DNA of 64,000 bases from an uncultured Sunxiuqinia sp. (GTDB taxonomy: Bacteria > Bacteroidota > Bacteroidia > Bacteroidales > Prolixibacteraceae). Location of the stretch: assembly GCF_947495665.1 (NCBI RefSeq), contig NZ_CANLZV010000002.1, positions 1 through 64,000 on the forward strand, in the 5' to 3' direction. Shown here piece after piece: positions 1 through 64,000 of the stretch; the first letter of the stretch is position 1, and every line of letters begins with the position of its first letter. Below the pieces are notes generated by a model, which was not told the DNA's origin, did not search any database, and saw only the letters and a program-made list of their open reading frames with translations. The position numbers and the translations under genes are program-made.

Positions 1-195
1 TAAATATGAGTACTCAAGTTAAGCCCATTTCCTGCACAATCAAAGCCCAGCCCGCATCGCGGGGTTTAGTTCAACACTTGTATATCCACAGTCTTGTGGA
101 TCTATTCGCTTTAGCTGGAGGTATTTTTGTTGGTTAATAGGCTGATTGTGTGCGGTGGGTGTCCGTTGGTTAATACTGTCATTGGTTTTTTCCTT

Positions 196-345
196 TTTCG
201 ATTTCGCCGATTAAGTTACAAAAATTTACAAAATGTATGTACGAGTAAGCATCTTTTTGTTTTCATTCTAAGTAGTTGATAATCTTTATGGAGCATTTTC
301 TATTTAACACCCCAGGGGGGTACCTCCGAGGTACCCCCCCCCACC
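196..345. repeat. Conserved 150-bp module, copy 1 (AT-rich segment plus C-rich hairpin)
   Basis: This segment is almost the same as 35422-35571. Aligned by eye over about 150 bases I find nine differences and no gaps, and all nine are transitions. It is AT-rich and ends in a perfect 11-bp-stem hairpin (315-339, arm GGGGGGTACCT, loop CCG). In both copies the 21-bp array follows directly on the plus strand. Read on the minus strand, the order is gene stop, array, hairpin, AT-rich segment. Bases 1-195 hold only short hairpins (for example 84-101) and no gene. The function is unknown. Confidence 0.85.
315..339. terminator. Perfect C/G-rich hairpin downstream of the minus-strand operon
   Basis: GGGGGGTACCT pairs with AGGTACCCCCC around a CCG loop. 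There is no T-tract directly after the hairpin on either strand, so it is not a standard intrinsic terminator. It could stop transcription or stabilise the 3' end of the operon ending at 601. An identical hairpin lies at 35541-35565. Confidence 0.5.
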
Positions 346-353
346 TCAAACAT

Positions 354-563
354 GACTCGAGTTACCTCTGAGGTGACTGCAGTCGGTTCTGACCTGACTC
401 GACTTACCTTGGGGGTGACTGCAGTCGGGTTCGAACGGACTCAAGTCATCAAAAAGGTGACTGCAGTCGGTAAAAGGGTCGGCGAAGTCAGCGCTGAGCA
501 AACTCGAGTCGGCAAAAACAGAACTCGGGTTGGTTCCGGACAAACTCCAGTCGGGGATCAACT
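354..563. repeat. Tandem array of ten 21-bp units with palindromic cores (copy 1)
   Basis: Ten units start at 354, 375, 396, 417, 438, 459, 480, 501, 522 and 543, each exactly 21 bp with no indel. Most units open with a dyad such as GACTGCAGTC or ACTCGAGT followed by CGG, while the rest of the unit varies. Because 21 bp is seven codons, the array stays open in a frame on each strand (heptads such as VTAVGxx on plus and DCSHxxx on minus). I regard those frames as by-products, because the sequence varies without codon-like patterning and no start signal is evident. An array of the same design lies at 35601-35789. Confidence 0.85.
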
Positions 564-600
564 ACGAGCTTCCCACCTGGGCCCATGTTCACCTGTAAGC

Positions 601-1761
601 TCAGAAGCTCCATTTTAAGCGGGCAAAGAGTAATTTACCAATTTCACCAAATTCGGTGCCTTCTTCCCCAAAAAACAATTGCCCGGTGGCCATTAGTTCC
701 AGGTTGTTTTGAAGCGAATAGCTTGCTGTGGGGCCAATGTACCAGGAGCCATCGCTGGGATTCAGGATGCTGGAAAGATCGACGGAAAGCAGGGGCGTAA
801 GCGGATAGGAACACTGCCCGAACAAGGAATAACGAGCCAGCGAAAGGTATTTGGCGGAAAGTTTGTTGTTGAAAAAGGGGTCTAATCCGCCCGCTTTGCC
901 TGTGGTGCCATGGCTATTGTACAGAATGCCGGAGTGAATATAGAGGGAGCCAGGAAAAGTATAGTCGGCCGAAATGGAGGCCACCGTTGCGGTTTCAGAC
1001 CCGGAGTCTTCTTGTCGTGGCTTGAAATGGGTGATCTCTCCGCGAAAACCGGCACCTTTAATATCGCCAGCCCAGCCGGCGCCCAGCATGTAGTCGGTAC
1101 CAACCCATCCGCCGATAAACTGAAAATCGTAATCCCATTGTGAAAATCGGTACAGTCCGGCCAGGGCCATGTCGTTTGCATTTTCTCCCAATTGGTAAAC
1201 CAGTTCAGCCGAAGAGGTCATTCCGGTATAGTATTGAATGCGCAAGGCATCGGTTCCGGGGCGCTCTTCGTAGTCGAAATCGAAATAGGAAAAGGAGTTG
1301 AAAACGTCGTTTGGATTCCACACCAGGTTGACACCCCAGTTGATTCGCTGGCGTCCCAGCCGGATTTGCCAGTTGCCCGAAACCCAGTCGAGGTAAGCCC
1401 GGTCGAAGAAGCTGTGCATGAACCAGCCTTTTCCTTCGAATGGCACAAAGGATAAATCCAGGTAGCCATTATCCACATCAACCACCGACTGGTAGGCAGG
1501 GTATTGCTTCACGAGGTTTCCAAACAGGATGCGGTTGCGCATTTCCACCACGGCTGTCAGTTGGGTGGACGCGTACCATTTAAAATTCAGTCGGTTGTGA
1601 AAGGTGTTGGCCACCAAGGCATCGGAGCCAATGCCCGGCAGCTCCTGGTCGGGTTTGTAATACATGAACAGCTCCTTGGCATACCCGGTCAGGCTAACCG
1701 CTTGCTGGGCCTCTGCCAGCAAAGGAACAGCCAGGAGCAGGAGCAGGTAAAAACGTTTCAT
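601..1761 (-). CDS. Outer-membrane beta-barrel protein of an envelope ABC transporter operon
   Basis: This is a 386-residue protein with a clear signal peptide (about residues 1-18, cleavage after AEA). The rest consists of alternating short strands rich in aromatic and glycine residues, and it ends in WSF. That terminal aromatic residue is typical of outer-membrane barrels. I do not recognise a named family, though the architecture is like DUF1302-type or alginate-export-like barrels. Its ATG overlaps the stop of the upstream CAP-domain gene by four bases (ATGA), so the two are probably translationally coupled. Being last in an operon with a LolA-like periplasmic protein and an FtsX-type ABC transporter, it may be the outer-membrane acceptor or exit of that system; this is inference from context. 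Confidence 0.75.
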   Translation of the reverse strand: MKRFYLLLLLAVPLLAEAQQAVSLTGYAKELFMYYKPDQELPGIGSDALVANTFHNRLNFKWYASTQLTAVVEMRNRILFGNLVKQYPAYQSVVDVDNGYLDLSFVPFEGKGWFMHSFFDRAYLDWVSGNWQIRLGRQRINWGVNLVWNPNDVFNSFSYFDFDYEERPGTDALRIQYYTGMTSSAELVYQLGENANDMALAGLYRFSQWDYDFQFIGGWVGTDYMLGAGWAGDIKGAGFRGEITHFKPRQEDSGSETATVASISADYTFPGSLYIHSGILYNSHGTTGKAGGLDPFFNNKLSAKYLSLARYSLFGQCSYPLTPLLSVDLSSILNPSDGSWYIGPTASYSLQNNLELMATGQLFFGEEGTEFGEIGKLLFARLKWSF

Positions 1762-2456
1762 CGTCCGGTTGCTGTAAAGCCATCAGTAAATTCAATGGTG
1801 CAAAAATAGTTGTAGGTCGGATGCTTATCTGCTGCCACGCCAACGGTGGTAAAACCGGCATCCAGAATGTTGGCACGGTGTCCGCGGTTAGCCACGCCGT
1901 CGTCAATTAACAGCGAAATGATCGCGTATTGGGCATTGGTGTAGCCGTACACCAGATTTTCGGCCAGTCGCGAAGTGTAGGTGCCAAAGCGTTTGACCCG
2001 AACCTGAGGCGTCCAGCCACTTTTGGTCAGGTGGCCGGTTCCGCCATAAGACTTTTGATCTTTGACCAGCAATTCAGCGGCGGAGGTTAAGCTGCGCGAA
2101 GGTTCCAGTGGCGGAACCGGAGCTGCTGTTTTCAAGGCCTGAATGGCTTCTTCCAGGGCGGCAACTCCCTCGCGGGTTTGCAAAGGCGCCTCGCCGGGGA
2201 AGGTGAGCACCTTGTTGTTGTAGGCCGCTTTTAACGGTTCGAGGTAGTCGGCCGCATAGCGGGCCGGGTTGTTGCGAACCTTGTTCAATTCCAGTACAAT
2301 TGCTTTTTCGTAAGTATCCAGGTAAAAGGCTTGCTCGACGGTATTGATGCTTTCAGGCCACGAGTCATCCTGGGGCGTGTTGGCTGGTTCGTGGTTGTTT
2401 GAGGTGGAGACTAAAACTCCGAAAAGAATGAGCATGAGGTTTAAGATTGCCTGCAT
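1758..2456 (-). CDS. CAP/SCP-domain secreted protein
   Basis: This 232-residue protein has an N-terminal hydrophobic segment (1-18, signal peptide or anchor) followed by a CAP (SCP/PR-1) domain. Visible CAP signatures are an N-terminal helix with LNKVRNNP (about 57-64), GHL at 141-143, AENL at 165-168 and GHRANIL at 192-198. These include the conserved histidines and glutamate of the family. Bacterial CAP proteins are extracytoplasmic and their activity is mostly unknown. The gene begins two bases after the stop of the ABC ATPase gene and overlaps the barrel gene by four bases, so it belongs to the transporter operon. Its presence in such an operon is not usual for LolCDE or MacB systems. Confidence 0.85.
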   Translation of the reverse strand: MQAILNLMLILFGVLVSTSNNHEPANTPQDDSWPESINTVEQAFYLDTYEKAIVLELNKVRNNPARYAADYLEPLKAAYNNKVLTFPGEAPLQTREGVAALEEAIQALKTAAPVPPLEPSRSLTSAAELLVKDQKSYGGTGHLTKSGWTPQVRVKRFGTYTSRLAENLVYGYTNAQYAIISLLIDDGVANRGHRANILDAGFTTVGVAADKHPTYNYFCTIEFTDGFTATGR

Positions 2457-2458
2457 AA

Positions 2459-3148
2459 TTAGCTGTTTTTACGATTGTCATTAATTATTTTTCCATCTTC
2501 AAGGGTAATAACCCGATGGGCTTTGTTGACCACGCGCTGGTCGTGCGTGCTAAAGATAAAGGTTATTTTTTCTTGCCTATTCAGCTCTTCCATGATATTG
2601 AGCAGATTTTCGGTTGATTTTGAATCGAGGTTGGCGGTGGGTTCATCGGCCAGCACAAACCGGGGTTTCGAAGCCAAGGCCCGGGCCACAGCTACCCGCT
2701 GTTGCTGTCCGCCGGAAAGCTTGGCCGGCCGGCTGTTTTCGCGTCCTTTTAGCCCGACAGCTTCCAGCAGTTGCATGGTGCGCTCCTCCCGTTCTTTTTT
2801 GGGCCTTCCTTGCAGGTGCATAACAAACTCCACATTTTCTTTGGCTGTCAGTACCGGAATCAGGTTGTAGGACTGGAAGACAAAACCTATGTTTTTCATT
2901 CTGAAATCAATGAGTTGTGACGATTTGAGCTGGGCCAGTTCGGTTTGATCAATGCGAATGGTTCCTGAACTTGGTTGGTCCAGTCCGCCAAGCATGTTGA
3001 GCAGGGTGGTTTTGCCCGAGCCGGAAGGGCCAACAATGGCGGTAAACTCTCCTTCATCAATGGATAAGTCAATGCCATTGACCGCGTGTACCTCGATTTC
3101 TGAATCTTTGTAGGTTTTAAACAGGTTATTGATGCTTATAATTGTCAT
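2459..3148 (-). CDS. ABC transporter ATP-binding protein, LolD/MacB type
   Basis: This 229-residue nucleotide-binding subunit has Walker A GPSGSGKT (40-47), a Q-loop glutamine near 92, signature LSGGQ (144-148), Walker B FVLADEP (164-170) and the H-loop histidine at about 202. The sequence around the signature motif is typical of the LolD/MacB/FtsE class, which drives FtsX-fold permeases by mechanotransmission rather than by forming a pore. Two such permeases are encoded just upstream in the operon. The substrate cannot be read from this subunit. Confidence 0.95.
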   Translation of the reverse strand: MTIISINNLFKTYKDSEIEVHAVNGIDLSIDEGEFTAIVGPSGSGKTTLLNMLGGLDQPSSGTIRIDQTELAQLKSSQLIDFRMKNIGFVFQSYNLIPVLTAKENVEFVMHLQGRPKKEREERTMQLLEAVGLKGRENSRPAKLSGGQQQRVAVARALASKPRFVLADEPTANLDSKSTENLLNIMEELNRQEKITFIFSTHDQRVVNKAHRVITLEDGKIINDNRKNS

Positions 3149-3179
3149 CGTTGGATGGTTTTAAAAGTTGGTTCTTGAA

Positions 3180-4397
3180 TTATTCTGTTCTGATGGCTTC
3201 GGCCGGATTGTATTTCAGTGCTTTGCGGGCCGGGTACACCGAGGCAATAATTCCGGTGAGAATGACCAGCAGGATAATGACCAGCACCATTTGAGTTTCA
3301 ACCACCGGGTAAATGATGGCCGAATAGCCAAAATCTTCCAGCCCCTGTGCCCAGTTCGACAGGTTGATGCCTTTTTCCTGAAGGGCAAAAGAAGCTCCCA
3401 GCCCCAGGACGATTCCAATGAGGCCACCGGTAAGCGTGAGCAGGGTGGTTTCAAGCATAAGCATCAGGAACACCCGAAGCCGGCCCATGCCGATAGCCAT
3501 GAGCATGCCAAGCTCTTTCACGCGTTCCATCACCACCATCAACATGGTATTAATAATGCCGAATCCCAGGGAAAGCAGGATGATGATGACAAAGATGTAG
3601 GTGTATAAATTGCCAATTTCATTGAGGTAGCCGAGTTCAGGGGTGAGCTCTTTCCAGTTCATGACTTCCAATTCAGGGTATTTGGCTCGAAGCTCTTGGG
3701 TGACGGACTCCAGCTTTTTCTGATCGTTAAGGTGAACAATGATTTCGTGCGCCACTCCTTCGGGAAGCATGCCTAAGCGGGCCAGATCGTTGTACCGGAC
3801 AAAGACATTGGCCTCTTCAAACATGCTGTTGGTCAAATCAAAAATACCACATACCCGGAACGCTCCGCCGGTAATGTTTCCATCGGCATCCTGAAGTGTG
3901 ATAACCACTTTGGATTTTAACTTGATTTTGAGTTTTTCGGCCAGTTTTTTTCCGATGATGATTGGGTTTCGGCTGATGCTTTCAAAATAGTCCCCTTCAG
4001 TAACAAACTGGCTTAATTTAGTCACCTGCTTCTCTTTTTCAGGAATGATGCCCATAATTTTAACGCCGGTGCCGGTTTCGGCCGAAGCAATCATGGATTG
4101 AATGGTTACCCGCGGACTGACTCCATCAACTTCAGGGAGCGCTGAAAGCTGGTCAGCCAGCTGAACTCCCTGCCGGATGAATTGGTTGATCTCATAATTT
4201 TCGCGATAGGTCGGCTCATGCAGCTGGATGTGTGAGGTTTCTGTCTCCACGCCGGCTTCCAGCCGCTGGTTCATCCAGCCTTTTGTGAAGGTAGCACTAA
4301 ACACGCCGGCAAACATGCCAATTGAAATGGCCGTGATGATAATGCCTGACCGAACCGGGTTTCGCCAAATATTTCGCCATGCAACAGAAGTAATCAT
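3180..4397 (-). CDS. FtsX-fold ABC transporter permease (LolC/E or MacB type)
   Basis: This is a 405-residue permease. One transmembrane helix lies near 17-37, followed by a large periplasmic domain (about 40-265). Three more helices follow at about 268-290, 318-342 and 368-392, which is the 1+3 topology of FtsX/MacB/LolE permeases. The C-terminal part carries the family-typical segment VYPARKALKYNPAEAIRTE, the coupling-helix end that many MacB-like proteins share. It lies 31 bases from the ATPase gene and 11 bases from the second permease gene, and probably forms a heterodimer with the latter. Confidence 0.92.
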   Translation of the reverse strand: MITSVAWRNIWRNPVRSGIIITAISIGMFAGVFSATFTKGWMNQRLEAGVETETSHIQLHEPTYRENYEINQFIRQGVQLADQLSALPEVDGVSPRVTIQSMIASAETGTGVKIMGIIPEKEKQVTKLSQFVTEGDYFESISRNPIIIGKKLAEKLKIKLKSKVVITLQDADGNITGGAFRVCGIFDLTNSMFEEANVFVRYNDLARLGMLPEGVAHEIIVHLNDQKKLESVTQELRAKYPELEVMNWKELTPELGYLNEIGNLYTYIFVIIILLSLGFGIINTMLMVVMERVKELGMLMAIGMGRLRVFLMLMLETTLLTLTGGLIGIVLGLGASFALQEKGINLSNWAQGLEDFGYSAIIYPVVETQMVLVIILLVILTGIIASVYPARKALKYNPAEAIRTE

Positions 4398-4408
4398 ATC
4401 GGGTGGGT

Positions 4409-5629
4409 TTAAGCGTGTAGTGCGTTAATTAATTTCATTCGGTTGGCCGAAAAAATGGGGTAGAAGGCAATGAGCAGCGTGATCAGGAATACGGTGAGTG
4501 CCTGGTGCCAGAACACCGAAGGGGCCAGGGAAAAGAACATATACGGTTCAAAGCCGTAGTCTTCCATCAGTTGGGCTGCTTGTCCGGTTAGAGGAATGGG
4601 GTTTTGCGCCTGGAAACTGAGTAGCGGAATGCTGACCAGTAAGCCTGACAGGGCGCCAATCATGCCGATAAAAACCGTTTCGTAGAAAAGGATGGTGGCC
4701 AGTTTATAGCGTTGCATGCCAATGGCAACCATCACGCCAAACTCCCGTCTGCGTTCAGCAATCATCATCATAATGGTGCCCAGAATGCCAAAGCCTATGA
4801 CAATGTAAAGCACTGCTTTCATGATGATGCCACCTGCCCGGTCGCTTTCAATTTGTTGCACCATTTCGGGCGACATCTCCTGCCAGCTCATAATGGAATA
4901 AGGTGAGGTGAGATCGGCCCGTAGTTTCTTCAGGCTCCGCTGAAGCAGGTCGTTGTCCTTGATGTTAACCACCAGGGAGCTTAGTCGGTTGGGTGCCGAA
5001 AAGAAATCCTGACAAACGGGAAGTGTCATGTAAACAATCATTTTATTCAGCTCTGGTGAGGCATGTTTGATGATGCCGCGAATGGGGTATTTCCCGGCGG
5101 CACTGATGCCGTGGTACCCTTGACTGATAAGTACCAGCGTGTCGTTCACACCCAGACGGAGATAGTTTGCCAGCCCTTCGCCAATCAGCAGTCCCTGGTC
5201 TTTTTCATCCAGGTAGGTGCCTGAGCGAACATTGCTTTTTAGCGAGGTCAGGCGGTTTTCCGGTTCCGGTTCAATTCCTAAAACCAAAACGCCCTTGGTT
5301 AGTTCGCGCGAGGAAGCCAGTGCGAAGGATTCCAGCCTCGGAATAAGAAAGTCCACTTCGTTGTGGGCTAAGATTTTTTGCCGGAGGGAGTCGTTGTCTT
5401 CAAAAGTGTCGTTGATGCTTTTGCTTTCCCAGTAGTTTTCGTGGTGTACCTGCATGGACCCCGAGTAATACTTTACGACCATGTCAACCATTTTTTCGTA
5501 CGAACCTTCCTGCATGCTGGTCATGTAGGCCGAAAGCAGTACGCCAAAAAAGATGGAGGCCACGGTAATCAGGGTTCGCCGTTTGTTGCGCCAAAGGTTG
5601 CGCCATGCTATTTTTAGGTTAGTGGACAT
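4409..5629 (-). CDS. FtsX-fold ABC transporter permease (partner)
   Basis: This 406-residue protein has the same 1+3 helix topology as its neighbour, with helix 1 near 20-38, a periplasmic domain to about 275 and three C-terminal helices. The N-terminal stretch AWRNLWRNKRRT matches the AWRNIWRNPVRS of the neighbouring permease, so the two are paralogues and a heterodimer like LolC-LolE is likely. Upstream there is a short 9-bp repeat tract and the inserted four-helix-bundle gene, which separate this gene from the LolA-like gene that was probably its original neighbour. Confidence 0.92.
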   Translation of the reverse strand: MSTNLKIAWRNLWRNKRRTLITVASIFFGVLLSAYMTSMQEGSYEKMVDMVVKYYSGSMQVHHENYWESKSINDTFEDNDSLRQKILAHNEVDFLIPRLESFALASSRELTKGVLVLGIEPEPENRLTSLKSNVRSGTYLDEKDQGLLIGEGLANYLRLGVNDTLVLISQGYHGISAAGKYPIRGIIKHASPELNKMIVYMTLPVCQDFFSAPNRLSSLVVNIKDNDLLQRSLKKLRADLTSPYSIMSWQEMSPEMVQQIESDRAGGIIMKAVLYIVIGFGILGTIMMMIAERRREFGVMVAIGMQRYKLATILFYETVFIGMIGALSGLLVSIPLLSFQAQNPIPLTGQAAQLMEDYGFEPYMFFSLAPSVFWHQALTVFLITLLIAFYPIFSANRMKLINALHA

Positions 5630-5637
5630 AAGTTACG

Positions 5638-5680
5638 GATTGAAGGATTGAAGGATTGGAGGATTGAAGGATTGATGGGT
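5638..5680 (+). repeat. 9-bp tandem repeat (GATTGAAGG) at the left end of the four-helix-bundle cassette
   Basis: Five imperfect 9-bp units lie between the permease start and the four-helix-bundle gene. The last 13 bases (5666-5678, GAAGGATTGATGG) recur perfectly inverted at 6108-6120 on the other side of that gene. Confidence 0.8.
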
Positions 5681-5692
5681 TGGTTTCATCGT

Positions 5693-6091
5693 TTATTGGT
5701 TTGAATTTTTTCGGGCTTTTGCCATGATCTTTAGCAGTTCAAGACTTTCGTTATGCAGGGCCTTTGTTTGCTTGTTGTTGCTCAATTCTGAAAGAATCAA
5801 AAGATCAAGCCACATTTCCGTTTCATCGGCTTCCTCTACGACAATGCACAGTTTACTGTAGAATTCATTTTTTGAACGGGCTCTGCAGGCTGCTCGGTAG
5901 TTGGCGTAAATTGAACTTCCTGATCGGATTAACTGATCTTTGATAATTTTCGTCTCTTGAGAATATGGGATTTGCGTTGTTAATTCCAGAAGATTGAGGA
6001 CGAATGTTCTCAACCGCTCTTTCATCTCCATTCGATATTCTATTTGCTCTGAGGTTGCCATTCCTAGTTGTTTTTTGTTCGAACGTTCCAT
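5693..6091 (-). CDS. Four-helix-bundle protein of the S23/IVS family
   Basis: About 132 residues from the ATG at 6091. The frame stays open back to a TTG at 6130, but those extra codons come from the flanking repeat, so I prefer MERSNKK; an ATG at 6061 is also possible. The body is almost entirely helical. It has the family pattern of a helix ending near IPYSQETKIIKDQLIRSGSS, then NYRAACRARSKNEF (the conserved surface) and a helix around EEADETEMWLDLL. This family was first seen in intervening sequences of 23S rRNA genes and is related in fold to the Avd protein of diversity-generating retroelements; its role is unknown. It sits alone inside an envelope operon with inverted repeats on both sides, which suggests insertion. 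Confidence 0.88.
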   Translation of the reverse strand: MERSNKKQLGMATSEQIEYRMEMKERLRTFVLNLLELTTQIPYSQETKIIKDQLIRSGSSIYANYRAACRARSKNEFYSKLCIVVEEADETEMWLDLLILSELSNNKQTKALHNESLELLKIMAKARKNSNQ

Positions 6092-6107
6092 CTCTGCACC
6101 CTTCTGT

Positions 6108-6130
6108 CCATCAATCCTTCCATCCCTCAA
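6108..6130 (-). repeat. Inverted repeat at the right end of the four-helix-bundle cassette
   Basis: Read on the minus strand, this segment contains GAAGGATTGATGG, a perfect 13-bp inverted match to 5666-5678. It overlaps the stop codon (TGA, 6127-6129) of the upstream LolA-like gene, so the repeat itself supplies the stop. Confidence 0.75.
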
Positions 6131-6879
6131 TTTCTTATTCTTTTCATATTCTGAATGGAGAAAAAAGATGCCTTCAAATCAACATCAAAATCGATCTGGT
6201 CAAAGGTCATGATGGTTTTGTGTCCTTCTTTTTCGGCCGGAATCATTTCCAGATGCGTTGGAATAATCCGGTCATCCATTTGCCTGATATCACTTAAAAT
6301 TTCGGTGTTGACCAAAAAATTATCTTCGTCGTAAAATTCGGCTTTCAACCACAGCAGCTCTTCCTGGCTGACCCACATGTAAATTTTGCCCCACACAACG
6401 GCTGCTTCTTCATGTGGAATCAGTTCTATTTTATAGCATGCATAGCCTTCAAGGTTTTCTTCGCCTATCAGCTGGTGTTTATAATCTTTCACCAGCGATG
6501 ATTCCTTCACCAAATCGTCGTTGGTAAAGTCGGAACCCATCCAGGATTGCATCATCATTGATGGCGGTATTTTAATCATCCGGTCAATGCTGGGAACCCA
6601 GTTCCACATTTCGTTTTCACGTTTCAAAAAAACCTGTCCTTTTTCTTTGGCAGGCGCTGTAATCAAAATCAAAGAATAGTCGGAGCCCAACGTCCAGTTT
6701 TTCATCGAAATGGTTCGTTCCCACGCCGGGCGTTGAATGGTCATGGTAAACTCGCCAATGCTGGAGTTGCCGCGTAGTTTTTGGTCGGCTTTGCGAACGA
6801 TCTCTTTGATATCGACCGATTGGGCAGTGGTTGACAGGGTCAGGATAAACAGGACGAAGTAGGTTGTTAATTTTTTCAT
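6127..6879 (-). CDS. LolA-like outer-membrane lipoprotein-sorting protein
   Basis: About 250 residues from MKKLTTYF; the frame runs 14 codons further upstream, but the signal peptide (1-20, ending TTAQS) fixes this start. After the signal comes an alpha-beta LolA/VioE-type half-barrel with the usual pattern: an early helix KADQKLRGNSSIG, strands around ERTISMKNW, WNWVPSIDRMIKIPP near 110 and SWMGSDFTNDDLV near 125. These segments are characteristic of the COG2834-like group, which is often encoded beside MacB/LolCDE-type or RND-type transporters. It is probably the periplasmic chaperone or carrier of the downstream permeases. The stop codon lies inside the flanking repeat of the four-helix-bundle cassette. 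Confidence 0.88.
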   Translation of the reverse strand: MKKLTTYFVLFILTLSTTAQSVDIKEIVRKADQKLRGNSSIGEFTMTIQRPAWERTISMKNWTLGSDYSLILITAPAKEKGQVFLKRENEMWNWVPSIDRMIKIPPSMMMQSWMGSDFTNDDLVKESSLVKDYKHQLIGEENLEGYACYKIELIPHEEAAVVWGKIYMWVSQEELLWLKAEFYDEDNFLVNTEILSDIRQMDDRIIPTHLEMIPAEKEGHKTIMTFDQIDFDVDLKASFFSIQNMKRIRN

Positions 6880-7200
6880 GAAAGCATTTTTAGTGAATGG
6901 TTTCGTTGACCGGTCAGGCAAACAAGTTTTGCAATTTATCCATTCGCTTGCTTGATTCGGTTTTTGGTTATAACCATTGTGTTAAGTTAAAACAGTGTGG
7001 CTTATTTTGCAACTTAATGGCCATGAAATTGCCTGCGGTATTGGGTAATTGGTTATAAGCGGCTTAATGAACCGCCTGATTTTTTTTGCAGGATAACTCT
7101 TTCCATGAAAAATAAGGAATTTGTGCAATCGAATTCGCATTTTACTTATTTCAATTATCTTTACAGGAACTACCAAATAAAATTAATTAAACACAACGTG
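6880..7200. other. Divergent intergenic region
   Basis: This 321-base spacer lies between the minus-strand envelope operon and the plus-strand oxidoreductase, so both promoters should lie here. A small hairpin followed by eight T residues (7059-7087) is visible, but its stem is only four pairs. TATCTTTA at 7156-7163 is a near match to the -7 box for the plus-strand gene. I see no gene. Confidence 0.5.
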
Positions 7201-8520
7201 ATGAACGATACCCGAAGAACCTTTATCAAACAGTCGGCTGTTGTTACTGCCGGAATAGCTGCATTGCCTACGATTATGAATGCCGGATGTGCTTCGCCCA
7301 ATGAAAAAATTACGGTGGGGCTGATTGGCTGCCGTGGAATGGGTTTTAACAACCTGCAATCATTCCTGAAAAACAAGGAAGTGGAATGCCTGGCTCTTTG
7401 TGATGTGGATCAGCGTGTGCTGGATAAGCGGGGCGAAGATGTGGAGAAAATGACCGGCAAACGTCCGATTTTATACAACGACTTTCGGCAGCTGATTGAT
7501 AACAAGGATATTGATGCTGTGATTGTGGGAACACCTGATCATTGGCATTGCTTGCCCATGGTTTATGCTTCGGAGGCGGGAAAACATGTGTATGTTGAAA
7601 AACCCATTGGAACGACCATTGAGGAATGCAACGTGATGGTAGCCGCACAAAAACGCTATGGTAACGTGGTACAGGTAGGGCAGTGGCAACGTAGCCACCA
7701 GCACTGGAACGATGCGGTAAACTATGTACAAGGCGGAAACATTGGACGGGTGCGCTCCGTACGTTCGTGGTCCAATGTGGGCTGGAAACGCTCCATTCCG
7801 GTAGTGCCCGACTCGGAAGCTCCGGAAGGTGTTGACTACGACATGTGGTTGGGACCTGCTCCGAAACGTCCGTTCAATAAAAACCGGTTTCATGCCTCTT
7901 TCCGTTGGTACTGGGACTATGCTGGTGGGGTGATGACCGATTGGGGCGTACACCTGCTTGATTTTGCCTTGTTTGGGATGAATCAGTATGTGCCGAAATC
8001 AATTATGGCAGTGGGCGGAAAATATGCCTTCCCGGATGATGCTATGCAAACACCCGACACCATGACGACGGTATATGACTTTGGCGATTTTGGCTTGGTG
8101 TGGGACCACACCATTGGTATTTACGGTGCCAATTACGGAGGCCGCGGACATGGCGTTGCTTTTGTTGGCGAATACGGAACCTTGGTGATTGACCGTAGTG
8201 GCTGGGAAGTGATTGCAGAAACCAAAAGCACCAGTAAGAAGGAAGGTTATGATGGAGTGAAGTTGCAAAACGCCCAAGGAGATGGCCTGGATTTGCATGT
8301 GAAAAACTTTTTGGATTGTATTCGCACGGGCAACAAGCCCAATTGCGATATTGAAACCGGGGCGCACATTGCCCGCTTTGCTCACCTGGGGAATATCTCT
8401 TATCGCCTGGGACGCAAAGTAAACTGGAACCCCGATGCACAGCAGTTTATTAATGACGATGAAGCGAACGAACTGGTTAAAGCCCATTACCGTTCGCTCT
8501 GGACACTGCCCAAAGTATAA
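7201..8520 (+). CDS. Gfo/Idh/MocA-family oxidoreductase with Tat signal
   Basis: About 439 residues from the ATG at 7201. The frame is open upstream to 7105, but the twin-arginine motif RRTFIK (5-10) and following hydrophobic stretch fix the start. The signal ends in MNAGC (Cys30), so it may be a Tat-exported lipoprotein. A Rossmann NAD(P)-binding domain follows, with VGLIGCRGMG (39-48) and the family EKP motif at 133-135. The C-terminal alpha/beta domain carries DWGVHLLDFALFG. Such exported members in Bacteroidota are usually linked to sugar or cyclitol breakdown, including glycosidases that use NAD. No sugar-utilisation genes are adjacent, so the substrate is unknown. A terminator follows. 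Confidence 0.92.
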   Translation: MNDTRRTFIKQSAVVTAGIAALPTIMNAGCASPNEKITVGLIGCRGMGFNNLQSFLKNKEVECLALCDVDQRVLDKRGEDVEKMTGKRPILYNDFRQLIDNKDIDAVIVGTPDHWHCLPMVYASEAGKHVYVEKPIGTTIEECNVMVAAQKRYGNVVQVGQWQRSHQHWNDAVNYVQGGNIGRVRSVRSWSNVGWKRSIPVVPDSEAPEGVDYDMWLGPAPKRPFNKNRFHASFRWYWDYAGGVMTDWGVHLLDFALFGMNQYVPKSIMAVGGKYAFPDDAMQTPDTMTTVYDFGDFGLVWDHTIGIYGANYGGRGHGVAFVGEYGTLVIDRSGWEVIAETKSTSKKEGYDGVKLQNAQGDGLDLHVKNFLDCIRTGNKPNCDIETGAHIARFAHLGNISYRLGRKVNWNPDAQQFINDDEANELVKAHYRSLWTLPKV

Positions 8521-8540
8521 CAATAATATTCAAATACAAA

Positions 8541-8570
8541 GCCCGGAGATTTCAAATTCCGGGCTTTTTT
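8541..8570 (+). terminator. Intrinsic terminator of the oxidoreductase gene
   Basis: GCCCGGA pairs with TCCGGGC (one spacer-symmetric loop) and is followed by six T residues. Confidence 0.9.
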
Positions 8571-8612
8571 ATGAGCTTAAACCAAGCTTCCTGGTTTGGT
8601 CTTCGAAGCCGG

Positions 8613-9626
8613 TTAAATGTTGATGATTTCTTGCATGTTCAATAAATCGGTATCAATGCTGTTTTTCAGCCTAACTGCTTTGCTAAAGGGAACATGCGTA
8701 ATCCGGTTGTTCCTTAGCCCGATCATAATGCTTTGCTGATCGTCAAGCAGGGCCTCAATGGCTGCAATCCCAATTCGGGTGGCAACAATCCGGTCTTTAG
8801 CTGTCGGACTTCCGCCGCGCTGCATGTGCCCCAAAATGGAGACGCGGATTTCCAGATCCGGATTTTCCTGTTGGGCTTTTTCCGCCAGTTTGATTGCGCC
8901 GCCCATTTTGTCGCCTTCAGCAATAACAACAATGCCGCTTGTTTTTTTACGCTTGTAGCCCTTGCTGATGTAGCGTTCAAATACCTCTTTGTCTTTGGTT
9001 GACTCCGGAATCAGAATGACTTCAGCGCCAATGGCAATCCCGCTGTTCAGAGCCAGCAGACCTGCTTCCCGCCCCATCACTTCAATAAAGAAAATGCGAC
9101 CATGCGAGGCAGCGGTATCCTTAATTTTATCGACTGCCTGAACAACCGTGTTAAGGGCCGTATCGTAGCCAATGGTGTACTCCGTGCCATAGATGTCGTT
9201 GTCAATCGTTCCCGGAATCCCAACAATGGGGATGTTGAATTCCTTGGAGAAAATAAGAGCTCCGGTAAACGAACCATCGCCACCAATAACGACCAAGGCG
9301 TCGATTTCGGCTTTTTGCAAATTTTGATAAGCTTTTTCGCGTCCCTCTTTGGTCCGAAACTCTGCGCATCGGGCCGTTTTTAAAATCGTTCCTCCTTGCT
9401 GAAGAATACCGCTGACATCGCGCGAACTAAGCGGTCGAAAATCGGCGTCAACCATTCCTTTATAACCATGGTTAATTCCAACCACTTCTAATTTATTGTA
9501 AATGGCAGCTCGTGTTACGGCGCGTATGGCCGCATTCATCCCGGGAGCATCACCTCCGGATGTTATAATGCCGATTTTTTTAAGCTCCCGTGATTGTCTG
9601 ATGTTGGTTTTTTCTGATTTTGTCAT
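8613..9626 (-). CDS. pfkA: ATP-dependent 6-phosphofructokinase
   Basis: 337 residues from MTKSEK; the frame continues 13 codons upstream, but the length and alignment of the first strand (KKIGIITSGGD) favour this ATG. It phosphorylates fructose 6-phosphate in the committed step of glycolysis, in the cytosol. Visible motifs are GGDAPGMN (24-31, ATP site), GGDGS (115-119), PGTIDND with the catalytic aspartate (138-144) and EVMGR (182-186). The glycine-serine form GGDGS, rather than GGDD, indicates ATP rather than pyrophosphate as donor. A group A bacterial enzyme of normal length. It stands alone, convergent with the oxidoreductase gene. Confidence 0.96.
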   Translation of the reverse strand: MTKSEKTNIRQSRELKKIGIITSGGDAPGMNAAIRAVTRAAIYNKLEVVGINHGYKGMVDADFRPLSSRDVSGILQQGGTILKTARCAEFRTKEGREKAYQNLQKAEIDALVVIGGDGSFTGALIFSKEFNIPIVGIPGTIDNDIYGTEYTIGYDTALNTVVQAVDKIKDTAASHGRIFFIEVMGREAGLLALNSGIAIGAEVILIPESTKDKEVFERYISKGYKRKKTSGIVVIAEGDKMGGAIKLAEKAQQENPDLEIRVSILGHMQRGGSPTAKDRIVATRIGIAAIEALLDDQQSIMIGLRNNRITHVPFSKAVRLKNSIDTDLLNMQEIINI

Positions 9627-9815
9627 GGAATACTTCGATTTATATTGACCTTGCAAATTAGCCATTCACGGGGCGATTAGCAATTATTTCGAGGAAATTA
9701 TAACGGGTACCCTGCCTTGGGGCGTTTTCGAAATCCAGGTTATGAGAGATTCAAATTTCGGGAATTTTAAGCCCAAAGGGTGTGAGTTTCAGAGAGAGGA
9801 TTCAGTTGCTTGCAA

Positions 9816-10667
9816 TTAATAGCTTTTCACCAGTTCGGCTACTTCTTCCATCAGCCACTGCGGGGTAGAGGTTGCTCCGCAAATGCCCGCCGACTTTTTC
9901 CCTTCAAACCAGCCCGAATCAAGTTCATCTGGTGATGAAACAAAATGGCTGTTGGGATTTACTTTCAGACAAACTTCGAACAGAAACTTCGCGTTTGAGC
10001 TTTTTTTGCCGCCTACAAAAATCAGGATGTCATGCTGAGCGGCAAACTCCTTCATGCGGGGCACGCGGTTGGCTACCTGCCGGCAGATGGTGTCTTTCAC
10101 CACAAGCTCTCCGGTTGATCGGGATTCAATCTTTTGGGCAAGCTCGTAAAATTCATCCACCGGTTTTGTTGTTTGCGCAAACAGGTAGGCCGGCTTGTTG
10201 CTGTTGATTTTTGCTAAGTCGTCTTCGTGTTCAACAATGATGGACTGGTTGTTGGTTTGCCCGTTAAGACCAATGACTTCGGCATGTCCCTTTTTTCCAA
10301 AGATGATAACTTGCCCGTCTTTTTGTTCCATTTCCTGAAAGGCTTCTTTTACCCGCTGCTGAAGTTTAAGTACCACAGGGCAAGTGGCATCAATCAGCTC
10401 AATGTTGTTGGCTTTGGCGTAAGTGTAGGTTTCAGGGGGTTCGCCATGTGCGCGAAGCAAGACCTGGCAGTTTTTCAAGGTGAAGTATTTCTCGCGATCA
10501 ATCGTTATTAGCCCAATGGACTCCAGTCTTTTGATCTCCATGCCATTGTGCACAATATCGCCCAGACAAAAGAGCATACCTCCCTTGTCAAGGGTTTCTT
10601 CTGCTTTTTTGATGGCATTGACCACGCCAAAGCAAAAGCCTGATTTATGATCGATCTCTACTTTCAC
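9816..10667 (-). CDS. ispH: 4-hydroxy-3-methylbut-2-enyl diphosphate reductase
   Basis: This 283-residue iron-sulfur enzyme performs the last step of the MEP isoprenoid pathway, yielding IPP and DMAPP. The three cluster cysteines are present at about 12 (SGFCFGV), 96 (DATCPVV) and 195 (DTICRQ). The substrate-binding residues are also there: VHN around 39-41, RAHGEPP near 73-79, GHAEVIG with the catalytic-site glutamate (127-133) and GATSTP (264-269). Length is normal for a stand-alone IspH. It lies just downstream of cmk on the same strand with a 33-base gap, so the two may be cotranscribed; this cmk-ispH order is seen in several Bacteroidota. Confidence 0.96.
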   Translation of the reverse strand: MKVEIDHKSGFCFGVVNAIKKAEETLDKGGMLFCLGDIVHNGMEIKRLESIGLITIDREKYFTLKNCQVLLRAHGEPPETYTYAKANNIELIDATCPVVLKLQQRVKEAFQEMEQKDGQVIIFGKKGHAEVIGLNGQTNNQSIIVEHEDDLAKINSNKPAYLFAQTTKPVDEFYELAQKIESRSTGELVVKDTICRQVANRVPRMKEFAAQHDILIFVGGKKSSNAKFLFEVCLKVNPNSHFVSSPDELDSGWFEGKKSAGICGATSTPQWLMEEVAELVKSY

Positions 10668-10700
10668 GGTAAAATTCTCTGTTGTCGCTTGGTCATTCAG

Positions 10701-11408
10701 CTAGCAGTTTTCAATACGCTCTTTGGCTCTTTCCACCGCCCATTTCAGTTGTTCTTCACGGTTGAGGTAACTGTTGTCCAAAATCAAGGCATCGTCAGCG
10801 CGCATTAGCGGGCTTTCCTTCCGGCCTGAATCAATCCGGTCACGGTCTTCCACATTTTTCAGAATTTCGTCCAGCTGCACCTGCTGCCCTTTGGCAGTTA
10901 GTTCATCGTATCGTCGTTGTGCCCGGACTTCAGGGCTGGCAGTCATGAAAATTTTCAATTCAGCCTGAGGGAAAACCACTGTGCCGATGTCCCGCCCATC
11001 CATAACAATGCCTTTGTTTTTGCCCAGCTCCTGTTGTTGCTTGACCATGGCCTGACGCACTTCTTTGATGGTGGCAACCGGGCTTACATGGTTTGCAACC
11101 GGAAGCTGTCGAATTTCTTCTTCTACATTCTCCCCATTCAGGTAGGTCTCGTTTTGCCGGGTGGCTTCGTTCCAGTGAAACTCAATTTTAATTTTCTCCA
11201 AACGGTCAATCAGGCCCTGCTCATCCACAGTCCCGTTTTTGGCCAGTTGGTTGCGTAATGCAAACAAAGTTACTGCGCGGTACATGGCACCGCTGTCCAG
11301 GTAAAGGTAGCCCAACTGTTTGGCCAGTTGTTTGGCCACCGTGCTTTTGCCACATGATGAGTGTCCGTCAATGGCAATCACAATTTTTTTGCTGTCAGTC
11401 TGATTCAT
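10701..11408 (-). CDS. cmk: Cytidylate kinase
   Basis: 235 residues from MNQTDSKK; 19 further in-frame codons upstream lack kinase features. It phosphorylates CMP and dCMP in pyrimidine salvage and nucleotide balance. The P-loop GHSSCGKST is at 15-23, the CMP-binding segment LDSGAMYRA at 37-45, and MDGRDIGTVVFP lies in the substrate-binding region. The tail is RDxxDSGRxxSPL, as expected for the LID region. A TATATTTG box lies five bases before the ATG, suggesting an almost leaderless transcript. It appears to form an operon with ispH. Confidence 0.95.
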   Translation of the reverse strand: MNQTDSKKIVIAIDGHSSCGKSTVAKQLAKQLGYLYLDSGAMYRAVTLFALRNQLAKNGTVDEQGLIDRLEKIKIEFHWNEATRQNETYLNGENVEEEIRQLPVANHVSPVATIKEVRQAMVKQQQELGKNKGIVMDGRDIGTVVFPQAELKIFMTASPEVRAQRRYDELTAKGQQVQLDEILKNVEDRDRIDSGRKESPLMRADDALILDNSYLNREEQLKWAVERAKERIENC

Positions 11409-11413
11409 TGTCG

Positions 11414-11421
11414 CAAATATA
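11414..11421 (-). promoter_or_regulatory. -7 box (TATATTTG) of cmk
   Basis: This is an exact match to the Bacteroidota TAnnTTTG box, only five bases before the cmk ATG. A clear -33 TTTG is missing. Confidence 0.5.
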
Positions 11422-11524
11422 TTGTTTTCTATGGAAGTTCCGGAAAATTGAAGGAAACAAATCACTAAACCAATACGGTTTGTTTGTGGGAGGAGGAAGT
11501 AGAAAAAGTCAGACCTGTCGTTTT

Positions 11525-12547
11525 TTAATGAAAGTTTTCATTCAAATTAATGGCCACGGAAATGTGGTTGCTGCTGGCTGCCAGGTGGTAGCGGGCAGAC
11601 CCGTAATTGAAGTGAAACCGGTTGATTTTAAATCCGAAGCCCCATGAAAAACCAACAGTCGAGGCTTTGTCGTTAAAGATGAGCTCTTGCCGGCGTTGGT
11701 AATTGTAGCCTGCTCTTAAAGTCAGGTTTTCTGTTGGGAGCAATTCAATACCCAATAACAGGTGCCGCATAAACTGTTTCCCAAAGCTGTCTTTTTGAAT
11801 GGTACTTTCAAAACCGTTATCGTTCTCTTTAGGTTGTGCCAGTTCCCATTTTTGAAGGTGCTGCAGGGTAGCCGACAGGCGCAATGGAGCGTGCTCAAGG
11901 CGCTTGGAAAAACCCAGTTGAATATCGAATGGAATGGACTCGCGCTCGGCTCCATCGTAATATGTGGTGACCTGACTACCGATATTTCGAAAGACAAGGG
12001 CAACATTGCTTAGCCGGTTGGGACTGGCATAACTTACGCCCAAATCGATGGCAACTCCGAAAGACTGGTAAGCCTCGAAAGAAGATAAAATGGGTTTTAG
12101 TGTGGCTCCAACCCGCAGCCGGTTAAAGGATTTTGACCAGAGAATATTCAGCGCATATTCCGCAGCTTTAAATGTTCCGCCTCGCTCTCCAAATTCATCG
12201 GCATACACAAATTTGCCGTAATTGATGTAATGCATGCCCAAAGCAAATACGCCTGCTTGTCCGTAGTTTTTCGCATACGAGGCGTAGCCAAATTGAATAT
12301 CGTCAAAGTAATTGATGTAGTTGAGCAATAGTTTATTGTCCATTTCAGCATGGAGCAGCGATGGATTGTTGTAGGCAACATTCAGGTCGGTGGAGTCGTT
12401 GATGGCAATTTGGTTACCTCCAAGTGCTGCCATGCGGGCCGAGTTGGGAAGGTTGAGAAACTCATAGGTATTTTCGCCCCCAATTTGGGCACGAACTTGC
12501 AGTGTGGCAAAAATAAGAGCAAGCAAAATGAGTTGTTTGGTTTTCAT
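11525..12547 (-). CDS. porQ: Type IX secretion system protein PorQ
   Basis: 340 residues with a signal peptide (1-20, ending VRAQ). The mature N-terminus contains the PorQ-typical segment YEFLNLPNSARMAALGGNQIAI. A UPF0164/PorV-like outer-membrane barrel follows, with repeated Asn-Pro and aromatic strand patterns such as AYNNPSLL. PorQ is one of the outer-membrane components of the type IX secretion system of Bacteroidota, needed for export of CTD-tagged proteins. In many relatives porQ lies next to cmk, as here (117-base gap, same strand). Its presence implies that the organism has a working T9SS elsewhere. Confidence 0.9.
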   Translation of the reverse strand: MKTKQLILLALIFATLQVRAQIGGENTYEFLNLPNSARMAALGGNQIAINDSTDLNVAYNNPSLLHAEMDNKLLLNYINYFDDIQFGYASYAKNYGQAGVFALGMHYINYGKFVYADEFGERGGTFKAAEYALNILWSKSFNRLRVGATLKPILSSFEAYQSFGVAIDLGVSYASPNRLSNVALVFRNIGSQVTTYYDGAERESIPFDIQLGFSKRLEHAPLRLSATLQHLQKWELAQPKENDNGFESTIQKDSFGKQFMRHLLLGIELLPTENLTLRAGYNYQRRQELIFNDKASTVGFSWGFGFKINRFHFNYGSARYHLAASSNHISVAINLNENFH

Positions 12548-12717
12548 CCCTCAGGGCTGGTTGGTGCTTCAAATGCCAAAGATATTTTTTTATTTTGATA
12601 AGGAGATGATTTGTCGCGATTTTCCCGACAGCTTAGGAGCTTTTGGGTGCTGATCAGGGAAGGCTAGGTTGCCCGTTTTTTCGGAGATTGCTTTTGTCAG
12701 CAGAAGGAGCGAGGGGT

Positions 12718-12756
12718 ATAAAAAAACAGAGGCTGCCTTTTTAGGACAGCCTCTGT
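12718..12756 (-). terminator. Intrinsic terminator of pyk
   Basis: On the minus strand ACAGAGGCTG pairs with CAGCCTCTGT (12727-12736 with 12747-12756) and is followed by a run of T residues (12719-12726). Confidence 0.9.
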
Positions 12757-12775
12757 GAGCATATTTTGTCTTTTT

Positions 12776-14197
12776 TTATTTTGCCTCTTTATAAGTCAGG
12801 CGGTCAACGGTAGAGATTTCCATGAATGTGGAACCACCACCAATTCCAAAGCTTCCTCCAACATAGATCACCATGTCGTCTTTGGTTAAGCGACCCATTT
12901 TCTCAAGGGTTTTCAATGAGGAGCGAACAACTTTAAATTTGTCTTTTTTAGGCTCAATTAAAATTGGACGAACACCATAGGACAAGGCCAGTTTACGGAA
13001 AATCTTCATTTCGTAACAGCTGGCATATACTGGGTTTTTACCACGGAAAGCCGCCAGGTAGCGAGCTGTTTTGCCTGTTAGTGTGTTGGTAACAATGGCT
13101 TTGGTGTTTAGCTCTTCTGATGCAAGAATAGCTGCTTCTGACAAATAAGCCACCACCTCGTTGTTCACAGCTGGCAATGTAATGTCGTTCCGCTTGTCTT
13201 TGCTTCCTTCAACCTGATTTGCAATTTTTTTCATGGTAGCAACGGCTTCAACCGGGTATTGGCCGTAAGCTGTTTCTCCACTAAGCATTACTGCATCCGT
13301 TCTGGAATAGATCGCGTTGGCAACATCGCTTACTTCAGCACGCGTTGGGCGCGGATTCTCAATCATGCTGTGCAGCATTTGGGTAGCAATGATTACTGGT
13401 TTTTTACGCTGAACGGCTTTCTTGATTAAGAGGCGTTGGATGCCTGGAATTTTCTCTGCAGCAATTTCAATACCCAAGTCACCACGGGCAACCATAATAC
13501 CGTAGGCGTGATCCAGGATTTCGTTGATGTTGTTTACGCCATCCAGGTTCTCAATTTTGGCGATGATTTCAATCGGACTGTTGTATTTGTCCAGTTCCTC
13601 CTGAACTTTCAGCACATCCTCTTTATTACGAACAAAGGAGTGAGCAATGAAGTCTAGTTCATGCTTGGCTGCAAATTCAATAAATTTTCGGTCTTTTTCG
13701 GTGACTGAAGGCAGGTTGACGCTAAAGCCCGGTGTGTTTACACTTTTCTTACTCTTAATCTGCCCCGGGTTTTCAACCCGACATAAGACGTAATCATCGT
13801 GTTTTTCCTGAACGGATAGTTCTAATTCTCCGTCATCAATCAAGATAGTTCCATCTGCCGGAATTTCAGTATGGAAGGCATTATAAGACACTGTAAGAAC
13901 AGTTCGTCCTTTTTCACTTTTGCGTTCTATTCCTGAGACTTCAACCAGTTCGCCTTCAGCAACATCAATTGGGTCTTCGAGTGCACTTGTTCTGATTTCG
14001 GGTCCTTTGGTATCGATCAGAATGGCAATCTTGTCAGAAACTGAACGGATGTTGTTGACCATCATTAAAGCTGTCTCCTCAGTGATGTGGGCAGTGTTCA
14101 GCCTGGCAACATTCATCCCCGCTTGATATAAGGCTTTTACGAATTCTGGCTCGCACCTTCGATCTGATATTGAAGCGACAATTTTGGTGTGTTTCAT
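12776..14197 (-). CDS. pyk: Pyruvate kinase
   Basis: 473 residues. It makes pyruvate and ATP from phosphoenolpyruvate in the last glycolytic step. The barrel domain carries NVARLNTAH (29-37), DTKGPEIRTS (63-72), the B-domain insertion with DDGELELSV, and KIENLDGVNN. The metal and active-site region MVARGDLGIE is followed by the classical pyruvate kinase signature around TRAEVSDVANAIYSRTDAVM. The C-terminal allosteric domain is present. All motifs are intact, so it should be active. It is not in an operon; a terminator follows and aroQ lies upstream. Confidence 0.96.
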   Translation of the reverse strand: MKHTKIVASISDRRCEPEFVKALYQAGMNVARLNTAHITEETALMMVNNIRSVSDKIAILIDTKGPEIRTSALEDPIDVAEGELVEVSGIERKSEKGRTVLTVSYNAFHTEIPADGTILIDDGELELSVQEKHDDYVLCRVENPGQIKSKKSVNTPGFSVNLPSVTEKDRKFIEFAAKHELDFIAHSFVRNKEDVLKVQEELDKYNSPIEIIAKIENLDGVNNINEILDHAYGIMVARGDLGIEIAAEKIPGIQRLLIKKAVQRKKPVIIATQMLHSMIENPRPTRAEVSDVANAIYSRTDAVMLSGETAYGQYPVEAVATMKKIANQVEGSKDKRNDITLPAVNNEVVAYLSEAAILASEELNTKAIVTNTLTGKTARYLAAFRGKNPVYASCYEMKIFRKLALSYGVRPILIEPKKDKFKVVRSSLKTLEKMGRLTKDDMVIYVGGSFGIGGGSTFMEISTVDRLTYKEAK

Positions 14198-14296
14198 CTC
14201 TGTTATTTAAAAATTAAGGGCTGCAAAATTAGGCTTTTTTCTTTCAGAGCGAAGAAAAGTGCATCACCATAGCGTTAAATGATTCAAAAATTAACG

Positions 14297-14710
14297 TTAG
14301 AGTAGACTTTCGATACCCAATCGGTAAGAATCAAGCCCAAATCCCATAATACTTCCTACACAAACGGGACCGATCAACGATTCGTGGCGGAAGTTTTCGC
14401 GCGTGAGTATGTTCGAAATGTGTACCTCAATTACGGGAGTTTTCACGCCAGCGATGGCATCGCGAATGGCAACAGATGTATGTGTATAAGCTCCCGCATT
14501 TATGATGATTCCATCATAGTCAAAACCCACCTCATGGATTTTATCAATCAGTTCGCCTTCAATGTTCGACTGGTAGTAGCTTAAGTCTAGTTGTGGGTAT
14601 TTAGCTTGAAGGGTTTTAAAGTAGTCATCAAAGGACAAATCACCATAAATATTCTTTTCTCGTTTGCCTAATAGGTTTAAATTGGGTCCATTGATTAACA
14701 ATATTTTCAT
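14297..14710 (-). CDS. aroQ: Type II 3-dehydroquinate dehydratase
   Basis: 137 residues, the usual length of this dodecameric enzyme. It dehydrates 3-dehydroquinate to 3-dehydroshikimate in the shikimate pathway. Conserved features are NGPNLNLLGKRE (7-18), the catalytic tyrosine (22), NAGAYTHTS (71-79) and the catalytic histidine in EVHISN (95-100). It is transcribed away from xerD, an arrangement I recognise as common in Bacteroidota. Confidence 0.96.
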   Translation of the reverse strand: MKILLINGPNLNLLGKREKNIYGDLSFDDYFKTLQAKYPQLDLSYYQSNIEGELIDKIHEVGFDYDGIIINAGAYTHTSVAIRDAIAGVKTPVIEVHISNILTRENFRHESLIGPVCVGSIMGFGLDSYRLGIESLL

Positions 14711-14864
14711 TTTTATTGTATTTTAATTTAAAATTTTAGTAACTTTAACAAGCCGAAGGACGTATTGATAATTATGTATTCTTGGGGAAGAAACTATGTA
14801 CTAATTAATACGTTTGAAAGCAACAGAACCAAAATTACAAAAATTGATTAGAGAACAAATTTAA

Positions 14865-15776
14865 ATGCTTTTAATTATGAAATGGGAAGATAGTAAAAAA
14901 GGTTTTGAAAATTTCTTGAGATTGGAAAAATCATTGTCACAAAACTCCATTGCCGCTTATGTCAATGACATTAATAAGCTGATGGTTTTTTTGGAAGAAA
15001 ATTTTAAGAAACTAGCGCCGGAAAAGGTCAAGTTAAATCATTTAAGAAGTTTTGTGGAGCACTTAAATGACCGGGGCGTTTCTCCTCGTACGCAGGCGCG
15101 TACCATCTCTGGTATTAAATCGTTTTTTAAGTATCTGTTAATCGAAGGCAAAATCCAGGGAGATCCGACCACGCTTTTGGAATCACCCAAAATCGGGCGT
15201 AAACTTCCGGATGTATTAACGATGGAAGAAATTGACACGATTATTGATGCCGTTGATTTAGAAAAGCCCGAAGGACAGCGCAATAAAGCAATGCTGGAAA
15301 CGCTGTACAGCTGTGGTTTACGGGTGTCTGAACTGGTAAACCTGAAAGTAACAAACTTGTTTTTTGAACAAGGCTTTGTTAAAGTAGAAGGAAAAGCAGA
15401 AAAAGAACGTTTGGTACCGGTAAGTGAAAAAGCGGTAGTTGAAATTAACAAGTACCTGAATGGTTACCGGAAGACCTTAAAAATTAGTCCGGAGAGTGAA
15501 AATGTTTTATTCTTAAACCGGAGAGGTAAAAAATTGAGTCGAGTAATGATCTTTACCATTATTAAAAACCTGGCTCAAAAAGTTGGGATGGATAAAAAGA
15601 TCAGTCCACACACCTTCCGTCATTCTTTTGCCACTCATTTAATTTCCGGAGGAGCGGACTTAAGAGCCGTTCAGGAAATGCTAGGGCACGAATCCATTTT
15701 GACTACGGAAATTTACACACATTTAGATCGTGATTATTTAAAATCAACGATTAGCCAATTCCATCCAAGATCTTAA
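14865..15776 (+). CDS. xerD: Site-specific tyrosine recombinase XerD
   Basis: 303 residues (an ATG at 14877 would give 299). An N-terminal SAM-like core-binding domain (about 8-95) precedes the catalytic domain. The complete catalytic set is present: R153 (GLRVSEL), K177, H249-x-x-R252 (HTFRHSFATHL), H275 (LGHES) and the nucleophile Y284 (EIYTH). Length and motifs fit chromosomal XerC/XerD, which resolve chromosome dimers at dif with the FtsK translocase. It stands alone beside aroQ, with no attachment-site-like repeats or cargo, so it is the housekeeping enzyme and not a mobile-element integrase. Confidence 0.92.
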   Translation: MLLIMKWEDSKKGFENFLRLEKSLSQNSIAAYVNDINKLMVFLEENFKKLAPEKVKLNHLRSFVEHLNDRGVSPRTQARTISGIKSFFKYLLIEGKIQGDPTTLLESPKIGRKLPDVLTMEEIDTIIDAVDLEKPEGQRNKAMLETLYSCGLRVSELVNLKVTNLFFEQGFVKVEGKAEKERLVPVSEKAVVEINKYLNGYRKTLKISPESENVLFLNRRGKKLSRVMIFTIIKNLAQKVGMDKKISPHTFRHSFATHLISGGADLRAVQEMLGHESILTTEIYTHLDRDYLKSTISQFHPRS

Positions 15777-15848
15777 GAAATTACCTGGTTCTGTTAATGA
15801 TTTCTTAACATTTTAAGTTTGTGAATTTTTGGGTTTTATAATCTTCAA

Positions 15849-15881
15849 AGACAGCCTGTTGGTAAACAGGCTGTCTTTTTT
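15849..15881 (+). terminator. Intrinsic terminator of xerD
   Basis: AGACAGCCTGTT pairs with AACAGGCTGTCT, followed by a T-run. Confidence 0.92.
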
Positions 15882-15951
15882 CTGTTAATTAAATATGAAC
15901 TTCTTCCAAATTAAAAATATAGGCCCGACTGCATCGGAAAAAAAAATTATT

Positions 15952-15981
15952 TTTGTCTTCCGAGAAAAAAAATAGGTTTTG
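15952..15981 (+). promoter_or_regulatory. Putative pckA promoter
   Basis: TTTG at 15952-15955 is followed 17 bases later by TAGGTTTTG, which has one more base than TAnnTTTG. It is positioned about 30 bases before the ATG. Confidence 0.5.
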
Positions 15982-16010
15982 TTGGAACTATTAATTTTTA
16001 ATTGTTGAAT

Positions 16011-17612
16011 ATGAAAAATTTAGATTTATCAAAGTACGGCATTGTTGATGTAAAAGAAATCGTACATAACCCATCTTACGAGCAGTTATTTGAAGAAGAA
16101 ATGAATCCGGCCTTGGAAGGATTCGAGAAAGGTCAGTTAACAGAGCTTGACGCTGTTAATGTAATGACTGGTGAATTCACAGGACGTTCTCCTAAGGACA
16201 AATACATTGTAAAAGACGATGTAACTAAAGATACAATGTGGTGGACATCTCCAGAGTCTCCTAACGATAACAAACCAATTACTCCTGAAGTATGGGCTGA
16301 CCTGAAAAAAACAACTACTGATCAGCTTTCTGGAAAGAGATTGTTTGTTGTTGATACATTCTGTGGAGCAAACGAAGATTCACGCTTGAAAGTTCGTTTC
16401 ATCATGGAAGTAGCATGGCAGGCACACTTCGTGACTAACATGTTCTTGCGCCCAACAGCAGAAGAATTGGCCAACTACGGAGAGCCTGATTTCGTTGTAA
16501 TGAACGGTTCAAAAACTACCAACAAAAAATGGAAAGAGCATGGCTTGAATTCAGAAGTTTACACTGTATTCAACATGACTGAAAGAATGCAGGTTATTGG
16601 TGGATCTTGGTACGGTGGTGAGATGAAAAAAGGTATGTTCGCGATGATGAACTACTACTTGCCATTGCGCGGTATGGCTTCAATGCACTGTTCTGCCAAC
16701 GTAGGTAAAGAAGGTGATGTTGCTATCTTCTTCGGTCTTTCTGGTACTGGTAAAACTACACTTTCAACTGACTCAAGCCGTCAATTGATCGGTGATGATG
16801 AGCACGGTTGGGATGATCAAGGTATCTTCAACTTCGAAGGTGGATGTTACGCAAAAACAATCAACCTGGATAAAGATGCTGAGCCAGAAATTTTTGGTGC
16901 TATCAAACGTAACGCTCTTTTAGAAAACGTAACTGTTGATGCTGATGGTAAAATTGATTTCACTGACGGTTCTGTAACTCAGAACACTCGTGTATCTTAC
17001 CCAATCAACCACATCGAGAATATTGCAGTTCCTTCAAAAGCAGGTCACGCTAAAAAAGTTATCTTCCTTTCAGCTGACGCTTTCGGAGTATTGCCTCCGG
17101 TTTCAAAACTGACTCCTGAGCAAACTAAATACCACTTCCTTTCAGGATTTACTGCAAAATTAGCTGGTACTGAGCGTGGTGTAACTGCTCCTCAGCCAAC
17201 TTTCTCTGCATGTTTCGGTGCTGCTTTCTTGACGTTACACCCAACACAATACGGTGCTGAGCTGGTTAAGAAAATGGAAGAGCACGGAGCTGAGGCTTAC
17301 TTGGTGAACACTGGATGGAATGGTTCAGGAAAACGTATCTCTATTAAAGATACTCGCGGTATCATCAACGCGATTCTTGATGGTTCTATCGAAAAAGCAG
17401 AAACTAAAGTTGTTCCTGTGTTCAACCTGGAAGTTCCTACTGCATTGCCAGGTGTTGATTCTAACATTCTTGACCCACGCGATACTTACGCTGATGTTAA
17501 AGAATGGGAAGAAAAAGCAAAAGACTTGGGTGGCCGTTTTATCAAAAACTTCGAAAAATATACTGATAACGAAGAAGGTAAAGCATTGGTTGCTGCTGGT
17601 CCTCAATTGTAA
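16011..17612 (+). CDS. pckA: Phosphoenolpyruvate carboxykinase (ATP)
   Basis: 533 residues from the ATG at 16011; TTG codons just upstream are in frame but unlikely. It converts oxaloacetate and ATP to PEP and CO2 (gluconeogenesis), or works in the reverse direction in many anaerobic Bacteroidota to fix CO2 on the way to succinate. Motifs are [10 protein letters not shown] (about 51-60), the P-loop [11 protein letters not shown] (about 241-251), the metal-binding GDDEHGW, and the adenine-binding NTGWNG near the C-terminus. Codon use is visibly different from its neighbours, favouring a narrow set of codons (GGT, GCT, CGT, AAC), as expected for a highly expressed gene. Confidence 0.97.
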
Positions 17613-17635
17613 TCTTACGAAAACTAAGATATGGA

Positions 17636-17662
17636 AGCCCTGCTTATGCAGGGCTTTTTTTT
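17636..17662 (+). terminator. Intrinsic terminator of pckA
   Basis: AGCCCTGC pairs with GCAGGGCT around a four-base loop and is followed by eight or more T residues. Confidence 0.93.
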
Positions 17663-17686
17663 GCTCAAAAAGTTGGTTGATACAGG

Positions 17687-18550
17687 CTATGTGTTTAGAA
17701 TCTCATCCAAACAGGAGTCCAGCGTGGGGTATTGGTAGTTAAAGTTTTGTGCTTTGAGCCGGCTGGGTAAAACAACCGGATTGTTCAGAATGAGAGTTGA
17801 TGCTTTGCCAAACAAAAGTTTTAGCAGGAAAGCGGGCACCTTGAAAACTGCCGGTCGCTTGAGTTTTTTAGCCAGCACCTGCGTAAACGATTTGTTGCTT
17901 ATTTGTTCGGGAGCAACCAGGTTGTAAATCCCAAAATAGCTTTCGTTAGAAGCCGCTTCAACAAAAGCTTTCGTCAAATCCTGAATGTGAATAAATGGTA
18001 AGGCTTGTTGTCCATTGGCTATCTGACCACCAAGCCCGAGCTTGAAAACAGGCAATAACCGGCTCATAAATTGCGATTGTTTGCCGAGCACAATGCCAAT
18101 CCGAAAAATGACTAGTCGTGTGGTGTCGGGAAGACCAACCAGGGCATCTTCCCAGTCGTCAATCACACGGGTAGCAAAATGGTTGGCAAATTTGGAGCTG
18201 GTTTCATCATGGTTCATGTTGTTGCGGTAGATGCCAACAGCTGATGCGGACAAAAATGTTTTGGGTTGCTGGCTGTCTGGAAGCAGTTGGATGGCTTCAC
18301 AAAGATGTTTGGTTGTAAGTACCCGACTGTTGTATATAATGGTTTTATTTTTCGATGTCCAGCGTTTTAGAATGGGAGCTCCGGCAAGATTAATGACCAC
18401 ATCATGCCCTGCCAAATGATTGGCAAGTTGCTTCGGATCGCCATATAGGAGATGCCGTTTCAAGGGTTTGATTGTTGCGCCCTGCCGCTGCAGTTCGCCC
18501 ATTATGTTCTGACCGAGGTAACCGTTGGCCCCTGTAACTACTACTTTCAT
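17687..18550 (-). CDS. TIGR01777-family NAD(P)-dependent epimerase-like protein
   Basis: 287 residues of the SDR superfamily, close to E. coli YfcH. The N-terminal Rossmann motif is GANGYLG (7-13), followed by VVINLAGAPILKRW (about 51-64), which is typical of the TIGR01777 group. The C-terminal DUF1731-like part has PAFLLKLLFGK. The substrate of this family is not established, and YfcH-like proteins are often called sugar nucleotide epimerases by homology only. It is monocistronic and divergent from the PBP1A gene. Confidence 0.85.
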   Translation of the reverse strand: MKVVVTGANGYLGQNIMGELQRQGATIKPLKRHLLYGDPKQLANHLAGHDVVINLAGAPILKRWTSKNKTIIYNSRVLTTKHLCEAIQLLPDSQQPKTFLSASAVGIYRNNMNHDETSSKFANHFATRVIDDWEDALVGLPDTTRLVIFRIGIVLGKQSQFMSRLLPVFKLGLGGQIANGQQALPFIHIQDLTKAFVEAASNESYFGIYNLVAPEQISNKSFTQVLAKKLKRPAVFKVPAFLLKLLFGKASTLILNNPVVLPSRLKAQNFNYQYPTLDSCLDEILNT

Positions 18551-18651
18551 CTAGGTATAAATCTTAATATTCATTCTAAAGACAAATTTGCTGACTGAAA
18601 AGTTCTTAAATGTAAGTACCGATTCCGGCATCTGTTTCCGTTTTATTTATC

Positions 18652-18659
18652 TAATTTTG
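18652..18659 (+). promoter_or_regulatory. -7 box (TAATTTTG) of the PBP1A gene
   Basis: Exact TAnnTTTG match about 20 bases before the ATG; no clear -33 element. Confidence 0.45.
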
Positions 18660-18678
18660 TTTTTTAATTCAGATTAAA

Positions 18679-21072
18679 ATGACTTCAAAGAGCTCTAAAA
18701 AGATACAAACAACTAAACGAAAGCCAGCCCCAAAACGCAATAAAAACACAAAGAAGCGGAAAAAACGCAGTTTATGGCTGATCCTGTTTCAGCTGTTTCT
18801 TGTTGGTGTAATCTTGTTTTCGATCTTCTTCATGATTGTTTACCTGGGTTTCACCGGCCATGTGCCCAGCTCAACGCAACTGAATGAGATTAAGAATCCG
18901 CAGGCCTCTGAAGTTTTCTCTGAAGATGGCAAGTTGCTGGGGCGCTACTACATTGAAAACCGGAGCAATGTTCGTTTTGATGAGATTTCTCCGAATGTGA
19001 TCAATGCCTTGGTGGCCACCGAGGATGCCCGCTTTTATGAGCACCGGGGAATTGATGAGATTGCACTGATGCGGGTCTTTTTTAAGACGATTTTGTTGCA
19101 GGACCGCAGTGCCGGGGGAGGAAGTACGCTTAGCCAGCAGATTGCCAAAAACTTGTTTCCCCGAAACGACTTATGGGTATTCAGCATGCCGGTTAATAAA
19201 TTGCGTGAGGCCATTATTGCTTATCGGCTCGAGCGGATTTATTCCAAAGAAGAAATTCTGACGCTGTATTTGAATACCGTTCCTTTTGGTGAAAATATTT
19301 TTGGAATAGAAGTAGCTGCTGAACGCTTTTTTAGCAAGAGTCCGCGCGATTTAACTGTTGACGAGGCTGCTGTGCTTGTCGGAATGCTAAAGGCCAATTA
19401 TACCTTCAATCCACGGATTAATCCGGATAAATCAAAAGAACGCCGTAATGTGGTAATCAGCCAGATGGTAAGCAACGGCTTCCTGACAGAAGCGGAAGGC
19501 GATGTTTTCAGCGCGAAACCTCTGGGAGTTAAGTACCGTCGAATTTCTTACAACGAAGGACCGGCTCCTTACTTTTTGGAAATGCTGAAACCAGAATTGT
19601 TGGAGTGGTGTGCCAATCATACCAAAGAGAACGGAGAGCCTTATAACTTATACACCGATGGTTTGCGGGTTTCGACAACCATTAACTATGATTTTCAGTA
19701 TTATGCCCGGCAGTCGGTGCTGGAGTACATGAAAAATCTTCAGCAGGTTTTTGACGATCATTGGAAAAATGCAGATCCCTGGCGTGGAAATGCCAGCATT
19801 TTAGAACGTGCCGTTAAGCGATCGGAACGCTACAAAATCATGCATGCCAATGGCAAATCTGAGAATGAAATAGATGCCGCTTTCAACCAAAAAATAAAGA
19901 CCACTCTTTTTACCTGGAACGGGTTAAAGCAGGTTGAAACCACTCCAATGGACTCAGTCAAGCATTACCTGCGGTTTCTGAATTCGGGCTTTTTAGCCCT
20001 GGAACCTTCAAGCGGAGCTTTGAAAGCCTGGGTGGGTGGTATTGATTTTCGCTTTTTCAAATACGACCACGTGCTGGCTGCCCGGCAGGTGGGATCAACC
20101 TTTAAGCCGTTTGTGTATTTAGCTGCTCTGGAAAACGGCCTCAGTCCTTTTGATTACTATCCGAATGAGAAGAAAGTGTATGAAGAATACCAGGACTGGT
20201 CGCCAAGCAACTCGCATGGCCAATACAAAGGCTTTTATTCCATGGAGGGCGCCTTGGCTCAATCGGTCAATACCGTTGCGGTGGATGTTCTGATGAAGAC
20301 AGGAATTGACGAGACCATTGAGACCTGTCGGGAGCTGGGGCTGGAAGCTGATTTGCCTGAATTTCCCTCGCTGGCCTTGGGGGTAGCCTCCATCAGCCTG
20401 AAAGAGATGCTTTACGCGTATGCCACCATGTTGAATGGCGGAATTTGTGTCGAGCCCAATTACCTGGTGGCTATTTCGGATAATCAGGGGAAAACGCTGG
20501 AGACATTTATGCGCCAGCCAGCCCAGCCCACCAAACTGAATCCAGTAAATTGTCGAATTATCAGTCATATGATGGAGTCGGTGGTGGACCAGGGAAGTGG
20601 ACGGTCGATCCGCACGGTGTATAAAGTTCCGGGCGAATTTGCCGGAAAAACCGGGACGACGCAAAACCACTCTGATGGCTGGTTTGTTGGCCTGACTCCT
20701 AAGCTCGTTACCGGGTGTTGGGTGGGGGCGGCAGACCCTGGCGTTCACTTCCGAACCATCCGCTACGGACAAGGGGCTTACATGGCATTGCCCATAGTCG
20801 GGAAGTTTTACCATAAATTGTACCGGGACTCGCGCTACCGGCAAATGCAATATGCTTCTTTCCCTCGTTTGGATAACCAGCTGCTGGCTGATTTGCATAT
20901 TCCGGCTTACCGAGAAATGCTGGAACTGGACAAAGAGGATAATTTTATTGAACGGTTATTTGCCGGAAAATCGAAAGAAGAAAAGTTGAAAGAAGTACAA
21001 GAACCTTCCAAGAAGAAAGAGAAGAAAAAGGTTTGGGAGACGATTAAGAGTATTTTCAAAAAGAAAAAATAG
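18679..21072 (+). CDS. Class A penicillin-binding protein 1A
   Basis: 797 residues, a bifunctional peptidoglycan synthase at the inner membrane. The order is a basic cytoplasmic tail (1-31), one transmembrane helix (about 33-57), then the GT51 glycosyltransferase with the catalytic glutamate in EDARFYEH (115-122) and STLSQQIAKN (149-158). The transpeptidase domain carries S473-T-F-K, S529-V-N and K657-T-G. The last 40 residues are lysine- and glutamate-rich (KKKEKKKVWETIKS). All catalytic motifs are intact. It is followed at 45 bases by the first ClC gene, which has its own -7 box. Confidence 0.95.
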   Translation: MTSKSSKKIQTTKRKPAPKRNKNTKKRKKRSLWLILFQLFLVGVILFSIFFMIVYLGFTGHVPSSTQLNEIKNPQASEVFSEDGKLLGRYYIENRSNVRFDEISPNVINALVATEDARFYEHRGIDEIALMRVFFKTILLQDRSAGGGSTLSQQIAKNLFPRNDLWVFSMPVNKLREAIIAYRLERIYSKEEILTLYLNTVPFGENIFGIEVAAERFFSKSPRDLTVDEAAVLVGMLKANYTFNPRINPDKSKERRNVVISQMVSNGFLTEAEGDVFSAKPLGVKYRRISYNEGPAPYFLEMLKPELLEWCANHTKENGEPYNLYTDGLRVSTTINYDFQYYARQSVLEYMKNLQQVFDDHWKNADPWRGNASILERAVKRSERYKIMHANGKSENEIDAAFNQKIKTTLFTWNGLKQVETTPMDSVKHYLRFLNSGFLALEPSSGALKAWVGGIDFRFFKYDHVLAARQVGSTFKPFVYLAALENGLSPFDYYPNEKKVYEEYQDWSPSNSHGQYKGFYSMEGALAQSVNTVAVDVLMKTGIDETIETCRELGLEADLPEFPSLALGVASISLKEMLYAYATMLNGGICVEPNYLVAISDNQGKTLETFMRQPAQPTKLNPVNCRIISHMMESVVDQGSGRSIRTVYKVPGEFAGKTGTTQNHSDGWFVGLTPKLVTGCWVGAADPGVHFRTIRYGQGAYMALPIVGKFYHKLYRDSRYRQMQYASFPRLDNQLLADLHIPAYREMLELDKEDNFIERLFAGKSKEEKLKEVQEPSKKKEKKKVWETIKSIFKKKK

Positions 21073-21078
21073 ATTCAA

Positions 21079-21109
21079 TCTGGAAATCGATACCCTTTTA
21101 TTACTTTTG
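21079..21109 (+). promoter_or_regulatory. Promoter of the first ClC gene
   Basis: TACTTTTG (21102-21109) is a perfect -7 box, with TCTG 19 bases upstream. Only seven bases separate the box from the ATG, so the mRNA should be leaderless or nearly so. Confidence 0.5.
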
Positions 21110-21116
21110 CGCTGAA

Positions 21117-22898
21117 ATGGAAAATAAGCTGCCGATAGTTGTTCGTTTTCACCGCTGGCGTTTAAAACATTTGAGCGAACGTCGATTTGTGGTGATCTTG
21201 AGTGGAGTGATTGGCATACTTGCCGGGCTTGCTGCCACACTCATCAAAAATGCTGTTTGGTTAACCGAGCGATTGGTTCATGCCCTTACTGATGGGAAAG
21301 ATGTGGAGCACTACAGCTATTTCATTCTTCCCAGTATTGGTATTCTCATTGCTGTCTTGTTTATCAATTACATTATTAAGAGTCCTGTTCGACACGGAAT
21401 TCCCAATGTTTTGCATAGCCTTTCCAGGCGACGCGGAGAATTAAGCCGACATAACCTGTTTTCATCCATCGTTTCCTCGGCTTTTACCGTTGGTTTTGGG
21501 GGCTCGGTGGGGCTGGAGGGACCAACAGTGGCTACTGGTGCTGCTTATGGCTCCTGGTTGGCCAAACTCATGCGCTTAAGTTATAAAAACACCATTCTGA
21601 TGCTTGCCTGCGCGGCAGCAGGAGCGATGGCTGCTATTTTCAAAGCGCCCATTGCAGCCATTGTTTTTGCGGTTGAAGTGATTATGATTGACTTAACGGT
21701 CTTTTCGCTGATTCCCTTGTTGCTGGCTTCTTCAGCGGCTGTGTTGACCTCTTATTTTTTTATGGGGCAGGATGTTTTGTACCCGTTCACGGTAGAAACC
21801 AGCTTCGAAATGAATGATCTTCCTTACTACATCTTACTTGGAATATTTGCCGGCTTGGTTTCAGCCTATTTTTCCAAAATGTACTTGTATATTGAAAATA
21901 TATTTGAAGGATTTCAGAAGAAACGAACACGTCTGGCGGTAGGTGGTATTGGACTGGGGATTTTGATTTTCTTTTTTCCATCGCTCTATGGCGAAGGCTA
22001 CGAGGATATTAACATGGGGCTGCGAGGTGACATGTCTTTCCTTTATGACAATACCATTTTCCACAGCCTCAGAGACGAGTATTGGAGTGTGTTCGTTTTG
22101 CTGGCTGCCGTTATTCTGCTGAAAATTGTCGCCACCGCTTTGACCTTTGGAGCTGGAGGTATTGGAGGAATTTTTGCTCCCACGCTTTTTATGGGGGTGA
22201 ATACCGGAATGCTGTTTGCCCATTTTATCAATATGACCGGATTGAAACAGTTAAGTGTAAATAACTTTGCATTAATCGGGATGGCCGGTTTACTTGCCGG
22301 CGTACTTCACGCGCCTTTAACCGGTATATTCTTAATTGCCGATATTTCCGGCGGCTATAAATTGTTTGTTCCGCTGATGATTGTGGCAACTTTTGCCTAC
22401 CTTACGGTAAAGGCTTTTACGTCCAACTCGGTTTATCATATCCAGCTGGCGAAACGCAAGGAACTAATGACCCACGATAAAGACCTGAACATTATCCGAA
22501 TGATGGAGGTGAAGAAACTGGTGGAAACCGACTTCCAGATCCTGCATCCGGATGCTACATTGCGAGACCTGACGCAAGCCATTTCAAAAGCTCATCGTAA
22601 CCTTTTCCCCATTGTTGACGAAAATGGATATTTGAAGGGGATGGTGAAAATGGATGACGTAAGACATCTAATCTTCAGACAAGAACTGTATGATAAAGTT
22701 CATGTGAGCCACTTGATGTACCAACCCGAACACTTTATTTCAACCCTTGATTCGATGGAGCAAGTGATCGACAAATTTGAATCAAGCGGGCGGTACAATC
22801 TGGCTGTAATCGACAATGGAAAATACATCGGCTTTATTTCCAGAGCTCGTGTTTTTTCTATTTACCGGAAGAAAATGGCAGACTTTTCACACGATTAA
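21117..22898 (+). CDS. ClC-family chloride channel or exchanger with CBS domains (first copy)
   Basis: 593 residues. The membrane part (about 25-430) has the ClC landmarks in modified form: RHGIP (92-96, canonical GSGIP), GGSVGLEGP (129-136) with the gating glutamate E134, FKAPIAAIVFAVEV with an acidic residue at 187 (internal proton position), and GGIGGIFAPTLFMG (about 346-359). A pair of CBS domains occupies about 455-590 on the cytoplasmic side and may sense nucleotides. Both glutamates being present suggests a H+-coupled exchanger rather than a channel. The serine of GSGIP, which coordinates the central anion, is replaced by histidine here, so anion selectivity may differ. It is the first half of a tandem pair. 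Confidence 0.92.
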   Translation: MENKLPIVVRFHRWRLKHLSERRFVVILSGVIGILAGLAATLIKNAVWLTERLVHALTDGKDVEHYSYFILPSIGILIAVLFINYIIKSPVRHGIPNVLHSLSRRRGELSRHNLFSSIVSSAFTVGFGGSVGLEGPTVATGAAYGSWLAKLMRLSYKNTILMLACAAAGAMAAIFKAPIAAIVFAVEVIMIDLTVFSLIPLLLASSAAVLTSYFFMGQDVLYPFTVETSFEMNDLPYYILLGIFAGLVSAYFSKMYLYIENIFEGFQKKRTRLAVGGIGLGILIFFFPSLYGEGYEDINMGLRGDMSFLYDNTIFHSLRDEYWSVFVLLAAVILLKIVATALTFGAGGIGGIFAPTLFMGVNTGMLFAHFINMTGLKQLSVNNFALIGMAGLLAGVLHAPLTGIFLIADISGGYKLFVPLMIVATFAYLTVKAFTSNSVYHIQLAKRKELMTHDKDLNIIRMMEVKKLVETDFQILHPDATLRDLTQAISKAHRNLFPIVDENGYLKGMVKMDDVRHLIFRQELYDKVHVSHLMYQPEHFISTLDSMEQVIDKFESSGRYNLAVIDNGKYIGFISRARVFSIYRKKMADFSHD

Positions 22899-22914
22899 GA
22901 AAATAGTATAAGAC

Positions 22915-24684
22915 ATGTTGGGTATTGATCATTCGAAAATGAACACATTGGCTAAACAGCTGATGGGTACAAAAAAACTGTATTGGATCAGTTTTGTGAT
23001 TGGAGTAGTGAGTGGGGTAGCAGCCTTGATTCTGAAGAATCTGATTCACTTTATCGGGAACAACCTGGTGGGGCATTTTGTCATTACCAGCGAAAATTAT
23101 TGGTACCTGGCGTTTCCGCTTATCGGTATCGTCATCACCGTATTAATTATTCGGTTTTTTATTAAAGACGATTTGGGGCATGGGGTATCCAAAATTTTAG
23201 CGGCCATTTCCTTGAATAAAGGAAGAATTAAGCCGCATAATTCCTTTTCGTCCATGATTACCAGTAGTTTTACCATTGGTTTTGGTGGATCGGTTGGAGC
23301 TGAGGCCCCGGTGGTTTTAACCGGAGCTTCGATTGGGTCGAACCTGGGGCGGTTTTTTAAGCTCGACCAGGCTGATATCATGCTGATGATTGGCTGTGGG
23401 GCAACCGGCGCCATAGCCGGTATTTTCAAAGCACCCATTGCCGGCATTGTTTTCACGCTTGAAGTGCTGATGCTGGAGTTGACGATGGCTTCGCTGGTTC
23501 CACTGCTGATTTCCGGAATTACGGCTGCCGTGATTGCCTTTTTCTTTATGGGCGATGCGGTATTATTTCGCTTCAATGTTATTCATTCGTTCGAAGCAAA
23601 GCATATTCTCTACTACATTGTACTTGGGATTGCAGCCGGTTTCTTTTCGGTGTACTTTACCCGGGCAACCATGTGGGTTGAACGTAAGATGAAAGGCATT
23701 GGGAAGCAATCAACCCGCTTGATTTATGGCGGGATTATCCTCGGGGTTCTCATTTTTGTTTTTCCTCCGCTATGGGGTGAAGGCTATAATTCGATCAATA
23801 AGGTTTTTAACGACATGGGCTTGAACTTGCTGGATAACTCCATGTTTTATGACTTCCGAACCAATCCCTGGTTTTTTGTCGTTTTCCTGGTAGCGCTTCT
23901 GTTTTTCAAAGTAATTGCCATGTCGGTAACCACGGCTACCGGAGGTATTGGAGGTATTTTTGCGCCAACCTTGTTTGTTGGTTCCATCGGTGGCTATCTC
24001 TTTGCCTACCTGTTAAACCTGGTGTTTGGGGTGAATTTGCCTTTGGATAATTTTGCTTTGGCTGGCATGGGAGCCATGATGGCCGGTGTAATGCATGCCC
24101 CTTTGTTGGGGATCTTTTTAACAGCCGAAATTACGGGAGGCTATGAGCTTTTGTTTCCCTTGATCATCTCTGCCCTGGCAGCCTACATAACCATTATGCG
24201 TTTTGAACCTCACTCCATTTACACCAAGCGACTGGCGATGGATGGTAAATTGGTGACTCACCATAAGGACAAGGCCGCACTTCACTTTATGGAAGTAGAG
24301 GAGCTGATTGAAACCGACTTGGAAATGGTTGATCCGGATGCGACGCTGGGGGATTTGGTGAAGGCTATTTCACGCTCGAAACGTGATTTGTTCCCGGTTG
24401 TTGATGCCGATGGCATGCTGAAAGGAATGGTGAAAATGAATGATATCCGGGATATTGTGTTTAACCAGGAGTTGTACGACGAAGTGCTGGTTAAAGATTT
24501 GATGTACATGCCTGAGTTTTTTATTTCACCGAAAGATTCGATGCATAAAGTGGCGGAAAAATTTGAAACCAGCGGACGTTATAACCTCGCTGTAATTGAT
24601 AAAGGAAAATACATCGGGTTTATTTCACGAGCCACCGTCTTTTCGATTTACCGCGATACGGTTCGTACTTTCTCACAGGAATAA
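22915..24684 (+). CDS. ClC-family chloride channel or exchanger with CBS domains (second copy)
   Basis: 589 residues with the same architecture as its neighbour, from which it is separated by 16 bases. The selectivity segment is GHGVS (88-92), the gating segment GGSVGAEAP (125-132) with E130, and GGIGGIFAPTLFVG is intact. Two CBS domains end in a tail nearly identical to that of the first copy (FESSGRYNLAVID versus FETSGRYNLAVID). The two are clearly products of a tandem duplication followed by divergence in the pore-lining loops, and ClC proteins are dimers, so a heterodimer is possible. Start chosen at the first ATG; M9 is an alternative. Confidence 0.92.
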   Translation: MLGIDHSKMNTLAKQLMGTKKLYWISFVIGVVSGVAALILKNLIHFIGNNLVGHFVITSENYWYLAFPLIGIVITVLIIRFFIKDDLGHGVSKILAAISLNKGRIKPHNSFSSMITSSFTIGFGGSVGAEAPVVLTGASIGSNLGRFFKLDQADIMLMIGCGATGAIAGIFKAPIAGIVFTLEVLMLELTMASLVPLLISGITAAVIAFFFMGDAVLFRFNVIHSFEAKHILYYIVLGIAAGFFSVYFTRATMWVERKMKGIGKQSTRLIYGGIILGVLIFVFPPLWGEGYNSINKVFNDMGLNLLDNSMFYDFRTNPWFFVVFLVALLFFKVIAMSVTTATGGIGGIFAPTLFVGSIGGYLFAYLLNLVFGVNLPLDNFALAGMGAMMAGVMHAPLLGIFLTAEITGGYELLFPLIISALAAYITIMRFEPHSIYTKRLAMDGKLVTHHKDKAALHFMEVEELIETDLEMVDPDATLGDLVKAISRSKRDLFPVVDADGMLKGMVKMNDIRDIVFNQELYDEVLVKDLMYMPEFFISPKDSMHKVAEKFETSGRYNLAVIDKGKYIGFISRATVFSIYRDTVRTFSQE

Positions 24685-24697
24685 ACTTCCTGCTCAC

Positions 24698-24735
24698 CTA
24701 TTCCGAAAAAAGCAAGAGTGCTGCTTTCGGAATAG
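24698..24735 (+). terminator. Strong hairpin downstream of the ClC pair
   Basis: CTATTCCGAAA pairs with TTTCGGAATAG, and the loop contains a second nested AGC/GCT pairing. No T-run follows, so termination may need Rho or the hairpin may protect the 3' end. Confidence 0.55.
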
Positions 24736-24828
24736 TTAAGTCTGAATAATGGTTTGGGAAAACGGAGAATTTGAATTCAAAAAAATGGAGTAACTTTGAG
24801 TAAGAGGTATTTTACAGTTTCCTTGCTC

Positions 24829-25686
24829 ATGGGCTCAATAAAATTAAATAGATTAATTACCCTCTTGAAAGAAGACTTGAAATTCTTACTTAGCATTGCC
24901 TTAGGCATTTATTTATTTCTTCTTTTCTTTCAACCTATTCCGTTTGATCAGTTTGATTTCAACAACCGGCTTTTATTTGCCGCTGGTTTTGTGGGCATTA
25001 TCTTCTTTTTCCAGGTGTTGATTCGGGGGCTACTCCGCAGCTTCCTGCCCCTGTCTCGTTTTAGTAAGGATGAATTACTGATGTTTTCCTATAGCGGCAT
25101 TTTCTTAATTGCGACTTTGAGCTCTTTGGCAATTGCTTTTTACCTGCGCTATGTGGGGTCTGTAATCATAACTTTTCACCTGGTGTTTAAGGTTATATTT
25201 ATTTGCCTTGTCTTGCCAGTACTTTCTACGATTTACGATGCCTTTTCAAGTCTGAAAAAGCGGCTTGAACAGGAGATTCAGGAGAAGGAGAATATGCAAA
25301 AAGAGATCAGGCACTATCAGGAAGGCTACCAAAATCAATCGATTGAACTGATTTCGGTACACCAGGCTGATCACCTGAATGTATTGGTTGTAGACTTGCT
25401 TCTTCTGCGGTCGGCTGACAATTATGTCGAGATCATTTACCGAGAAGGCTCCAAGCTGAAAAAAAAGTTAATCAGAAACACTTTAAAAGCAATCGAGCAG
25501 CAGATTAATTCATTTTCCGGTTTTGTGCGTTGTCACAGAACCAGCATTGTTAATGTGTTTCATATTGAAAAGCTGAACCATGAGGGAAATAGCTATTGGC
25601 TCAAAATGAAAAATATGGATGAGCCTGTACCCGTTTCCCGCCAGTATTTACTGAAAATAAAAGAAGTTATTTCGGTTATGGGGTGA
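24829..25686 (+). CDS. Membrane-bound LytTR-domain transcription regulator
   Basis: About 285 residues from the ATG at 24829; a TTG 33 bases upstream is also in frame. Four transmembrane helices lie in the first half (starting near residues 20, 52, 88 and 116 of this start). A short coiled linker follows, rich in K and E, then a LytTR DNA-binding domain over the last 110 residues with the typical segments LLLLRSADNYVEIIY, FVRCHRTSIVNV and PVSRQYL. No receiver domain is present, so sensing would be through the membrane part. It lies 238 bases before a fatty acid desaturase, on the same strand. Confidence 0.88.
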   Translation: MGSIKLNRLITLLKEDLKFLLSIALGIYLFLLFFQPIPFDQFDFNNRLLFAAGFVGIIFFFQVLIRGLLRSFLPLSRFSKDELLMFSYSGIFLIATLSSLAIAFYLRYVGSVIITFHLVFKVIFICLVLPVLSTIYDAFSSLKKRLEQEIQEKENMQKEIRHYQEGYQNQSIELISVHQADHLNVLVVDLLLLRSADNYVEIIYREGSKLKKKLIRNTLKAIEQQINSFSGFVRCHRTSIVNVFHIEKLNHEGNSYWLKMKNMDEPVPVSRQYLLKIKEVISVMG

Positions 25687-25764
25687 ATGGTATTCACCTT
25701 CCCTTTTTTTTACTCGCCCCAAAATATTTTGAAATTCGTGCTTTTAATAGCCGTTAATCCCTTT

Positions 25765-25798
25765 TTTGTTTCGGAGCAGTTTATTGGAGGTATCTTTG
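25765..25798 (+). promoter_or_regulatory. Putative desaturase promoter
   Basis: TTTG at 25765-25768 and TATCTTTG at 25791-25798 are exact matches to the two boxes; spacing is 22 bases, slightly long. It would give a leader of about 120 bases. Confidence 0.55.
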
Positions 25799-25802
25799 TA
25801 AA

Positions 25803-25918
25803 GTCTTTCAGAGCGTCACTCCACACTTGAAAGACATTTTGTTTGATAAGCAGGGCTGTATTCGATCAGTAGATCTGATCATCGTCTTGTCGCTACTATT
25901 TACAGACAGGCTTTTTAT
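25803..25918 (+). other. Structured leader of the desaturase gene
   Basis: Three nested or adjacent pairings are visible: GTCTTTCA with TGAAAGAC (25803-25810 and 25828-25835), GATCAG with CTGATC (25864-25869 and 25875-25880), and an imperfect long stem from 25849-25860 to 25901-25912 followed by five T residues. The last one resembles a terminator just before the start codon. I do not recognise a known riboswitch. Confidence 0.4.
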
Positions 25919-25924
25919 TAAAGA

Positions 25925-27019
25925 ATGATTACCATGAAAACACCAGCAATTCAATTCCCCAATACCAGTCAGCAAGAGTTTGTTCTTGAACTTCGAAAAC
26001 GCATTTTCGATTATTTTGAAGAGAATAATATTTCGAAATATGGCAATAGCACCATGTTTCTGAAAACCGCCTTCATGTTTAGCTTGTATTTGGTTCCCTA
26101 TTTTCTAATGATCTTTTCGGTTGTTACAAACCCACTGATTCTGTTTTTCCTATGGGTTACTATGGGCTTTGGAATGGCGGGTATTGGCCTGTCGGTTATG
26201 CATGATGCCAATCATAATTCGTATTCGAAAAATCAGACGGTGAATAAAGTGTTGTCTTATTCTCTGAATCTTTTGGGGGGATTTTCGCCTACCTGGAAAT
26301 ACCAGCACAATACGCTGCACCATCATTATACAAACATTGAAGGGCATGATGAGGATATTGATGCGGGGAAGGCATTGCGCCTTTCTCCTAATAAACCACG
26401 GTATAAATTCCATCGGTTTCAGCATTTTTATGCTTGGTTTCTTTATAGCTTGATGACTTTGATGTGGACCACCAGCAAGGATTTTAAACAGTTATACCGT
26501 TATTCGAAAGAAGGGGTGCTATTGGGCCGTAAAAGCACGTATAGAAAGTTGCTGATGGAATTAATAGTGTCCAAAGTATTTTATTACAGCTACATTTTGC
26601 TAATTCCGATTTTGGTCCTACCCGTTGCGTGGTGGATGGTCCTTCTGTTTTATTTGAGTATGCACTTGATTTGTGGATTTATATTAACTGTTATTTTTCA
26701 AACAGCGCATGTGATGCCCGGTGCTCAATACCCGGTTCCGGACGACAGTGGAACTGTTGAGAATAACTGGGCTATTCATCAATTGCTGACAACCACAGAT
26801 TATGCGCCTGGAAATAGGTTGTTCTCCTGGTTTGTTGGAGGATTAAATTTTCAGGTTGAACACCATTTGTTTCCGGCGATTTGTCATGTCCATTATCAGA
26901 AAATTGCGTCTTTGGTCAAGGAAACGGCCCGGAAATACAATTTGCCTTACCGGGTGCAGTCAAGCTTTTTTCAAGCTATTGGGAGCCATTTTAAAATGCT
27001 TCGGATGTTGGGGCGCTAA
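25925..27019 (+). CDS. Fatty acid desaturase (membrane, di-iron)
   Basis: 364 residues (M4, ATG at 25934, is an alternative start). The three histidine boxes are intact: HDANH at 93-97, HNTLHH at 128-133 and QVEHH at 310-314. Four or more hydrophobic helices lie around 45-90 and 210-245. The QVEHH form of the third box is typical of front-end or linoleoyl-CoA-type desaturases, and acyl-lipid or acyl-CoA substrates cannot be distinguished by eye. Such enzymes need oxygen and electrons, so the organism meets oxygen at least sometimes. It lies behind a membrane LytTR regulator, which may adjust its expression. Confidence 0.92.
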   Translation: MITMKTPAIQFPNTSQQEFVLELRKRIFDYFEENNISKYGNSTMFLKTAFMFSLYLVPYFLMIFSVVTNPLILFFLWVTMGFGMAGIGLSVMHDANHNSYSKNQTVNKVLSYSLNLLGGFSPTWKYQHNTLHHHYTNIEGHDEDIDAGKALRLSPNKPRYKFHRFQHFYAWFLYSLMTLMWTTSKDFKQLYRYSKEGVLLGRKSTYRKLLMELIVSKVFYYSYILLIPILVLPVAWWMVLLFYLSMHLICGFILTVIFQTAHVMPGAQYPVPDDSGTVENNWAIHQLLTTTDYAPGNRLFSWFVGGLNFQVEHHLFPAICHVHYQKIASLVKETARKYNLPYRVQSSFFQAIGSHFKMLRMLGR

Positions 27020-27085
27020 GCTAAGTTCTTCTTCGCTTTAATTTTGGAGCTGATGCCTATGGTCTCTTTCAAAGGTTCTTGCTTT

Positions 27086-27484
27086 TTAGCTCATGTGCTT
27101 GTAAAACGACAGGTAGATCAGCAAAAACAGGGAGGTGAAAATGAGATTGATGACCGAGAAAGCGCTCCATCCGAGCCAGAGCACGGGCATAAACAGCAGG
27201 GCCACTTGTGCCCCCAGGTAAAAGAAGAAGCCTGCTTTTTGCCATTTTCGGATTTTAATTACGCCGATCAATGAAAGCAGCGAAACAGCCATCAGCAGCA
27301 CAAAGTAAACAGGAGTAAAATGGTCCATACTGGTGCTGTTGGTTACGCTGATGATCCAGTTTTTGGACGGCTCAAAAACGAGAGCGACAAAACCAAAGGC
27401 CAGTACGCCAAGTCCGCTTCCAAGCAGGCTTAACAGGGTGGTGGATACAAATAAAAGCGGTTGATTTTCGCGGTCTTGCTTCAT
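27086..27484 (-). CDS. Small membrane protein of unknown function
   Basis: 132 residues with four hydrophobic helices (about 10-35, 55-75, 85-105 and 108-128) and short basic loops (KIRKWQKAG). I do not recognise a family. It is convergent with the desaturase gene, 67 bases between stops, and has no operon partner. Length and codon use look like a real gene. Confidence 0.65.
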   Translation of the reverse strand: MKQDRENQPLLFVSTTLLSLLGSGLGVLAFGFVALVFEPSKNWIISVTNSTSMDHFTPVYFVLLMAVSLLSLIGVIKIRKWQKAGFFFYLGAQVALLFMPVLWLGWSAFSVINLIFTSLFLLIYLSFYKHMS

Positions 27485-27580
27485 GATAACTTTTTCTGAT
27501 TCGGCTCAAAAGTATTCATTTCTGTCCGAAAATAGAATCGGGCAGCTGAAGATTTCGCTTAAAGGCTGATGGACAGATTC

Positions 27581-27614
27581 CAAAAAAAAAGAAACCTCAG
27601 CCCAATGAGGTTTC
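27581..27614 (-). terminator. Intrinsic terminator of the YbaK-like gene
   Basis: On the minus strand GAAACCTCA pairs with TGAGGTTTC and is followed by nine T residues. Confidence 0.92.
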
Positions 27615-27664
27615 CTTAAAGATCGTACGCGTTTGTTCCGGCTTGCAGAAGGAGTGGGCACGGA

Positions 27665-28138
27665 CTAAATGACCCGGGCTGTACTAAAAGCCAGTACAAC
27701 GGGCTGTACCAATCGTTCAAAATCGGCATAGGTCATTCGGATGAGTTCAACATGAGTGCCGGCGTTGAAGGCAATTTCTTCATCTTCAGCCAGGCTTTCT
27801 GCAACAAAAACTTCCATATCGTACAGGTTGCCAAAAGGAGGCATTGCCCCGATTTCGCACTCAGGAAACAGGTGCTTGAATTCCATTTCATTGGCCAGTT
27901 CCACTTTTTTGGCGCCAATTAATTCTTTCAATACATCCAGTTTCACCAGGTAAGAAGCCGGGAGAACAGCCATGGCCATTTTGCCATCAATTTTGACCAT
28001 CACTGTTTTTGCCAGTTCCTTGCCCGGAATATGGGTTGTTGCGGCAATTTGTTGGGCGTTAAATGCCAGTGAGTGACGGATGGTAATGTACTCAATGTTG
28101 TTTTTGTCCAGATAATCTTTTAGTTTTTTGATCGGCAT
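27665..28138 (-). CDS. YbaK/EbsC-family aminoacyl-tRNA deacylase
   Basis: 157 residues from MPIKKLKDYL; the frame is open 18 codons further upstream but the family begins here. It belongs to the YbaK/ProX trans-editing superfamily, which hydrolyses mischarged tRNAs such as Ala- or Cys-tRNA(Pro). Conserved points are GKELAKTVMVKIDG with the key lysine, and GAMPPFG (the substrate-binding loop). The C-terminal half has VFVAESLA and AGTHVELIRM. This shorter type is often named after its homology to the ProRS editing domain; the exact substrate is not inferable. Confidence 0.88.
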   Translation of the reverse strand: MPIKKLKDYLDKNNIEYITIRHSLAFNAQQIAATTHIPGKELAKTVMVKIDGKMAMAVLPASYLVKLDVLKELIGAKKVELANEMEFKHLFPECEIGAMPPFGNLYDMEVFVAESLAEDEEIAFNAGTHVELIRMTYADFERLVQPVVLAFSTARVI

Positions 28139-28611
28139 GACGTTCGCTTTTTGGTCGTAAATCACAGATGTTTCGTAAACATCACATAGCACTTAACACA
28201 AAAATCACCGTCAATAGACATGGTTTGAAGAAATGATTTTTGGTTAATCTAAAGTCAGGTCATTGTTGGCTGTTCAAGAAAACAACACCAACCGGTTTAT
28301 TTAATTCTACTTGATCAATTCAATTTTTGTTACCAAAAGCATTCGTATTGAAGGGAGTATTGCCTGTTCTTTGCACGTGTTGGAGGCTGATGCAGCTGAC
28401 GCGAAGCAGGGGCAAATGTTAAGCGATGGAAAAAACTGGCCTATCTTAATTTCTATTCGTTTCCGGTGGACGCAAAATATTTTACCTTTACGCTTTATTT
28501 CTATTTTTTCGAGAAATAGCAGCAGAAACAAGTCATCAGGAACGTTTTCATGGAAAGCAAGCCTGATGATGCGTTCAAGGTATATGATCTAAAATAAACA
28601 ATTATAATCAC
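28139..28611. other. Long intergenic region upstream of glyA
   Basis: 473 bases with no convincing gene: frames of 60-90 codons here have no start context or family features. A near-consensus promoter lies at 28460-28490. The segment around 28360-28440 is relatively GC-rich and contains several short complementary stretches (for example CTGATGCAGCTGA), so a small structured RNA is possible, but I could not assign one. Confidence 0.4.
28460..28490 (+). promoter_or_regulatory. Putative glyA promoter
   Basis: TTTC, exactly 19 bases, then TACCTTTA: one mismatch in each box. It would give a leader of about 115 bases. Confidence 0.4.
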
Positions 28612-29892
28612 ATGAAAAGAGATCAAGTTGTATTTGACATTATTGAAAAAGAACGCCAACGTCAGTTGAGCGGAATTGAATTAATTGCATCGGAAAACTT
28701 CGTGAGCGAGCAGGTTATGGATGCGATGGGTTCTGTAATGACCAACAAATATGCCGAAGGCTATCCGGGCAAACGCTACTATGGCGGATGCCAGTTTGTG
28801 GATATGACCGAGCAGTTGGCGATTGATCGTTTGAAAGAACTATTTGGTGCAGCTTATGCCAACGTGCAGCCTCACTCAGGAGCGCAGGCCAACGCTGCCG
28901 TATTAAGTGTGATTCTTAAGCCTGGCGATAAATTTTTGGGACTTGATCTCTCTCACGGTGGTCACTTGTCACATGGTTCTCCGGTTAACTCATCGGGTAT
29001 TTTATATCACCCAATCGCTTATCACGTGAAAGAAGATACCGGTTTGGTGGATTACGATGAGATGGAAGCTTTGGCACGTGAGCATCAGCCCAAATTGATC
29101 ATTGGTGGAGCATCGGCATACTCGCGCGAGTGGGATTATGCCCGTATGCGTAAGATTGCCGACGAAGTAGGAGCAATGTTTATGGTTGATATGGCTCACC
29201 CTGCAGGATTGATTGCTGCTGGTTTGCTGGAAAACCCGGTAAAACATGCGCACATTGTCACTTCAACAACACACAAAACATTGCGTGGTCCTCGTGGAGG
29301 TATCATCTTGATGGGTGAAGATTTTGAAAACCCATTTGGATTCAAAACACCTAAAGGTGTGACTAAAATGATGTCAGCCGTATTGGATTTTGCGGTATTC
29401 CCCGGACAACAAGGTGGCCCGCTGGAGCACGTAATTGCTTCCAAAGCCATTTCTTTTGGCGAAGCGCTTGATCCTTCTTACAAAGAATACCAAACTCAGG
29501 TGAAAAAGAATGCTGCTGTTATGGCGCAGGCTTTTGTAGACAAAGGATACAAAGTTATTTCCGGAGGAACGGACAACCACAGCATGTTGATCGATTTGCG
29601 TACCAAATTCCCTGAACTGACGGGTAAAGTAGCTGAAAACACCTTGGTGAAAGCTGATATTACCATCAACAAAAACATGGTGCCTTTCGATAGCCGTTCA
29701 CCATTCACTACCTCAGGTTTGCGTGTAGGTACGCCAGCCATTACCACGCGTGGTTTGAAAGAAGACCAAATGGCCATTATCGTTGACTTGATTGACGAAG
29801 TGCTGAGCGATGTGGAAAATGAAGCCGTAATCACTTCAGTTCGCGAAAAAGTGAATAAAATGATGAAAGACCTGCCTTTATTTGCCTGGTAG
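28612..29892 (+). CDS. glyA: Serine hydroxymethyltransferase
   Basis: 426 residues. This PLP enzyme interconverts serine and glycine with transfer of the one-carbon unit to tetrahydrofolate. Visible landmarks are the N-terminal substrate segment [11 protein letters not shown] (about 18-28), [15 protein letters not shown] (about 44-58), HLSHG around 118, VDMAHPAGL near 194 and the PLP lysine K222 in [13 protein letters not shown]. It is full length with all residues present. A terminator follows at once, so it is monocistronic. Confidence 0.97.
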
Positions 29893-29916
29893 TCGCTTTC
29901 GGATTAAAGCATATTG

Positions 29917-29950
29917 AAAAAGGTATTCCGTTTTGGAATACCTTTTTTTT
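29917..29950 (+). terminator. Intrinsic terminator of glyA
   Basis: AAAGGTATTCC pairs with GGAATACCTTT around a TTTT-like loop and ends in a T-run. Confidence 0.92.
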
Positions 29951-30175
29951 GTGCCCATTCGGCATGGGACGAGAGTTATTGCTTTGCTCTGCCTGAAGTC
30001 TGTGGAATTATTCGCTTGAACGTTTTCAACACCTTTTCTGCCCGGGATATGCCCAAATGGTAATTGGTTTCATCCTGATGAAGGCGAGGGGAGAGGCGCG
30101 TTTTTGGCGGACGATTTCCGGATCATCGAATGGTTTTTCTATATTCGTTGTTCAATTACTATTAAACGAAAACGT

Positions 30176-31378
30176 ATGCATATCAAATCGAACAATCTCA
30201 TTCGCCTGATGCTGTTAGTGCTGTTAGCCACCCAAATAAGCCTGGCATCGGCTGGTACTGGTAACCAAACAACTCCGGAAGAGCCGGTTGAAACCCAGTC
30301 GGTCTTTCGTACCAAACCCTTTCTTCAAAATCCGATTGGTGGAGGAATTACCGTATCGTGGTTTACCCATGTGCCCACACATGGATGGGTGGAATTTGGC
30401 ATGGACGAAAGCCTGGGCACTAAAATGGAAACCCTGATTGCGGGACAGGTTGTGGCCAACGTGAAACAGCACAAGGTGCGGCTGAACGGACTTCAGCCGG
30501 GACAAACCTACTATTACCGGGTGTGCTCCAGGGAGGTGCTGACTTATGGAGCCTACAAAAAGGAATTCGGAGAGGTGGCCTACAGCGAGACCTACCAGTT
30601 TACACTGCCCGATACGAAGAGCCCCGATTTCACCGCCATTATTTTTAACGATCTGCACCAGAAGAAGCAAACCCTGCAGCAACTGATGACACAGCTTGAA
30701 GGGGTGAACTACGATTTTGTGATTTACAACGGCGACTGCATTGATGACCCGCGCAGTGAAGATCAGGTGCTTAATTTCCTGACCTTTTCCAATGAGCAGG
30801 TTAATGCGGCCGAAAAGCCTGTGTTTTACATCCGTGGAAATCACGAAATACGAGGTGCCTATTCGGTGGAATTCAACCAGCTTTTTGATTATGTAGGGGG
30901 GAAAACCTATGGTGCTTTTAACTGGGGCGATACCCGTTTTGTGATGCTGGATTGCGGCGAGGACAAACCCGATTCGCATCCGGTTTATTATGGCCTGAAC
31001 AGTTTTGAGCAATTGCGAAACGATCAGTTGGATTTTCTTCGCCATGAAACCAAGAGTAAGGCCTTTAAAAAGGCTGCCAAGCGGGTGCTGATTCACCACA
31101 TTCCCTTGTATGGCATGGATGAGAAATACTACCTGCCATGTGCTGAGCTGTGGGGCGAAACCTTAAACAAAGGCCGGTTTGCCGTTGCCATAAACGGGCA
31201 TACCCACAGTTCTGCCTACCAAGAAGCGGAAAGCCTGGGCAATGCTTATCCGGTAGCGATTGGCGGTGGCTACAGTGCCGACAATGCCACGGTGATGGTG
31301 CTGAGCAAAACCGGCAATACGTTGCACCTGAAAATGATTGGCTACGATGGTACTGTATTGGGCGATTTTTATTTCTAA
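30176..31378 (+). CDS. Secreted metallophosphoesterase with fibronectin-like N-terminal domain
   Basis: About 400 residues from the ATG at 30176, chosen for the signal peptide (MHIKSNNLIRLML..., ending about SLASA); an in-frame TTG 24 codons upstream has no support. Residues about 35-140 form a purple acid phosphatase-like N-terminal domain (GITVSWFTHVPTHGWVEFG). The calcineurin-like catalytic domain has NDLHQ, NGDCID, RGNHE, IHHIP and NGHTHS, which supply the dinuclear metal ligands. It acts outside the cytoplasm on an unknown phosphoester. A second, unrelated-looking phosphoesterase lies at 46083-47078. Confidence 0.9.
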   Translation: MHIKSNNLIRLMLLVLLATQISLASAGTGNQTTPEEPVETQSVFRTKPFLQNPIGGGITVSWFTHVPTHGWVEFGMDESLGTKMETLIAGQVVANVKQHKVRLNGLQPGQTYYYRVCSREVLTYGAYKKEFGEVAYSETYQFTLPDTKSPDFTAIIFNDLHQKKQTLQQLMTQLEGVNYDFVIYNGDCIDDPRSEDQVLNFLTFSNEQVNAAEKPVFYIRGNHEIRGAYSVEFNQLFDYVGGKTYGAFNWGDTRFVMLDCGEDKPDSHPVYYGLNSFEQLRNDQLDFLRHETKSKAFKKAAKRVLIHHIPLYGMDEKYYLPCAELWGETLNKGRFAVAINGHTHSSAYQEAESLGNAYPVAIGGGYSADNATVMVLSKTGNTLHLKMIGYDGTVLGDFYF

Positions 31379-31435
31379 GCGGAGATGCCAATTGGGCCGG
31401 AGATAAATACTTCTTGCACCAGATTCGGTCTGAAT

Positions 31436-31466
31436 TTTCAAATTCGGGATTTAAGTTGTATCATTG
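31436..31466 (+). promoter_or_regulatory. Putative promoter of the leader peptide-OsmC unit
   Basis: TTTC (31436-31439), exactly 19 bases, then TATCATTG (31459-31466), one mismatch in each box. The start of transcription would fall about 30 bases before the leader peptide ATG. Confidence 0.45.
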
Positions 31467-31500
31467 CAGGCTATTAATCGCACAGCGTAAAAAAGAATTA

Positions 31501-31590
31501 ATGAATTTATCATTTTCCATCATCAACATGACAACTATGTGTTGCTGTATGTTTTTCAAACATGTGGAGGGTGATGCTGTGCTTCTATAA
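31501..31590 (+). CDS. Cysteine-rich leader peptide of a predicted attenuator
   Basis: A 29-codon frame, ATG to TAA, with three consecutive cysteine codons flanked by methionines (MCCCM, codons 13-17, bases 31537-31551). It lies 34 bases ahead of a strong intrinsic terminator and 86 bases before the OsmC-family gene. Codons 22-24 (31564-31572, GTGGAGGGT) can pair along their whole length with the 5' arm of that terminator (31625-31633, GCCCTTCAC), counting two G-U pairs. This is the arrangement of ribosome-mediated attenuation: a ribosome paused at the Cys codons would leave the antiterminator free, while a ribosome reaching the stop would cover it. Cys-run leader peptides before sulfur genes are known in other bacteria; here the assignment is my inference. 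Confidence 0.6.
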   Translation: MNLSFSIINMTTMCCCMFFKHVEGDAVLL

Positions 31591-31623
31591 ATTATAGAAT
31601 ACTTAAATATAAAAATAGGTTTC

Positions 31624-31659
31624 AGCCCTTCACAGTTTTGTGAAGGGCTTTTTTTTTAC
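31624..31659 (+). terminator. Intrinsic terminator / attenuator before the OsmC gene
   Basis: AGCCCTTCAC pairs with GTGAAGGGCT (loop AGTTTT) and is followed by eight or nine T residues, ending 18 bases before the OsmC start codon. It lies 245 bases from the preceding phosphoesterase gene, which is far for that gene's terminator. Its 5' arm can alternatively pair with 31564-31572 in the leader ORF. Confidence 0.85.
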
Positions 31660-31676
31660 TAAAAATTCAAAAAAGA

Positions 31677-32129
31677 ATGGCAGATTTAAATTTTAAAATT
31701 GAAGGTGAAGCTCAAACAGGAGCGCGATTTGTTGCCGGAGCACGGCAGTTTACGATTGTAATTGATGAGCCCCCAGCGCTTGGAGGAGATGACCTTGGAG
31801 CAAACCCTGTTGAATACCTTTTGGCAAGTTATGCCGGATGTATCAATGTTGTTGCCCATCTTACAGCGAAAGAACTGGGAATTCAGGTTGAAAAATTGGG
31901 TATTGAGGTCAGTGGTAACCTGAACCCTGCCCGCCTGATGGGGCAGGCAGATGCCGAGCGTGCCGGATTTAAACAAATTGATGTCAAGTTTTCGCCCATT
32001 ACCGATGCCGGGCCCGAGCAAGTCAATCAATGGATTGCGCTAATCAAAGATCGTTGTCCAATTAATGATAACCTGACCAATACGACTCCTTTGACCTTTA
32101 ATCTGGTTTCGGAGGAAGTAAGTGTTTAA
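31677..32129 (+). CDS. OsmC-family protein
   Basis: 150 residues of the OsmC/Ohr fold. The two reactive cysteines are visible: SYAGCIN (about 58-64) and KDRCPIND (about 119-126). The segment GANPVEYLLASYAGC is typical of the YhfA-like OsmC subgroup rather than of Ohr. Members reduce organic hydroperoxides or act on thiol compounds, and many in Bacteroidota are found with sulfur metabolism genes. The preceding Cys-codon leader peptide and terminator suggest regulation by charged cysteinyl-tRNA, which would link the gene to cysteine supply. The gene appears monocistronic. Confidence 0.9.
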   Translation: MADLNFKIEGEAQTGARFVAGARQFTIVIDEPPALGGDDLGANPVEYLLASYAGCINVVAHLTAKELGIQVEKLGIEVSGNLNPARLMGQADAERAGFKQIDVKFSPITDAGPEQVNQWIALIKDRCPINDNLTNTTPLTFNLVSEEVSV

Positions 32130-32140
32130 GTAGTTTTAAG

Positions 32141-32273
32141 GAAGCTGTCTGGAAAGTCACTGGAGTAGGAAAAACCGTCATTGCGAGTGAAACGAAGCAA
32201 TCTGCTATTTAAAAGATTGCTTCAGTCGTTCCTCCTTCGCAATGACGAAGAACCATACTTTTTAGACAGCTTC
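32141..32273. repeat. REP/MITE-like palindromic element (133 bp)
   Basis: Two nested inverted repeats: outer GAAGCTGTCT with AGACAGCTTC (32141-32150 and 32264-32273), inner CGTCATTGCGAG with a CGCAATGACG end (32176 onward and 32238-32247), plus GAAGCAATCT with AGATTGCTTC near the centre. The inner CGTCATTGCGAG motif is widespread in Bacteroidota intergenic repeats. No gene is inside. Confidence 0.8.
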
Positions 32274-32345
32274 ATTGCTTTTTCATTTTATCCCAGCACC
32301 CGAAAGGATGCGCGCAGGAGCAGTGTCAGATCAAATAAGCCATTG

Positions 32346-33650
32346 CTAGGACGATGCTGCTGGCTGCTCGATGTTGACGGAAGCTTCTGCATGATTGTTT
32401 GCTTCCGGGCTACCTGCCGCCTGTTGCAGGCCCAGGTAACAAGCCAGACGATCGGCGCAAGCTCCTTGTTTTTTATTTGCTTTAAGCATCCAGGAATAGT
32501 TTAACTGCAACAAACCGCCACATCCAACTTGATTAAAAAGTTCTCTTAGTTGCTGATGCTCTTTAATATCGGATGCAATAAACGTGTGGAGACGATCAAT
32601 TCCAAGGTAAGCCTTATCCAGTTTGGCCAGGCCGGCCAGCTCTTGAAGCTTTTTCCCTTCGGGTGTTCCGTTGTTGGTTACAAAAAGGAAGGTTCGAACC
32701 ACCAGCTTATCGCCAATGATATCAGCTTTCAGATAACCCAGCCGGATGTCGCCCTCAGTCATTGGGAACAGAAAGCTGTTGGGTTTACCTGCCGGAAGCG
32801 GTTCTTGCAGCAAGGCCGTAACGATATACAAATACCCTAAATCAACGAAAGGTTTTCCGAGCCGTTCTTCCATACGCACCAAAACATGCTTTTGCATAAA
32901 TACCTTTAGCGGAAACTTTTGCATCATTCCTTTCAGTCCCAGTTTTTCGGGAGTGATTGTAAGAGGAGTAAATGTTTGTTGCGTATTTAAACAGACCTGG
33001 AATACGGTGCGCCGGTGTCCGCCAATTTCCAGCAACTCGGTTTCCACCTCTTTTTGTTCCACCACATAGTTGTTGTAGAAAGCCGATAAATCGAGGGGGG
33101 AGCGATCATCCTCCAGCTTTTCTTTAACAAAACGGGTCGTACTGGTTGTGAAATCGGAAAACAACCAGGCTAGCGTCTCTAACCGGCGTTCAACCGTATT
33201 GAATACTTTTAGGCGTTGTGCATCAAACTCCTCTTCTTCAAAAATAGGGAAACACGCATAAAACTGTTCGCCAACATCGGGCTCCTGCCGCGCCACATTG
33301 CGCCAAAATAAGAACAGGGTTTCGGCATAGATTGAAAAATCATACAAGCTCATCTTGATTTGGTGCTTGTCCAGCTCAACCCAGGTGTGCTGCAATAAGC
33401 GAGTTAAGTTGCTATTCAGCATCTGTAAGGCAGCTTTCGATGCCCGCTTCCCTTCGGTTGGGTTAATGACCTTAAAAGGACGAATGCGGGTGTGATAAAT
33501 CATCAGGCGCCTTCTTTTATTGAGCAAATCAAAGGCCGAATCATCGCCCAGTAGCGCCATAATTTGTTTCAGCTTTTTAAAAAACTCGTTTTGGCGGTGC
33601 TGACGCTCTTGTTTGTTTTGAATGGCATTGTTTTTCTTTTTCCGTTTCAT
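32346..33650 (-). CDS. Unrecognised 434-residue protein
   Basis: 434 residues with a very basic start (MKRKKKNN), no signal peptide and no transmembrane helix. Predicted mixed helical content with aromatic and charged stretches such as FFKKLKQIMALLGDDS, LFWRNVARQEPDVGEQFY and MEERLGKPFVDLGYLYIV. The C-terminus (about 405-434) is low-complexity and Ala/Glu-rich. I do not recognise a domain. Base composition in a sampled line (48% G+C) matches the genome, so it was not recently acquired from an AT-rich source. It lies between a REP-like element and an inverted-repeat spacer, alone on its strand. Confidence 0.7.
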   Translation of the reverse strand: MKRKKKNNAIQNKQERQHRQNEFFKKLKQIMALLGDDSAFDLLNKRRRLMIYHTRIRPFKVINPTEGKRASKAALQMLNSNLTRLLQHTWVELDKHQIKMSLYDFSIYAETLFLFWRNVARQEPDVGEQFYACFPIFEEEEFDAQRLKVFNTVERRLETLAWLFSDFTTSTTRFVKEKLEDDRSPLDLSAFYNNYVVEQKEVETELLEIGGHRRTVFQVCLNTQQTFTPLTITPEKLGLKGMMQKFPLKVFMQKHVLVRMEERLGKPFVDLGYLYIVTALLQEPLPAGKPNSFLFPMTEGDIRLGYLKADIIGDKLVVRTFLFVTNNGTPEGKKLQELAGLAKLDKAYLGIDRLHTFIASDIKEHQQLRELFNQVGCGGLLQLNYSWMLKANKKQGACADRLACYLGLQQAAGSPEANNHAEASVNIEQPAASS

Positions 33651-33744
33651 AAGCAGTGGTAGGTTAAGTTAAGCAGGGCGTAACCTATTCGGTTAGAATA
33701 AAAAAGATATTAAAAAATGCGCTTCAATGCAACAGTTTCGGATA

Positions 33745-33845
33745 CCTCCGCTGGTGCCAATTCCAATTTGTGCCTTGCCCCTCAAGGTAAATAACTTCTT
33801 GCTTTTACAAGCAAGGCCGGATTTGAAAAACCGCGCCAGCGGAGG
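33745..33845. repeat. Inverted repeat of about 100 bp
   Basis: CCTCCGCTGG (33745-33754) is exactly complementary to CCAGCGGAGG (33836-33845). A smaller hairpin (CTTGC with GCAAG, around 33800-33815) lies inside. It is the border between the genome-like gene at 32346 and the AT-rich operon. Confidence 0.7.
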
Positions 33846-33901
33846 CGGGCAACACCGCGTTCAGCCATTGTGCTGCACACTTAATTGTTAACATCAGTTT
33901 T

Positions 33902-34339
33902 TCATATTCTGCCGTCTTTTGCCAGTTTGTAAAATATTGTAATAAAATGTAAAGTATCTAGGATTATCCAAATAAAAAGAAGGATGTAAATGCTTACAAA
34001 CCATTCTTTTGATTTTAATAAACTTATTTTGTCAAATAATGATGAATACAGCAACGAATAAAATCCAAGGCTTATAGACAAATACACGATTCGTTTATTA
34101 TAGTCAATAAGTCTCGAATACAAATTTCCATCTTTTATTTCTTTTGTCGATTGAATAATTAATGCCAAAACTGTTAATAGGAAACCGAATAAAATAAATG
34201 AAATGTCAACACTTTTGGAAATAATTAAAGTTGGGTCTTTGCACGATAATAAATTTGGAAATACAAGATTTAATACTCCCGCCAAAAGAGCAATGAAAGG
34301 GGCGTGAAGAATTTCCAGATAGTATTTATCAGTTTTCAT
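33902..34339 (-). CDS. AT-rich four-helix membrane protein, second gene of an unrecognised operon
   Basis: 145 residues with four hydrophobic segments (about 10-30, 42-64, 84-104 and 112-136), a mostly charged loop between the second and third (QSTKEIKDGNLYSRLIDYNKR), and a short basic end. No signal peptide or known domain is visible. Its ATG overlaps the stop codon of the 305-residue gene by four bases (ATGA), so the two are coupled. A sampled 60-base line has 28% G+C, far below the surrounding roughly 46-48%. A small membrane protein coupled to a soluble partner is a common layout of membrane-effector defence pairs, but here this is only a hypothesis. Confidence 0.7.
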   Translation of the reverse strand: MKTDKYYLEILHAPFIALLAGVLNLVFPNLLSCKDPTLIISKSVDISFILFGFLLTVLALIIQSTKEIKDGNLYSRLIDYNKRIVYLSISLGFYSLLYSSLFDKISLLKSKEWFVSIYILLFIWIILDTLHFITIFYKLAKDGRI

Positions 34340-35253
34340 TGTATTGGAGCTAAAATTCTAAAATCATCTCTACAACCAACATAAACTTCAAACAGGGAAG
34401 TGGTTTTTTCCCTAATTTGTGGGTCACTCAGTACATTAGGTTCATCAACACTAAGTGTTTTGTGATACCTATCTAAGAGTAAATCAATATCGTCTCTTTT
34501 TGTGACATCTTCTTCAATGTCTTGATAATAACCAGAAATGGTGAATTTTTCGACAATTCTTTCGTCGTAGTTATTGGCTAACCTTTGAATGCGCCTGATT
34601 AAATTACTTATTATTTGATTTGGCATTCCCTCCAAAGGACGACCTTTTATATCAAACTTTAAATCAACTGTATCTGAATTTAATAATTGGCAAGTATTTA
34701 TTGCTGAAGAAATAGCGTCATTTTCATCCAAAAAGTCCTGGATTCGAACAGATGGATTAGCTATTTTTACTTCGACACTCTTATAAATATCAAGATTAAG
34801 CATCCTTTGATATGCTTCAATTCTCAATAAAGGAGCAAATGAAATGTCTAATAATTCATCCTCATTTTCGTTAAATAGATTTATTAGATATCGTCTTAAT
34901 GATGAAAGGTAACATCCATTTTTATTGAATTCATACATTAAAACTCCAAATTGTTTGTCATAAATAAAAACGTTGGCATAACCCAATCCTTCTCCATCTC
35001 CTTCGTTGATTTGGATTTGTTCAAATGTATTTTGTGTTGGATTATGTTTTGGGGGAATACCCGTTTGCTTTGTCGTATTTACATACCCTTGAAAGTAGTC
35101 GTCGGTTTCCCTTATTCTGTGCAGAGAGATTAGTTTGCCATTTCCTTCATCATAATTCATATCAAGGACTGAATTTAGGACTTGGGGGAATGATATTCTA
35201 TTCTCGGAGAGACTTACTCTCATCGTTTCGATTTTTTTTCTTCGTACTGTCAT
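34336..35253 (-). CDS. AT-rich soluble protein, first gene of an unrecognised operon
   Basis: 305 residues, no signal peptide and no membrane helix. The N-terminus is basic (MTVRRKKIETMRVSL); the centre is acidic, with EFNKNGCYLSSLRRYL and LLDISFAPLLR, and the C-terminal third has LIRRIQRLANNYDERIVEKF and an acidic cluster DIEEDVTKRDDIDLLLDRYHKTL. I do not recognise a family (nucleotide-binding or nuclease motifs are not evident). A sampled line has about 30% G+C. It is the upstream, probably sensory or enzymatic, partner of the coupled membrane protein. The composition, the lack of relatives I can name, and the repeats on both sides point to horizontal transfer. Confidence 0.7.
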   Translation of the reverse strand: MTVRRKKIETMRVSLSENRISFPQVLNSVLDMNYDEGNGKLISLHRIRETDDYFQGYVNTTKQTGIPPKHNPTQNTFEQIQINEGDGEGLGYANVFIYDKQFGVLMYEFNKNGCYLSSLRRYLINLFNENEDELLDISFAPLLRIEAYQRMLNLDIYKSVEVKIANPSVRIQDFLDENDAISSAINTCQLLNSDTVDLKFDIKGRPLEGMPNQIISNLIRRIQRLANNYDERIVEKFTISGYYQDIEEDVTKRDDIDLLLDRYHKTLSVDEPNVLSDPQIREKTTSLFEVYVGCRDDFRILAPIQ

Positions 35254-35421
35254 AGGTCAGGTTTTTTTTAATTGGCGCTAATGTCCGTGTATATTTTCCA
35301 GGTACATATATCCCGCTAGTATTCGACTAGCTTTTTACACTTTCGATGATTGTTTTGCTATGCCGGCTTGAAAAGGGGTAGGAGGGCTGGTGTTTAAATT
35401 CATCGTTTTAAGTTTAGTTGG

Positions 35422-35571
35422 TTTCGATTTCGCCGATTAAGTTATAAAAATTTACAAAATGTATGTACGAGTAAGCGCCTTTTTATTTTCGTTCTAAATA
35501 GCTGATAATCTTCATGGAGCATTTTCTATTTAACACCTCAGGGGGGTACCTCCGAGGTACCCCCCCCCACC
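35422..35571. repeat. Conserved 150-bp module, copy 2
   Basis: Near-identical to 196-345 (nine transitions, no gaps, by eye), in the same orientation and with the same hairpin at 35541-35565. It lies 169 bases upstream of the start of the AT-rich operon. Confidence 0.85.
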
Positions 35572-35600
35572 TCTGAGGTACCCCTCCCCACCTCCAAACC

Positions 35601-35789
35601 GAACTCGCGGAGGTCGAACATGAACTCGCGAGGGTCAAAACCGAATTCAGTTCCCTTGGAGGTGAATTAGTTCGGCTAAAACATGAATTAATTCGGGTCT
35701 GAACCAAACTCATTCGGGTCTGAGGTGAATTGATTCGGTAAAAAGGTGAATTAGAGCAGGTCGGAATTGAACTCGCGCACCCAAAAGCT
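35601..35789. repeat. Tandem array of nine 21-bp units (copy 2)
   Basis: Units start at 35601, 35622, 35643, 35664, 35685, 35706, 35727, 35748 and 35769, again exactly 21 bp with no indel. Cores here are of the type GAATTAATTC, GAACTCGCG or GAATTGATTC, mostly followed by GGT or GTC. The individual units are different from those of copy 1 but the spacing, the dyad position and the flanking module are the same. The array stays open in one minus-strand frame across 35483-35839, but I do not count it as a gene. Confidence 0.85.
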
Positions 35790-35943
35790 GCTTGAAAGCG
35801 GTTTTTAGCTCCGGCAGTTCGGTCGCAAGCTGAATGCACTTGGTTTTAACCGGGGGCAAGCTTACTGGCGCTCTTTTGGAGCGAAGCTAAAACAGCAAAC
35901 CGGAATTGGCTTGCTGTTTGGCTCTTCCTGCTGTTGGTTCGTT

Positions 35944-36411
35944 CTACTCGGCCGAACTCCTTGGCCCATTGCTGGCAAATCGTTTCCGCAAATCCTCGTA
36001 AATGGCTTTTGAGCCGGGAATACTGAGTTTGGCGGCCTGTTTCACCGAGTTGTAATAAGTAAGTGCTGCGGTGTAGCTTTCTGATCCGGCCTGGGTGGTG
36101 GTGTCATCCAGGTTCAACACCAACTGCTGAACGGGGCGCAAGACCGCCATAAGTTTCTCCCAGCTATCCATGTCGTTCTTGAAACCTTCAACATCGAGGA
36201 AAGGAGGTGCAAACTGAGGATCGCTGTTGGAGTAATCCAGGCATTTCTCGACAAACGGAGCCGTGCCATCGCTCATTTTCGGTAGCGCCATCCGCTCATC
36301 GGCATTTAAGGCAATCAGGTAAGGTTTCAGCAAAGTAACGGCTTCATTGATGTGGTTTGCTGCTTCTTCGGCCACGGTGTCGGGCAACTGGTAATTAATC
36401 TTATTTTCCAT
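35944..36411 (-). CDS. Small helical protein of unknown function beside the 21-bp array
   Basis: 155 residues, no signal peptide, no membrane helix; helical with negatively charged N-terminal half (MENKINYQLPDTVAEEAANHINEA). Conserved-looking elements are MALPKMSDGTAPFVEKCLDY (about 41-60), SESYTAALTYYNSVKQAAK (about 112-130) and IYEDLRKRF near the end. I recall similar proteins as unnamed conserved Bacteroidota genes but cannot name the family. It reads toward the array and its stop lies about 155 bases from the last unit, so the order gene, array, hairpin, AT-rich segment is the same as at the first locus (where the gene is the barrel protein). Confidence 0.7.
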   Translation of the reverse strand: MENKINYQLPDTVAEEAANHINEAVTLLKPYLIALNADERMALPKMSDGTAPFVEKCLDYSNSDPQFAPPFLDVEGFKNDMDSWEKLMAVLRPVQQLVLNLDDTTTQAGSESYTAALTYYNSVKQAAKLSIPGSKAIYEDLRKRFASNGPRSSAE

Positions 36412-36638
36412 CTGTTTAGGTATTAAATGATTAGTGACTAAAAGTTAAATGTTCTTTTTCATCTCTCATAAGAATTTACCATAAATTTCATGAACTGACC
36501 ATTTTAGCCCCGAAATGAGCCCTCCCGACTCATGAACGAACATTTTTGCCCCTCAAACAAAAGCAAAAAGCATTGGTTTTCAGGATCATTTCTTCTGACT
36601 TACTCGTCAAAAACAGTCGTTGAGTCGAGAGTCGCTTG

Positions 36639-36727
36639 TCACGAAGGCACGAGGACATGAACGTACGAAGGCACGAAGGCACGAGGTCACGAAGGAATGA
36701 AGTCACGAACGCACGAGGGCACGAAAC
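36639..36727. repeat. 8-bp degenerate tandem repeat (ACGAAGGC)
   Basis: About eleven units of ACGAAGGC, ACGAACGC, ACGAGGTC and similar. Shorter tracts occur at about 36891-36935, 37018-37116, 37267-37320, 37396-37420, 38470-38510 and 38901-38935. Confidence 0.8.
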
Positions 36728-36772
36728 TGTCAACATCCAACTTCTCCATTTCGCCGGAAGAACAAGATTTCA

Positions 36773-36878
36773 CACCTTACGCTAGTGGTTGGATTTCCTT
36801 CCATTCTCGAAGGGAAAGTGTCCCGGGAACCGGGACGGATGGGTTACCCAAAAGTGAGCAGATGAGCCAGGCAGCAGG
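36773..36878. repeat. 106-bp repeat element, copy 1 of 4
   Basis: Begins CACCTTACGCTAGTGG and ends GGCAGCAGG; contains CCCGGGAACCGGGACGG. Other copies are at 37161-37266, 38353-38458 and 38795-38901. Copies 1 and 2 also share about 60 bases upstream. Confidence 0.85.
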
Positions 36879-37160
36879 GAGAAGGGAGAGGGCACGAAGG
36901 TACGAAGTCAAGAACGCACGAGGGCACGAACTCAGGAACTGCTGATAACTGAAAACCGACAACTGACGACACTCCTTTTTAACCGCAAAGACGCAAAGAG
37001 AACCGTGAAGAAAAGAACACACGAAGTCACGAACGTACGAAGGTATGAAGTCACGAAGGCACGAACGTACGAAGGTATGAAGTCACGAAGGCACGAACGC
37101 ACGAGGGCACGAAACTGTCAACATCCAACTTCTCCATTTCGCCGGAAGAACAAGATTTCA

Positions 37161-37266
37161 CACCTTACGCTAGTGGTTGGATTTCCTTCCATTCTCGAAG
37201 GGAAGGTGTCCCGGGAACCGGGACGGATGGGTTACCCAAAAGTGAGCAGATGAGCCAGGCAGCAGG
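37161..37266. repeat. 106-bp repeat element, copy 2 of 4
   Basis: One or few differences from copy 1 (AGGTG for AAGTG after CGAAGGGA). Confidence 0.85.
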
Positions 37267-37633
37267 TACGAACGCACGAACGCACGAAGGTATGAAGTCA
37301 CGAACGCACGAGGGCGCGAACTCAGGAACTGCTGACAACTGACGACACTCCTTTTTAACCGCAAAGACGCGAAGAGAACCGCGAAGAAAAGAACACACGA
37401 AGTCACGAACGTACGAACTCACGGGGGCCGAAGCTAGCAAAACCTAACTCCCCAGCTTCTCCGCCAGGTGAAAACCCTCGTCTGCCTTGATCTTTTCGTT
37501 CTTTTGGATTAAGCCAAAAGGACAAGGTTGCTTGATGGAAAAGAGCAGAACGCATGGGGCAAAGAGCAAGGAAGAAGCGGGGCAGGTGAATCATCCAGTA
37601 AACAGTGATCGAGGAACCGATTTTGTTTTAATC

Positions 37634-37738
37634 AAACTCTCCCCGGAGTCGTTTTCAATCCTAGCGGATTAAACCGACTCTTCCCCTCTCTTTTAAAGAG
37701 AGGGGAAAAGCCTGCAAAGCGGGCTTGGGGAGAGTTTT
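37634..37738. repeat. REP-like palindromic element
   Basis: Outer arms AAACTCTCCCC and GGGGAGAGTTT (37634-37644 and 37727-37737) enclose an inner palindrome TTCCCCTCTC ... GAGAGGGGAA (37681-37707). Confidence 0.75.
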
Positions 37739-37867
37739 GAAATAAGCTGTACCTATTTAATCAGGCAGTTACGGAGATTCTATTTCCAACTTCACCGCAA
37801 GAAATGAAAAGCCTCGTTTACACTGAAGCCTTAATAACAAAACCACCTCGTCACCGGTAACCCGGCG

Positions 37868-37894
37868 CCACTCCTCCTTGCTAAAAAGGAGGAG
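37868..37894. repeat. Small palindrome (CTCCTCC...GGAGGAG)
   Basis: CTCCTCCTT and AAGGAGGAG around a short TGCTAA-like loop; resembles other short intergenic palindromes of the lineage. Confidence 0.6.
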
Positions 37895-38188
37895 AAAAGA
37901 GCGCATCGGCAAACGGTGCCTACAACCTGACAGCGTCGGAAGGTCCTGTCAGCGTTTAATCAAAACCGACAACTTCTGACCAATAACAGATCCTGAAACA
38001 AGTTCAGGAAGACGCTCAAAGCGGATAACCGAAAGCACGAGGGTACGAACTCAGGAACTACCGACAACCGACAACTGACAACCGAAAACTGACAACACTC
38101 CTTTTTAACCGCAAAGTCGCAAAGAGAACTGAAAAGGTTAAAGAATCAAGGAGAAAGGTTAAAGGAGGAATCCAATAAAGCTTATTTT

Positions 38189-38348
38189 TCATTAAACCTT
38201 AGTAGTAAGATGCAGCCCCAAACGATCAACCTTATTTCCTTATTTTAATCCGACTTAATTCGTATTTGATAATAGTAGATATCCTCTTTGAATAAGGTAA
38301 TAAGGTTTGCTTTGTGAAAAATTGAATAGTGCTACTAAGGTTTTATGA
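38189..38348. mobile_element. MITE-like palindromic element, copy A (160 bp)
   Basis: Terminal inverted repeats TCATTAAACCTTAGTAG and CTACTAAGGTTTTATGA (one mismatch in 17), and a second pair inside: AACCTTATTTCCTTATT (38228-38244) with AATAAGGTAATAAGGTT (38291-38307), also one mismatch. Such a nested structure is typical of a non-autonomous element; no coding sequence and no clear target duplication. The second copy is at 38630-38790. Confidence 0.65.
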
Positions 38349-38352
38349 AACG

Positions 38353-38458
38353 CACCTTACGCTAGTGGTTGGATTTCCTTCCATTCTCGAAGGGAAGGTG
38401 GCCCGGGAACCGGGACGGATGGGTTAAGGAGAAGTGAGCAGATGAGCCAGGCAGCAGG
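38353..38458. repeat. 106-bp repeat element, copy 3 of 4
   Basis: Last part of the duplicated block; TTAAGGAGAAG replaces TTACCCAAAAG relative to copies 1 and 2. Confidence 0.85.
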
Positions 38459-38629
38459 GAGAAGGGAGAGGGCACGAAGGTACGAAGTCAAGAACGCACG
38501 AGGGCACGAACAATCCGAATAACCGACAACTGACAACACTCCTTTTTAACCGCAAAGACGCAAAGAGAACTGAAAAGGTTAAAGAATCAAGGAGAAAGGT
38601 TAAAGGAGGAATCCAATAAAGCTTATTTT

Positions 38630-38790
38630 TCATTAAACCTTAGTAGTAAGAAGCAGCCCCCAAAAGATCAACCTTATTTCCTTATTTTAATCCGACTTAA
38701 TTCGTATTTGATAATAGTAGATATCCTCTTTGAATAAGGTAATAAGGTTTGCTTTGTGAAAAATTGAATAGTGCTACTAAGGTTTTATGA
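38630..38790. mobile_element. MITE-like palindromic element, copy B
   Basis: Same terminal and internal inverted repeats as copy A, inside the second duplicated block. Confidence 0.65.
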
Positions 38791-38794
38791 AACG

Positions 38795-38901
38795 CACCTT
38801 ACGCTAGTGGTTGGATTTCCTTCCATTCTCGAAGGGAAGGTGGCCCGGGAAACCGGGACGGATGGGTTAAGGAGAAGTGAGCAGATGAGTCAGGCAGCAG
38901 G
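38795..38901. repeat. 106-bp repeat element, copy 4 of 4
   Basis: Has one extra A in GGGAAACCGGG compared with the other copies; abuts 8-bp repeats before queA. Confidence 0.85.
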
Positions 38902-38968
38902 TACGAAGTCACGAACGCACGAACGCACGAACAATCCGACAACCGACAACCGAAAACTGACTCTCACT

Positions 38969-40204
38969 TTACTTCAAATACAAATTGCTGTCGCCATAGC
39001 TCAGAAAGCGGTAGTTGTTGTTCAGCGCGTGCTGGTAAACCCGCTGCCAGTCGTCGCCCAAATAGGCTGAGATGAGCAAGAGGAGCGTGCTTTGGGGTTG
39101 GTGAAAGTTGGTAATCATGCCATCGACCAATTGAAATTCGTAGCCCGGAACAATAATGATTTGGGTGGATGCCACCAGGTGACTCAGTTGGTTTTCATCC
39201 AGGTAAGTCAGCAGGGCATTCAGCACTGTTTTTACGGCCGGTTTTTCCTCCTTGCGGTAAGGCGACCATTGCTCAACGGTGAGGTTCTCGGGCGAAAGCT
39301 GCTTGTTTTCAAGCAAGCTTACCCCCAGCCAGTAAAGACTTTCCAGCGTACGGATGGAGGTGGTTCCAACGGCAATCAACGGCCCTTCGTGCTGCAAAAG
39401 CTGCTCCAGCAACGGACGCGAAACCACGATCTTTTCGGCATGCATTTCGTGTTCGGCAATGGTAGCCGCTTTGACGGGCTTAAATGTTCCGGCACCAACA
39501 TGCAGGGTCACTTCGGCCAGGGAAATGGATTTTTTCTTCAGCGCTTCAAAAACCGAATCGGTAAAATGCAGTCCGGCTGTTGGCGCAGCCACCGAACCTT
39601 TAATTTTCGAGTAAATGGTTTGGTAACGCTCCAGGTCGCTGGCTTCGGTATCGCGGTGCAAATAGGGGGGAATGGGCAAGATGCCGCTGGCCTCAATCAA
39701 GGAAGCAAAATCAACCGTTGCATCGTTCCAGCTAAATTCAATCACCACATTGCCCGGAGTTTGCTGTTGTTTGCTGGCAACCAGTGTAACGGGCTTCCCA
39801 TCTACCAGAACCTCTTTCTCCAGCGGTTCATTTTTCCACTTTTTCAGGTTCCCCACCATGCAGTTCCAGCTGCACTTTTGGGTTTGCTGAAAAGCGACCT
39901 GGTAATCAGCAGGCGATTCCGGATCGAGGCAAAAGATTTCAATCTGGGCCCCTGTTTTTTTCTGAAAAGGCAAGCGCGCACGAATGACTTTGGTGTTGTT
40001 GAAAACCAGCAGGCTTTTTTCAGGCAGGTAATCGGCAATGGAGCGAAAGCTGGCATCGCTGATTTCGCCATTTTTCCACACCAACAATTTTGAGGCATCC
40101 CGCTCGTCCAACGGATATTTGGCAATCCGGTTGTCGGGTAACTCATAGTTCAAGGCCTGAGCACTTTGATTAAAAACAGGTTTTATGACTGATTTTTCAT
40201 TCAT
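38969..40204 (-). CDS. queA: S-adenosylmethionine:tRNA ribosyltransferase-isomerase
   Basis: 411 residues from MNEKSVIKP; ATG at 40213 is also in frame but a -7 box would then lie within the leader. QueA transfers the ribosyl part of SAM to 7-aminomethyl-deazaguanine in tRNA, making epoxyqueuosine. Characteristic segments are YELPDNRIAKYPLDERDASKLLV near the N-terminus, LVFNNTKVIRARL, APTAGLHFTD (a family hallmark) and LHVGAGTFKPVK. Length is somewhat longer than the E. coli protein (356), as in many Bacteroidota. It lies between the repeat-rich region and a divergently transcribed DUF2027/Smr gene. Confidence 0.95.
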   Translation of the reverse strand: MNEKSVIKPVFNQSAQALNYELPDNRIAKYPLDERDASKLLVWKNGEISDASFRSIADYLPEKSLLVFNNTKVIRARLPFQKKTGAQIEIFCLDPESPADYQVAFQQTQKCSWNCMVGNLKKWKNEPLEKEVLVDGKPVTLVASKQQQTPGNVVIEFSWNDATVDFASLIEASGILPIPPYLHRDTEASDLERYQTIYSKIKGSVAAPTAGLHFTDSVFEALKKKSISLAEVTLHVGAGTFKPVKAATIAEHEMHAEKIVVSRPLLEQLLQHEGPLIAVGTTSIRTLESLYWLGVSLLENKQLSPENLTVEQWSPYRKEEKPAVKTVLNALLTYLDENQLSHLVASTQIIIVPGYEFQLVDGMITNFHQPQSTLLLLISAYLGDDWQRVYQHALNNNYRFLSYGDSNLYLK

Positions 40205-40210
40205 GGGCCG

Positions 40211-40218
40211 CAAAAGTA
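40211..40218 (-). promoter_or_regulatory. -7 box (TACTTTTG) of queA
   Basis: Perfect TAnnTTTG box only six bases before the ATG at 40204, suggesting a leaderless transcript. Confidence 0.55.
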
Positions 40219-40249
40219 CGGAATAATTATTTTCGGTTAAAATTGTTCT

Positions 40250-40257
40250 TAATTTTG
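40250..40257 (+). promoter_or_regulatory. -7 box (TAATTTTG) of the DUF2027/Smr gene
   Basis: Exact TAnnTTTG box 18 bases before the ATG at 40276; the -33 element is not clear. Confidence 0.5.
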
Positions 40258-40275
40258 TAGTAAAAATAGAACGAA

Positions 40276-41316
40276 ATGATAAAAGTAGGAGATCGGGTAA
40301 AGTTTATGAATGATGTCGGCGGAGGCATCGTGACCAAGATAATCAGCAAATCCCTGGTTCATGTTGAAAATGACGATGGGTTTGAAATTCCAACCCTGGT
40401 AACCGAGTTGGTTGTGGTGAATGAAGAGCTGGACATCAACCAGAAACCTTCGGTTGAACAGTTTGCCGCTCAGGCCAGCCCGAAAAAACCAACTCCGGAA
40501 CCCGAGCCGGTTAAAGCCAGCCCGGTGATGATTGCAGGCAACGATGAGCCGAACTTCCAGTTGGCTTTTGTGCCGGACAACAGCCGGAATCCGTTGGAGG
40601 GATCCATTAAACTGTATTTAATCAACGATAGTAATTTTTCGGTGCTCTATCATTTTTCGGAGTTTAAAAACAATGAATACACCAGCAAGGAAGCCGGAGA
40701 ACTGGAGCCCAACACCAAATTGTGGCTCGATTCGATTGCCCAGGTGGATATTGCCGGACTGCCCGAGTACTTTTTCCAGCTGATCTGCTTTCGCGAGCAA
40801 TCCAGCCGACTGGAAAAGCCGGTAGAAGCGTCAGTAAAAGTGAACCCGGTGAAGTTTTATAAAACCGGCAGCTTTGTCGCCAATGACTTTTTTACCGAGA
40901 AGGCCATGCTGGTGAAGTTAAACCAGTCGGCCATGGAAAAGGCGATAGAGAACCTGACCGAAAAGGAAGTGAAAAAAGTGGTTCGCCAGAAAGAACCGGC
41001 ACGCAAGGTTAAGCCGGTGGTTGAAAATACCGATTTGCTGGAAGTTGATTTGCATATTCATGAGCTGATTGATAATACAAAAGGGCTAAGCAACAAGGAA
41101 ATGCTGGACTTGCAGATGAAGCATTTTCATGAAAAGATGGATGAAGCGATCAAAAAGCAGGTGAAAAAGGTGGTTTTCATTCATGGTTTAGGCCATGGAA
41201 CCTTGAAACAAGAGCTCCGTCGTGAGCTGTCGCACAAATACAAACGATATGCCTTTCAAGATGCCAGTTTTCAGGAATATGGCTATGGCGCCACAATGGT
41301 TATTTTAAGAAAATAA
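40276..41316 (+). CDS. DUF2027 domain and Smr domain protein
   Basis: 346 residues. The N-terminus (about 1-65) is a small SH3-like beta domain, with VGDRVKFMNDVGGGIVTKI, typical of DUF2027. A Pro- and Lys-rich linker precedes a beta-sandwich centre (about 95-210). The C-terminal Smr domain (about 255-346) is recognisable by EVDLHIHEL, FIHGLGHGTL and YGYGATMVIL; Smr domains of MutS2-like proteins are often nucleases, with the HG.G motif as the signature. It is a conserved Bacteroidota family with an unknown cellular role. The rnpB gene follows immediately. Confidence 0.9.
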   Translation: MIKVGDRVKFMNDVGGGIVTKIISKSLVHVENDDGFEIPTLVTELVVVNEELDINQKPSVEQFAAQASPKKPTPEPEPVKASPVMIAGNDEPNFQLAFVPDNSRNPLEGSIKLYLINDSNFSVLYHFSEFKNNEYTSKEAGELEPNTKLWLDSIAQVDIAGLPEYFFQLICFREQSSRLEKPVEASVKVNPVKFYKTGSFVANDFFTEKAMLVKLNQSAMEKAIENLTEKEVKKVVRQKEPARKVKPVVENTDLLEVDLHIHELIDNTKGLSNKEMLDLQMKHFHEKMDEAIKKQVKKVVFIHGLGHGTLKQELRRELSHKYKRYAFQDASFQEYGYGATMVILRK

Positions 41317-41363
41317 ACGGCATTAGGGTGCTGGAATATCAGCATTTTTCATAATTTTGCCGG

Positions 41364-41740
41364 GCAGACCGCTCTATCGCTTTTCCTGAGCAATCGGGGA
41401 AGGAGGAAAGTCCGGGCAACGCAGGGCACCATGTTTCTTAATGGGAAGGCGGGCGAAAGCTTGCAGTAGTGTAACAGAAAATAACCACCTCGATTCGTCG
41501 GGGAAAGGGTGAAAAGGTGAGGTAAGAGCTCACCGGTTCCGGAGGTAACTTCGGAAGCCGTACACCTCATGGGTTGCAAGACCAAATATATCACGACCAG
41601 GGGCGGCCCGTTCCATTTCAACTTGGTTGAAAGTCGTGAGGGGTAGGTTGCTAGATCGTAGCAGTGATGCTGCGGCCAGATAAATGATAGAGGTTCTTCG
41701 TCTTCTGACGGAGAATACAGAACCCGGCTTATAGGTCTGC
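41364..41740 (+). ncRNA. rnpB: RNase P RNA
   Basis: The ribozyme component that matures tRNA 5' ends. The ends GCAGACC (41364) and GGTCTGC (41734-41740) pair to form P1. The class A conserved core is visible: GAGGAAAGTCCGGGC near 41403-41417, ACAGAAAATA near 41474, and the 3' core with CAGAACCCGGCTTA near 41719-41732. Length of about 377 is normal for this RNA. It lies directly after the DUF2027/Smr gene. Confidence 0.96.
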
Positions 41741-41848
41741 TTTTTAAAATTAAAAACAAACGAACAAACTATTCGCATCACTTTTGTGTGCAAATAGTTT
41801 GTTTAGTTTTAGGACATCGCTGCATGGTGTCAAAAGCATTACAATTCC

Positions 41849-43267
41849 ATGGTACAGAAAATAGTCACACTCGTATTTCCTTTATTCGTATCCCTGGGTT
41901 TGCTGGCTCAAAACACAGCAAACAAACCCGCTTTAAGTCTGGAGTCAAGAACGCTTGTTTCTACCGGTAATCAGCTTCCTTTTTGGATGCAGATGAACCA
42001 GCTGGGCATGGTTGATGGCTCAGACGCATTTCAACAACTCGTTGTCCTGCATTGGCTGCAGCAACCTCAGGAACTCGATCCGGAGCAATGGCAGTTTTCG
42101 TATGGCCTGAGTGTGGCTGGACGTTTGTCGGAACATGCCGTGCTTCAACCCAATGAATACTGGGGACGGCTGCACTATAAAGGATGGTACCTGCATGCGG
42201 GCGCCAAGGGGGAACCGGTTTTCGCCAATGGCTTGAGCATGACCAATGGAAATATGTATTTGTCGAACAATGCGCGTCCGATGCCGCGTGTGGGCTTCGG
42301 AACGACCAACTTTCAGTTGTTTCGTTCGGGATGGCTTAGTCGTTTTGCCTTCGACTTCGAGTACAACGAATATTTTTTGCTGGATGACCGGATTGTGGAC
42401 GATGCGAATTTGCACCACAAGCGGCTGGATATGAATTATACGATTGCTGAAGGATGGCGCTTGTCGCTTGGCCTGGATCATTGGGTTTTTTGGGGAGGGA
42501 CCTCTCCAACACATGGAGAACTACCGGGATTTGAAGATTACCTGAGATACGTTTTGGGACATACCGGAAGCGAAAATGCGCCGGAGACAGATCAGAATAA
42601 TGTTGCAGGAAACCAATTGGGTAATTATGCGTTTTCGCTTACCCGCGAAGCCGAAAACAGCTCGGTTGAACTTTACTGGCAACATCCTTGGGAAGATGGT
42701 TCCGGCACGCGTTTCGAAAATATGCCCGATGGACTCTGGGGCGTTTCCTGGAAGCAGCACCAGCCGCACCAGCTTTTGGAAGCAATGGTTATTGAGTATG
42801 TCAACACGCGCCATCAAAGTGGAAAGTACCACAAAGAACCCAATCCGGATAAGCCTGGTGAGGTGATGGGGAATGGGCGCGACAATTATTTCAACAACAG
42901 TGTCTACCGGTCGGGCTTTGTCAGCTATGATCGCATGATGGGGTTACCGCTTTTTATTCCCGGATTCAATGCGGATGGTGTTTCCAGTGGATTTCCCAAC
43001 ACCCGTCTGTGGGCTGTTCATCAAGGCATGAATGGCTGGCTGTCGGAGCAAATTGGCTGGAAAACCCTGGCAACTTACTCCAAACACTACGGACAACATT
43101 GGGCTGAGTATCCTCGACCGAAAGAATTGTTGTCGCTGGCTGCACAGGTCGATTATTATCTACCCACCAAGCCTCTGGCCTTTTCGTTGAAACTGGCTTA
43201 CGATAACGGAGCAGTGCTTGATTCGGGCTTTGGTGCCGAACTGCGTGTGCGGTTTACCTTGAAATAA
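41849..43267 (+). CDS. Wzi-family capsule assembly outer-membrane protein
   Basis: 472 residues with a signal peptide (about 1-20, ending LLAQ). The rest is a beta-barrel rich in aromatic residues. The segments RTLVSTGNQLPFWMQMNQLG near the N-terminus, GEPVFANGLSMTNGNMYLSNNARPMP (about 119-144) and WGGTSPTHGELPGFEDYLR (about 219-237) are characteristic of the Bacteroidota Wzi-like family. Wzi in E. coli anchors capsular polysaccharide at the outer membrane. Its neighbours, a WecA/MraY-like transferase and an UpxY-like antiterminator, fit a role in surface polysaccharide. Confidence 0.88.
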   Translation: MVQKIVTLVFPLFVSLGLLAQNTANKPALSLESRTLVSTGNQLPFWMQMNQLGMVDGSDAFQQLVVLHWLQQPQELDPEQWQFSYGLSVAGRLSEHAVLQPNEYWGRLHYKGWYLHAGAKGEPVFANGLSMTNGNMYLSNNARPMPRVGFGTTNFQLFRSGWLSRFAFDFEYNEYFLLDDRIVDDANLHHKRLDMNYTIAEGWRLSLGLDHWVFWGGTSPTHGELPGFEDYLRYVLGHTGSENAPETDQNNVAGNQLGNYAFSLTREAENSSVELYWQHPWEDGSGTRFENMPDGLWGVSWKQHQPHQLLEAMVIEYVNTRHQSGKYHKEPNPDKPGEVMGNGRDNYFNNSVYRSGFVSYDRMMGLPLFIPGFNADGVSSGFPNTRLWAVHQGMNGWLSEQIGWKTLATYSKHYGQHWAEYPRPKELLSLAAQVDYYLPTKPLAFSLKLAYDNGAVLDSGFGAELRVRFTLK

Positions 43268-43502
43268 GCACGAGCCGTGCGATTAGCTTGGGAAACTTTA
43301 TCCTGATCGAATCGGATAAGGCAATAAACTTACATTGATTACTGGTCTGTCTGGAAGCTCTACGTGAAGCTATTCATTCAATAGCCGTCTTGCGTTTCCA
43401 TTGATTGACTAATTGAAATAGTTGGCCTGGGCACTAATTGCCCGGCAGCTAAACCCATTAGCTGATTGAAACATCATTGCAAGCAAGCTTTTTTGAAGCC
43501 TG

Positions 43503-44672
43503 TTAATTCTGATAAATCTTCTTCTTTGTTTCCAGGATATGGAACGGATCTTCCTGCAAAGGAAGGCCTGTTGACAGAATTTGACGGGTAAGCCGGATTT
43601 GCTGCTCTCTTCTTTCCGTAATCTTATCCGTCCGTTTTTTCAGCAGGGCGATGGCGCCAAAGCTCATTCCAAGCACTAGAATAAAACTGATGGTGCTTGA
43701 CAAATAGGTTGCTGTTGCCAGCGTAAACGCAGCAAAAAAGGCGGTGTATAAAACCAAAAATGAGCTGGCCTGAATATGCTTCATGCCTGAGCGAATCAGC
43801 AGGTGATGAATGTGATTCATATCGGGTGAGAAAGGAGACCGCTTTTGGTAAATCCGGATCGTGAATACCCGTAAAGTATCGGTTACAGGAACGATCAGCA
43901 GAGACAGGACAAAGGCCGGTGCATTCTGCATTTTCACCAAGGTAGGCGCTGCGATATTCAAATTCAGAAACTGAATGACCAGAATTCCCAATAGCCCCCC
44001 CAAAATTAAAGAGCCGGTATCTCCCATGAAAATTTTGTTATCGCCTCCCCATAGGTTATAGCGAAGAAAAGCCAGTAAACTACCTGCAATGGCAAAGCTC
44101 AGAATGGCATATTGAATGTGTCCTGAAACAAAGAACCAGCTTCCTAAAACACCTGAAACCAGAATGGCAATGCCGGATGCCAGGCCGTCAATCCCGTCAA
44201 TCAGGTTCATGGCATTGATGATGAACAGCAACAGCATGAAGGATAACGGAATGCTGATCCATGCGCTAATCTGGTTTAAGAAAAATAAGTTTGAAAGATT
44301 GGTAATCTCAACATTCCCTAAGGTAACCAGAATGATGGCTGCAACAATTTGAACCATCAGCTTTTTGCGGGCAGAAATCACCAGGATATCATCTTTTAGC
44401 CCAATGAAGAATAACATAATCAGTGCCGCAAAAATATACCGAAGCTCAAAAAAATGCAGGCTTCCAAGAAACAAGGTGGCTCCTAAACTTACTCCAATGA
44501 AGATACTTACTCCACCAAGGGTAGGAATAGCTGTTTTATTTAATTTTCGCGAATTGGGCTCATCAAACAAGTGTTTTTCGTTTGAAATGCGCACAATCGG
44601 CGGAATTGACAAATAAGTAAGCAGGAAACTTGCTGTGATAGCAGCAAATATATTTAATAAGTATTCAGTCAT
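43503..44672 (-). CDS. WecA/MraY-family glycosyl-1-phosphate transferase
   Basis: 389 residues with about ten or eleven membrane helices. It transfers a sugar phosphate (probably GlcNAc-1-P or similar) to undecaprenyl phosphate to start surface-polysaccharide synthesis. The family loops are there: NAMNLIDGIDGLASG (about 153-167), MGDTGSL (about 215-221) and PDMNHIHHLLI (about 282-292) with the HIHH signature that favours the WecA/TagO side of the family. MraY itself would be expected in a murein gene cluster, which is absent here. Divergent from upxY-like, with a perfect -7 box upstream. Confidence 0.9.
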   Translation of the reverse strand: MTEYLLNIFAAITASFLLTYLSIPPIVRISNEKHLFDEPNSRKLNKTAIPTLGGVSIFIGVSLGATLFLGSLHFFELRYIFAALIMLFFIGLKDDILVISARKKLMVQIVAAIILVTLGNVEITNLSNLFFLNQISAWISIPLSFMLLLFIINAMNLIDGIDGLASGIAILVSGVLGSWFFVSGHIQYAILSFAIAGSLLAFLRYNLWGGDNKIFMGDTGSLILGGLLGILVIQFLNLNIAAPTLVKMQNAPAFVLSLLIVPVTDTLRVFTIRIYQKRSPFSPDMNHIHHLLIRSGMKHIQASSFLVLYTAFFAAFTLATATYLSSTISFILVLGMSFGAIALLKKRTDKITERREQQIRLTRQILSTGLPLQEDPFHILETKKKIYQN

Positions 44673-44692
44673 AAAAGTCGAGTTTGAAAGTG

Positions 44693-44700
44693 CAAAGGTA
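44693..44700 (-). promoter_or_regulatory. -7 box (TACCTTTG) of the transferase gene
   Basis: Exact TAnnTTTG box on the minus strand, 20 bases before the ATG at 44672. Confidence 0.5.
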
Positions 44701-44880
44701 AATCGAGAATATGTTTTTTAGCAGCTTTTTGTGTTATTAAAACGTTTTGTTTTCATTCTACTTCAGGTTTGTTATGATTCGTTTGTCTGTCAGGTTTTTG
44801 TTCGTTTCATATTCGTTTGTTTTATTCCATCATCTGCTGTCAATTCTATTTTTAGCGTTATACCGATTCATTGAAATGTA

Positions 44881-44888
44881 TACCTTTG
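44881..44888 (+). promoter_or_regulatory. -7 box (TACCTTTG) for the UpxY-like gene
   Basis: Exact TAnnTTTG match about 125 bases ahead of the start codon; -33 element unclear. Confidence 0.45.
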
Positions 44889-45013
44889 TCCAACGAAATT
44901 GGATGTTCACTTATTATGAATTCCGAATAAACAAAAAAGGTAACCCTGGTTCAACTTCTTAGTTGATGTTTTTTTTTAACAATGGTTGCGTCAGAACTTT
45001 AAGTTTTTTTACT

Positions 45014-45538
45014 ATGATCAAAAAGGGGGTATACAAATGGCATGCCGTTTATGTCAAATCCAGAGCTGAAAAACGTGCCTTGGAGGATTTAAGGTATAAA
45101 GGCATTGAAGTTTATTTGCCACTTCGTATCCAGAAAAAGAAATGGAGCGATCGGATTAAAGTAGTTGAAGAACCTCTTTTGAAAGGGTACTTGTTTGTGC
45201 GTGTCAGCCAGGCTGAGTATGCGGATGTGTTGCGGACAAGCGGCGTTGTGGCTTATGTAACCTTTGGAGGTGTGGCCGCCGAAATTCCGGAGAAACAACT
45301 CGAAGACCTGCGCTTGTTTCTGGATAAGGTGAATGCTTCGGTTTGTGTTACGAGTGAGGCAGTAACAAAAGGACAAAAAGTTAAAGTGGTCGGGGGTGTG
45401 CTCCAAGGCGTTGAAGGAGAAATTGCGGAAGTGCGTGGAAAGAAACGAATTGTGCTGCGTTTTGAAAGCCTTGGATGTGTCGTTTTTGCTGATGTTGCTA
45501 TTGATTTAATTGAAAAAGTAGAGCCCATTGAGCCCTAA
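45014..45538 (+). CDS. UpxY/NusG-like transcription antiterminator
   Basis: 174 residues from the ATG at 45014; the frame continues upstream to a TTG at 44963 but the NGN domain starts at WHAVYVKSRAEKRA (about 9-22). The NusG-type N-terminal domain runs to about 105, with KGYLFVRV near 58-65. The KOW part at about 120-150 has GQKVKVVGGVLQGVEGEI. In Bacteroides, UpxY proteins are encoded first in capsule operons and keep RNA polymerase from stopping in the leader. Here no capsule operon follows: the next gene is convergent. It may be an orphan or act in trans. Confidence 0.9.
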   Translation: MIKKGVYKWHAVYVKSRAEKRALEDLRYKGIEVYLPLRIQKKKWSDRIKVVEEPLLKGYLFVRVSQAEYADVLRTSGVVAYVTFGGVAAEIPEKQLEDLRLFLDKVNASVCVTSEAVTKGQKVKVVGGVLQGVEGEIAEVRGKKRIVLRFESLGCVVFADVAIDLIEKVEPIEP

Positions 45539-45924
45539 GCCTGTTGCAGCTTAAGCTGGGCATTCAGCACTTTATAGAGGGCAATTCCAAGAACAACCCC
45601 GGTGGTGTTAGCCACAATATCGAGCATGGAAAACTGACGCCCTGAACGCATCAGAATCTGTAAAATTTCCATAAACAAGCCCCAGCTGATAACAAAGGCA
45701 TACAATTTCCAGCGTGCAACTTTGCTGGTATGAAAGGTCCATAAACTAAGCACGGAAAGAACAAAGTACATGCCGGCATGGATCAGTTTATCGGCGCCGG
45801 GAAACAGCGGCACCTGTGGCAAATCCTTGACAGGAAGCAATGAAAGAAGGGCAATAACTCCTAAGTAAAGAATGGTAACGGCTACTTTGACCTGAAATGG
45901 GATGTGGTTGAATATTTTTTTCAT
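45535..45924 (-). CDS. VanZ-like membrane protein
   Basis: 129 residues from MKKIFNHIPFQ; further in-frame codons upstream are unlikely. Four membrane helices (about 10-28, 45-62, 70-90 and 98-120) with the VanZ-family pattern: GADKLIHAGMYFVL (about 44-57) and SWGLFMEILQILMRSGRQFSMLDIVANTTGV near the C-terminal half. VanZ in enterococci gives low-level teicoplanin resistance; chromosomal homologues have no settled role. It overlaps the UpxY-like gene by four bases at their stop codons (convergent). Confidence 0.88.
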   Translation of the reverse strand: MKKIFNHIPFQVKVAVTILYLGVIALLSLLPVKDLPQVPLFPGADKLIHAGMYFVLSVLSLWTFHTSKVARWKLYAFVISWGLFMEILQILMRSGRQFSMLDIVANTTGVVLGIALYKVLNAQLKLQQA

Positions 45925-46082
45925 GTTTGTAATAAACGTCTCGTTGTCAATTTTGTTGTTATCAGCAAGTTTTGATTTTTTTGATAAAAAAGTGTCAAAA
46001 TGATAATTTTGCAATTGCTTGCTTTATGTTGTGGGAATGCTGTTATTTGAAACCGACAAAAATAACGATAAATAGGGAGCTT

Positions 46083-47078
46083 ATGAAAAAACGCTTGAAC
46101 TTCGTACTCATTCTTTTAGTCATGCTAACCACTCCAGGATGGAGTCAGGAGCATCGTTTACAGTTTAATACTGATCAAACCTTTAAGATCGTTCAGTTTA
46201 CCGATATGCATATTAAGGCGAAAGACCCGGCCTCAAAAGCTGCGTTTGAAACCATGGACAAGATACTGGACCAGGAAAAGCCGGATCTGGTGGTTTATAC
46301 CGGTGATATTGTAACCGGAAAGCCAGTGCAGGAAGGATGGGAATTGGCCTTAAACCCTTGTGTGGAACGGAAAATTCCTTTTGCAGTGGTCTTTGGCAAC
46401 CACGATGATGAACATGGCGTATCGCGTGCGGAACTAACAGAAATGATCCGCCAGATTCCTTATAGCTTATTGCAACCCAAAGTTAAGAAGGTAAATGGCT
46501 ACGGGAACTATGTGTTGGAAGTAAAGTCAGCAAAGTCTGATGAGAATGCCGCGGTGCTTTATTGCATGGATTCGAATGCGTACAGCACGCTGGAAGGCGT
46601 TGACGGCTATGGCTGGTTCGATTTAAGTCAGGTGGTGTGGTATCAGCAGCAGAGCCGCAAGCAAAAGGAAAAGAACGGAGCTGTTTTGCCGGCCCTGGCC
46701 TTTTTTCATATTCCTTTGCCCGAATACCGCGAAGCTTACCGGAATGAAAAGAATCCGGCGATTGGTGTGCGTTTCGAAGATGAATGCGCCCCGAAAATTA
46801 ACACCGGCATGTTGGCGGCCATGTTGCAGGCTGGCGATGTTATGGGCACCTTTGTCGGGCACGACCATGTGAACGACTACATGGCCTACTATCGTGGCGT
46901 GGCACTTACCTACGGACGCTTTTCAGGAGGGAAAACAACCTATGGCGATTTGGAGAACGGTGCCCGGGTGATTGTACTCCAGGAAGGCGAACGTGCTTTT
47001 GAAAGCTGGATTCGCACAGGTTCGGGCGATAAACTTTTGCCGGTAAATTTTCCGGCCGATTTTACAGAGAAAAAATAG
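46083..47078 (+). CDS. Secreted metallophosphoesterase
   Basis: 331 residues from MKKRLNFVLILL, chosen because it begins the signal peptide (ending near GWSQ, about 21). The calcineurin-like fold has FTDMHI (about 41-46), TGDIVTG, FGNHDDEHG, FHIPLPEY and VGHDHVNDY. It lacks the extra N-terminal domain of the phosphoesterase at 30176. Proteins of this layout resemble secreted purple acid phosphatase-like or Icc-like enzymes; substrate unknown. Divergent from vanZ-like; a small gene follows 56 bases downstream. Confidence 0.9.
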   Translation: MKKRLNFVLILLVMLTTPGWSQEHRLQFNTDQTFKIVQFTDMHIKAKDPASKAAFETMDKILDQEKPDLVVYTGDIVTGKPVQEGWELALNPCVERKIPFAVVFGNHDDEHGVSRAELTEMIRQIPYSLLQPKVKKVNGYGNYVLEVKSAKSDENAAVLYCMDSNAYSTLEGVDGYGWFDLSQVVWYQQQSRKQKEKNGAVLPALAFFHIPLPEYREAYRNEKNPAIGVRFEDECAPKINTGMLAAMLQAGDVMGTFVGHDHVNDYMAYYRGVALTYGRFSGGKTTYGDLENGARVIVLQEGERAFESWIRTGSGDKLLPVNFPADFTEKK

Positions 47079-47134
47079 AACGGACAAAGAAGGGGATTTT
47101 CACGCCCCGACGGAACTAAAACGAAGTAGATGCC

Positions 47135-47611
47135 ATGAAAGCTTCTTCACTTAAAGAATTGCGGGACGAGCTGAAAATCTATCCGCCGGAACAATTGCAG
47201 GCTTTGTGCATTCGGCTGGCTAAATACAAAAAGGAAAATAAGGAGTTACTTACTTATTTGCTTTTTCAGGCCGATGATGAACAGGGCTATATTGAGGCGG
47301 TAAAGGAGGAGATTGATTTGGGGTTTGAAGGTATAAACATGAAAAATACTTACCTGATCAAAAAAGGGCTGCGCAAAATTTTGAAGGACACCAACAAGTA
47401 CATCAAGTATTCGGGGATTAAAACCACGGAGCTGGATCTGCTTGTGCATTTTTGCCGAAGGGTACGAACATCAAAAATTCCCTTATCGCGTCATGTCGCA
47501 CTGAAAAATATCTATGCACGCCAGGTGGCTAAAATTGAAACTGGATTAAGCAAGCTGCATGAGGATATTCAGATCGATTACCAGGACGATCTGATGTTTT
47601 TAAAGGCTTAG
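47135..47611 (+). CDS. Conserved-looking hypothetical protein
   Basis: 158 residues, no signal peptide or membrane helix; helical and charged (KASSLKELRDELKIYPPEQLQ, YKKENKELLTYLLF). The C-terminal half has KYSGIKTTELDLLVHFCRRV and RQVAKIETGLSKLHEDIQIDY. I recognise it only as resembling unnamed Bacteroidota proteins. It follows the phosphoesterase gene on the same strand with a 56-base gap, so cotranscription is possible. A strong bidirectional terminator follows. Confidence 0.7.
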   Translation: MKASSLKELRDELKIYPPEQLQALCIRLAKYKKENKELLTYLLFQADDEQGYIEAVKEEIDLGFEGINMKNTYLIKKGLRKILKDTNKYIKYSGIKTTELDLLVHFCRRVRTSKIPLSRHVALKNIYARQVAKIETGLSKLHEDIQIDYQDDLMFLKA

Positions 47612-47619
47612 TAGCCGCC

Positions 47620-47658
47620 AAAAAAAAGCGAAACAGGATTCCTGCTTCGCTTTTTTTG
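47620..47658. terminator. Bidirectional terminator between the hypothetical gene and fabI
   Basis: AAAAAAAGCGAA pairs with TTCGCTTTTTTT, with further ACAGG/CCTG pairing in the centre. T-runs are present for both strands, so it can serve both convergent genes. Confidence 0.92.
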
Positions 47659-47676
47659 TATGATTGATACCGATGA

Positions 47677-48543
47677 TTAATCGTATTTGTGATTGGTTTC
47701 AGCATCTCCGCATTCACAGTCGCAGTCCAAGCCTTTTTCGTATTGTTCAAGGGCTCTCAGGCTCATTCCCATCGAAGAGAATCCACCATCGTGGAACAGG
47801 TTCTGCATAGTCACTTTCCTGGTCAGATCCGAAAATAGAGTGATGCAGTAGTCGGCACACTCATCGCCGGTTGCATTGCCAAGTGGAGACATCCGTTCGC
47901 CAAAATCGAGCAGTTTGTCCATTCCTTTCACGCCGCTTCCGGCAGTGGTAACTGTGGGTGATTGCGAGATGGTGTTGATACGAACATTGCGCTCACGTCC
48001 GTAGATGTAGCCAAAGCTACGTGCAATGGACTCAAGCAATGCTTTGGCATCAGCCATGTCGTTGTATCCGTAAAATGTGCGCTGCGCAGCAACATACGAT
48101 AAGGCAACAACAGAGCCCCACTCATTGATTGCATCCAGTTTTCGGGCTGCCTGCAATACTTTGTGGAATGAAACAGCAGAGATGTCCAGCGTTTTCTCCA
48201 GCGATTTGTAGTCCAGATCACTGTAGTGACGTCCTTTGCGAACATTGGGTGACATACCAATGGAGTGGAGGATAAAATCAACTTTTCCACCCAGTACTTC
48301 CATCGATTTCTTAACCAGGTTTTCCAGGTCTTCAACATTAGTTGCATCAGCTGCAATAAGTTCAGCACCGCATTTTTCAGCTAATTCTGCAGTGTTTCCC
48401 ATACGTAGGGCAACGGAAGTATTGGTTAATGTGAAGGTTGCTCCTTCTTCATGAGCGCGCTCAGCAACTTTCCATGCAATGGAATCTGCATTTAGTGCTC
48501 CGAAAATAATTCCTTTTTTACCTTTAAGTAAATTATAAGCCAT
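47677..48543 (-). CDS. fabI: Enoyl-[acyl-carrier-protein] reductase (NADH)
   Basis: 288 residues of the SDR superfamily. It completes each round of fatty acid elongation by reducing the enoyl-ACP. The FabI-type cofactor segment GKKGIIFGALNADSIAWKVA (about 8-27) lacks the usual GxxxGxG, as expected for FabI. The catalytic pair is in YGYNDMADAK (Y...K spaced by six). SQSPTVTTAGSG precedes the substrate lid. The C-terminal extension is acidic and cysteine-bearing (CDCECGDAE), somewhat unusual. Monocistronic; shares a bidirectional terminator with its convergent neighbour. Confidence 0.95.
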   Translation of the reverse strand: MAYNLLKGKKGIIFGALNADSIAWKVAERAHEEGATFTLTNTSVALRMGNTAELAEKCGAELIAADATNVEDLENLVKKSMEVLGGKVDFILHSIGMSPNVRKGRHYSDLDYKSLEKTLDISAVSFHKVLQAARKLDAINEWGSVVALSYVAAQRTFYGYNDMADAKALLESIARSFGYIYGRERNVRINTISQSPTVTTAGSGVKGMDKLLDFGERMSPLGNATGDECADYCITLFSDLTRKVTMQNLFHDGGFSSMGMSLRALEQYEKGLDCDCECGDAETNHKYD

Positions 48544-48606
48544 GGTTTTAAATTTATGAGTTAAACAACTCTATTTTAAAATGGTTGTCAAAAATTATCA
48601 AACAAT

Positions 48607-48634
48607 AAAAAAACCGGTAGTTGCCGGCAGTTTT
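48607..48634 (-). terminator. Terminator of the bat operon
   Basis: On the minus strand a GCCGG-containing arm pairs with CCGGT around CAACTA, followed by seven T residues, directly after the batE stop. Confidence 0.75.
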
Positions 48635-49384
48635 TTAGATTTTCTCTATGCTGTTTTCAGGTAACCATCCCTGGTTCCCATCAGCTATTCGGATTTCTCG
48701 CCAACTTCCTAAACTGTCTTTTATTTCGACTTTTAGGCCTTCATGAATCAAAAACAAATCCGTTCCGGTTTCGGAAGGAGAGCTCTTTACGGTTACGCTA
48801 GGTTGAGTTATAATGGCAAAATTATGGCTAGTCATGCGTTTTTTCTGCCGCGCGGCAAAGTTAAAACTAAAAATGGAAATGGCTACGATTAATATTCCAA
48901 ACCAGAATGAAAGTCGTTTGATGGCTACTGTGCGGGTAAAAAAGAATATGCCGGCAAGCAACAAAAACAAGACAAAGGAGAATACACTGATTTTTGCCCA
49001 GCCGTCCGTTGAAAACTTATTGGCGATGTTATGCCACCAACGCACGAAGAAAACCTGGGGCAGCGGATCGATGGCATCCACCACATGCTGATTGGCCAAA
49101 TCCAGGTTGAATTGAATGTCTTCATCGTTTGGAGCCAGTAACTTGGCTCGCTCGTAACTGATGATGGCTTGGGTGACCTGACCGGTTTTGTAATAGGCAT
49201 TTCCCAAGTTGTAATGCACTTCGGCTGATTCCTGGTCGCCGTTCAAAATTTCCAGGTAAGTGTCAATGGCTTCTTGGTATTCTTGCTTGGTGTAGTGTTC
49301 GTTGGCTTTTTCCAGCAGGCTGTTTTGGGCCACAGCATTTGCTGAAAAAAGAGCGAATAATATGATTTGAAAAATAGTCTTCAT
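48635..49384 (-). CDS. batE: BatE: TPR and SH3-like membrane protein
   Basis: 249 residues. A signal peptide or anchor (1-19) precedes two or three TPR repeats (about 22-100: AKEHYTKQEYQEAI-like, EVHYNLGNAYYKTG). Two transmembrane helices follow (about 130-152 and 160-180), and the C-terminal part (about 190-249) is an SH3-like domain. Last gene of the bat operon, 12 bases after batD. The BatE role in Bacteroides fragilis is aerotolerance, but its molecular activity is unknown. Confidence 0.88.
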   Translation of the reverse strand: MKTIFQIILFALFSANAVAQNSLLEKANEHYTKQEYQEAIDTYLEILNGDQESAEVHYNLGNAYYKTGQVTQAIISYERAKLLAPNDEDIQFNLDLANQHVVDAIDPLPQVFFVRWWHNIANKFSTDGWAKISVFSFVLFLLLAGIFFFTRTVAIKRLSFWFGILIVAISIFSFNFAARQKKRMTSHNFAIITQPSVTVKSSPSETGTDLFLIHEGLKVEIKDSLGSWREIRIADGNQGWLPENSIEKI

Positions 49385-49395
49385 TGTTTCAGGTA

Positions 49396-51210
49396 TTAAC
49401 GAATTTGTTTTTCCAGTTTTCCCATCAAGGCTGCTGCCCTTTGGTAAAGGTCTTCCTTGGTCCCTTCAACCGCACTTGGCGCATAACGGGCATATTCACA
49501 GGTATCGACAATCTGAATAAATTCGGAAATGATTTCTGACTGAACTTGTCGTTTTTTCAACGATTCTGTTGCATTTTCCCGATTTAAATCAGCTGCCGGA
49601 ATGCTCAGCTTATCGCTTAAGTAACCCCAGAAAGCTTTCAGAACGGCTTCGTAAAAGGCCTCGTCATGGTTCTGTTTCAAATGAGTGGCAGCGGCTTTCA
49701 AGCGTTTGCGTGCAATTTTATTAGCCTTTTTGTTTTTAACCAGTTGAACGTTGGCATTTTCTTTTAGCTTTTTTCGGTACACCAAGGCAACCATGGCAAA
49801 AAGCAACAAAGCACCAAGATAAATCAGGTAGAAAGCCAGACTTCCAAAGAAGGACGATTCCTTGGTTTTTAGCTTGTACTGCCCTTGTTTGATGAAACGA
49901 ATGTCCTTACCAATAAAGCGCACATCTTCTTTCGAATACGCGCTGGTTACTGTCGTATTCTGGTCGTCGCTTCCTTTTTCAACCTGCAGCACAAACTCGT
50001 CCGATTGCTGGTAGCTGTACTTTCCGGTGGAAGGATTGAACGAGGCAAACTTTATGGGCGGAATGGTGTATTCGCCGGCAAATCGAGGAATAAACAAGTA
50101 TTCAAATGTTTTAGTGCCCGTAAGTCCATTGGTTGAAGCTTTTAGTTTTTCATCAGTTTTAGGATCGTAAACTTCAAAATCGGCCGGAAATTCCACCTTG
50201 GGAGCATCAATCAGGCGCAGGTTTCCGTTTCCGGAAATCGTAATTTTCAAGGTGGCAGCTTCGTTTGATTTGAGTTGCTGCCGGTCAACCGAGGCCCTGA
50301 AGTTCAGTTTCCCAACTCCGCCGGCAAAGCTGGCAGGTGGCGATGGCAGCTCTTTTACGTTGACGCTAACCGGGTCGCTCACCACCTTGGCTTGAAGGGT
50401 ACGGTAGTTGTCGAAAAAATCATCGAAAAAGCTGCGCTGTTGCCGAATACGCTGACGAACCAGACAGGTAATTTCAAAGGGATCGATGGTTATTTTTCCG
50501 GTTTGTTGCGGGAAAAGAATGGTCTTCTTCAGCACACCCACCTGGTAAATTTTATTGTCGAACACTTCGCGGGTGAAGCTGATTTGATTGGGAATATCAA
50601 TTTCCTGAGTCCAGAATCCAGCGTAGGAGGGGAGTTTTACATCATCGAAACTGGTGATGGGCACATCCGGAGCCACATAGATTTTTACGGTGGCAATAAT
50701 TTGTTCTCCCTTAAAAACTCGGCGTTTATCCAGATCTACTTTGACAAACAAATCTTCTTTGCCAATGTTGGTGGCTGAAGATGCAGGCTGCTGTTGCTGC
50801 TGCCCTCCTGAAGAAGTTTGTGGCTTTTGGCCTTTTACCACCTGAATTTTGAGTTCGTTGGACTCGTATACCTTGCCATCAACCTGAATGGAGGCCGGGC
50901 GAATGGTAAAAGTACCTTCCTCCTTGGCGCGCAAAATATAAATGTAAGAAAAGCTGACCGTTTGCGTCGTTTTTCCATTGATGATCTGGATGCTGGAACT
51001 TTGCGATGTGGAGGGCCCCATGAGTACATCAAAACTGGAGATTTCGGGTAACTGCAGGTTTGAGCCACGTTCATTCAAGGTAAAGGATAAACGAAACTGC
51101 TCGCCCACAGAAACCACATTGGGCCCCGACATGCTAAACTTTACGCTGTCGGCATCGGCAAAAAAGGCCGGAATAAGTAACAATAGTGTGACTATAATTT
51201 TTTTAATCAT
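49396..51210 (-). CDS. batD: BatD: large membrane-anchored periplasmic protein
   Basis: 604 residues. After a signal peptide (1-19, ending FADA) come several Ig-like beta domains (about 25-420) with KETIL-like strands and a Gln-rich linker near 135-145. One transmembrane helix (about 443-463) and a basic cytoplasmic tail follow. BatD proteins are the largest, most divergent members of the operon and are thought to assemble with BatA-C at the membrane. A TACTTTTG box just upstream (51244-51251) may give this gene an additional internal promoter. Confidence 0.9.
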   Translation of the reverse strand: MIKKIIVTLLLLIPAFFADADSVKFSMSGPNVVSVGEQFRLSFTLNERGSNLQLPEISSFDVLMGPSTSQSSSIQIINGKTTQTVSFSYIYILRAKEEGTFTIRPASIQVDGKVYESNELKIQVVKGQKPQTSSGGQQQQQPASSATNIGKEDLFVKVDLDKRRVFKGEQIIATVKIYVAPDVPITSFDDVKLPSYAGFWTQEIDIPNQISFTREVFDNKIYQVGVLKKTILFPQQTGKITIDPFEITCLVRQRIRQQRSFFDDFFDNYRTLQAKVVSDPVSVNVKELPSPPASFAGGVGKLNFRASVDRQQLKSNEAATLKITISGNGNLRLIDAPKVEFPADFEVYDPKTDEKLKASTNGLTGTKTFEYLFIPRFAGEYTIPPIKFASFNPSTGKYSYQQSDEFVLQVEKGSDDQNTTVTSAYSKEDVRFIGKDIRFIKQGQYKLKTKESSFFGSLAFYLIYLGALLLFAMVALVYRKKLKENANVQLVKNKKANKIARKRLKAAATHLKQNHDEAFYEAVLKAFWGYLSDKLSIPAADLNRENATESLKKRQVQSEIISEFIQIVDTCEYARYAPSAVEGTKEDLYQRAAALMGKLEKQIR

Positions 51211-51243
51211 TGTGCTTAATTATGCTTTGACTAAAATTTGGTG

Positions 51244-51251
51244 CAAAAGTA
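51244..51251 (-). promoter_or_regulatory. Internal -7 box (TACTTTTG) before batD
   Basis: Exact TAnnTTTG box about 33 bases before the batD start, inside the operon; the -33 element is poor. Confidence 0.35.
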
Positions 51252-51263
51252 AGAAATTATGAA

Positions 51264-52076
51264 CTACCAGTCTTTGTCGGTTTTGCGTTGCTGCGCTTTG
51301 GCGGCCTTCGCTTTTTTTACTTTCTCTTGAATTTTTTCTTCATCGTTTTGCAGAGCCTGCAACAACCGTTCCGCATTTTCCTTTGAAATTTTTTGCTGCT
51401 GAGGTTGCTGTTGCTGCTGGTTTTGTTTGTTCTGGTCCTGATTCTGCTTTTGCTGGTCTTTATTTTGATCCTTGTTCTGATCTTTGTTTTGATCTTGTTG
51501 GTCTTTGTTTTGCTGTTGATCCTTATTCTGATCCTGCTGATCCTTGTTTTGGTCTTTATTCTGATCCTGGTTTTGTTGTTGCTGCTGTTGCTGCTGTTCC
51601 TGCTGTTTTTTCAGGTTCATGGCGTACACCAGGTTGTATTTGCTTTCCAGGTCATCCGGATTGTTGCGAAGCGCTTTTTTGTATGCCTCAATGCTTTCAT
51701 CCAGTTTGTTTTGCATCATCATCGAGTTACCCAGGTTGTGGAAAGCCCGGGCTTTTTCATACTTATCTTCGCTTTTCTCGGCAATCTCTTCAAACTTGGA
51801 AGTTGCTTCTTCAAACTTCATTTGCTTATACAAGGCGTCGCCCAGGTTGAAGTTCCATTTCAAATCATCCGGTCGCTTGTCCAGGGCTTTGCGGTAGGCC
51901 GTTTCAGCCTGGCTAAATGCCACCGTGTCAATTTGGGTGGTGTCCTGCAAGGCCTGTTCAAAGATTTCGTTTCCTTGCCGTACGAACTTCCGTTCGTTTT
52001 GGGCCTGCGAACTGATGCCCAGCAAGAGCATAAAGATTAAAAGTCCTGTATGTAAGATCACTTGTTTCTTCATCAT
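51264..52076 (-). CDS. batC: BatC: TPR protein with Gln/Asn/Asp/Lys-rich tail
   Basis: 270 residues. A signal peptide or anchor (1-25) precedes TPR repeats (about 40-155). Residues about 158-230 are a low-complexity tract of repeated (Q)DQNKD, followed by a charged C-terminus. The tract is encoded by near-repeats of an 18-base motif (51410-51610). The first base set overlaps the batB stop by four bases (ATGA). BatC is usually a periplasmic TPR scaffold of the Bat complex; the repeated tract is likely disordered and its length probably varies between strains. Confidence 0.88.
   Translation of the reverse strand: MMKKQVILHTGLLIFMLLLGISSQAQNERKFVRQGNEIFEQALQDTTQIDTVAFSQAETAYRKALDKRPDDLKWNFNLGDALYKQMKFEEATSKFEEIAEKSEDKYEKARAFHNLGNSMMMQNKLDESIEAYKKALRNNPDDLESKYNLVYAMNLKKQQEQQQQQQQQNQDQNKDQNKDQQDQNKDQQQNKDQQDQNKDQNKDQNKDQQKQNQDQNKQNQQQQQPQQQKISKENAERLLQALQNDEEKIQEKVKKAKAAKAQQRKTDKDW
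51410..51610 (-). repeat. Low-complexity coding repeat in batC
   Basis: Degenerate repeats of codons for Gln, Asn, Asp and Lys, encoding poly-(Q/DQNKD); it may be prone to slippage. Confidence 0.8.
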
Positions 52077-53116
52077 CCAAATAGTTTGATGTTTTTCAAA
52101 TATTTGTTTTTCCGTTCTAAAATCAGAAAATCAACAAGAAGCATCAGGATGGCAAATCCTAAAAACCACTGAAACTGGTCTTCATAGTCAGAATAAACCA
52201 ATGATTCCATTTCTGCTTCCTCCATCTTGTCAATCTCGTTAAAGAGTGTGTTTAAGCCTACCTGAGCATTGTTGGCACGAACATAGATTCCGCTTCCGGC
52301 TGCTGCAATCTGCTGCAGCATTTCTTCATTCAGCTTGGTAATTACCACCTTGCCATCCTTGTCTTTCCGGTAGTCCTTTTGTCCGTTTACAGAGACCGGA
52401 ATGGGGCCGCCTTGGGGCAAGCCCATGCCGATGGTGTGCACGATAATACCACTTTCGGCCGCTGCTTTAGCCGCACCAATGGCATCGTCTTCATGGTTTT
52501 CACCATCGGTAATGATGATGATGGCTTTGTTGCCTTCAAACTGAGGGCTGAAAGACACTTGGGCCATCTCAATGGCCGCGCCGATGGCCGTTCCTTGGCG
52601 AGGAACAATGTCTGTACTTACCGAATTTAGGAATAGCTTGGCCGAAGGGTAATCGGTGGTAATTGGCAACTGGGTGTAAGCATCACCGGCAAATACAATC
52701 AGTCCGATTTTGTCATCACTCAGGTTGTCAATTAAACGCGAAATAGCCCGCTTGGCCCGCTCGAGGCGGTTGGGTTGAATGTCTTCGGCCAGCATGGAGT
52801 TAGACACGTCCAGACCGATAATCAGCTCCACGCCTTGACGCTTGACTGTTTTGAGTTTGCTGCCAAACTGAGGGCGGGCCAGTGCCACAATCAGTGAACT
52901 GATAGCCAGCAACCAGATAATGAATTTAACCACTGGTCGTGACTGGCTGACGTTGGGCATCAATTGGCTGATGGTTTCCGGCTGTCCGAAGCGTTCGAGG
53001 GCTTTTCGCCGGCTTCGTCGTGTAATCCAAAACAGGAGGATGAGCACTGGAATAATTGCCAGTGCGTATAGGTATTCAATATGTGCAAATCTGAACATTT
53101 CCATGGTCTGTGTCAT
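52073..53116 (-). CDS. batB: BatB: VWA-domain membrane protein
   Basis: 347 residues (later ATG codons at M5 and M7 are also possible). Two N-terminal transmembrane helices (about 16-32 and 63-83) precede a von Willebrand factor A domain with the MIDAS motif DVSNS (about 100-104) and the TD segment ITTDYPSA (about 152). A C-terminal helix (about 320-340) anchors the domain. With BatA and the MoxR ATPase it forms a membrane machine needed for aerotolerance in Bacteroides. It overlaps batA by one base (TAATG). Confidence 0.93.
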   Translation of the reverse strand: MTQTMEMFRFAHIEYLYALAIIPVLILLFWITRRSRRKALERFGQPETISQLMPNVSQSRPVVKFIIWLLAISSLIVALARPQFGSKLKTVKRQGVELIIGLDVSNSMLAEDIQPNRLERAKRAISRLIDNLSDDKIGLIVFAGDAYTQLPITTDYPSAKLFLNSVSTDIVPRQGTAIGAAIEMAQVSFSPQFEGNKAIIIITDGENHEDDAIGAAKAAAESGIIVHTIGMGLPQGGPIPVSVNGQKDYRKDKDGKVVITKLNEEMLQQIAAAGSGIYVRANNAQVGLNTLFNEIDKMEEAEMESLVYSDYEDQFQWFLGFAILMLLVDFLILERKNKYLKNIKLFG

Positions 53117-54111
53117 TAAGGAATGTTTCTGAATAAGGTTGTTTTTAGGAAGAGTCCCAAGAGAAGAACAACTCCGGCCAGTATGGCCACTCGGCTGAAC
53201 TCTTCGTCTTTCCGACTGTATTCCTTCACTTCCATTTTTGATTTTTCAAGCTGATCAATTTCCTCGTAAATCTGAATCAGCTTATCGTTGTTGGTGGCCC
53301 GGAAATAACGTCCATCGGTAATGTCTGCTATTTTCTGTAAAGTTTCCTCGTCAATTTTTACTTCCACCTCACGCATTTGGGTTCCAAAAGGCGTTTGCAT
53401 GGGGTAGGGGGCGGTACCAATGGTTCCGACACCAACTGTGTAAACCCGGATGCCAAAGGTTTTGGCCAGCTCGGCAGCAGTTTCCGGAGCTATTTCGCCG
53501 CGGTTGTTCTCACCGTCAGTCAGCAGAATAATGACTTTGCTGATGGCATCACTTTCTTTCAGGCGAGCCACAGAGGTTGCTAGCCCGTTGCCGATGGCTG
53601 TTCCATCCTCAATCATACCACTTTCAATATCCTTGAAAAGGTTGATTAGCACCGCGTGGTCGGTGGTCAGCGGGCACTGGGTAAAGCTTTCGCCTGAAAA
53701 AACAACCAGTCCCATTTTGTCATCGCGGCGGCCGGAGATAAACTCGGTAGCCACATTTTTTGCCGCTTCCAACCGGTTGGGCTGGAAGTCGCGCGCCAGC
53801 ATCGAGCTGGAGATATCCAGGGCAATAACAATGTCAATTCCTTCGGTGGTTACATCCTGCCAGCTGTTGGAGGATTGCGGGCGGGCCAGCGCCACAGTTA
53901 GCAGTCCAATACCGGCCAGTTGCAAAACAAAGGGCAAATGGCGCAGGTAGTGTTTCCAGCTTTTCGATAAGCCGCTAAATCCTTTTAAGGTTGAATACCG
54001 GATGCTTGCTCCTGCTTTTCGGTACCTGAAAAGATACCACACAATCATGGGAATGAGTACCAGCAACAGGTAAAAGAACTCCGGATTTTTATAGGTTACT
54101 CCGTTCATCAT
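53116..54111 (-). CDS. batA: BatA: VWA-domain membrane protein
   Basis: 331 residues, the paralogue of BatB. Helices at about 10-28 and 58-78, VWA domain with DISSS (about 95-99), TTDH (about 151) and TDGENN around 200, and a final helix near 305-325. The MIDAS residues are all present, so metal-dependent adhesion to a partner is possible. Ends in a one-base overlap with batB. Confidence 0.93.
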   Translation of the reverse strand: MMNGVTYKNPEFFYLLLVLIPMIVWYLFRYRKAGASIRYSTLKGFSGLSKSWKHYLRHLPFVLQLAGIGLLTVALARPQSSNSWQDVTTEGIDIVIALDISSSMLARDFQPNRLEAAKNVATEFISGRRDDKMGLVVFSGESFTQCPLTTDHAVLINLFKDIESGMIEDGTAIGNGLATSVARLKESDAISKVIILLTDGENNRGEIAPETAAELAKTFGIRVYTVGVGTIGTAPYPMQTPFGTQMREVEVKIDEETLQKIADITDGRYFRATNNDKLIQIYEEIDQLEKSKMEVKEYSRKDEEFSRVAILAGVVLLLGLFLKTTLFRNIP

Positions 54112-54117
54112 TTTTCC

Positions 54118-55110
54118 TTATTTTAAATCAACCTCTTCGCCTTCGCGGTCATCTTGCGGTTGACTTGTTTTTTTATCTTCCTGTTTGGTTTGATTCACAA
54201 AGAAGTAAGCGTTCATCAACGTCAGGTTATGGTCATCCGGCAGGGGATGGTATTTGGCAAATTTTACCAGGTCAGACAAGTTGAGAATGCTTTTCAGTTC
54301 TTCCAGTGATTTGGCCGAAATCAGATTTTTTTGTTGTTCAAAGGCCTGTACCGTTTCAACGGTAGTGTACTCCATGGCCTGAATCTGAAACCGGTCTTCA
54401 ATGTAGGTTCGCAGCGTATCGGACACCAAACTGTAATAGGTTTTGATTTCTTCACTCTGCCATAGCTTTTCTTCTTTAATCCGGTCTAATTCGCGCAAAG
54501 CAATAAGATGTGCCGGTTCTTTCGGTTTCGGCGGCTTCACAAAAATGGGTTTGTTTTGGCGTCGGCGCTGGATGTAGTAAAACAAGAAGAAAAGCAGGGC
54601 TCCAATCAAGATTACCCCCAAAATGTAGGGGGAAACTTCCTTGAGTGTTACCGGAGCCTCATAAGGCCTTTTGATGTCAACTGGTCCTTTGGTTGTATCA
54701 ATGGGCATGCTGTGCACAAAAAACTCAGCAGGCAAGGTTTCAATGGAATCGTACAACTCTTCATACTTCAAACGGAAATAGAAGGGAGGAACCACCTGCC
54801 GGCCACTGTCAAAAGAGGTGATGGTCAGGTTCTGGATGATTTTAATTTGATTTTCGGCATCCAACTGAAACGTGTCCAAGGGAGATTTTTCAATGACTTC
54901 AACCGAAGAAGAAAGTGAATCGCTGATCTCCGGAAATTCGAGGATCACATTGTTGGGCTGATCCACCTCAAGGCGCAGATTGAGTTGGTCTCCAATCAAA
55001 ACATTGGTGGAGTCGATTACAGCGCGTGCCTGTATTTTTTGTGCTTGAACGGTTGGTGCTTCCAGTAAAAATAAAGCCATTCCAACCGCCAGGTATTTTA
55101 GTTTTTTCAT
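54118..55110 (-). CDS. Membrane protein of the bat operon with unknown function
   Basis: 330 residues. A signal peptide (1-23, ending VQAQ), a periplasmic beta domain (about 25-155), a single transmembrane helix (about 162-182), and a helical cytoplasmic domain (about 200-310) ending in acidic residues. It matches the DUF4381-like protein commonly placed between DUF58 and batA in this operon. It has BatD-like Ig features in the outer part but is only half its size. Confidence 0.85.
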   Translation of the reverse strand: MKKLKYLAVGMALFLLEAPTVQAQKIQARAVIDSTNVLIGDQLNLRLEVDQPNNVILEFPEISDSLSSSVEVIEKSPLDTFQLDAENQIKIIQNLTITSFDSGRQVVPPFYFRLKYEELYDSIETLPAEFFVHSMPIDTTKGPVDIKRPYEAPVTLKEVSPYILGVILIGALLFFLFYYIQRRRQNKPIFVKPPKPKEPAHLIALRELDRIKEEKLWQSEEIKTYYSLVSDTLRTYIEDRFQIQAMEYTTVETVQAFEQQKNLISAKSLEELKSILNLSDLVKFAKYHPLPDDHNLTLMNAYFFVNQTKQEDKKTSQPQDDREGEEVDLK

Positions 55111-55114
55111 GCTG

Positions 55115-55996
55115 TTATGCTTTTAAGCCCCGCTTTTTGAAAAGCGTCATCAATGATCTCACATAGTCCTCATTGGTATTGATGTCGGCATAGTCCACGC
55201 CACTCTTTTTGAAACTGGTATCCAGTTTTCGGCTGGTTTCCTGCCACCATTGGGCATAGGTGTCGCGCACTTTTTTGCTGCTGCTGTCCACCCACGTGTA
55301 TTCGTTGGTTTCGGCATCTTTTAGCTTGATCATGCCAATGGGCGGCAGTTGTGTTTCCCGTTCATCGTAGATGCGCAGGGCCACAATGTCGTGTTTGTTG
55401 TTGGCAATGGTCAGTGCTTTATCAAAGTCGGGTTCGTTATGCAGAAAGTCGGAAATGATGAATCCCGTACATCGCTTTTTGATTGCGTTGGTCAGGTAAC
55501 GAATCGCTTCGGTGATGTTGGTTCCTTTGTTTTCCGGCTCAAAATCAATCAACTCACGGATGATCCGCAGAATGTGCGATTTTCCTTTTTTGGGTGGAAT
55601 GAATTTCTCAATCTTCTCCGAAAAGAAAATGACCCCGATTTTATCGTTGTTTTGAATGGCCGAAAAAGACAGGATCGCTGAAATTTCGGTGATGACATTC
55701 TTTTTGAACTTGTCCAGCGAACCAAAATCACGCGAACCACTGACATCAATCAGCAGCATGACCGTTAGCTCACGTTCTTCCTCAAAAATTTTGATGTACG
55801 GTTTGTTGTAGCGGGCGGTTACGTTCCAGTCGATGTTCCGAATATCGTCGCCAAACTGGTACTCGCGCACTTCGCTGAAAGCCATACCACGGCCTTTGAA
55901 AGCCGAGTGGTACTCGCCGGCAAAAATATTCCGGCTCAGCCCTCGGGTCTTAATCTCAATTTTCCGTACTTTTTTTAATAGCTCTGTGTGTTCCAT
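55115..55996 (-). CDS. DUF58-domain protein of the bat operon
   Basis: 293 residues from MEHTELLKK (ATG at 55996); a start eight codons upstream is possible. DUF58 shows the motif GDDIRNIDWNVTAR (about 45-58), followed by a VWA-like fold with LIDVSGS (about 82-88). Proteins of this family sit next to MoxR ATPases in most bacteria and are thought to be membrane- or substrate-linking partners. Operon gap to the next gene is 4 bases. Confidence 0.92.
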   Translation of the reverse strand: MEHTELLKKVRKIEIKTRGLSRNIFAGEYHSAFKGRGMAFSEVREYQFGDDIRNIDWNVTARYNKPYIKIFEEERELTVMLLIDVSGSRDFGSLDKFKKNVITEISAILSFSAIQNNDKIGVIFFSEKIEKFIPPKKGKSHILRIIRELIDFEPENKGTNITEAIRYLTNAIKKRCTGFIISDFLHNEPDFDKALTIANNKHDIVALRIYDERETQLPPIGMIKLKDAETNEYTWVDSSSKKVRDTYAQWWQETSRKLDTSFKKSGVDYADINTNEDYVRSLMTLFKKRGLKA

Positions 55997-56009
55997 ATTT
56001 ACAAGTTTG

Positions 56010-56070
56010 TGAAAGTTCAAAGTTTAAAGTTTCAAGTTGCCCAACTCGCAACTCACAACTCGTAACTCAT
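56010..56070. repeat. Short tandem repeats between moxR and the DUF58 gene
   Basis: 9-base units of the CAACTCGCA, CAACTCGTA and CACAACTCG type (56041-56068), preceded by an AAGTTCAAAGTTT-type repeat. They occupy the intergenic gap inside an operon. Confidence 0.7.
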
Positions 56071-56071
56071 T

Positions 56072-57067
56072 CTAAGGAACTTCAATCGTATTCAAAATAT
56101 CTGTAATGATTTCTTCGGATGTGATGTTGTTGGCCTCGGCTTCGTAGCTTAATCCAATACGGTGGCGCATTACGTCGTGACAAACGGCACGCACATCTTC
56201 GGGAACCACATAGCCCCGGCGCTTAATGAAAGCGTAGGCTTTGGCTGCTTGTGCCAGGCTGATACTTGCACGGGGCGATCCTCCGTACGAAATCATGTCG
56301 GCATATTTTTCGAGCTTGTATTCTTTGGGTTCGCGGGTTGCAAAAACAATATCGACAATGTATTTGCTTATTTTTTCATCCAGGTAAACGTCTTTCACCA
56401 CATCGCGGGCATTTAAAATATCTTGTGGTTGAAGGATGGTTGTTGCCTTGGGGAATTGCTTCAGCAGGTTCTGCTGAATAATCATTTTTTCTTCTTCCTT
56501 TTTCGGATAATTGATGACCACTTTCAACATGAAACGGTCAACCTGAGCTTCAGGCAGCGGGTAGGTTCCTTCTTGCTCAATGGGGTTTTGGGTGGCCATT
56601 ACTAAAAATGGTTCCTGCAATTTGAAGGTTTCATCGCCAATGGTAATCTGGCGCTCCTGCATGGCCTCCAGTAAGGCCGACTGCACTTTGGCGGGGGCCC
56701 GGTTAATCTCGTCGGCCAAAACAAAGTTGGTGAAAATAGGCCCTTTTTTAATGATGAATTCTTCGTTTTTCTGGCTGTAAATTAGTGTTCCCAGCAAGTC
56801 GGCAGGTAACAGGTCAGGGGTGAACTGGATGCGGGCAAAGTCGGCATTAATGGTTTGCGAGAGGGTGTTAATCGCCAAGGTTTTAGCCAATCCCGGAACC
56901 CCTTCCAAAAGGATATGACCACCGGAAAGCAATCCGATTAATAAGCTTTCTACCAAGTGTTTTTGACCTACGATGACCTTGTTCATCTCCAAACTGATCA
57001 AATCCACAAAAGAACTTTCTTTTTGGATTCGTTCATTCAATTCACGAATATCAACTGCTTGATCCAT
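56072..57067 (-). CDS. MoxR-type AAA+ ATPase of the bat operon
   Basis: 331 residues. Walker A GVPGLAKT (56-63), Walker B FVLADEINRAP (115-125), followed by the MoxR-type TQNPIEQEGTYPLPEAQ (about 154-170) and the C-terminal helical lid. MoxR ATPases act as chaperones in metal cofactor insertion or assembly of VWA partners. As first gene it likely sets expression of the whole operon through to batE. Confidence 0.95.
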   Translation of the reverse strand: MDQAVDIRELNERIQKESSFVDLISLEMNKVIVGQKHLVESLLIGLLSGGHILLEGVPGLAKTLAINTLSQTINADFARIQFTPDLLPADLLGTLIYSQKNEEFIIKKGPIFTNFVLADEINRAPAKVQSALLEAMQERQITIGDETFKLQEPFLVMATQNPIEQEGTYPLPEAQVDRFMLKVVINYPKKEEEKMIIQQNLLKQFPKATTILQPQDILNARDVVKDVYLDEKISKYIVDIVFATREPKEYKLEKYADMISYGGSPRASISLAQAAKAYAFIKRRGYVVPEDVRAVCHDVMRHRIGLSYEAEANNITSEEIITDILNTIEVP

Positions 57068-57225
57068 ATTTTAATTATTTGTTTCGATTTTGGTTCACGA
57101 AAATAGTTTAATGATCTTCTAAAAAGGATGTAACTTTGTTAAAAATTGTTAAGTTAACTTCCCGCTGAAAGAGCTGTAAAATTAATAATTTCAGACTTCC
57201 ATTCAGCCTTTTAGCTTATCTTTTT

Positions 57226-57233
57226 TACATTTG
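57226..57233 (+). promoter_or_regulatory. -7 box (TACATTTG) of truA
   Basis: Exact TAnnTTTG match 16 bases before the TTG start codon; no good -33 element. Confidence 0.5.
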
Positions 57234-57249
57234 CGGAAAATGCTATGTT

Positions 57250-58014
57250 TTGAAACAACGATATTTTATAGAGTTAGCTTATAATGGAACCCGTTTCCAT
57301 GGTTGGCAGGTACAGCCCAATGCCAAAAGTGTGCAGGAATCGCTGGAGAAAGCGCTGAGTACGATTTGTCGGGAATCCATCGCTGTTACTGGTGCCGGGC
57401 GAACGGATACAGGGGTTCATGCCAGTTATTTTGTAGCCCATTTCGAGTCGGAAAAAACCGTGCTTGATCATCCGGATTTCACCTACAAAATGAACAGCTT
57501 CCTGGGGCCTGACCTGGTGATTTTTCGAATCAGCAAAGTTGGTCCGCAGGCGCATGCCCGTTTTGACGCCACCTCGCGAACTTACCATTACTTCATCAAC
57601 CAGCGCAAGGATCCGTTTGCCCGCGAAACTTCCTGGTATTTTACCCGTCCGCTTGATGTGCACCAAATGAATGTGGCCTGCGCGGTTTTGTTTGATTACA
57701 TCGATTTTACCAGTTTCAGCAAGTTGCATACCGATGTGAAAACCAACAACTGTCAGATTTATTATGCCCGGTGGGTGGAGAAAGACCAGCAGCTGACGTT
57801 TACTATTAAAGCTGACCGGTTTTTGCGTAACATGGTTCGGGCTATTGTGGGAACCATGGTGGAAGTGGGACAGGGAAAGCTTGATATTCCCGGATTCCGA
57901 CAGGTCATTGAAGCCAAAGATCGTGCTCTTGCCGGGGCATCTGCGCCGCCTCAGGGCTTGTTTTTAGCCAATATTGCTTATCCCGAAGATGTCTTTCAGC
58001 GTATGGAAGATTAA
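57250..58014 (+). CDS. truA: tRNA pseudouridine(38-40) synthase
   Basis: 254 residues. It modifies uridines 38-40 of the anticodon stem. The catalytic aspartate lies in GRTDTGVHA (50-58, D53), preceded by the NGTRFHGWQ pattern (about 12-20). The reading frame begins at TTG (57250); no in-frame ATG exists before the conserved KQRYFIELAYNG, so TTG must be the start. An out-of-frame ATG-TTT-TGA (57245-57253) overlaps this TTG, an interesting start-stop that could influence initiation. Confidence 0.93.
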   Translation: MKQRYFIELAYNGTRFHGWQVQPNAKSVQESLEKALSTICRESIAVTGAGRTDTGVHASYFVAHFESEKTVLDHPDFTYKMNSFLGPDLVIFRISKVGPQAHARFDATSRTYHYFINQRKDPFARETSWYFTRPLDVHQMNVACAVLFDYIDFTSFSKLHTDVKTNNCQIYYARWVEKDQQLTFTIKADRFLRNMVRAIVGTMVEVGQGKLDIPGFRQVIEAKDRALAGASAPPQGLFLANIAYPEDVFQRMED

Positions 58015-58169
58015 TTGGTGCCGTTGGACCTGGAGGTGAGCAACAATTGATTTTATTTAAAATGCCTGTGTGTAGTTTCAATTTTCAAGTTGAAGTGTCG
58101 ATTTTTGAAAATTTAGCAGCAAAATCTGTTTGTTGAGCGTCAGTTTTTATTTAAAACCTGACAATTTAT

Positions 58170-58200
58170 ATTGTTTCTTTGGTCTGTGCTGCTAATTTTG
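58170..58200 (+). promoter_or_regulatory. Promoter of iorAB
   Basis: ATTG, 19 bases, then TAATTTTG (58193-58200); the -7 box is exact and the -33 box has one mismatch. Leader about 26 bases. Confidence 0.55.
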
Positions 58201-58233
58201 GACTTCGAAAAAAAGAACTAATAAATCGATACC

Positions 58234-59844
58234 ATGCAGAAGCATTTGTTATTAGGAGTTGAAGCTGTCGGACAGGGAGCGATTGACGGTGGAATGTCAG
58301 GCGTTTATGCTTATCCGGGTACCCCTTCAACCGAAATTACTGAATATATCCAAGACAATGAGTTAGCCATTGAGCGTAAGCTCCATAGTAAATGGTCGGC
58401 GAACGAAAAAACAGCTTACGAAACCGCTTTAGGAATGAGCTATGCCGGTAAGCGAACGATGGCTTGTATGAAGCATGTAGGCTTGAATGTGGCTGCCGAT
58501 GCCTTTATCAATTCGGCCATTACCGGTGTAAATGGCGGTTTTGTGTTGACTGTGGCCGATGACCCATCCATGCACTCTTCGCAAAACGAGCAGGATTCAC
58601 GGTATTATGCCAAATTTGCCATGATTCCGGTTCTGGAGCCAAGCAATCAGCAGGAAGCTTACGATATGGCACGCGAAGGATTTGCACTTTCTGAAGAAGC
58701 AGGTGTTCCGGTGATGTTAAGGATTACAACCCGTTTGGCACACTCCAGAGCAGGAGTAGCCATGAAACCGGTTTTGGATGAAAACCAGCTGAGCATGCCT
58801 CAGGACTCCAAGCAATTTGTGTTGTTGCCGGCTATTGCCCGTCGTCGGTACAAATCGCTGCTTGAAAAACAGGCGGCTTTTGTTAAACTATCTGAAGAGT
58901 CAGTTTACAATCAATACATTGATGGCGACGAAAAAAGCCTGGGAATTATTTGCTGCGGGATTACCTACAACTACCTGATGGAGAATTACCAAGACGAGGC
59001 TTGTCCTTACCCGGTATTGAAAGTGTCACAATATCCGCTTCCTGAAAAACAGCTGAGAAAGCTGGAAGCCGAGTGTGATGAGATTTTGGTATTGGAAGAA
59101 GGTTATCCGTTGGTTGAAGAAGACCTGAAAGGTTACTTTGCGAATGGCACTCAAATAAAAGGACGTTTGGATGGTAGTTTGCCGCGTGATGGTGAGCTGA
59201 ATCCGGATTTAGTTGGAAAAGCACTTGGTAAAGAAATCTACCAGGGAATTCCTGTTCCCCCGGTAGTGGCGAATCGTCCTCCGGCTTTGTGTCAGGGATG
59301 TGGTCACCAGGATGCCTATGAAGCGATGAACGAAGTGCTGGCCGACTATGGCAAAGGGCGTGTTTTTTCGGACATTGGCTGTTATACGTTAGGTGCTTTG
59401 CCTCCTTACGAAACCATCAATTCCTGTGTGGATATGGGCGCATCCATCACCATGGCGAAGGGCGCCGCTGATGCCGGTTTGGTTCCTGCTGTTGCGGTTA
59501 TTGGAGACTCCACGTTTGCCCACTCTGGCATCACCGGTTTGTTGGATGCGGTGAATGAAAAATCGAACATTACGGTTGTCATTTCCGACAATGAGTCGGT
59601 TTCAATGACTGGTGGACAGGATTCATCAGCCCAGGGGAAAATTGAAAGTATTTGTGAAGGCCTCGGCGTTGATCCGGCACATATTCGTGTGATTGTGCCA
59701 TTGAAAAAGAACCATGCCGAGTTGGTTAAGTTATTCCGCGAAGAGCTTGAATATGATGGTGTGTCGGTTATTATCCCACGTCGTGAATGTATCCAGCGTG
59801 CCAGCCGTCGCAAAAGAAATCAAAGTCGTCATGCCAACCATTAA
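58234..59844 (+). CDS. iorA: Indolepyruvate:ferredoxin oxidoreductase, alpha subunit
   Basis: 536 residues. With IorB it oxidatively decarboxylates aryl pyruvates (from Trp, Phe, Tyr) to acyl-CoA, reducing ferredoxin, or works in reverse to make aromatic amino acids in gut bacteria. The N-terminal pyrimidine-binding part has GAIDGGMSGVYAYPGTPSTEI; the TPP domain has C353-Q-G-C356, DIGCYTLG, and DSTFAHSG with DNESVSMTGGQ. Classical IorA proteins are about 60-100 residues longer with a C-terminal two-[4Fe-4S] ferredoxin domain. Here only one cysteine lies near the end, so an external ferredoxin is needed. Followed closely by iorB. Confidence 0.92.
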   Translation: MQKHLLLGVEAVGQGAIDGGMSGVYAYPGTPSTEITEYIQDNELAIERKLHSKWSANEKTAYETALGMSYAGKRTMACMKHVGLNVAADAFINSAITGVNGGFVLTVADDPSMHSSQNEQDSRYYAKFAMIPVLEPSNQQEAYDMAREGFALSEEAGVPVMLRITTRLAHSRAGVAMKPVLDENQLSMPQDSKQFVLLPAIARRRYKSLLEKQAAFVKLSEESVYNQYIDGDEKSLGIICCGITYNYLMENYQDEACPYPVLKVSQYPLPEKQLRKLEAECDEILVLEEGYPLVEEDLKGYFANGTQIKGRLDGSLPRDGELNPDLVGKALGKEIYQGIPVPPVVANRPPALCQGCGHQDAYEAMNEVLADYGKGRVFSDIGCYTLGALPPYETINSCVDMGASITMAKGAADAGLVPAVAVIGDSTFAHSGITGLLDAVNEKSNITVVISDNESVSMTGGQDSSAQGKIESICEGLGVDPAHIRVIVPLKKNHAELVKLFREELEYDGVSVIIPRRECIQRASRRKRNQSRHANH

Positions 59845-59855
59845 AAATTGAAAAC

Positions 59856-60437
59856 ATGAAATCAAACATTATATTAGCCGGGGTAGGCGGACAGGGAATT
59901 TTATCGATTGCCGCTGCTTTGGGAACAGCTGCCCTTGAAAATAATTTACACATTAAACAGGCCGAAACGCACGGCATGAGCCAGCGTGGTGGTGCGGTAG
60001 TTTCGCACATGCGCATTTCAGATAAACCCATTGCATCGGACTTAATTCAGATGGGAACAGCCGATCTGATTCTTTCTGTTGAGCCGATGGAGGCTTTGCG
60101 GTATTTGCCGTTTTTATCTGAGCGGGGTTACCTGGTAACCAATACGACTCCTTTCATCAATATTCCCAACTATCCGGAGTATGAAAAGGTGATGGAAGAA
60201 ATTCATCGCTTGCCGCGTTTTGTGGCCATCGATGCTGACGGAATTGCCAAAGAAGCCGGTAATGCCCGGGCTTCGAACATGGTGATGTTGGGAGCTGCCA
60301 GCCCGTTTATCGATATTGATTTTAGCAAGTTGGAAGACGGAATCCGGGAAGTTTTTGCCCGCAAAGGAGAGCAAATTGTTGAAGTTAATTTAAAAGCAAT
60401 TCGTGCCGGACGTCAGTTTGCACAGGAAAACAAGTAA
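59856..60437 (+). CDS. iorB: Indolepyruvate:ferredoxin oxidoreductase, beta subunit
   Basis: 193 residues from MKSNIILAG; the frame is open 23 codons upstream into iorA but this is the family start. It is the gamma-type domain of 2-oxoacid:ferredoxin oxidoreductases, with GVGGQGILS (about 9-17), ETHGMSQRGGAVVSH (about 38-52) and LGAASPFI near 145. It lies 12 bases behind iorA and is translated as one unit with it. Confidence 0.93.
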   Translation: MKSNIILAGVGGQGILSIAAALGTAALENNLHIKQAETHGMSQRGGAVVSHMRISDKPIASDLIQMGTADLILSVEPMEALRYLPFLSERGYLVTNTTPFINIPNYPEYEKVMEEIHRLPRFVAIDADGIAKEAGNARASNMVMLGAASPFIDIDFSKLEDGIREVFARKGEQIVEVNLKAIRAGRQFAQENK

Positions 60438-60563
60438 CTCAAGCTTGAGCTTTAAGGTTATAAATGGAGGTTCAATCTTACCGATTGGGCCTTTGTTTTT
60501 AGTGGCTTTATGTGTTACCTTGGTCGCTTCATACGAACAAATACTACTCAAAATAATACAGTT

Positions 60564-62006
60564 ATGAACCAATTCGTTTTAAGTGGTTTAGCAGCGCTTT
60601 CTGCGCTTACTGCCTGTCAGTCTGCGAAGCAAGGCAATGAAGAAAACAAGCCTGCAAAACCAAACATCGTTTACATTTTGGCAGATGATTTGGGCTACGG
60701 AGATTTAAGCTGTTACGGACAGCAGAAATTTCAGACTCCCAACATCGACCGATTGGCCAGCCAGGGGATGCTTTTTACCCAGCACTATTCGGGAACCACC
60801 GTGTGTGCGCCATCTCGTTCCTCTTTGCTTACCGGAATGGACACCGGGCATGCGCCTGTTCGAGGAAATCGGGAAGTCAATCCGGAAGGACAGTATCCCA
60901 TTCCTGAAACCACCTTCACCTTGGCTAAAATGTTGCAGGAAGAAGGATACACCACAGGTGCTTTTGGTAAGTGGGGCTTAGGTTTTCCGGGATCAGAAGG
61001 CGATCCGAATAAGCAAGGATTTGATGTTTTTTATGGATACAACTGCCAACGATTGGGGCATCACTATTATCCGGATCATTTGTGGAGCAACCAGGAAAAA
61101 GTGGTGTTGGAGGAAAATGCCGGACAAGCCAGAGGCGTTTATGCGCCTAACTTGATTCATCAGGAAGCACTTCGCTTTTTAGAGGATAATAAAGAGCAAC
61201 CTTTCTTTATGTATTATCCTTCGATCATTCCACATGCTGAGCTATTTGCTCCAGAAGAATACATGGCCAAATTCAGAGGTAAATTTGATCCGGAACGCAA
61301 TTACAAAGGGGTTGATGGAGGCAAAGGCTTTCGGAAAGGACCTTATGGTTCTCAGCCCGAGTCGCATGCTGCTTTCGCCGCTATGGTAACTTTGCTTGAT
61401 GATCAGGTGGGCGAAATCATGGCTAAGCTGGAAGAACTGGGGCTGGCAGATAACACGCTGGTTATTTTCACTTCAGACAATGGTCCGCATAAAGAAGGTG
61501 GAGCTGATCCGGATTATTTTAAAAGCAATGGCCCGTTAAAAGGGTACAAACGCGATTTATACGAAGGGGGTATTCGGGTGCCGATGATTGCCAGCTGGCC
61601 CGGAAAAATTCAGGCAGGCAGTCAGTCTGATCATGTTTCGGCATTTTGGGATATGCTGCCTACTTTTGCCGATATGGTAGGCCAAAAGGCTCCGGAAAAC
61701 ATTCAGGGAATTTCTCTTCTTCCAACCCTGCTGGGTGAAGATAGTCAGAAAGAGCACGATCATCTTTACTGGGAATTTCATGAAATGGGCGGACGACAAG
61801 CCATTCGCAAAGGCAACTGGAAGTATGTGACTTATCATGTATTTAATGCTGAAAAGCAGACGACTGAATTGTATGATCTGTCAACAGACCTTGGTGAAGA
61901 GGACAATGTTGCGGATCAGCACCCCGACATTGTTGCCGAAATGCAAGCTATTCTGGAGGAAGCACGCGTTCCTTCTGAAGCTTTTCCTTTCGGGCAAAAC
62001 GAATAG
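60564..62006 (+). CDS. Sulfatase (arylsulfatase-type) lipoprotein
   Basis: 480 residues from MNQFVLSGLAA; the first ATG at 60510 lacks a signal peptide fit. The signal ends in a lipobox ALTAC (Cys18), so the protein is probably attached to the outer membrane. Catalytic features are the metal-binding DD (41-42), the sulfatase signature C81-A-P-S-R85 (cysteine converted to formylglycine by an FGE or anSME), and GKWGLG (about 131-136). Residues further on match the S1 sulfatase family. Substrate unknown, probably a sulfated glycan. No SusCD pair is adjacent. Confidence 0.93.
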   Translation: MNQFVLSGLAALSALTACQSAKQGNEENKPAKPNIVYILADDLGYGDLSCYGQQKFQTPNIDRLASQGMLFTQHYSGTTVCAPSRSSLLTGMDTGHAPVRGNREVNPEGQYPIPETTFTLAKMLQEEGYTTGAFGKWGLGFPGSEGDPNKQGFDVFYGYNCQRLGHHYYPDHLWSNQEKVVLEENAGQARGVYAPNLIHQEALRFLEDNKEQPFFMYYPSIIPHAELFAPEEYMAKFRGKFDPERNYKGVDGGKGFRKGPYGSQPESHAAFAAMVTLLDDQVGEIMAKLEELGLADNTLVIFTSDNGPHKEGGADPDYFKSNGPLKGYKRDLYEGGIRVPMIASWPGKIQAGSQSDHVSAFWDMLPTFADMVGQKAPENIQGISLLPTLLGEDSQKEHDHLYWEFHEMGGRQAIRKGNWKYVTYHVFNAEKQTTELYDLSTDLGEEDNVADQHPDIVAEMQAILEEARVPSEAFPFGQNE

Positions 62007-62078
62007 TAAACAAAAGGGACCGTAGCCTTTCAAACATGTTTTTATCTTGAAAGTAGATGCTCCCAAAAATGATACAGT

Positions 62079-62115
62079 AAAGAGCGGTACTTTATAAAGC
62101 CGCTCTTTGCTTTCT
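62079..62115 (+). terminator. Hairpin terminator after the sulfatase gene
   Basis: AAAGAGCGG pairs with CCGCTCTTT around a 12-base loop, followed by GCTTTCTTTG, a moderate T-rich tail. Confidence 0.7.
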
Positions 62116-62152
62116 TTGTTCCAAATAACAATAACGGTTTAAGCTAAAAAGG

Positions 62153-62368
62153 ATGTTAAACAAGAAACAGCGCAAAACACTTCGAAATATGTTAATGGGT
62201 TTGTTGGTGGTTATTTTTCTGGCCTTGGTCATTGCTTTAACTAACCTGATTCCGGGCAACCCGCTTACGGAATACCGCCTGGTTTTAGGACTTAGCTTTA
62301 TTGTTGTTGCAGCCTTGGCGCGCACCATATGTGTCAGTTGCAGAGAGGAATCAGCCCCGGAGCAATAG
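62153..62368 (+). CDS. Small two-helix membrane protein
   Basis: 71 residues with a basic start (MLNKKQRKTLRN) and two hydrophobic helices (about 14-34 and 43-61), then CVSCREESAPEQ. I do not recognise a family. It stands alone between the sulfatase terminator and the AraC-type gene; start codon and length look reasonable. Confidence 0.6.
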   Translation: MLNKKQRKTLRNMLMGLLVVIFLALVIALTNLIPGNPLTEYRLVLGLSFIVVAALARTICVSCREESAPEQ

Positions 62369-62578
62369 CCGGTTATTTTCCTTCATTTTGTGCTCCGATA
62401 AGCTGCTGTTCGAAGCATAATGGGCTTTAAATTCGCCCACCATTTGATCTTTCCCTTTTTTCTTCGCTTTGGCATAAAGCGCTCCGAAATTCATATTCCG
62501 GATTCTTCTAAAACAAATTGCCGTTAAATGCGGTATAAAGAAGTTGAATGAAGACATGCAACCTTTAATACGCGTCAT

Positions 62579-63688
62579 ATGCCAATTTTCATGGATCGCC
62601 ACGATGTATCGGACGAGGTAACCGCTGAAGTTGTTGCCCGCTTACACCAGCAAGATTTAGCTATTCAGAAACAATATGGTTGCCGGGGGTTAACCTATTG
62701 GTTTGATGAGCATCGGAAAATGGCCTTTTGCCTGATTGAAGCTCCTTCTGAACAACACATCATTGATATGCATACCGAGGCGCATGGCGATGTCCCCAAT
62801 CAGATTATAGAAGTAGATGCCGAAGTGGTAGAATCCTTTCTCGGGCGCATTAAAGATCCGGAGAAACCAAAGGATGCGGATTTAAACATTATTGCCGACC
62901 CGGCATTCCGGACGATCATGATCACCGGATTTGATGAAACGTTTATGGACGACAGCCTTTGGATTCATGAAGGGGGAAACCCCATAAACTGCCTGCATTC
63001 GTTTAAGGACATTTTTAGCCGTTTTGAAGGGAACATTGCCCGACAGGAGAGTAATCGGTTCATTGTTTCTTTTAAGTCGGTAGCGCAAGCTGTTTGGTGT
63101 GCCATTGAAGTGCAGAGCCAATTTGAAGCCTGGAGCGATACCGCGAATTGTCCGAAGGCCATGCTAAAAACAGGAATGAGCGTTGGTGTGCCACTAACTG
63201 AGGATAAACCCTTTTTTGAAAAAGCAGTTAAAGCTGCGGAACGGATGTTTTATATTTCCAATGGCCGGATTGTCGTGTCGCACGAGGTAAAGAAGCTGTA
63301 CCGAAGCGAAAAGCTGAATGTCCCGGTTGATGTCACTTTATTTGAAGTGTTAAGCACGGCTGATGAAAAGTTCTTAACCCGGCTAATGAATTACATCGAG
63401 GAAACCTGGCAGAACCCGGATTTGCATGTGGATGACTTGGGACGACATTTGGGTTATAGTCGTTCACAACTGTATCGCCGAATGATCTCGCTGTCGGGCA
63501 TGTCGCCCAATAATTTTGTTCGGGATTACCGGTTAAATAAGGCGCTGGGGCTCATCAACCAGCAGAGCGGAAACATCTCTGAAATTGCTTACGAAACCGG
63601 TTTCAACAGCCCTTCTTACTTTGCCAAGTGCTTCCACAAAAAGTATGGCCTTTCGCCATCCGACTACCAGCAACAGGTAGCAGATTAA
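62579..63688 (+). CDS. DUF4242 and AraC-type transcription regulator
   Basis: 369 residues. Residues about 1-85 form a DUF4242 domain (HDVSDEVTAEVVARLHQQDLA, HTEAHGDVPNQIIEV), a ferredoxin-like fold related to nickel-binding SCO4226-type proteins. The middle (about 100-255) contains a nucleotide cyclase-like segment (HSFKDIFSRFEGNIAR, KTGMSVGVPLTED). The C-terminal AraC HTH (about 265-365) has DLGRHLGYSRSQLYRRM and ISEIAYETGFNSPSYFAKCFHKKYGLSPSDY. It lies upstream of a truncated haemoglobin gene, which it may regulate. Confidence 0.9.
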   Translation: MPIFMDRHDVSDEVTAEVVARLHQQDLAIQKQYGCRGLTYWFDEHRKMAFCLIEAPSEQHIIDMHTEAHGDVPNQIIEVDAEVVESFLGRIKDPEKPKDADLNIIADPAFRTIMITGFDETFMDDSLWIHEGGNPINCLHSFKDIFSRFEGNIARQESNRFIVSFKSVAQAVWCAIEVQSQFEAWSDTANCPKAMLKTGMSVGVPLTEDKPFFEKAVKAAERMFYISNGRIVVSHEVKKLYRSEKLNVPVDVTLFEVLSTADEKFLTRLMNYIEETWQNPDLHVDDLGRHLGYSRSQLYRRMISLSGMSPNNFVRDYRLNKALGLINQQSGNISEIAYETGFNSPSYFAKCFHKKYGLSPSDYQQQVAD

Positions 63689-63773
63689 AGCCCTTTTTTT
63701 ATAAGAAAATAAAAAGACCTAAATGTATTTATATTTGGGTCAAATGTGATAGCCTCGTGGTACTAACCCGTTG

Positions 63774-63796
63774 TACCTTTGAATAAACAGGCCTGT
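63774..63796 (+). promoter_or_regulatory. -7 box and palindrome before the haemoglobin gene
   Basis: TACCTTTG at 63774-63781 is an exact TAnnTTTG box, and a perfect 10-bp palindrome ACAGGCCTGT (63787-63796) lies just downstream, possibly an operator. The -33 region is unclear. Confidence 0.4.
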
Positions 63797-63900
63797 CTGG
63801 TTAATGATATTCATTGCGCATGAGGCTGTTTTATACTGGTTTTGCTTTCGGAAAAGTTCTCCTGTGCAAGCCTAAATAGTAACGCAAATCAAAATAAGTT

Positions 63901-64000
63901 ATGAGTAAAAGTTTGTTTGACCGATTGGGTGGAACCGAAGGAATCACCCGAATTGTTGATGATGCCGTGGAAGCACACATGCACAACCCGGCCATTGCTG
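63901..64000 (+). CDS. Group I truncated haemoglobin (partial, runs off the window)
   Basis: The first 33 residues are visible (MSKSLFDRLGGTEGITRIVDDAVEAH...). The N-terminal LFDRLGGTEGI segment is typical of the trHbN/GlbN group, small haem proteins that bind oxygen or NO and often act in NO detoxification. The haem-ligand histidine lies outside the window. The gene is preceded by the DUF4242-AraC regulator. Confidence 0.85.
   Translation, partial: MSKSLFDRLGGTEGITRIVDDAVEAHMHNPAIA

Follow-up and report, generated by a model that had tools for sequence, protein, structure and literature searches.

The window (the whole stretch of DNA analyzed here, 64,000 nucleotides long) holds an OsmC gene preceded by a short open reading frame (ORF) with a run of Cys codons, and the question raised by this locus is whether that ORF controls the gene and, if so, what it senses. 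We think it very probable that the leader is a ribosome-mediated transcription attenuator of the trp/his type, sensing charged tRNA-Cys. A possible promoter box, a 29-codon ORF with the antiterminator strand inside it, an intrinsic terminator and OsmC follow one another in that order (Table 1). The three consecutive Cys codons flanked by Met, the terminator behind the ORF and the OsmC start all lie where a preliminary description of this DNA had placed them. Its claim that part of the ORF pairs completely with the 5′ arm of the terminator holds base for base: GTGGAGGGT (31564-31572) pairs in full with GCCCTTCAC, two G-U pairs included.

Table 1. Elements of the leader and the gene it precedes, in window coordinates.
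Feature	Positions	Strand	Description
Possible -7 promoter box	31459..31466	+	TATCATTG, one mismatch to TAnnTTTG
Leader ORF, 29 codons + stop	31501..31590	+	ATG 31501, TAA 31588-31590; peptide MNLSFSIINMTTMCCCMFFKHVEGDAVLL
Region 1	31510..31519	+	Pairs with 31565-31574; proposed to sequester region 2 when the ribosome is out of the way
Regulatory Cys codons TGT TGC TGT	31540..31548	+	Codons 14-16, with ATG on either side
Region 2, antiterminator strand	31563..31574	+	31563-31572 pairs with region 3; 31565-31574 pairs with region 1
Region 3, terminator 5′ arm and partner of region 2	31624..31634	+	Arm AGCCCTTCAC, 31624-31633
Region 4	31640..31657	+	Terminator 3′ arm GTGAAGGGCT, 31640-31649, then eight-T tract, 31650-31657
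OsmC gene (controlled gene), 150 aa	31677..32129	+	Pfam OsmC, E 2e-17

When folded, the leader has a stability z of -4.21, and none of 200 shuffles was equally stable. An NCBIfam search gave the leader peptide no match at E 1, and the OsmC product scored 74.3 bits against the OsmC_like_Se model, under its cut-off of 95. The -7 promoter box of Bacteroidota is TAnnTTTG. Within 90 nt 5′ of the leader ATG, an exact copy is found in 12 of 18 OsmC leaders and 4 of 41 cysK leaders (both sets are described below), and in 6.6% of the same spans in shuffles of all 59. The exact boxes of the OsmC leaders are candidates that sit 38-54 nt before the ATG and would thus leave a 5′ UTR; transcription of the leader probably starts from such boxes. 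Just 5′ of the leader ORF, after the possible promoter, five loci (L015, L018, L028, L029 and L030) also share a short recurring inverted repeat resembling ATCCTA...TAGGAT, perhaps a 5′ end hairpin.

A search of 140 genomes of the family Prolixibacteraceae returned 20 full-length OsmC matches at 64% identity or more, and at all 20 loci (L012-L030, plus L196) we found a leader ORF with clustered Cys codons, an antiterminator and a terminator; leaders with a Cys-Met-Cys-Ser-Cys form were recognized by eye and then by script. The nearest named relative found, in a search that may omit the window’s own genome, was Sunxiuqinia elliptica (Prolixibacteraceae, Marinilabiliales, Bacteroidota), whose OsmC is 92% identical (L008). 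We aligned 18 distinct leaders, leaving out before any counts L021 and L008 (upstream regions the same as those of L019 and L013, respectively), L041 (a broken OsmC, in genome G132) and an OsmC fragment in genome G123. The ORF is open in all 18, the distance from its ATG to the antiterminator is always a multiple of 3, and the antiterminator begins 17 or 20 nt past the last Cys codon, counted from that codon’s first base. The preliminary description had made its reading depend on the Cys codons being kept among relatives, and they are, every cluster holding 3 or 4 Cys; across the whole ORFs, TGT is used 54 times and TGC 18 times. The peptide pattern Met-Cys-Met-Cys-Cys-Cys has 15 matches in the 140 family genomes and none in a reversed control, and 14 of the 15 precede OsmC or cysK genes (five were inspected at the locus and the other ten assigned by coordinates).

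These results bear on a rival reading in which the hairpin merely terminates transcription of the upstream gene and the Cys-containing ORF is a chance frame. A same-strand gene does end at 31378, and a simple scan for terminators, taken by itself, gave 2 sites in the region where 3.2 are expected, no more than chance would. The hairpin, however, lies 245 nt past the end of that gene and stands close to OsmC, about 20 nt ahead of it; all 20 orthologs keep the ORF, the Cys cluster and both alternative helices, and an independent leader set precedes cysK. We hold this reading to be extremely improbable.

More distant OsmC genes lack the leader, a point against the attenuator reading. Twelve loci with OsmC homologs of about 48-58% identity (L009, L010 and L031-L040) are without it, as is one with a homolog of 36% identity (L011); L009 and L033 have in common an ORF ending CACCRMYR, with the rest of the leader absent. 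A strict, exact pattern of the OsmC-type antiterminator and terminator was run on 393 genomes of the order, 5 of them drawn from the family; it matched 2 family genomes and none of the 388 outside. At L010 (OsmC homolog of 48% identity), an ORF unrelated to the leader, MFNNNTNTVSSAKSPMACMCCCCCMM, lies about 270 nt before the gene; five Cys follow one another in its stretch MACMCCCCCMM, and only a weak hairpin comes after it.

The leader RNA can form three mutually exclusive helices. In helix 2:3 (the antiterminator), 98.3% of 180 cells in the 18-leader alignment are paired, against at most 58.9% in slid controls, and one G-C is replaced by A-U, a compensatory change, in three leaders; the alternative pairing is thus kept in relatives, the second point on which the preliminary description had relied. 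Only one pair of this helix is changed on both sides (207 of 500 shuffles reach that), and its 5 further pair types are reached by all 500. Helix 3:4 (the terminator) is paired in 100% of 180 cells, with no excess over shuffles. Helix 1:2, which would sequester the antiterminator strand, is paired in 95.2% of 166 cells (seven leaders are gapped at its two innermost pairs), compared with at most 67.5% in slid controls. Three of its pairs differ on both sides, a number that 36 of 500 shuffles attain, and its covariation is 0.280, as against 0.175 in shuffles (none of 500 reaching it) and at most 0.116 when slid. Since the leaders are mutually related, the shuffles overstate significance. In duplex energies relative to shuffled segments, helix 2:3 of the OsmC leaders has a mean z of -2.75 (p<=0.05 in 15/18) and helix 1:2 a mean of -1.68, individually significant in only 9/18; in the cysK leaders the means are -2.2 for helix 2:3, significant in only 21/40, and -2.31 for helix 1:2, significant in 29/40.

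In the attenuators of the trp and his operons, codons for the end product stand in a row within a short ORF, the antiterminator and terminator helices exclude each other, and a further helix on the 5′ side can sequester the antiterminator. Helix 1:2, which has no place in the preliminary description, appears from the alignments to complete this classical design, and the OsmC leader resembles trp and his in all three respects: the codon run in a short ORF, the exclusive helices and the sequestering 5′ helix. In trp the regulatory codons lie inside region 1 and the stop codon precedes region 2, whereas here region 1 is upstream and region 2 downstream of the Cys codons, the ORF continues through the antiterminator strand, and the residue proposed to be sensed is Cys. 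In terms of the features by which attenuators are recognized, the OsmC leader has a codon run, an intrinsic terminator before the first gene, an antiterminator just past the regulatory codons and a 5′ helix; in the cysK set the target, too, belongs to cysteine metabolism.

We propose that the switch would work as follows. The leader is probably translated, with a ribosome moving along the 29 codons as RNA polymerase moves ahead. With ample Cys-tRNA, the ribosome would clear the three Cys codons and depart, and region 1 would then pair with region 2; with region 2 sequestered, region 3 would pair with region 4 and transcription would end before OsmC. With Cys-tRNA scarce, the ribosome would stall on codons 14-16, between regions 1 and 2, and hold them apart, so that region 2 could pair with region 3, no terminator would form and OsmC would be transcribed. 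The preliminary description had instead explained the off state by a ribosome at the stop codon covering the antiterminator. That detail does not fit: region 2 ends 12-27 nt before the leader stop codon in the 18 OsmC leaders (15 nt in the window), which, given the usual ribosome footprint, places it behind rather than under a ribosome at the stop codon. The off state is better explained by region 1 pairing with region 2 once the ribosome has moved on. The broader trp/his-type reading in that description gains from the conservation of the leader and from the independent cysK set, and fell short in overlooking the 5′ helix that the off state needs.

A model of ribosome-masked folding supports the on state. 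The edge of a ribosome lies 13 nt past the first base of the A-site codon, and we therefore removed the RNA up to that point and read out, in transcripts ending before the 3′ arm, how often the terminator’s 5′ arm pairs upstream. For the 18 OsmC leaders the mean rises from 0.67 without a ribosome to 0.87 with one at the last Cys codon (17/18 rise), in line with the earlier suggestion that a ribosome paused on the Cys codons leaves the antiterminator free; for 41 cysK leaders it rises from 0.54 to 0.71 (37/41 rise). Stalls further upstream or one codon downstream give similar values (0.82-0.87 for OsmC, 0.66-0.72 for cysK), and stalls two, three, four and six codons downstream of the last Cys codon give 0.74, 0.50, 0.44 and 0.23 for OsmC and 0.54, 0.30, 0.20 and 0.19 for cysK. 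Pairing drops from two codons downstream on, so that in both sets the last stall site that still permits it lies one codon past the end of the Cys cluster, and the cluster is thus predicted to stand at the downstream limit of the stall sites that leave region 2 free. The model gives no strong off state, since even ribosome-free RNA pairs the arm upstream (0.67 and 0.54). Stalling at the Cys codons and a response of the switch to cysteine are predictions of this reading.

The same kind of switch appears not to be special to OsmC. Searching the window’s own genome for Met-Cys-Cys-Cys gave 7 matches (2 in the reversed control), one of them the OsmC leader. Another, MNFSFPNMCMCCCYRVTRGRYV, precedes cysK (TIGR01139, 405.6 bits, cut-off 350.95) with its own antiterminator and terminator; this attenuator (L002, G000:C1:283125-283142, minus strand) has a different terminator sequence, of the GGCCTTCC type. 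By eye, the remaining five places showed no such arrangement. Four consecutive Cys codons had 64 matches in this genome (13 in the reversed control), and the 60 loci inspected, which took in every place except one, held no further leader. Eight of the 64 matches fall in the window at 50789-51597, a stretch with several runs of TGC/TGT triplets.

A cysK-like match is present in 125 of the 140 family genomes, and from these we took 50 upstream regions, comprising the 30 best matches and 20 from further down the list. An automatic test for a terminator plus an ORF with at least 2 clustered Cys was passed by 41, one of them falsely: the “leader” of L109, which is still among the 41 used for folding, is the tail of the upstream gene. 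Clustered Cys codons and a terminator thus precede cysK in 40 of the 50 regions, with 2 Cys in six clusters and 3 to 5 in the other 34. The ten without a complete leader include L107 and L110, where the Cys ORF is absent and the terminator still present, and seven with no called terminator (L136, L137, L139, L143, L146, L147 and L149), of which L139, L146 and L147 still have a Cys ORF. At L107, L109 and L110 the leader ORF is apparently missing, and the upstream gene reaches almost to the surviving cysK terminator. Runs of at least 3 consecutive Cys occur in 32 of the 50 regions of 250 nt; 20 shuffled sets contained none. No other residue recurs in such runs: the next is Leu, with 2/50, and runs of at least 3 Met occur in 1/50. 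A gapped pattern of a Cys run and an A tract matched 13 of 61 relatives and led to six leader loci, all before cysK (L045, L047, L048, L049, L053 and L054); nine other loci matching this pattern in those relatives were judged by eye not to be leaders. The case for attenuation is one of sequence analysis, drawing on the parts of the leader, their conservation, covariation of both alternative helices, the modeled position of the Cys cluster and the same design before cysK.

The cysK set also helps in judging whether some other signal, a riboswitch ligand or an RNA-binding protein, might work the same RNA switch, with the ORF incidental. The RNA can indeed form alternative helices; but no Rfam family reached its gathering score among the 13 matches (up to E 1) in window positions 31000-32400, and what is conserved is the Cys codons and the switch strands, the cysK leaders varying elsewhere and keeping the Cys cluster. 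We consider this highly improbable.

What OsmC might have to do with cysteine is suggested by its neighbors. At 5 of the 18 leader loci (L014, L015, L018, L020 and L030) a second cysK gene, of 53-62% identity, lies closely 3′ of OsmC on the same strand, and at 4 others (L016, L019, L022 and L028) OsmC is followed by a sulfhydrylase-like gene, which from its sequence we take to resemble O-acetylhomoserine sulfhydrylase. At L027, what by eye looks like the beginning of a cysK gene follows OsmC, and in one genome an OsmC-type leader directly precedes a cysK paralog (L205). At the other loci of the 18, the window included, neither cysK nor a sulfhydrylase-like gene was seen within the 1.5 kb inspected. 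OsmC is not itself, to our knowledge, a cysteine enzyme, and OsmC proteins are often linked to peroxide defense. The simplest reading of the gene order is that the OsmC of these loci belongs to cysteine supply.

The peroxide link could be taken to favor a different sensor, the nascent peptide itself: Met-Cys-Met-Cys-Cys-Cys-Met might bind a metal such as copper, or be oxidized, and so stall or free the ribosome. Some Cys-containing, copper-responsive leaders in proteobacteria have been proposed to act through the peptide, and this stretch of the OsmC leader is both Cys- and Met-rich and well conserved. Ser and Arg variants among the OsmC leaders alter the motif, however, and the cysK peptides are very diverse (e.g. 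TDCCCCCS, NINCCCYC and MNPCCCCF), yet constant in the number of Cys and their position before the antiterminator. Since the proposed targets are, moreover, apparently cysteine genes, a peptide sensor seems quite improbable to us. It is unlikely, to a lesser degree, that the leaders sense sulfur amino acids in general, with the adjacent Met codons adding sensitivity to Met-tRNA. All 18 OsmC leaders, and many cysK leaders, do have Met codons beside the Cys cluster, and the four sulfhydrylase-like genes would suit such a role, but several cysK leaders have no Met adjoining the cluster (L134, L138, L140 and L145) and runs of Met are as rare as noted above. Sensing of Cys-tRNA remains the reading we prefer.

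Outside the family, leaders of this kind are scattered. In a survey of the phylum, 24 of 118 genomes had a cysK match at E<=1e-100. Among 24 phylum cysK loci besides that of the window’s own genome, L165 has a Cys-run leader and a terminator; L152, L155 and L160 have Cys-rich ORFs with no called terminator; L159 has a Cys-rich ORF and a called hairpin too near its Cys codons; and the other 19 have no Cys-rich ORF within 350 nt. A Cys-run pattern matched 73 of 392 phylum genomes, mostly by chance judging by the matched letters. Of eleven such loci inspected (L064, L065 and L068 among them), seven were not leaders and four were plausible: Cys-run leader ORFs with a hairpin before a DUF4395 gene (L092), a gene with nitrite/sulfite reductase domains (L093) and rhodanese-like genes (L094 and L095), the last description resting on a match of 60.2 bits by a partial sequence to a mercaptopyruvate sulfurtransferase model with a cut-off of 250. 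In masked folding, upstream pairing showed no gain on stalling in L092 (0.86 to 0.64), L093 (0.80 to 0.80) or L094 (0.62 to 0.50), where the mask may cut into the antiterminator, and a gain in L095 (0.20 to 0.77) and L165 (0.41 to 0.79). These single or paired cases are weaker than the family set, the folding model favoring only some of them. That attenuation at Cys codons is a common way to run the cysteine regulon of Bacteroidota, perhaps with several origins, is a tentative idea that we rate as possible, if somewhat short of probable; it would take in cysK and the osmC-cysK2 or osmC-sulfhydrylase operons in the family and, elsewhere, nitrite/sulfite-reductase-like and rhodanese-like genes and another cysK. 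If true, this branch of OsmC would serve the supply of cysteine or sulfur, and not general peroxide defense.

The kind of control is a known one; the target OsmC is unexpected, and has a sister set before cysK. One close published likeness is the uORFC-8-2 motif before cysS (Cys-tRNA synthetase) in Rhodobacterales, which belong to another phylum. It is a predicted Cys-tRNA sensor whose two tandem Cys codons are usually codons 14 and 15 of the leader peptide (14-16 here), with alternative stems and a terminal U run, as far as the available text describes it (PMC8632094). Our leaders differ in standing before OsmC or cysK in Prolixibacteraceae, and the comparison of these two predictions is one of features alone. 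Leaderless poly-cysteine short ORFs of mycobacteria are described as conferring cysteine-responsive attenuation on downstream genes (Canestrari et al., 2020, as cited in PMC9031893 and PMC9094748 and in the reference list of PMC13236596); in the accessible part of a 2005 survey, Cys-codon attenuation was suggested for Actinobacteria, with no conserved terminator hairpins and with Rho proposed (PMC1262725). These ORFs share with the OsmC leader a run of adjacent Cys codons in a short ORF upstream of the gene; the OsmC leader, unlike them as so described, has an intrinsic terminator and a conserved antiterminator. Transcriptome studies of Flavobacterium psychrophilum and of Bacteroides thetaiotaomicron treat leader-peptide attenuation in general and, in their accessible passages, name no Cys leader, which their supplements may list (PMC9723704, PMC7366714), the available portions of PMC4833913, PMC2965389 and PMC4448311 hold nothing on Cys leaders, and in the open-access literature, as far as its accessible text goes, we found no report of a Cys attenuator in Bacteroidota or before OsmC. 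For cysteine synthesis, the leaders would provide a concrete control point, a putative cis-acting Cys-tRNA sensor before cysK at 40 of 50 sampled loci in one family, and the same kind of switch, often in the same operon as cysteine synthase, would tie a poorly understood branch of OsmC to cysteine supply.

Finally, a palindromic element with the look of a dispersed repeat, CGTCATTGCGAG...CGCAATGACG, lies 3′ of OsmC in the window (32176-32247) and also follows OsmC at L013.
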